A stretch of DNA of 26,634 bases from a virus, in the IMG/VR virus record IMGVR_UViG_3300044655_000964, positions 1 through 26,634 of that record; one strand, 5' to 3'. The notes beneath the pieces were generated by a model, which searched no databases, was not told the origin of the DNA, and was given only the letters and a program-made list of their open reading frames with translations. This document shows positions 1-26,634 of the stretch, one piece after another. The first letter of the stretch is position 1. The number at the start of each line of letters is the position of its first letter. The position numbers were made by a program, and so were the translations under genes.

Positions 1-1
1 A

Positions 2-355
2 GAAATCTTGGATTATGCTCGAAATATCCTGCAAGACAAACCTTCAAAAACATTTACAAATCTTTTGACTGGCAAAACAAAATCAACTATACTTGGTGAA
101 GAGTTTTATGCAACAAACAAAAAGATAGTCGACCTTACAAACCCTTTAATCACTTCCGATGGAAAAGAATTAGTTGAACAAATTTTGACAGACAGTATAG
201 ACCCAACAGATAGGGGTTATAAAAACTTAATGAGAATGATGATGGAAGATGGTCTCTTTAAGTATCTACCCAAGAACGATGAAGCTTGGGTTAACTTCCT
301 CAAACCATTTATGAAATTAACAAGAAAAGAAAAAAGAAATACAAACAAAAATTAA
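2..355 (+). CDS. 3' end of an unrecognised gene, open at the left edge
   Basis: The reading frame is open to the left edge and ends at a TAA at 353-355. The first possible start inside the window is a TTG at position 8, but the frame continues upstream of it, so I treat this as the C-terminal 117 or so residues of a longer protein. The visible part is hydrophilic, mixed alpha-like and lysine-rich at its end, with no signal peptide, membrane segment or motif I recognise. It ends 2 bases before the next gene and lies upstream of the replicative helicase, so a replication or DNA-metabolism role is possible by context only. I cannot name a family. Confidence 0.7.
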   Translation, partial: EILDYARNILQDKPSKTFTNLLTGKTKSTILGEEFYATNKKIVDLTNPLITSDGKELVEQILTDSIDPTDRGYKNLMRMMMEDGLFKYLPKNDEAWVNFLKPFMKLTRKEKRNTNKN

Positions 356-357
356 TT

Positions 358-810
358 ATGAAAGAACAAGACAGCACCAAAATGGAATTCTTACTGACGT
401 TGAACGATAACATCGTTGTTCAAAGATTCTTTAATGTTAAAGGGTATAACCCAAAGGCAAAAAACTCCTTGGAATTATACTACTTTATTCGACAATTTAA
501 AGACGAGATTGAGTACTACTTGAAAATGAAAACAGTTGTTTATATGATGGACAACATGGATGCAATTTTGAGTGACCCGTCAATTATGGACACATCGTTT
601 ACTGAAGGTAGCGAACAATTCAACATTTACATCAAAATCGGAGAGCAGACAATTTGTCATAGATATTTTGATGGAAAAACATTCCCACCAAAAGTTCGTT
701 ATACCGTTGACGTACGACCATTTTTAAAGAACACGTTAAGAGAATTAACTGACATTTTTTCCGAACAAAAATTAAGTTTGGAATATATGGACTTTGACCT
801 AAACAAGTGA
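358..810 (+). CDS. Hypothetical protein, 150 residues, upstream of the helicase
   Basis: The ATG follows the previous stop by 2 bases, which suggests cotranscription and coupled translation; the stop is TGA. The product is soluble-looking, with alternating beta-like and acidic helical segments, a Tyr/Phe-rich stretch (ELYYFIRQFKDEIEYYL, about residues 39-55) and no cysteine cluster, signal peptide or membrane helix. I do not recognise a family. Its place immediately before the gp41-like helicase makes a replication-accessory role possible, for example a helicase loader or single-strand binding factor, but nothing in the sequence demonstrates one. Confidence 0.75.
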   Translation: MKEQDSTKMEFLLTLNDNIVVQRFFNVKGYNPKAKNSLELYYFIRQFKDEIEYYLKMKTVVYMMDNMDAILSDPSIMDTSFTEGSEQFNIYIKIGEQTICHRYFDGKTFPPKVRYTVDVRPFLKNTLRELTDIFSEQKLSLEYMDFDLNK

Positions 811-844
811 ATATTTAATTAAACAGACGAACGCAAATTACAAT

Positions 845-2236
845 ATGAACAAGAACTTTGACTACTTAGGGAATACATTTCAAATACAACTTTTAAACCA
901 ACTTATCGTGGATAAAGAATTTTCAACATCAATTATGGATGTAATTGAGATTTCTTATTTTGATAACAAATACTTCAAGATTATCTTGCAAATGACCAAG
1001 GAGTACCACGCCAAATACCAATCAACCCCTAATTTCGATACTCTTGAACAGATTGTAAAATCTGAAATTTCACAAGAATTAGTTGCAAAAATTGTCCTTG
1101 ACACCATCAAACAAGTAAAAGACGCTCCATTTGAAGGGACTCAGTTTGTTCAAGAAAAGGCTTTAAAGTTCTGTAAACAACAAGAACTACAAAAGGCAAT
1201 GGACAAAGCCCAAAAGATTATTACCGAAGGAGACTTTGAATCCTATGACAAGGTTGAGAGTTTGGTTCGTGAAGCATTACAGGTTGGGGAAAAAGACACG
1301 GGTACAACTGATGTATTTTCTAACCTTGACACAGTACTTGATGAAGATTTTAGACACCCAATTCCATTAGGAATACCAGGTATTGATAGATTACTTAAAG
1401 GTGGTTTGGCTAAAGGAGAAATTGGTGTTATTTTAGCACCCACAGGTGTCGGTAAAACTACCATCTTAACAAAGATTGCGAACACTGCGTTTAATCTTGG
1501 ATATAATGTTCTTCAAATATTTTTTGAGGACAACCCAAAGATTGTACAACGTAAACACTTCACACTTTGGACAGGTATTGAACCAGACAACTTGGTAAAC
1601 CACAAAGAAGAGGTTATGGCTAAACTTACAGACATCAAAGAAACAATGAAGAACGAGTTAATTATGAAAAAACTTCCTTCAGATTCAATGACGATGAACC
1701 AAATCAAAAACCAAATCAGAAAAATGATTGCTGATGGTACAAAGATTGACTTGGTTCTTTTGGACTATATTGATTGTGTTGTCCCTGAAAGTACAAGTAA
1801 AGATGAGTGGAAAGCTGAGGGTTCAGTAATGAGAGGGTTTGAATCAATGTGTCACGAACTATCATTAGTTGGATGGACAGCAACACAGGGTAACAGAAGC
1901 TCTATATCTTCTGAGGTTGTTACTACTGACCAAATGGGTGGTTCTATTAAGAAAGCACAAGTTGGACACGTTATCATTACCGTGGCTAAAACTTTACAAC
2001 AAAAAGAAATGAACTTGGCAACAATTGCTATTACCAAATCACGTATTGGTAAAGATGGGGTAGTGTTTGAGAACTGTAAGTTCAACAACGAACTACTTGA
2101 AATCGATACAGAGTCATCTGTAACCTTCTTAGGTTTTGGGGAACAACAAGAAGAAAGAAAACGTGACCGAGTTAAAGAACTTTTAGAAAAAAGAAAACAA
2201 AGAGAAGAACAAAAACAATACTATAAATTAAAATAA
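845..2236 (+). CDS. DnaB/T4 gp41-like replicative DNA helicase
   Basis: A ring-forming 5'-3' helicase of the RecA-fold DnaB family that would unwind phage DNA at the fork. Residues 1 to about 150 form an alpha-rich N-terminal region, as expected for the hexamerisation/primase-contact part. The ATPase core begins near residue 175 (the IPLGIPGIDRLLKGGLAKGE region). Walker A is APTGVGKTT at 198-206 with K204 and T205; Walker B is IDLVLLDYID at 301-310 with D307. A downstream WTATQGNR motif (344-351) fits the DnaB H3/sensor region. The C-terminus (about 435-463) is a charged Lys/Arg/Glu helix. The length of 463 is close to T4 gp41 (475). The 34-base gap before the ATG is AT-rich with no Shine-Dalgarno. 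nrdJ follows after 9 bases, so the two are probably cotranscribed. Confidence 0.92.
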   Translation: MNKNFDYLGNTFQIQLLNQLIVDKEFSTSIMDVIEISYFDNKYFKIILQMTKEYHAKYQSTPNFDTLEQIVKSEISQELVAKIVLDTIKQVKDAPFEGTQFVQEKALKFCKQQELQKAMDKAQKIITEGDFESYDKVESLVREALQVGEKDTGTTDVFSNLDTVLDEDFRHPIPLGIPGIDRLLKGGLAKGEIGVILAPTGVGKTTILTKIANTAFNLGYNVLQIFFEDNPKIVQRKHFTLWTGIEPDNLVNHKEEVMAKLTDIKETMKNELIMKKLPSDSMTMNQIKNQIRKMIADGTKIDLVLLDYIDCVVPESTSKDEWKAEGSVMRGFESMCHELSLVGWTATQGNRSSISSEVVTTDQMGGSIKKAQVGHVIITVAKTLQQKEMNLATIAITKSRIGKDGVVFENCKFNNELLEIDTESSVTFLGFGEQQEERKRDRVKELLEKRKQREEQKQYYKLK

Positions 2237-2245
2237 ACAAGAATT

Positions 2246-4767
<2,522 letters not shown>

Positions 4768-4772
4768 TACAA

Positions 4773-6611
4773 ATGGCAAATAATAGAATATCATACGCAT
4801 CTAGGGATTATCAGTCAATCAGGACCGAGCTCTTGAATTATACTAAAACTTACTATCCTGACTTAATCCAAGACTTTAACGATGCTTCGGTCTTCTCCGT
4901 ATTCATTGATTTAAACGCCGCGATTGCGGACAACTTACATTATAACATTGACCGAAGTATTCAGGAGACTGTTTTACAATATGCTCAACAAAGGTCATCA
5001 GTTTATAACATAGCCAGAACCTACGGTTTAAAATTACCAGGACAAAGACCATCAGTTGCTTTAGTTGATTTCTCAATTACAGTCCCTGCTTTTGGTGATA
5101 AAGAAGATGAAAGATATCTTGGAACATTGACAAGAGGTTCACAAGTTGTTGGAGCCGGAATTGTTTTTGAAAATGTTTATGACATTGATTTTGCTTCACC
5201 ATATAATTCTCAAGGTTTTCCCAATAGATTAAAAATACCAAACTTTAACTCAAATAATATTTTAGTTAATTATACAATCACAAAAAGAGAAATTGTTGTA
5301 AATGGTATTACAAAGGTATTCAAACGAGTTATTGGTGCAAATGATGTTAAACCATTCTTTGAATTATTTTTACCTGAAAAAAATGTGTTAGGCATTACAA
5401 GTGTATTATTAAAGAATGGTACACAATATACAAACACACCAACAACTGCAGAGTTTTTAGGTGTTGATAATAGATGGTATGAAGTGGATGCATTGGCTGA
5501 AGATAGAGTCTTTATTGAAGACCCTGCAAAAGTTTCTGACCAACCTGGTATTAAAGTTGGTAAGTATATCCAAACTCAAGATAGATTTATTACCGAATAT
5601 ACACCTGAAGGATTTAAGAAAATGACATTTGGTGGTGGTACCAATACCGCACAAGACCAATTGAACCAGTTCACAACTTTAGGTACAACATTAGAACTTC
5701 AAAAATATTCTAACAATTTCTCATTAGGTTCAACATTAACACCAAATTCAACATTGTTCATTCAATATAGAGTTGGTGGTGGATTGGCAACAAACTTAGG
5801 AACAAACGTAATCAATCAAATTGGTACTGTTTCATTCTTTGTTAATGGTCCATCTGAGACAACAAACTCAGCGGTAGTTAATTCATTAAGATGTGTTAAC
5901 GTAACTGCGGCGGTAGGTGGAGCGGGTATTCCATCATTAGAGGAAATTAGAAACTATGTATCATTTAATTTTGCAGCTCAAAAGAGAGCGGTTACCGTAC
6001 AGGATTACGAATCAATTATTAGAAACATGCCAGCTCAATTTGGAGCACCCGCAAAAGTATCTATAACAGAAAATGATAATAAAATTTTAATTCAAATTTT
6101 ATCTTACGATACTTCAGGTAAATTAACCAATATTGTTTCAAATACTTTAAGACAAAACATTGCAAATTATTTATCAAACTACCGAATGATGAATGATTAT
6201 ATTTCAATATTCAGTGCTGAGGTTATTGACTTGAGTGTTGATGTTGCGATTGTCTTAGATTCAGCTCAAAACTCAGGACAAGTTATTTCAAGTGTTATTG
6301 ATAAAATATCTGCATACTTTAACCCTCTATCAAGACAATTAGGTCAGAATGTTTATCTATCCGAGATTAGAAGTATTATTCAAAATACAAATGGGGTATT
6401 AACCGTTTCAACTTTAGATGTGTTTAATGAAGTTGGTGGTCAATATTCATCGGCAGAAACCTCTATGGAATACTCAGACCCAGAATTAAAACTTATTGGT
6501 CCTGTTGATGATACCATATTTGCTCAACCATCACAAGTGTATCAGATTAGATATCCAGGTAAAGACATTAGAGTTTCGGTTAAGAACTTCCAATCAATTA
6601 CTTTTTCTTAA
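4773..6611 (+). CDS. gp6/baseplate J-like wedge protein
   Basis: A 612-residue baseplate wedge protein. The N-terminus (ISYASRDYQSIRTELLNYTK, then DFNDASVFSVFIDLNAAIAD at about 31-50) is typical of T4 gp6-like proteins, and the C-terminal half (FAAQKRAVTVQDYESIIRNM, starting near residue 390) carries the signature seen in baseplate J/gp6 family members. The length is close to T4 gp6 (660). In T4, gp6 forms the ring linking the wedges around the hub and contacts gp25 and gp7. The gene directly follows the gp25-like gene. No signal peptide or membrane segment is present. The assignment is from family pattern and neighbour order; no alignment was run. Confidence 0.85.
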   Translation: MANNRISYASRDYQSIRTELLNYTKTYYPDLIQDFNDASVFSVFIDLNAAIADNLHYNIDRSIQETVLQYAQQRSSVYNIARTYGLKLPGQRPSVALVDFSITVPAFGDKEDERYLGTLTRGSQVVGAGIVFENVYDIDFASPYNSQGFPNRLKIPNFNSNNILVNYTITKREIVVNGITKVFKRVIGANDVKPFFELFLPEKNVLGITSVLLKNGTQYTNTPTTAEFLGVDNRWYEVDALAEDRVFIEDPAKVSDQPGIKVGKYIQTQDRFITEYTPEGFKKMTFGGGTNTAQDQLNQFTTLGTTLELQKYSNNFSLGSTLTPNSTLFIQYRVGGGLATNLGTNVINQIGTVSFFVNGPSETTNSAVVNSLRCVNVTAAVGGAGIPSLEEIRNYVSFNFAAQKRAVTVQDYESIIRNMPAQFGAPAKVSITENDNKILIQILSYDTSGKLTNIVSNTLRQNIANYLSNYRMMNDYISIFSAEVIDLSVDVAIVLDSAQNSGQVISSVIDKISAYFNPLSRQLGQNVYLSEIRSIIQNTNGVLTVSTLDVFNEVGGQYSSAETSMEYSDPELKLIGPVDDTIFAQPSQVYQIRYPGKDIRVSVKNFQSITFS

Positions 6612-6703
6612 CAAGTTTATTTATTTTTTCTTTGGATTATTATTTAATTGTGTGGGTTCACTTTAAAAATCCCGCATAAACTATTTATTAACTAAAGACA
6701 TTA
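6612..6703 (+). other. 92-base intergenic leader: T-rich stretch, weak hairpin, start box
   Basis: This gap separates the gp6-like gene from the 1727-residue gene. Just after the stop comes a T-rich stretch (about 6616-6640). A hairpin can form between TTGTGTGGG (6648-6656) and CCCGCATAA (6671-6679), 9 pairs including two G-U with a 14-base loop. A TATTTATTAA box follows at 6682-6691. A transcript boundary here is plausible but not proven. Confidence 0.4.
6682..6691 (+). promoter_or_regulatory. TATTTATTAA box 12 bases before the 1727-residue gene
   Basis: The box ends 12 bases before the ATG at 6704. The identical ten bases occur at the same distance from the ATG at 21969, and close variants precede 15510 and 24571. 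It may be a phage late-promoter element giving a very short leader, or an AT-rich translation-start element. The background is AT-rich, so chance must be tested. Confidence 0.4.
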
Positions 6704-9700
6704 ATGGGTCAATCATATAGAATAAGGACTGAATTAGGGGTTAACAAAACAATCAACGTACAATTAGACCAAGAGTTTGAACAGTTAGAGATTTTATCTT
6801 TAAAAATACAACAAGAAGATGTCTATATAAGAAGTTGTGCCGATTATGGAGTTATTGTTGGTAGGGTTACCGCTAACAATGGTTTTGGATTACCAAACGC
6901 AAGAGTGTCAATATTCATACCTATTACAACGGTAGATGAATCAAACCCAATTATTTCAAGTATATACCCATATAAATCACCTTCAGATAAAAATGAAGAT
7001 GGATATAGGTACAACTTATTACCTTATGAAAAATCTTATTCTGTTCACGCAGCAACAGGTACAATACCATCAAGATTGGATGCTCTGACAGGAACAACCG
7101 CTGTTGAAATATATGACAGATATTATAAGTTCACGGCCAAAACAAATGATAGTGGGGATTACATGATAATGGGGGTACCATTAGGGTTTCAAACTGTTGT
7201 TATGGATGTTGACTTGTCTGATATTGGAGAGTTTTCATTGACACCACAGGATTTAATTAGAATGGGTCTTGCAACTGAAGCTCAAGTTGCGGGTAATCGT
7301 TTTAGAACATCAACAGATTTAAATTCATTACCTCAAATTATTAATTTGGTTAAAGGTATTGAAATATCACCACTTTGGGGTGACCCTGATATTTGTGACA
7401 TTGCCATTAATCGTCTTGATTTTGATTTGAGAGACGAGGCAAATGTTAATATACAACCAACATCTGTTTTTATGGGTTCAATTTATTCCACTTCAGACGC
7501 TTACCGAGTTAGGAGAAATGCAAAACCTAAAGATGATATGGGTAATCTTTGTAGTTTACAATCAGGACCTGGACAAATATTAGCAATTAGACAAACCATC
7601 CAACAAGATACTATTGGTAATCCAATACTGGAACAATATCAATTAGAACAATCTGGAAATATTATTGATGGTGATGGTGTTTGGTTAACTGAATTACCAA
7701 TGAACTTAGATTATTATATAACTAATGAATTTGGTGAAAGAGTTATATCAAATGACCCAACAATAGGTATTCCAACTAAGGCAAAATATAGATTTAAAAT
7801 TAAATGGACTCAACCAACGGCATTAACTGAACAAACAAGACGACCATATTTTTTAGTTCCAAATATTAAAGAGTATGGATGGACAAGTTCGGTAATTGAC
7901 CCAAATTTACAATTTAACCCATCGTCTAACGCAGAATTGGCTGGTTCATATTATTTTGGATTAGATTGGACCGGATACACAAATACTCAAGCGGCAATAA
8001 ATTGTGATGATACTTTTTATCAATTTGACTTTAATAAAGTTTACACGGTTTCAGGGTTAATTGATGAATTTAAAAATGGTGGAAGAGGTAGGTTTATTGG
8101 GATTAAAGAAATTGACAGTCAAGATTGTGAAAGTACTATTAATAAATTTCCTGTAAATGAAGGTTTTAGAAATTTTGATTTTATTTTCTTTCTATTTGCA
8201 ATTTTAATGCAATTGGTTCAAATAATTGGTATCCCATTATTAATTGTTTATCATATTGCTGCGGCAATTTTAGAAAATTATGCGAAACCTTTAATTATTG
8301 CATTAATTGGGTGGATTATTAAAAACGTTATTGCGTTTGGATTTTTGGTTGCGGTTTATATTGCGTTAATTATTGCGTCTTTTGGTGTTAGTATTGCGGG
8401 GGTAGTATCTGCGGTACTACAGTTGACCGTATGGACAATTTTGTTAATTAAAGCAAAGAAAATAAAAAAATTCATTGAACAACTAAGGTTTGGACCTTTT
8501 AAATTACCAATGGTGACTTATCCCGATTGTCAGGCTTGTGAATGTGACCCAGAGATTCTACAGTCTTCTACAAACGCCACTGAGTCTTTTTTAGTTAGTC
8601 AATTATCTAATTCATCGGCATATTATGAAAATTTAGTTAAGGCTCAAGAAAGGGCAACATCACAATCTCCAAGTGATGATACTTACGAAGCGAACAATTC
8701 ATTATATGCTCAAATTTTAAGTGAGGCACTTGCAGGATTTGGTTCTAGTAATACTAATCCATCTGCATACAAAAATGGTGTGAGTTCTATTGTTACATTT
8801 CCTGACAGCGATAATACTCGAAGATTTGCTGTTTCAAAAACAATAACACCAGGAGAAAGGATAAACACTTTTAATGTTAGAAATAAATATTTCCAAGGGA
8901 TTAATAGAATAAAAGCTACTTTTGCTTCAGATGTAAATAATCCTGTAGGTTTGTATCATTATGATAATACTTTAACTATATTATCACCTGAAGAATTTGA
9001 ACCAGGTACTCTATTAACTTTTGTGAATCCATCATTAACCACAGATAAAAATTATTTGTGGACAGGAACTACTGGTGGTTCAGTGTTACAAGGAATAAAT
9101 GGTAGAATTCAAACTGACCAATTTACTACTCAAGTAAAATATGCAATTCCAACAGATAATAGTCAAACTACGGAATCGACTACATTATATACTATACCAA
9201 GTGCAACAACTGAGTGTGTTGATAGTATTACTATAGATGTTACTACTTCAGGTACGGTGACATATAATACTTGTAATGGGGGGATTGTTATTTATAGTGC
9301 GTTAACATTAGGGTCTCATACAATAACAAATGTTAATTGTATAAGTACAACTAATTTAGGTGGTACTGCAGAATATACGGTAGTTAGTTTTGGTGAAAGT
9401 TGTCAAAGATATGTATATCCTTCAGATATTGAATACTATCAAGTACTTACTGCTATTACAATTACAACAAATATTGTTAATGGTGTACCACAATATTCAA
9501 TACCTAATTTAGGTAGTGGTGTTGGGTTTTGGAACTATTTAACTGCACCAAGCTCAGTTCAAATTTATAAAGAAGTTAAAGGCAATTTAGGTAGTGATGG
9601 GTGGCTTGAAGATGGAGCACAACAAAATTTAGCCATAAGTAATTTTGCGGATTTTTCTGACTCAAAAATTTTAATTTTACAAAGAGGGGTTGACCCATAT

Positions 9701-11887
9701 TCCCCAACGTTAATTAATCAATATGGTATTGGTAAGATATTGGGATACCCAAATGAAAACGACGTAATCATTACGGCAACAACAAAAATGAATATACCTG
9801 TTCAAAAATTACCAACAGGTTCAGTAACTACTGTTCCACAACATAACGTTCAAAATAATATTTATTTTTCATCTTATGTTTATAGTCCTGGTGTGGTAGG
9901 TTCAACAACACCTGGTTTACAATTTTCTTCATACACCACAAGTAATGTTGGATTTTATGGGGCATTAGATTCAACAACTCCCGATAGAACTATTAATTCA
10001 GGTCCAACATTTGGTAATGTTTTTGTACCAGCAACAGTATTCATTGATAAAAGTCCGTCATATGGAATAGCTAATGGTGTGGTAACCAAAACATCGAATG
10101 ATTATTATTCATCCGCAATATCGGTTAGTAAGTATGATACCGCCGAGGATTTATCGGGTGGTGCAATATTAAAGTTAACTCCATTAGTTTTAAATACTAT
10201 TATTTTAAATGTGATATTCCCGTTGCTCTCTTATAAGGCATATAATGACCCACCGAGTAGGGTATACTTTAGCCCAATTTTATATCCAACATTAACGGGT
10301 TCAAGTGCGTTGAACATTGTCAATTCTTCAAGAAATGTTATGAGAACTGACAGATTACCATCATCTGATTATATCGATAGTGGTGTTATAAATGGTAGTG
10401 TTAGTTTATTACAACAAAACGTAGGATTTTCTGCTTATATTATTGGTGGACAAGGAGCACCCATTAATGTAAGTGGTTACGATACAGGTGCATCTCAAGT
10501 TAATGCTGATATTGAGGGTCAACTTGCTAGTGTCAATGTGTTAGAGTCATTAAGTACTTGTGAGAGAATGGTTGGTCTTAATTGTTATAGTGGTAATAGT
10601 GTTAATTTTGGTGTTACTGCGGGATGTCAAAGTAGTGATTCAGTTCAAAATGGGTGTTATGTTTTTGCGGTTAATCCTTGGACAGATTTACAAAAAGATT
10701 TAAGGGCGTTTAGTGAGTGGGGATTTAGATTTAGATTTTTCTATGGGTTATGTCGAGGTGTTTTATCTCAAACATTTACCAACAATTGGGTAAATGGTTC
10801 ATTATACACATTTCCAATACAAGTTGATACTTATTTTGACCAACAAAATAAACCATTACCACCTCAGTTTGCCAAAGAACTTGTTTATTTTGATGATAAG
10901 ACTAATAACTTCTATTACAGAAGTTCACCTTATTTGTCAGGAACAACATCACCAAGATTTATTGGAAGACCAACTCTTGGATTAATAAACCCCGTTAATG
11001 ACAGAAATTTATTGTTCCCAACAACAATTGTTAATTTGGGTATTAAAGATGATTTTTATCAAGAAATAATTTTTGACCCGTCAGCTAAAGGGTACATAAT
11101 GAATACATTAAATCCAACAAGTTATTCGGATACTTCAGATTTGGTAAATTTATTTGTTATATCTCGTATTACAGACGAAGGATATTTGGCTCAACTTTTT
11201 ACTTTTGGTAATAATGGATTGAATCAATTATTTACCAGACCCGATAGAAGAATTGATGGTGATTTAGCTCAAAGTATGTCAATTAATTCTGAGTATGGTG
11301 TAATACCTTTTTCACCTGAGTTTTATAGTGTTTATGGTACAAGTAATGACCCTGTTGTTATTTTGGGTGGACTTGATGACCCAACAATGGGTGTTTTCTT
11401 TTCTTCTACCACAGTTGATTTACAAAACAAAGACTTCTTAACGCCTGGAGTTATTGATTTTAGACCATCAAATAATGCAAATGCTATAACATATCCTTAT
11501 GGTATTAAATCTCAGTATGTACCGTTTTATCAGTGGGGATTAAATCAACCATCAATACAAAGTATTTTTGGTTCACAATACAATGATTGGGTTACAAATC
11601 AATCATCAAATATTAATACTTCAGGTATTTTTGGATATAACTATCAATCATTAGATAGAAGAAATATTGGGTCGCCAAGTTATTTTATTGGGTCAAATTC
11701 ACAAGTAAGTGATATATACGAAAGAGGTTATATCTTTAATGTAAACCCTAATGGTTCATATTCTTACAATGCGGGAACTTATCCAAATAAATTCTTAGTT
11801 AGCGCTCCATTCCATTTTTATTTTGGAGTAAATAAAGGATTAACTGCGTTAGATAAATTTAAAACAAAATATTCTGTAGGTGAATAA
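6704..11887 (+). CDS. Giant baseplate-region protein with carboxypeptidase-regulatory-like domain and hydrophobic helices
   Basis: A 1727-residue protein I cannot assign to a named family. Residues about 49-171 resemble a carboxypeptidase-regulatory-like beta sandwich (GVIVGRVTANNGFGLPNARVS, then NDSGDYMIMGVPLG), split by an insertion of about 60 residues. Residues about 491-582 are strikingly hydrophobic, with three or four potential membrane-spanning helices broken by short polar turns, followed by a basic stretch (KAKKIKKF, 583-590) and a C-x2-C-x-C cluster (609-614). A Cys-bounded beta-like segment at 838-900 looks like an inserted domain. The rest is Ser/Thr/Asn/Tyr-rich and beta-like, typical of tail proteins. 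It follows the gp6-like gene and its last 8 bases overlap the next start. A virion role is likely from context. A membrane-active role in DNA entry is a hypothesis. Confidence 0.85.
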   Translation: MGQSYRIRTELGVNKTINVQLDQEFEQLEILSLKIQQEDVYIRSCADYGVIVGRVTANNGFGLPNARVSIFIPITTVDESNPIISSIYPYKSPSDKNEDGYRYNLLPYEKSYSVHAATGTIPSRLDALTGTTAVEIYDRYYKFTAKTNDSGDYMIMGVPLGFQTVVMDVDLSDIGEFSLTPQDLIRMGLATEAQVAGNRFRTSTDLNSLPQIINLVKGIEISPLWGDPDICDIAINRLDFDLRDEANVNIQPTSVFMGSIYSTSDAYRVRRNAKPKDDMGNLCSLQSGPGQILAIRQTIQQDTIGNPILEQYQLEQSGNIIDGDGVWLTELPMNLDYYITNEFGERVISNDPTIGIPTKAKYRFKIKWTQPTALTEQTRRPYFLVPNIKEYGWTSSVIDPNLQFNPSSNAELAGSYYFGLDWTGYTNTQAAINCDDTFYQFDFNKVYTVSGLIDEFKNGGRGRFIGIKEIDSQDCESTINKFPVNEGFRNFDFIFFLFAILMQLVQIIGIPLLIVYHIAAAILENYAKPLIIALIGWIIKNVIAFGFLVAVYIALIIASFGVSIAGVVSAVLQLTVWTILLIKAKKIKKFIEQLRFGPFKLPMVTYPDCQACECDPEILQSSTNATESFLVSQLSNSSAYYENLVKAQERATSQSPSDDTYEANNSLYAQILSEALAGFGSSNTNPSAYKNGVSSIVTFPDSDNTRRFAVSKTITPGERINTFNVRNKYFQGINRIKATFASDVNNPVGLYHYDNTLTILSPEEFEPGTLLTFVNPSLTTDKNYLWTGTTGGSVLQGINGRIQTDQFTTQVKYAIPTDNSQTTESTTLYTIPSATTECVDSITIDVTTSGTVTYNTCNGGIVIYSALTLGSHTITNVNCISTTNLGGTAEYTVVSFGESCQRYVYPSDIEYYQVLTAITITTNIVNGVPQYSIPNLGSGVGFWNYLTAPSSVQIYKEVKGNLGSDGWLEDGAQQNLAISNFADFSDSKILILQRGVDPYSPTLINQYGIGKILGYPNENDVIITATTKMNIPVQKLPTGSVTTVPQHNVQNNIYFSSYVYSPGVVGSTTPGLQFSSYTTSNVGFYGALDSTTPDRTINSGPTFGNVFVPATVFIDKSPSYGIANGVVTKTSNDYYSSAISVSKYDTAEDLSGGAILKLTPLVLNTIILNVIFPLLSYKAYNDPPSRVYFSPILYPTLTGSSALNIVNSSRNVMRTDRLPSSDYIDSGVINGSVSLLQQNVGFSAYIIGGQGAPINVSGYDTGASQVNADIEGQLASVNVLESLSTCERMVGLNCYSGNSVNFGVTAGCQSSDSVQNGCYVFAVNPWTDLQKDLRAFSEWGFRFRFFYGLCRGVLSQTFTNNWVNGSLYTFPIQVDTYFDQQNKPLPPQFAKELVYFDDKTNNFYYRSSPYLSGTTSPRFIGRPTLGLINPVNDRNLLFPTTIVNLGIKDDFYQEIIFDPSAKGYIMNTLNPTSYSDTSDLVNLFVISRITDEGYLAQLFTFGNNGLNQLFTRPDRRIDGDLAQSMSINSEYGVIPFSPEFYSVYGTSNDPVVILGGLDDPTMGVFFSSTTVDLQNKDFLTPGVIDFRPSNNANAITYPYGIKSQYVPFYQWGLNQPSIQSIFGSQYNDWVTNQSSNINTSGIFGYNYQSLDRRNIGSPSYFIGSNSQVSDIYERGYIFNVNPNGSYSYNAGTYPNKFLVSAPFHFYFGVNKGLTALDKFKTKYSVGE
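8174..8449 (+). other. Segment encoding the hydrophobic helix cluster of the 1727-residue protein
   Basis: Encodes residues 491-582. Nearly every residue is Ile, Leu, Val, Phe, Ala or Gly. Polar interruptions occur near residues 524-529 (ENYAKP) and 540-541 (KN), and Lys-rich sequence follows from 583. By eye this gives segments at about 491-516, 517-540, 542-562 and 563-582. Such a run is unusual inside a large, otherwise soluble-looking tail protein. Confidence 0.7.
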
Positions 11888-13568
11888 GTTTACAATTATA
11901 CCGAGTAGTCAGGAATATCAGGCGGCTCCATCAGTTGACCAAGATATCACTATTACTTTAGAGCAACAGAGTCAACAAATGGTTGAATATGACCGAAGTC
12001 AAAGTATTAGTTTGGCTCAAGTATTTGATGATGAAAGACAAAGTAGTGGTATATTCAGACCCACATTCAAAGTTAATTATTTGTATGGTAACACATATAC
12101 AGGTACTACTGAATATGTTCCATTTAGAAATACTTTATATTATGTTAATCCCGAACAATCTTTTGTTAGTACTATATGGAAAGGATTTCCACAATATTAT
12201 GAATTTGATTTTTATAGGCCTAACATATCTGACCAACATATTAATTATGTTGCAAAAAGTGCCTACACATACAATTGGACATATTATATTAGTTATGCTC
12301 AAAGTAACAATTATTTAAAACAAATGTCATACACATTAAATAATAGTAGTTATGATTGGTATGCGTCCGAAGGTATTCCATTTTCAATTATTAATGGAAC
12401 TCAAAATGGTAGTAATGTTATTAGATTTCAATGTATTGCACCACACGGATTAACTGTTGGTGAGTATGTTGAATTACCTTTCTTTTATAATCAATTAAAT
12501 TTATTCCAAGTTTATTCATTGGGTAATAACCAATTAGATAGTGACCCCTACGTTTTTAACCTATTCAATTTTGGATATACGGGTACCACATTTGCCAATG
12601 GAGTTACGGGAACATTTAAAAGAGTTATTAATCCTGATAATTTATTGGAAACAAAGTCAAAATATTATGTGAGGGAACATAAAATTTTAACAAATGTTGG
12701 AGATTGTATTATGGTTAAAAATGCGTTTGAAAAGAATCTATTTAACGAAGAGAGAAAATTTGAATATAGTTCAATAACACCAAACCAAATTTCAAGAATA
12801 TCTCAAAAGACTAGTAGTAATTCATATAATGTTACGGTCAATTACGATTTAGATTTAAATGGAGTGTTGGATAATCAAAAACGACCTGTTAGTGAATTAT
12901 TTTTAACTATTATTAATAAAGGATATACGGGATATTTTAATCAACCAAATAATGGTATAGGGTTAAAACAAGGTTGGGAGTTTAATTTGACAAGGCCAAT
13001 AAGTTCTTGGTGGGATTTAAAAAATACTTATTCCGATACAAACATACAAACATCAAATTATACTTTGACTAGTGGTGTTACAAAAACATTTTATTATAAT
13101 CAAGATTTAAAAAAAGATGATTTAATTGATGGTGACTTTTGTGAGTGGAATGATTATAACCAAATTGAAAGGGTTATTTCACCGTACTATCAAAAACTGA
13201 ATTACAATCAAAACGTATTTCAAACTACTGAAACATATTCAACAAATAGTCCTGGATTTTATTACAAACCCCACACATCAATGAGGATTAGAGTTTTCTC
13301 TGATTATGTTGAGACTGCGGTTGCGGAACAAGTTGAAAATGTGCCTTTCTATTCTTTTTATTCTTCTGCCGACCAATCGTTTAGATGGAGAGACATATAT
13401 ACTTATGGGTTTAAGGATAACCTTGAAAGGGGTGTTGATTTCCCATTTATGAACAGCGCTCAATATCCATATCAAGAAGCCATCTTTAGATTAATACCTG
13501 AAGGAATAAACTATAACTCTTTAGGGGTTCAGTACCCAATTAAGCCATTGTTTGATGAGTGTGAATAA
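11880..13568 (+). CDS. Phage structural protein, 562 residues, function unknown
   Basis: The start is GTG at 11880, overlapping the previous stop by 8 bases (GTGAATAA). No in-frame ATG lies as close to the junction, and the N-terminal sequence (MNKFTIIPSSQEYQ) looks like real protein. The product is rich in Tyr, Asn, Phe and Ser, with the beta-strand periodicity usual for tail and baseplate proteins. Around residues 172-202 it has a segment of the type I-x-F-x-C-x-x-x-H-G-L-x-x-G-[ED]-x-V, a beta element common in phage tail proteins. There is no signal peptide or membrane segment. It sits in a coupled block with the next two genes. Probably a baseplate or tail-associated protein; I do not recognise a named family. 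Confidence 0.8.
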   Translation: MNKFTIIPSSQEYQAAPSVDQDITITLEQQSQQMVEYDRSQSISLAQVFDDERQSSGIFRPTFKVNYLYGNTYTGTTEYVPFRNTLYYVNPEQSFVSTIWKGFPQYYEFDFYRPNISDQHINYVAKSAYTYNWTYYISYAQSNNYLKQMSYTLNNSSYDWYASEGIPFSIINGTQNGSNVIRFQCIAPHGLTVGEYVELPFFYNQLNLFQVYSLGNNQLDSDPYVFNLFNFGYTGTTFANGVTGTFKRVINPDNLLETKSKYYVREHKILTNVGDCIMVKNAFEKNLFNEERKFEYSSITPNQISRISQKTSSNSYNVTVNYDLDLNGVLDNQKRPVSELFLTIINKGYTGYFNQPNNGIGLKQGWEFNLTRPISSWWDLKNTYSDTNIQTSNYTLTSGVTKTFYYNQDLKKDDLIDGDFCEWNDYNQIERVISPYYQKLNYNQNVFQTTETYSTNSPGFYYKPHTSMRIRVFSDYVETAVAEQVENVPFYSFYSSADQSFRWRDIYTYGFKDNLERGVDFPFMNSAQYPYQEAIFRLIPEGINYNSLGVQYPIKPLFDECE

Positions 13569-14376
13569 AGTTAAAATTAATTTAGACGGTTTTGTTGACC
13601 GACAACTTACAATCCCCATTCAGTTAACGTGGGACTATGTTGGGTTGGACCAAAGTATTGATGAATACGAAAGTAAAATCATTACTGAGGTTATTGGTGT
13701 TGGTAGAGATTTTGAGGTAACTCGATTTGCTCATGCACCTTTGACAGGTACAACAACTGAACCAACGGATATTAAATATGAGTTTAATTTTTATTCAGGA
13801 GGTTCTTTAAATGATGCTACAAATTGGAAGTCCAATTATCAGGTGGAAGGGTTTACAACTCAAGAGATTTTTTATTATACAAACAACTTTACCAATTCAT
13901 TTTTTAAATTGGATTTGTATGACAATGTTGATGAAAAAAGACAGACCAATTATATAACAATTATTATACCGACACAACAAGGGTTAAAGATGGACGCAAT
14001 CATGCAGACGACACCTGTTAGTATTAAAAAACCATATTTTGTTTTGGACTATGTTGGAGACAAAGAAGGTTTCTTTATCTATTGGTTAAAGAAAAGAACA
14101 TTTTTGGATATCAAAACATTTTATATGACTGCCAAGTTCTATGATGCAAAAAATGGATACTTTACAAAGATGATGAATATGCCACAATCATCATTACCTG
14201 GTAACAAATATATCTTTGATGGTTCACAATATTTTTATTATCGTGTTGAATTAAATTATGAAAAACATGATTATCAAATATTCAACATGAATCCAAATCA
14301 AACAATATATCTTAATGATGCTCAAAGGGCGGGTACATTGGAACCCATAAAATGGTATGAATATGTTAACCCATAA
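13555..14376 (+). CDS. Phage structural protein, 273 residues, function unknown
   Basis: I chose ATG 13555 over the in-frame TTG one codon upstream at 13552. It overlaps the previous gene by 14 bases, implying coupled translation. The product is soluble and beta-rich, with many aromatic residues and a basic patch (YWLKKRTFLDIKTFYMTAKF, about residues 179-198). No known motif, signal peptide or membrane segment is seen. The stop TAA shares one base with the next ATG (TAATG at 14374-14378). Its position in the coupled block between recognisable wedge genes makes it a probable baseplate component. Confidence 0.78.
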   Translation: MSVNKVKINLDGFVDRQLTIPIQLTWDYVGLDQSIDEYESKIITEVIGVGRDFEVTRFAHAPLTGTTTEPTDIKYEFNFYSGGSLNDATNWKSNYQVEGFTTQEIFYYTNNFTNSFFKLDLYDNVDEKRQTNYITIIIPTQQGLKMDAIMQTTPVSIKKPYFVLDYVGDKEGFFIYWLKKRTFLDIKTFYMTAKFYDAKNGYFTKMMNMPQSSLPGNKYIFDGSQYFYYRVELNYEKHDYQIFNMNPNQTIYLNDAQRAGTLEPIKWYEYVNP

Positions 14377-15485
14377 TGGAAGATTTTTATAATATTATAA
14401 TATCACCTGAAACAATTAAGGGTGACTTGTTTATTGTTAATATGCAAGGTGAAAACGTTGGACCAACTTATACTGGTGAAACGACTGGTGTTTATTCGGG
14501 GATGACCCAAGTATTGACTGCGGGACCAAATGGAAGTTCAATATTATCAGGAATTACAATTCCAATTTTATTCAGACAAACTGCGGTTGACGTTGGTTAC
14601 TTTAGTCCATTTGATGGAGCGGTATTACAGAAAGATGTGGTTGCCAATTTTATATTCTCATCAACAACTTCAAACCCATATGTTTATAATGTGTATAATA
14701 CATCAAGTGAGTTTCAAAAATTTCTTGATTTATCATCTTATAAGGTTAGTTGGGGTGATGGGACGCCATCGCAAACCATTAGTTCATACACACCCAATTC
14801 AATCGTACACACTTATCCTGTTGCAATTGCTCAATATACAATTACATTGGAACAAACAAATCCGTGGGGAATTACAAGAGTTTCCAAAACAATCACGACA
14901 CCATTTTCTGATGTGGTCATTAATAACCCAAATGGTGAAGCGTTTTTTATTCCTGTGGGTGGTAATTGGATTGAAACTCCAATCAGTTATAACTACATAT
15001 TTTCAGGAGATGCCGTTAACGAAGTATCTGCTCAAACATCAAATAATTTTACAACGGTTCCATTTACGGTTTCAGGTTTAACAAAATCCAAACTTAATGA
15101 GTTGGCAATGTATGGACCATTAAAATTCCAAGTTGGAGTTCCTGTTATTAAGAATGGTCAGATATGGGGGGCGATAACTAATACTGCAACAACATTCACC
15201 GCCTATACAGTTAATTTGGTTGATTACTATGATTACATAGACGGGACAACAATATTTTTTGAACAATCTTCAGGATTTACAGAGAATAATTTAACACAAA
15301 GACCAATAACAAAAGAGGAAGTTTTAATCAAAGTTATTGACCAACCACAAATACAAACAAATGTTTTTGTTGAACGAGGAAAGAATTCAGCATACGAAAG
15401 AATCCAAAGATTAGGGGAGGTTGACAATTTAGGTGACATGATTAATTACGGATATGGATTTTTTAACGTTGAAAAAAAGAACTAA
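14376..15485 (+). CDS. Baseplate-region structural protein with PKD-like domain, 369 residues
   Basis: Residues about 110-177 carry the PKD-type beta-sandwich signature: W-G-D-G-T at 126-130, a HTYP turn at 145-148 and YTITL at 154-158. PKD domains are extracellular Ig-like folds used for adhesion or spacing. The C-terminal 40 residues (V-F-V-E-R-G-K-N-S near 333-341, ending Y-G-Y-G-F-F-N-V) look like a separate conserved tail, perhaps an assembly contact. The N-terminal 100 residues are Gly/Thr/Ser-rich and beta-like. The ATG overlaps the previous stop by one base. A 24-base gap follows, so this is the last gene of the coupled block that begins at 6704. Virion surface role inferred; specific function unknown. 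Confidence 0.78.
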   Translation: MEDFYNIIISPETIKGDLFIVNMQGENVGPTYTGETTGVYSGMTQVLTAGPNGSSILSGITIPILFRQTAVDVGYFSPFDGAVLQKDVVANFIFSSTTSNPYVYNVYNTSSEFQKFLDLSSYKVSWGDGTPSQTISSYTPNSIVHTYPVAIAQYTITLEQTNPWGITRVSKTITTPFSDVVINNPNGEAFFIPVGGNWIETPISYNYIFSGDAVNEVSAQTSNNFTTVPFTVSGLTKSKLNELAMYGPLKFQVGVPVIKNGQIWGAITNTATTFTAYTVNLVDYYDYIDGTTIFFEQSSGFTENNLTQRPITKEEVLIKVIDQPQIQTNVFVERGKNSAYERIQRLGEVDNLGDMINYGYGFFNVEKKN

Positions 15486-15487
15486 AC

Positions 15488-15496
15488 TATTTATAA
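15488..15496 (+). promoter_or_regulatory. TATTTATAA box 13 bases before the 302-residue gene
   Basis: A one-base-shorter variant of the TATTTATTAA box at 6682 and 21947, ending 13 bases before the ATG at 15510 and lying in the 24-base gap after the preceding stop. Its first eight bases are also the reverse complement of the T4 late-promoter consensus TATAAATA, but no minus-strand gene is present to use it in that direction. Confidence 0.35.
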
Positions 15497-15509
15497 GATA
15501 AAATAAGAT

Positions 15510-16418
15510 ATGGCAATCGGTTCATACGGCACAATTAGACCTTCAGACGTTTCACCTGAAGACGTAGAGATTATATTAAATTATACTCCATCAAGGGATG
15601 TTACGAGTAATTTCGTCCTAACACAACTTGATGCACAAACAATTCTTAAACCTTATTTCAACAACACAGAAACAGGTGGAAACGCTGGTGTTGAGGTTTT
15701 GGGTGGATTATACAACTTAACATTACCTGCTGAGCAGTTCAACGCTCTTGGGATTTACACACTATACTTAAGACCCGCACAAATCAGAACAAGAATTACT
15801 GATTGTGGTGTGTTAAGTGCTTTGCCAAACGTAAAAGGAATTGTGATTGATATTTCAAATGTTCCAACACAATATCAAAATAAATTTGTTCCACAAGGAT
15901 TGGTTGGATTTAGAGTTGAATATTTAAATCCTGATGGTTCAAAAATACCAAATTTCTTTAGAGTTATTACATCATCGTTCTTTTGTGAACCTGTGGTGAC
16001 AAACCAAACAAATACAACACAAAAAGCAATTAGATATAGATATGTTGATGGAAATTCAAATTTAATATTCTTGACTTTATCACCATCATCATCCCCAACT
16101 AACAATCCAAACGCAACACCATTTATTGGTCAGCCAAATCAAAACATTATTATTTCAAATACATTTTTTAACCCAATTACTTTGGAAGTTGAAATGGTTG
16201 AATACGACGTATCATCTCTTGCAATTGCTCTTTATGGTAATCAAACCAAATCAATTGATGATGGTGTTTATACAATATATGACTCTGAAAATAACATATA
16301 CAGACAATACAACTTGTATGAAATTAGAGACCAATTTAATGCATTGTTATATGAGGTTAGACAAAGTAGAGGTAATAATATTGATTTCAGTAAAAACTTT
16401 ACAAACATAACTGGTTAA
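15510..16418 (+). CDS. Phage structural protein, 302 residues, function unknown
   Basis: Starts at an ATG after an A-rich leader with no Shine-Dalgarno. The N-terminus (MAIGSYGTIRPSDVSPEDVEI) and the mostly beta sequence, with a Pro/Ser/Asn-rich loop near residues 190-205 (LSPSSSPTNNPNATP), suggest a virion component. The C-terminus (YNLYEIRDQFNALLYEVRQS) is helical and charged and could be an assembly contact. No enzymatic motif, signal peptide or membrane segment is visible. Its stop shares one base with the start of the gp7-like gene (TAATG), so the two are likely made together and may interact. I do not recognise the family. Confidence 0.78.
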   Translation: MAIGSYGTIRPSDVSPEDVEIILNYTPSRDVTSNFVLTQLDAQTILKPYFNNTETGGNAGVEVLGGLYNLTLPAEQFNALGIYTLYLRPAQIRTRITDCGVLSALPNVKGIVIDISNVPTQYQNKFVPQGLVGFRVEYLNPDGSKIPNFFRVITSSFFCEPVVTNQTNTTQKAIRYRYVDGNSNLIFLTLSPSSSPTNNPNATPFIGQPNQNIIISNTFFNPITLEVEMVEYDVSSLAIALYGNQTKSIDDGVYTIYDSENNIYRQYNLYEIRDQFNALLYEVRQSRGNNIDFSKNFTNITG

Positions 16419-19402
16419 TGGCAGTAAACACAACAAATACTAAATACTTTTATCCACCAAGACCAGGTAATGGCGGGGGGACTTTCTCTGACAACATTGT
16501 AGGATTACAAACTGTCGAGGGTGGAGGACTTACGCAAGGTAATTTTGAGTTTACAACAGGAGTAACAGAAAAAGTTAATCGTACATTCAATGTCGGAGCG
16601 TTCTCAGAACCAATGACTTTGGATATGATGAATATTGATAGTGTTGAAGAGAGTCGAAGAATACTTGCAACTCAATTTAGAGTTTATCCAAACTTTGATA
16701 TTACTCAAGTTCTTAACTTTTCGATGTATGGTTCTCTATCTGAAAGATTTAGGGTTTCAATTACTCGTGTTATTAATTATTTCCCAGCGTCTTTAGATAT
16801 TATATTTACTAATAGTGATTTCTCAACAGGTAATACTGCTTATGATATTGTTTATGATGTTCAAAATGATGAAACATATTTCAAGGTTAATGTTGATAGA
16901 ATAAAAAATCCATTTGATATTGATTATTCTATTAGTGCGTCAACTAACTTAACATTGAGAGAGTTAGATGTTTCGCCATATAGAAATCTTAACAACACTT
17001 ATTTAGATTATTGTGTTAGCATTGATGATAATATCTATAAGGTTTTGGCGTTTATTCCGTCTACCACATTAACATCAGGTGATATTACATTTTACGTTTC
17101 TGGTTCACCATTTGGAACAACGGCAACCACAATCCAACAAGAATATCAAATCAGACCAAATGATTATATTGTTGACAAAATATTTCAAGAAAGTTTTGAT
17201 GAGGTTGAAAAATTCTTACTTAATAGATTAGTTAGACCTGAATATACTGCGGTATTTCAAGTACCACAACAAAATGAATTTGGTCAAACATATACGGATT
17301 ATCAACAAGTGACTTGGCCAAAAGATGGTCCTTGGAACTTAGATATTAGTTCATTCTTATTTGACTCATACTTGGAACAAATCCAAGCAATTGCGGTTAA
17401 TTTGGATTCGTTTAAGACCAATTTAATTTCAAGATTCTTAATTTCAGATTCTTTAAAAGAATTTGATACTTTGGGTAGAAAAGTTGAAAAGATATTCCAA
17501 ATTTACGGTAGAAGTTTTGACCAAATAAAACAATTTATCGAAGGGTTGGCTTACATGAATTCTGTAAACTATAATCCATCAAATGATATACCTTCACAAT
17601 TATTGGCTAATTTATCTCAAACATTAGGATGGTCATCTAATTTTTCACCAATTACAAATGAGGATTTCTTATCATCTGTTTTTGGTAATACATCGACACC
17701 AACTTATCCTGGTTATGCTCGAGCTTTAACGCCAACAGAATTAAACTATGCATATTATAGAAATTTAATTCTTAATGCCTCATACCTTTTTAAATCAAAA
17801 GGTACGAGAAGGTCTGTTGAATTTTTATTAAGATTGATTGGAGCACCTGATTCACTAATTGAATATAATGAACACATTTATTTGGCTGACCAAAAAATTA
17901 ATCTTGACCAGTTCTATAATCAATGGGCTCAAATTTCAGGTGGTACTTACGTTCAAGAAACACCATCTTATGCTGTAGGTCAAACATATAGTATTTATGG
18001 ACAAATTTATACTGCATTTACAGAAACCGCAACATATACTGATACTAATATAACATTAGCAGCATACCCTATAGATTTTGAAGGATATCCAAAAGCTCCT
18101 GTCAATACGGAAACATACTTCTTCCAAATTGGTGCTGGTTGGTATGAAACTACACCATCACATAGAAGTCCTGATAATGTTGTACTTACGGGAAATGTTT
18201 ACACAGGACAAAACTTTAGTATCCAAACACAATTACAACCGTTTACTTACGGTCAGACTTATTTGAATAGATTTAGGGACTTCCCTTATATGACGGAAGG
18301 ATTTAAACTTCAAAAAGTTGTTGATAATAATAAATCATGGTTAGCGGACGATGATAAAATTAGAGTTTCAACTCAAGGAGATTACAATGCATACTACTTT
18401 ATCGATAATGAAAAATTAGTATTAAACGTAAAGAACGTTGACATATTCTTAAATCCGGCCCAAGGTCTTGTTTATGATGTTTGGGACCAATCAAGAAGAT
18501 ATGATTACCCAATTCCTGAATCAGGTTTAACCGTTGGTTATCCTGTACCAGGTGGTGTTGATTGGACATATGTTGACCCTAAGCCTAAGAAGAAAACATT
18601 CTTTGAATTCTCTCAAACTTTTTGGCAGAATATGATTAACACTCGAAACAGACAATACATCTCTGATGGTAAAACGGGTGGTTATCCTACATTACAATCT
18701 ATTTGGTGGAAATACATCGAATCAGAACAAACTGTCGGGTTGCCCAACAACAAGTACACGTATCAAAAGTTAATCGATTACGTTAATGGTATAGGTCCTT
18801 ATTGGACTAAGTTGGTGGAACAGATGGTTCCCGCAACAACCATTTGGAATGGCGGGGTTAGATTCGAAAACTCTGTACTACATAAACAAAAGTTTGTTTA
18901 TAGAAGACAAAGAGGTTGTCAGTTTATACCAGTACCTGTTGACCCATGTTATATTATATCAAACATTTTTGATTACACATGTAATTCAGAGTATGTTGAA
19001 TTTTATATTTATCCGTGGTTAAATGGTGATATTAATGTATCTGATTTTAATAGTATTCTTGCAAATAGAATTAATAATATGTTATCATCAAGTGGACTAA
19101 CACTTAATGAATGTTATCAAAATTCAGTTCAGACAGAATGGTATGTTGATTTAAGAATTAATAACCAAATCATAATTCAAGATAGTTTTTATAATGGGTA
19201 TGGTTATAATGATGTACCAACAGATTCGCAGTGGAGAAACGCTTTAATAGATTATCTACCAACTTTATATGGTTATGGCTACACATATTTCTTAAATGGT
19301 AATACATTAACAATAACTAATTTAGGATGTGTTTCCCAAAATTTACAAGAAACGGTAGTTTTAAACGTAGGAATAAATATTAATATAAATTGTACTAGAT
19401 AA
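16418..19402 (+). CDS. gp7/P2 gpI-like baseplate wedge protein, 994 residues
   Basis: The centre (about residues 300-480) is alpha-helical with the pattern Y-Y-R-N-L-I-x-N-A-x-Y-L-[FY]-K-[SG]-K-G-T-x-x-[SA]-[VI]-E-x-L-L-R-L-[IL]-G, here K461-G462-T463 and G475. This K-G-T...L-x-x-x-G helix is typical of phage tail protein I (P2 gpI), regarded as the counterpart of T4 gp7. The length is close to T4 gp7 (1032), and gp25- and gp6-like genes lie upstream. The N-terminal 300 residues are beta-rich. After residue 480, beta-rich sequence appears to be added. The last 150 residues (from about 845, with cysteines near both ends) look like a separate small domain. Both ends overlap neighbouring genes by one base (TAATG). 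The wedge assignment is probable from motif, size and context. Confidence 0.72.
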   Translation: MAVNTTNTKYFYPPRPGNGGGTFSDNIVGLQTVEGGGLTQGNFEFTTGVTEKVNRTFNVGAFSEPMTLDMMNIDSVEESRRILATQFRVYPNFDITQVLNFSMYGSLSERFRVSITRVINYFPASLDIIFTNSDFSTGNTAYDIVYDVQNDETYFKVNVDRIKNPFDIDYSISASTNLTLRELDVSPYRNLNNTYLDYCVSIDDNIYKVLAFIPSTTLTSGDITFYVSGSPFGTTATTIQQEYQIRPNDYIVDKIFQESFDEVEKFLLNRLVRPEYTAVFQVPQQNEFGQTYTDYQQVTWPKDGPWNLDISSFLFDSYLEQIQAIAVNLDSFKTNLISRFLISDSLKEFDTLGRKVEKIFQIYGRSFDQIKQFIEGLAYMNSVNYNPSNDIPSQLLANLSQTLGWSSNFSPITNEDFLSSVFGNTSTPTYPGYARALTPTELNYAYYRNLILNASYLFKSKGTRRSVEFLLRLIGAPDSLIEYNEHIYLADQKINLDQFYNQWAQISGGTYVQETPSYAVGQTYSIYGQIYTAFTETATYTDTNITLAAYPIDFEGYPKAPVNTETYFFQIGAGWYETTPSHRSPDNVVLTGNVYTGQNFSIQTQLQPFTYGQTYLNRFRDFPYMTEGFKLQKVVDNNKSWLADDDKIRVSTQGDYNAYYFIDNEKLVLNVKNVDIFLNPAQGLVYDVWDQSRRYDYPIPESGLTVGYPVPGGVDWTYVDPKPKKKTFFEFSQTFWQNMINTRNRQYISDGKTGGYPTLQSIWWKYIESEQTVGLPNNKYTYQKLIDYVNGIGPYWTKLVEQMVPATTIWNGGVRFENSVLHKQKFVYRRQRGCQFIPVPVDPCYIISNIFDYTCNSEYVEFYIYPWLNGDINVSDFNSILANRINNMLSSSGLTLNECYQNSVQTEWYVDLRINNQIIIQDSFYNGYGYNDVPTDSQWRNALIDYLPTLYGYGYTYFLNGNTLTITNLGCVSQNLQETVVLNVGINININCTR

Positions 19403-21537
19403 TGTCAGTGTTTAATTATAACATAGCGGTTACGGGGGATTGTTCAAATACAAACTCAGGGTCAATTAGTTTGACTTTGACTGGTGGTACTCCACCATAT
19501 ACAGTACAATGGTTAAGTCCTGTATTATCACCTGATATTGTTACAACATCACCTGCGGTTAAAACGGGATTAAGCGCCACAACATATGCGGTTAGGGTTA
19601 ATGATAGTACCCTACCAACAAATAGTGAATTTTACATTAATATACCAGTATCAAGTGGGGTATGTGCAAGTATTCTTGGAGTTATGGGAACAACATGTTC
19701 TGAAAATAACGGGGCAGTTACAGGAACATCGACATCTGATTATTCCTCAACAAGTTTTTATTTATATCATGGAGATGGGGTATTTTCTCAATCTGCAACT
19801 ACAAGCCAATCTACCGTTGAATTTGGAAGCCTAACAGCGGGAACATATTATATAACTGTTCTTGACTTGGGTGGTTGTACAGGACAAAGTGCCAATTTTA
19901 TCGTTGAAGATTCCGATACATTAGATTATGGACTATATGTGGTACCAAACTCATCTTGCGGAGGTAGTGCTATGGGTAAAATTATGATTACTGGTTTAAC
20001 AGGTAGTCCACCATATACATATCTTTGGAACACAAGTGCCACAGGGTCAACTGTAACTGGATTAACTGCGGGAAATTACTCTGTTAGTGTCACAGATTTT
20101 TATGGATGTGTGACAACAAAGTCTGCAACAATTGTTGATGTACCGCCAATAGGGTTGGGAATATTTACAGCAACGGAACCAACTTGTTTTTCCGCCGATG
20201 GAGTTTTAACCATTCAAATTACGGGAGGAACCGCACCTTATTACTATTCTGCATCCACAGGTCAAGTGGTGGTCCAATATCCGACATCATGGTCAATATC
20301 TGGATTATCACCAGGAAATTATTCTTTCCAAGTTACCGATGCAGCTTTATGTACAATCACGGTAGGTACAACTCTAACATCACCAAATGGTATAACGTCT
20401 GTTAGTATTTCAACACAAGGTTCAACATGTTCAAGTAATGGTGGTTCAATAACTGTTTCGGTTATTGGAGGTACATCGCCTTATATCTATACTTTAATTT
20501 ATCCTAATGGGAATACATTAAATGTTAGTAATAATCAAACCACTCAATTATTTTCAAATTTAGCTTCGGGAACATATTCAGTTTCGGTTCAAGATGAATC
20601 GGGATGTTTTTATATGGATGAGGTTACATTATATGCTACTAATACCTTTACAATTTCCACTGAAACTACAGGAACAACTTGCAATCGTGATAATGGTTAT
20701 ATCACAGTTAACAAGAGTGATGGGGGAGAATCTCCATTTGACTATTCATTAGATGGTTTAGTTAATATAAATGATACTACATTATCTGCAATTACATTTG
20801 ATAATGTTTCATCGGGACAACATACAATTACCGTTACAGATAGTACGGGTTGTACCCAAACTACTCAAGTATATGTTGGGGAAAGTTCACCGTTAGATTA
20901 TAGTTTATATAGCACTTCCTGTGGTACAGGTTCTGATGGGATGTTAACTGCATTTATCTCATCTGGTACTCCACCTTTCGTATTTACTTGGTCTGATAAT
21001 ATACCTAATAACCCACAAGAAATTACTGTCACAGGTTTAACAGGTGGAACATACAATTTAACAATAGTTGATGATAATGGATGTTCATTATCAAGAACTA
21101 CCAGTATTACTTGTGATGCGGCATATGTTTCTTATCAAACTTATGTAATGGGGTCTCAAGTGTTTAACATTCAATCACAAACTAAGTTTGGATTGTTACA
21201 AATGTTGAATGTTGGATTTGATGATTTAACTTCGGGAAATACAAGTTGTAGTTTAATATCTGCAACTTTTACAGTTAAAGTTTCCGTAAATCCTTTAGGT
21301 ATAACAACAAGTGATACGTTCTTTACAACAACATCTTTAAATGTTGCACCAAGTGATAATGATTATTATGATACAGTTGTTAGTTTATTAAATACAATAC
21401 CTGGTATTGGTGTAATAACGGTAGATTCTGCCAATAATCAAATAATAATTCAAACAAGTCCAACTAACAATAGTTTAAATGGTCAGGAAATTATTATTGA
21501 ATTGATAATCGTTTATGATACAATTTGTTTAACATGA
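19402..21537 (+). CDS. SprB-repeat adhesin-like protein, 711 residues
   Basis: Seven repeats of the SprB type, known from the Flavobacterium gliding adhesin SprB: a Cys near the start, G-[GS]-[IV]-x-[IV]-x-[IV]-x-G-G-T-x-P-Y in the middle, L-x-x-G-x-Y-x-[IV]-x-V-x-D near the end, and a closing G-C. Approximate units are residues 14-88, 99-159, 186-236, 262-317, 343-402, 427-484 and 507-561; the first and second are the most divergent. Residues 575-711 form a different beta-like C-terminal domain. There is no signal peptide, lipobox, or type IX secretion tail recognisable by eye, so it is more likely a virion fibre than a secreted protein. It starts within the gp7-like stop (TAATG) and its stop overlaps the next start (ATGA). 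Role inferred: binding host surface glycans or adhesins. Confidence 0.85.
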   Translation: MSVFNYNIAVTGDCSNTNSGSISLTLTGGTPPYTVQWLSPVLSPDIVTTSPAVKTGLSATTYAVRVNDSTLPTNSEFYINIPVSSGVCASILGVMGTTCSENNGAVTGTSTSDYSSTSFYLYHGDGVFSQSATTSQSTVEFGSLTAGTYYITVLDLGGCTGQSANFIVEDSDTLDYGLYVVPNSSCGGSAMGKIMITGLTGSPPYTYLWNTSATGSTVTGLTAGNYSVSVTDFYGCVTTKSATIVDVPPIGLGIFTATEPTCFSADGVLTIQITGGTAPYYYSASTGQVVVQYPTSWSISGLSPGNYSFQVTDAALCTITVGTTLTSPNGITSVSISTQGSTCSSNGGSITVSVIGGTSPYIYTLIYPNGNTLNVSNNQTTQLFSNLASGTYSVSVQDESGCFYMDEVTLYATNTFTISTETTGTTCNRDNGYITVNKSDGGESPFDYSLDGLVNINDTTLSAITFDNVSSGQHTITVTDSTGCTQTTQVYVGESSPLDYSLYSTSCGTGSDGMLTAFISSGTPPFVFTWSDNIPNNPQEITVTGLTGGTYNLTIVDDNGCSLSRTTSITCDAAYVSYQTYVMGSQVFNIQSQTKFGLLQMLNVGFDDLTSGNTSCSLISATFTVKVSVNPLGITTSDTFFTTTSLNVAPSDNDYYDTVVSLLNTIPGIGVITVDSANNQIIIQTSPTNNSLNGQEIIIELIIVYDTICLT
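19441..21084 (+). repeat. Seven SprB-like protein repeats (divergent at DNA level)
   Basis: Encodes residues 14-561 of the 711-residue protein in units of about 50-75 residues. Units share Cys, Gly-Gly-Thr-x-Pro-Tyr and G-x-Y-x-[IV]-x-V-x-D positions but have diverged in DNA, so the array is old rather than a recent amplification. Confidence 0.8.
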
Positions 21538-21884
21538 TACAGGTAAGAATAACGGAAATATCGGGAGGTACATACCCAATTGATGTCTATATATCAGATG
21601 TATATGGGAACTATCAAACTTTACTTGGTACTATAAATACAGGACCCGTTCCACCTACAGTTGAATATAATAACACAATACCTTCAATATTTAATACTGC
21701 TCCTGAGATAATGTTAACCTTAACGGATAACAATGGATGTAGTATTTTTAAATTATTACAATGTACTTTTGGTTGTACTTTCCAAATTACTATTGAATTG
21801 GCTTCTTGTGTCGTCAATATTGATATTCAAGAAGCAAATTGTAATTTTTCTATTGTATATTCAGACCCTTCTTGTGTAATATAA
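21534..21884 (+). CDS. Small Cys-rich protein, 116 residues, function unknown
   Basis: I chose ATG 21534, which overlaps the previous TGA (ATGA), over a TTG at 21525. The N-terminal half (ISGGTYPIDVYISDVYGNYQ) is beta-like and resembles the small domains at the start of the Pro/Thr-rich protein downstream. The C-terminal 50 residues hold seven or so cysteines in hydrophobic beta-like sequence (about residues 69-115), suggesting disulfide or metal cross-links. There is no signal peptide. It is the last gene of the coupled block; an 84-base T-rich gap follows. A small fibre-associated or cap protein is a reasonable guess; I do not recognise a family. Confidence 0.68.
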   Translation: MIQVRITEISGGTYPIDVYISDVYGNYQTLLGTINTGPVPPTVEYNNTIPSIFNTAPEIMLTLTDNNGCSIFKLLQCTFGCTFQITIELASCVVNIDIQEANCNFSIVYSDPSCVI

Positions 21885-21968
21885 GATATTTTTATTTTTA
21901 TAATAATCTGTTTTATTTTTTTTTTATTCAAATAAGATAGTCGTGGTATTTATTAAGTAAAACAACGA
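21885..21968 (+). other. 84-base T-rich intergenic region
   Basis: Contains several T tracts, the longest a run of ten T (21916-21925), with no GC-rich stem by eye, followed by the TATTTATTAA box at 21947-21956. It could end the upstream transcript on a T tract and start the next one. No small ORF or tRNA is seen here. Confidence 0.4.
21947..21956 (+). promoter_or_regulatory. TATTTATTAA box 12 bases before the Pro/Thr-rich gene
   Basis: Identical in sequence and in distance to the ATG (12 bases) to the box at 6682-6691. The bases after it are also similar (G/C-TAAA). Candidate late promoter or translation-start element. Confidence 0.42.
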
Positions 21969-24536
21969 ATGTCGACTTACTCTATATTAGTAACAAATAA
22001 TGCACCTGGATGTGGAACTGAAATTGAACAACAATTAACAGTAACAGGTTGTACCACATATATTGTTAGATTAGCATCTAATTCAAACGCCTTAGGACCA
22101 TTTAATGTTTATGTTGACAATGTAATTTATTATTCCGCACAAACAAGAACAGACATGTTTAATGGGGTTGTTGTAACCCTTGAGTGTGTAACGCCAACAC
22201 CTACACCAACACCATCAGTAACTTCAATTGCCACAACCCCAACGACTACACCAACAAATACACAAACACCAACTAATACTGAGACGCCAACTCAAACCCA
22301 AACACCAACCAATACTGAAACACCAACTCAAACTCAAACACCGACAAATACTGCTACTCAGACTCAAACACCGACAGTAACTCCAACAAATACACAAACA
22401 CCAACTAATACTGAGACGCCAACTCAAACCCAAACACCAACCAATACTGAAACACCAACTCAAACTCAAACATCTACTCAAACCCAAACTCCAACTCAAA
22501 CCCAAACTCCAACGGTAACTACAACTGCAACACTTACACCTTCTCCGACAGCATCTGTTGGGTTAACTCCTACTGCGACTGAAACTCAAACTCCTACACC
22601 AACTGAAACACCAACAAATACACCTACTAATACTGAGACTCCAACATTAACCCCTACTCCAAGTGTCACACCCGCTGGTGTTATAATTAATCTTGAAGCA
22701 TTCTATTCGTCTGGTTCAATTTATGCAGGTTATGGTGCCACTGCGTCAACATTGTCTGATGTTGCACTTAACATATCATTTATTGACGAAATAGAAACAA
22801 CGGGAATCCCAATTTTTAATTCGGTAAATATTGTAATTCCGTTTGGGGAAACAACAGGATTTACACAAACCGTATTAAACGATGTTTATACCGACGCAAC
22901 TCAAATATCTATTTTTAATAACCTTATAGTTAGTGCGCCTGGTTCAATTTATACTTATGCATTTATTACAGGATATACGTATAACGCAACACCTACGCCT
23001 ACACCAACACAAACTCAAACGCCAACTAATACTGAAACTCCAACAAACACACCTACAAATACTGAAACACCGACACAAACTCAAACACCTACAAATACTG
23101 AAACACCGACACAAACTCAAACACCTACTAATACTGAGACTCCAACACAAACTCCTACAGAAACACCAACACAAACTCAAACACCGACTAATACTGAAAC
23201 ACCAACATCAACTCAGACACCGACTAATACAGAAACTCAAACACCAACACCAAGTACAACTGCAACTGCAGGTTCAACACCTACTGCAACTGAAACTCAA
23301 ACACCTACCCCAACTGAAACACCAACTCAGACACCAACAAATACTGAAACTCCAACTCAGACACCAACAAATACTGAAACTCCAACTCCAACACAAACTC
23401 AGACACCAACAAATACTGAAACTCCAACTCAGACACCAACAAATACCGAGACTCCAACACAAACTCAAACACCTACTAATACTGAGACGCCAACTCAAAC
23501 TCAAACTCCAACTAATACTGAAACACCAACAAATACACCAACAAATACCGAGACGCCAACTCAAACTCAGACACCTACAAATACAGAAACACCTACTCAA
23601 ACTCAGACACCAACAAATACTGAGACTCCAACAAATACTCCAACAAATACCGAGACGCCAACTCAAACTCAAACACCAACTAACACAGAAACACCAACTC
23701 AAACTCAAACACCAACTAATACTGAGACTCCAACTAATACACCTACAAATACTGAAACGCCAACCCAAACTCAGACACCAACTAACACTGAAACGCCAAC
23801 CCAAACTCAGACACCAACAAATACTGAGACTCCAACGAATACACCAACACCAACGGTAACTCAGACACCAACTAACACAGAAACACCAACTCAAACACCT
23901 ACACCAACACCAACTAATCTACCATTCTCGGCTTACATTTTCCCTGAACCAAGTGATGTTAGTTCAACTAATAATCTTGGTCAATATATGTCAGATAATG
24001 GTGCCGTTTCATTCTATGGTTATTGGCTTAATGGTCAGGTTGCTCCGGCCGCAGGACCAAATTATTCTCCTGATTTGGACGTTTATGCTCATTTCTCAGG
24101 TTGGTCAACTACTGTTGATGGGTTCCTAACGCCTGTTACAACTTTGGCAGGACCAATAAGACAAGTTTCTGGTTCGGGTAATGATTCTTATGGTTGTGGA
24201 CAAAATCAATATACGTTTGGTACTATCGCGGTAGCACCTGGACAAGTAGACCCTAGTATTCAATACTTCTATTCAATTTGGGTACCATTGGCGGGTGTTG
24301 GAGGTACAATGACAAATATGACGGTAGATATTGGTACTGGTAGTGCATGTGCAACTAATGTTATCAATGATGGTACGCCTGACCCAGGTTTATCAACACA
24401 AAACGTTATCGTAACTTCAGGAGCAGCCATTCCTGCAGGGACTTATAGAGTATTATGGTTAGGTTCGTATGCTGAACAACCAGTGGCACCTCCATTGTCT
24501 GTTACAATCTACTTTAAGGGGGACACTAAAACATAA
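21969..24536 (+). CDS. Fibre-like protein with two Pro/Thr-rich stalks, 855 residues
   Basis: Five parts are visible. Residues 1-74 are a small beta-like domain with cysteines (GCGTEIEQQLTVTGC, then LGPFNVYVDN). Residues 75-235 are the first Pro/Thr/Gln/Asn/Glu stalk. Residues 236-340 are a beta-rich globular domain. Residues 341-649 are the second stalk, with units such as TPTNTETPTQTQ. Residues 650-855 are a Gly/Ser/aromatic-rich globular C-terminal domain. Such Pro/Thr repeats form extended spacers, so the protein looks like a stalked adhesin or tail-fibre accessory, with the C-terminal domain as the likely tip. There is no signal peptide, anchor or enzyme motif. The gene is preceded by a T-rich gap and start box and followed by another fibre-like gene. 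Virion location is inferred from context. Confidence 0.82.
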   Translation: MSTYSILVTNNAPGCGTEIEQQLTVTGCTTYIVRLASNSNALGPFNVYVDNVIYYSAQTRTDMFNGVVVTLECVTPTPTPTPSVTSIATTPTTTPTNTQTPTNTETPTQTQTPTNTETPTQTQTPTNTATQTQTPTVTPTNTQTPTNTETPTQTQTPTNTETPTQTQTSTQTQTPTQTQTPTVTTTATLTPSPTASVGLTPTATETQTPTPTETPTNTPTNTETPTLTPTPSVTPAGVIINLEAFYSSGSIYAGYGATASTLSDVALNISFIDEIETTGIPIFNSVNIVIPFGETTGFTQTVLNDVYTDATQISIFNNLIVSAPGSIYTYAFITGYTYNATPTPTPTQTQTPTNTETPTNTPTNTETPTQTQTPTNTETPTQTQTPTNTETPTQTPTETPTQTQTPTNTETPTSTQTPTNTETQTPTPSTTATAGSTPTATETQTPTPTETPTQTPTNTETPTQTPTNTETPTPTQTQTPTNTETPTQTPTNTETPTQTQTPTNTETPTQTQTPTNTETPTNTPTNTETPTQTQTPTNTETPTQTQTPTNTETPTNTPTNTETPTQTQTPTNTETPTQTQTPTNTETPTNTPTNTETPTQTQTPTNTETPTQTQTPTNTETPTNTPTPTVTQTPTNTETPTQTPTPTPTNLPFSAYIFPEPSDVSSTNNLGQYMSDNGAVSFYGYWLNGQVAPAAGPNYSPDLDVYAHFSGWSTTVDGFLTPVTTLAGPIRQVSGSGNDSYGCGQNQYTFGTIAVAPGQVDPSIQYFYSIWVPLAGVGGTMTNMTVDIGTGSACATNVINDGTPDPGLSTQNVIVTSGAAIPAGTYRVLWLGSYAEQPVAPPLSVTIYFKGDTKT
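22191..22673 (+). repeat. First Pro/Thr-rich repeat block
   Basis: Encodes residues 75-235 with short T-P-T-x units, often 12-residue (36-base) cycles. It contains an exact 90-base direct repeat at 22251-22340 and 22383-22472. Elsewhere Thr and Pro codons vary freely. Confidence 0.85.
22251..22472 (+). repeat. Exact 90-base direct repeat, copies 132 bases apart
   Basis: Copies at 22251-22340 and 22383-22472 are identical by base-by-base reading and differ at the first base outside on each side. In a region where neighbouring units differ at many silent positions, this points to a recent duplication. Confidence 0.85.
22989..23915 (+). repeat. Second Pro/Thr-rich repeat block
   Basis: Encodes residues 341-649, mostly alternating TPTNTETP and TQTQ/TNTP elements. 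Many near-copies differ only at the third base of Thr, Pro or Glu codons. It has the same composition as the first block but is nearly twice as long. Confidence 0.85.
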
Positions 24537-24546
24537 TATAAAAACA

Positions 24547-24555
24547 TATTTTTAA
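24547..24555 (+). promoter_or_regulatory. TATTTTTAA box before the collagen-like gene
   Basis: A weaker variant of the TATTTATTAA box, ending 15 bases before the ATG at 24571 in a 34-base AT-rich gap. Included because it is the fourth late start that is not coupled to an upstream stop. Confidence 0.22.
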
Positions 24556-24570
24556 TATAAACAAAACAAC

Positions 24571-26634
24571 ATGTCATTTCCATATAAAAATCCTATAACC
24601 GCAAGTCAACTTTCAGGTTCTGAATCCGTAACAAGGACAGCAACATTTGGTACTAATTTTTCTGTACTCCAAACAGGTGGATATATGGAGGTATATTCAC
24701 TTTCGGATTTAAATTGGTCGACATACGGTGTAACATCAGGAGCAATTCAAAATTCTGGTAATACAATACCAATTCAATTCACGAAAGGAACGGGAAGTGC
24801 ATTTTCACGTGATGTATTAACGTTAAATTCTGATAATATATCTTCAGGTAGAAGGAGATTAGGTATGCAAGTATTTGTTCAGGAAACTGAAACTGTATAT
24901 CAATATACAATACCAAATTATGATACACTATGGAATGCGTTGACAGGATTAACAGGTAACTCTGGAATTACTGTTACTGACTATGCAACATCGGTTAATG
25001 ACCGTTCACAAGCGGGTAGAGATTTTATTAACGCTTGGACTGGTTCGACAATTGAAGGTCAAAGTGGGACAACAGTAGGAGATGCTCGTTGGAGGATATT
25101 TTATGGTAGTGACGTTCAAATTACGGGTGGTACATATTTTTCAGGTACATCAGATTTAGATTTATATAATAATACTGGCGGTACAATAACAATTACAGGT
25201 TTAACTGCTCCAATTACAGGTGGAACTTATAATAGTGGTAGCCAAACTTTAACTCTTACCAATTCACTTGGTGAGGATATTCAGGTAACTGGATTTACAA
25301 GCGGTGGAGGTGGAAGCCCTCTTACAATTTATGATGCCACGTCAGGTGTAACGGCAACAAACGTTACAGGTATGACTTTTTCAGGTGCTTCTGTTATAGA
25401 TAACGGAAGTGGTAATGTAATAATTAATTTTACAGGTGGAACAGGAACATCGGGTACTAGTGGTACTTCAGGAACTTCAGGAGAATCAGGAACTAGCGGT
25501 ACATCAGGTTCAAGTGGTTTAAGTGGAGTTGATGGTTCAAGTGGTTCTTCAGGAACTAGCGGTACATCAGGTTCAAGCGGTTCAAGTGGCTCTTCAGGAG
25601 AATCAGGAACTAGCGGTACATCAGGTTCAAGTGGTTCAAGTGGTTCTTCAGGAGAATCGGGAACTAGCGGTACATCAGGTTCAAGTGGTACTTCAGGAGA
25701 ATCGGGAACTAGCGGAACATCAGGTTCAAGCGGTTTAAGTGGAGTTGATGGTTCAAGTGGTTCTTCAGGAACTTCAGGAGAATCAGGAACTAGCGGAACA
25801 TCAGGTTCAAGCGGTACTTCAGGTTCTTCAGGAACTTCAGGAGAATCAGGAACTAGCGGAACATCAGGTTCAAGCGGTACTTCAGGAGAATCAGGAACTA
25901 GCGGAACATCAGGTTCAAGTGGTACTTCAGGAGAATCAGGAACTAGCGGAACAGATGGTTCAAGTGGAACTTCAGGTTCATCAGGAACTAGCGGAACAGA
26001 TGGTTCATCAGGAACTAGCGGAACAGATGGTTCATCAGGAACTAGCGGTACAGATGGTTCATCAGGAACTAGCGGTACAGATGGTAGCTCAGGAACTTCA
26101 GGTTCATCAGGCACTAGCGGAACAGATGGTTCAAGTGGAACTTCAGGTTCATCAGGAACTAGCGGTACAGATGGTTCATCAGGAACTAGCGGAACAGATG
26201 GCTCATCAGGAACTTCAGGTTCATCAGGAACTAGCGGAACAGATGGTTCAAGTGGAACTTCAGGTTCATCAGGAACTTCAGGTTCGTCAGGTACTAGCGG
26301 AACAGATGGTTCATCAGGAACTAGCGGAACAGATGGTTCATCAGGAACTAGCGGTACAGATGGTAGCTCAGGAACTTCAGGTTCATCAGGTACTAGCGGA
26401 ACAGATGGTTCAAGTGGAACTTCAGGTTCATCAGGAACTAGCGGAACAGATGGCTCATCAGGAACTTCAGGTTCATCAGGAACTAGCGGAACAGATGGTT
26501 CAAGTGGAACTTCAGGTTCATCAGGAACTAGCGGTACAGATGGTTCATCAGGAACTAGCGGAACAGATGGTACTTCAGGTTCATCAGGAACTAGCGGTAC
26601 AGATGGTAGCTCAGGAACTTCAGGTTCATCAGGT
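24571..26634 (+). CDS. Collagen-like fibre protein, open at the right edge
   Basis: The frame runs without a stop from ATG 24571 to the window end (688 codons so far). Residues 1-288 are a beta-rich N-terminal region that starts MSFPYKNPITASQLSGSES and includes GGTYFSGTSDLDLYNNTGGT-type strand and turn sequence, typical of tail-fibre proteins. From residue 289 every third residue is Gly: at least 400 residues of Gly-X-Y with X-Y mostly TS, SS, TD, ES, LS or VD, and no proline or lysine. Phage collagen-like segments form trimeric rods in fibres. The C-terminal tip or trimerisation domain lies beyond the window. There is no signal peptide. Likely a tail fibre or decoration fibre; host receptor unknown. 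Confidence 0.88.
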   Translation, partial: MSFPYKNPITASQLSGSESVTRTATFGTNFSVLQTGGYMEVYSLSDLNWSTYGVTSGAIQNSGNTIPIQFTKGTGSAFSRDVLTLNSDNISSGRRRLGMQVFVQETETVYQYTIPNYDTLWNALTGLTGNSGITVTDYATSVNDRSQAGRDFINAWTGSTIEGQSGTTVGDARWRIFYGSDVQITGGTYFSGTSDLDLYNNTGGTITITGLTAPITGGTYNSGSQTLTLTNSLGEDIQVTGFTSGGGGSPLTIYDATSGVTATNVTGMTFSGASVIDNGSGNVIINFTGGTGTSGTSGTSGTSGESGTSGTSGSSGLSGVDGSSGSSGTSGTSGSSGSSGSSGESGTSGTSGSSGSSGSSGESGTSGTSGSSGTSGESGTSGTSGSSGLSGVDGSSGSSGTSGESGTSGTSGSSGTSGSSGTSGESGTSGTSGSSGTSGESGTSGTSGSSGTSGESGTSGTDGSSGTSGSSGTSGTDGSSGTSGTDGSSGTSGTDGSSGTSGTDGSSGTSGSSGTSGTDGSSGTSGSSGTSGTDGSSGTSGTDGSSGTSGSSGTSGTDGSSGTSGSSGTSGSSGTSGTDGSSGTSGTDGSSGTSGTDGSSGTSGSSGTSGTDGSSGTSGSSGTSGTDGSSGTSGSSGTSGTDGSSGTSGSSGTSGTDGSSGTSGTDGTSGSSGTSGTDGSSGTSGSSG
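25435..26634 (+). repeat. Collagen-like Gly-X-Y tandem repeat, continues past the edge
   Basis: All 9-base-multiple repeats keep Gly at every third codon for the last 1200 bases. Longer cycles are visible, such as a 45-base unit encoding GTDGSSGTSGSSGTS, with near-identical copies differing only by GGA/GGT, AGC/TCA/TCT or ACT/ACA. Such DNA is prone to expansion and contraction and to assembly collapse, so the true length may differ. Confidence 0.9.

Follow-up and report, generated by a model that had tools for sequence, protein, structure and literature searches.

The window (the whole stretch of DNA analysed, 26,634 nucleotides of the IMG/VR virus record IMGVR_UViG_3300044655_000964) carries a gene encoding a giant baseplate-cluster protein of 1727 amino acids (6704-11887), the founder of a family with relatives in IMG/VR. 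This gene, its features given below, and the gp25-like, gp6-like, 562-aa and 994-aa genes are on the + strand. DnaB-like, ribonucleotide-reductase, gp25-like and gp6-like genes lie upstream. The gp25-like baseplate wedge gene (4297-4767) matches PF04965 (E 9.6e-12) and phrog_261 (E 3.3e-18). The gp6/Baseplate_J-like wedge gene (4773-6611; phrog_219, E 8.5e-24; PF04865, E 5.5e-8) directly precedes the giant gene. The type of ribonucleotide reductase encoded between the DnaB and gp25 genes differs among relatives: a single 619-aa gene in the window (2246-4105; phrog_367, with a weak match to a class II insertion domain), class I small and large subunit genes at the same place in the related record G003 (87489-90897).

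Downstream, a 562-aa gene (11880-13568) overlaps the end of the giant gene and is a candidate partner. A 994-aa gene (16418-19402) is wedge-like by its position. It is related to the large gene that follows gp6 in Microcystis phage Mel-JY01 (hmmsearch E 1.8e-9; hhalign probability 90%, E 1.4e-6, 172 columns); profile comparison gave no link between this gene and T4 gp7. The next gene encodes a 711-aa protein (19402-21537) with SprB repeats (PF13573, E 9.1e-23, four stretches). SprB repeats are known from gliding adhesins of Bacteroidota, and the 711-aa protein is possibly a host-mimicking or host-binding tail protein. An 855-aa protein (21969-24536, phrog_15511) has several related genes dispersed over the 326-kb record G011 (300047-303238, 150094-151338 and 99959-102391). 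Four neighbour families, used as profiles against PDB, retrieved nothing credible.

Gene-position counts were drawn from 150 loci, near-copies included. The gp6-like gene lies directly 5′ of the giant gene in 130 of the 132 loci with enough flank; in the two others, L050 and L051, the two genes are separated by some 700 additional bases. The 562-aa gene lies immediately 3′ in 95 of 103 loci, with an identical short overlap in 80 of these 95. Among the eight exceptions, six have a longer called overlap and two (L072, L112) have a broken giant ORF. The earlier note had placed the gene between gp6-like and gp7-like wedge genes and had proposed to look for its hydrophobic segment at the same gene position in related phages. 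The gp6-like side of this description is confirmed in the window and across the loci; the gp7-like side is not, the wedge-like 994-aa gene being five genes downstream and devoid of a link to gp7.

Relatives of the giant protein were found in 146 IMG/VR stretches with one pattern set and in at least 587 with another. As the same giant protein is found in many independent records, an artefact of coding or assembly is ruled out. No match was found in PHROGs or Pfam, in PDB by profile search (E<=10), or between the window protein and GenBank phages. N- and C-terminal consensus pieces retrieved four and one GenBank phage records, respectively (E<=10), every one with an E of 3 or worse. Among GTDB contigs, 35 stretches fit a pattern and none was confirmed as a relative. 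The giant-protein profile retrieved nothing from the three nearest gp6-bearing records, in a search run without a positive control. The proteins read number 115: 52 of the 78 loci found with the first pattern, 62 of 72 new loci, and the window. Of the 72 new loci, 63 were chosen, and L112 was left out for an in-frame stop. The loci left unread are partial or near-copies, picked by eye. Eighty-six of the 115 proteins were chosen by eye for alignment, of which 83 were kept once rows more than 93% alike had been removed; the tree includes 81, two without the anchor motif being left out.

Positions 8174-8449 encode exactly residues 491-582 of the giant protein, described in the earlier note as almost entirely hydrophobic, with room for three or four membrane-spanning helices, and as followed by a Lys-rich stretch and a C-x2-C-x-C cluster. 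The hydrophobic run, the Lys-rich stretch and the cysteine cluster are borne out. The best 92-residue Kyte-Doolittle (KD) mean of the protein, +1.97, is that of residues 491-582 and was matched by none of 1000 shuffles. The peak 19-mer (KD 2.70) is unremarkable by itself because shuffles of the protein, whose maxima averaged 1.97, reached up to 3.08. The run includes three non-overlapping 19-mers above KD 1.6. On the Wimley-White octanol scale, shuffles had 12-29 segments at a cut of -1 kcal/mol, so the stricter cut of -8 kcal/mol was adopted. Three segments fall below this cut (starts 493, 542 and 564), the first helix being at -14.0 kcal/mol at 493, and a weaker one starts at 521 (-3.2 kcal/mol). 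Three such segments inside 100 residues were found in 3 of 1000 shuffles. The Lys-rich stretch, KAKKIKK, corresponds to residues 583-589 (8450-8470), and the cysteine motif to residues 609-614 (C609, C612, C614; 8528-8545). A second, isolated hydrophobic segment (residues 1158-1176, 10175-10231; -10.6 kcal/mol) adjoins bin 1161-1200, which varies more than any other 40-residue bin of the protein.

AlphaFold2 gave a modest model of residues 1-715 from 83 sequences (mean pLDDT 63.5). Residues 45-249 (6836-7450) are predicted to form a transthyretin/carboxypeptidase-regulatory-like beta sandwich with an insertion. In VIA comparison they match 2nsm (Z 9.4, 79 residues, rmsd 2.1), other matches being tied within 1. 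Pfam CarboxypepD_reg has no match in the window protein and matches below cut-off in two relatives (L018, E 0.019; L161, E 0.08). The hydrophobic run is modelled as two helices (493-558 and 564-593); pLDDT in this block is 71-94 and its flanks are of low confidence. VIA matches to this hairpin (Z up to 9.7) are at noise level for helices and were set aside. The model of residues 700-1727 (mean pLDDT 75.0) is beta-rich and mostly well predicted up to about residue 1220; its beta-rich part (residues 700-1230, 8801-10393) has no fold match. Foldseek (E<=0.001) retrieved nothing for residues 1-715, nor for residues 700-1727 (PDB and viral structures), and the best VIA match of the latter has a Z of only 3.8.

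The lack of a family or structure match and the presence of a hydrophobic segment would also suit a phage-made membrane protein absent from the virion and acting in the cell, for example in phage exclusion or envelope change. This is very unlikely, given the fixed place of the gene between the gp6-like gene and further tail-type genes, its overlap with the downstream neighbour, the conservation of the protein along its full length and its beta-rich multidomain make-up.

Hydrophobic helices are also found in T4. Among 23 of its head and tail proteins, several have 19-mers at KD 1.6 or above (gp7, 2.07; gp29, 2.20; gp18, 1.71; gp11, 1.66), and no 92-residue mean exceeds 0.45. Such a helix is not necessarily a membrane helix: in the wedge protein gp7, the 19-mer with a KD of 2.07 scores -10.7 kcal/mol. 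In the T4 record (NC_000866), gene 7 bears the note 'C-terminus is predicted integral membrane domain', and hydropathy shows one helix, at residue 886. The giant protein is like gp7 in being large and encoded directly after gp6. It differs by its three helices instead of one, located at about one third of its length and not near the C-terminus, and hhalign gave a probability of 0.1% for the pair (one T4 sequence only). The giant protein is probably not simply a T4-type gp7, no similarity having been found with this one sequence and another gene fitting this role at least equally well.

The helices could be those of a buried oligomeric bundle that joins baseplate subunits without membrane contact. 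The single strongly hydrophobic helix of the wedge subunit gp7 is a precedent, the model includes a helical hairpin, and the first helix combines some amphipathic stretches (moment of 1.16-1.30, at 489 and 525) with polar residues kept in the alignment, Q506 being almost invariant. Yet the moment of stretch 543-560 is almost nil (0.26), and 92 residues at KD 1.97 are far over any of the 23 T4 proteins. Overall, the buried bundle is rather unlikely, the variability of the segment and the tape-measure contrast, both described below, also counting against it.

C-x2-C-x-C is found in all 115 proteins read and is invariant in the 83 aligned relatives. In 115/115 it is preceded by one or more strong hydrophobic segments, and in 99 of these proteins no further segment is found elsewhere at the same cut. 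Homologues lacking the segment, which according to the earlier note would speak against its idea, were sought and none was found among the 115; a shortened form is found in 41 of 81 non-redundant relatives. The segment has two parts. The first hydrophobic helix (about residues 493-520, 8180-8263), delimited from the alignment, the Wimley-White scan and the model, is kept across relatives, L161 being the weakest case. The second part is a variable hydrophobic cassette (residues 521-600, 8264-8503) that includes the Lys-rich tail; its length and sequence vary and its hydrophobicity is kept. The span from the GFRNF-type motif to the YPxC motif is 50-151 residues (103 proteins in which both were found by pattern; 12 were done by eye). 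Among the 81 relatives, the cassette is long with an [LI]WN motif in 29, has extra cysteines in 22 and is of other forms in 30. The extra-Cys cassettes (e.g. L104, L108, L151) have three or more cysteines beyond C-x2-C-x-C, in a CxxC...C...C pattern; they possibly form a disulfide or metal site that replaces further hydrophobic helices.

Long and short cassettes switch 12 times on the tree of the N-terminal part (n=81; mean of shuffles, 27), at least six switches being forced by well-supported branches. Between the window and L010, residues 1-480 are 94% alike; nucleotide identity is 0.56 at residues 521-560 and 0.38 at residues 561-600. Over 63 close pairs, bins 521-560 and 561-600 are the second and third lowest of 43; bin 1161-1200 ranks below both, with linker bins not far off, so the cassette is not the sole variable part of the protein. 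Columns of less than 60% identity have a mean KD of +1.66 inside the segment (61 columns, 11% polar) and of -0.37 outside (191 columns, 34% polar): the cassette keeps its hydrophobicity where its sequence drifts. A packed core, as in a buried bundle, should resist exchange, but the number and the sequence of the helices in the second half change repeatedly. Against membrane insertion, on the other hand, count the shortened cassettes (41 of 81) and the 18 of 83 relatives in which only a single segment is found at KD 1.6; these are too few segments for a multi-helix hairpin in each subunit.

The giant protein is itself rejected as a tape measure for its place, after gp6, and for its make-up. It has hydrophobic membrane-type segments; it is not encoded after the sheath and tube genes, and it is not a long helical rod according to the models, which are of moderate confidence and beta-rich on both sides of the segment. 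As stated in the earlier note, the gene is away from the usual tape-measure place, and another gene (598-647 aa) follows the sheath and tube genes. This protein (610 aa) is probably the tape measure, judging from its place and composition; it has no tape-measure profile match. In the records that carry the giant gene, the protein at this place has no 19-mer at KD 1.6 in 22/22 cases, which include several near-copies and one 290-aa fragment (24 records were queried and 18 matched, with this fragment and two near-copy pairs). Between the sheath gene and the 711-aa gene of four long records (106 ORFs of at least 80 aa), KD 1.8 is reached by the giant protein in all four and marginally by gp6 in two (1.81-1.89), and by no other ORF. 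In the 326-kb record (350 ORFs), the giant protein is the sole protein of at least 600 aa with two segments at KD 1.8. The gene after the 610-aa gene encodes a 1683-aa protein that weakly resembles the product of the large gene just after the tape measure gene of Flavobacterium phage immuto (E 0.0038). In G003, tail-cluster proteins of 1683 and 2563 aa (67894-72942 and 73258-80946) follow the tape-measure-like gene; neither has a credible PHROGs or Pfam match.

The nearest relatives according to gp6 (among six records in which gp6 is largely covered) are immuto, Mel-JY01 and LR756508, and all three lack the giant protein. At the tape-measure place, the annotated tape measure of immuto has five segments at KD 1.8, a protein of Mel-JY01 with a PHROGs tape-measure match (E 1.8e-9) has three, and an unannotated 1602-aa tape-measure candidate of LR756508 has four at KD 1.6 and one at 1.8. 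This contrast opposes one clade to three lineages, and does not amount to 25 independent cases. It is left unexplained by a buried bundle.

Several known systems resemble the giant protein in part. Like the tape measures of immuto (KNV73_gp037) and TP901-1, it is a long tail-cluster protein with clusters of membrane-type helices; unlike them, its gene follows gp6, its remainder is beta-rich and another gene occupies the tape-measure place. In TP901-1, infection requires the first hydrophobic region of the tape measure but not the second (PMC5099701), which is reminiscent of the constant and variable halves described here. Contractile machines are linked to membranes by other baseplate-cluster or fibre-like proteins, here compared by description: Cis12/Cis13 of tCIS, Cis13 being thylakoid-anchored with a putative transmembrane helix (PMC8894136), and Streptomyces CisA, encoded beside baseplate genes (PMC12237407). 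Such membrane-linked contractile systems, and the long N-terminal domain that precedes the segment, are in line with another function, in which the segment would, during assembly, tether the protein, and with it the nascent baseplate, to the inner membrane of the host cell. Unlike the giant protein, Cis13 and CisA are not from phages, have one transmembrane helix each and act in the producing cell. Assembly anchoring leaves unexplained the tape-measure segments of the relatives that lack the giant gene, and is quite improbable.

What is observed is a segment both conserved and variable, a constant gene position and a tape-measure-like protein free of such segments. From these, we infer a protein located in the virion that inserts in a membrane at entry. 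The giant protein would be a putative membrane-inserting tail element acting in place of tape-measure helices, a tentative reading whose chances are a little short of even. The earlier proposal of a membrane-penetrating or pore-forming baseplate component is thus upheld in part only: the fixed place, the segment in 115/115 relatives and the segment-free tape-measure-like proteins are in its favour. The helical cassette, lying between the conserved N-terminal part and the cysteine motif of a baseplate-cluster protein, would be folded away or packed between subunits in the virion. On infection, it would be released and would insert in a host membrane, the inner one being the likeliest, where it may help the tail tip or the DNA to pass, as proposed elsewhere for hydrophobic segments of tape measures. 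In this reading, the work would be done by the constant first helix. The second half, which varies, may tune the fit to the membrane or the contact with a host membrane protein, and would also suit escape from defences that watch injection.

In a broader and more doubtful version, unlikely as a whole, the membrane-crossing part of DNA delivery would have moved from the tape measure to a multi-copy baseplate protein, whose exchangeable cassette would form the inner-membrane passage and be changed between lineages for host membrane proteins or for escape from defences. Among lambda-like phages, one tape measure stands apart at residues 300-400, a stretch overlapping a ManYZ-bypass mutation. The tape measure is also the protein with which the SNIPE defence associates; no myovirus tested in that work was susceptible to SNIPE (PMC13190303). 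For deletions of hydrophobic regions in the TP901-1 tape measure, the authors favour chaperone recruitment over membrane insertion (PMC5099701), a caution that would apply to the giant-protein cassette too. Tail proteins with membrane segments, the membrane domain predicted for gp7 and membrane-anchored contractile systems are already known. In the literature consulted, mostly open-access with few preprints, no report of a phage baseplate protein with a cassette of this kind was found.

The longest relative (G011) is 326 kb long with a GC content of 33.7%, and encodes bS21 on the strand opposite a nearby portal gene. In this it is like freshwater Bacteroidetes jumbo myophages encoding bS21, which are 293-331 kb long with a GC content of 31.0-33.7% and the same bS21 setting (PMC9723584). 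It is a difference from these phages that bS21 is found in only 3 of 12 long records, all of which are possibly fragments; the window does not include the bS21 region. The terms 'transmembrane' and 'tape measure' have 0 occurrences in the main text of PMC9723584. No Shine-Dalgarno-like stretch was seen by eye ahead of any of the 15 gene starts of the window; this and the SprB repeats both fit Bacteroidota. The phages are most likely a clade of jumbo myophages, for which we infer hosts in this phylum.

Inner-membrane passage of DNA from contractile-tailed phages is poorly understood. The present family belongs to an abundant group of uncultured jumbo phages in which a baseplate-cluster protein has membrane segments and the tape measure seemingly has none. 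If the proposed function is true, length measurement would be separated from membrane passage in these phages. A well-delimited segment would then be available for deletion or expression, and its variable site may record host or defence specificity.
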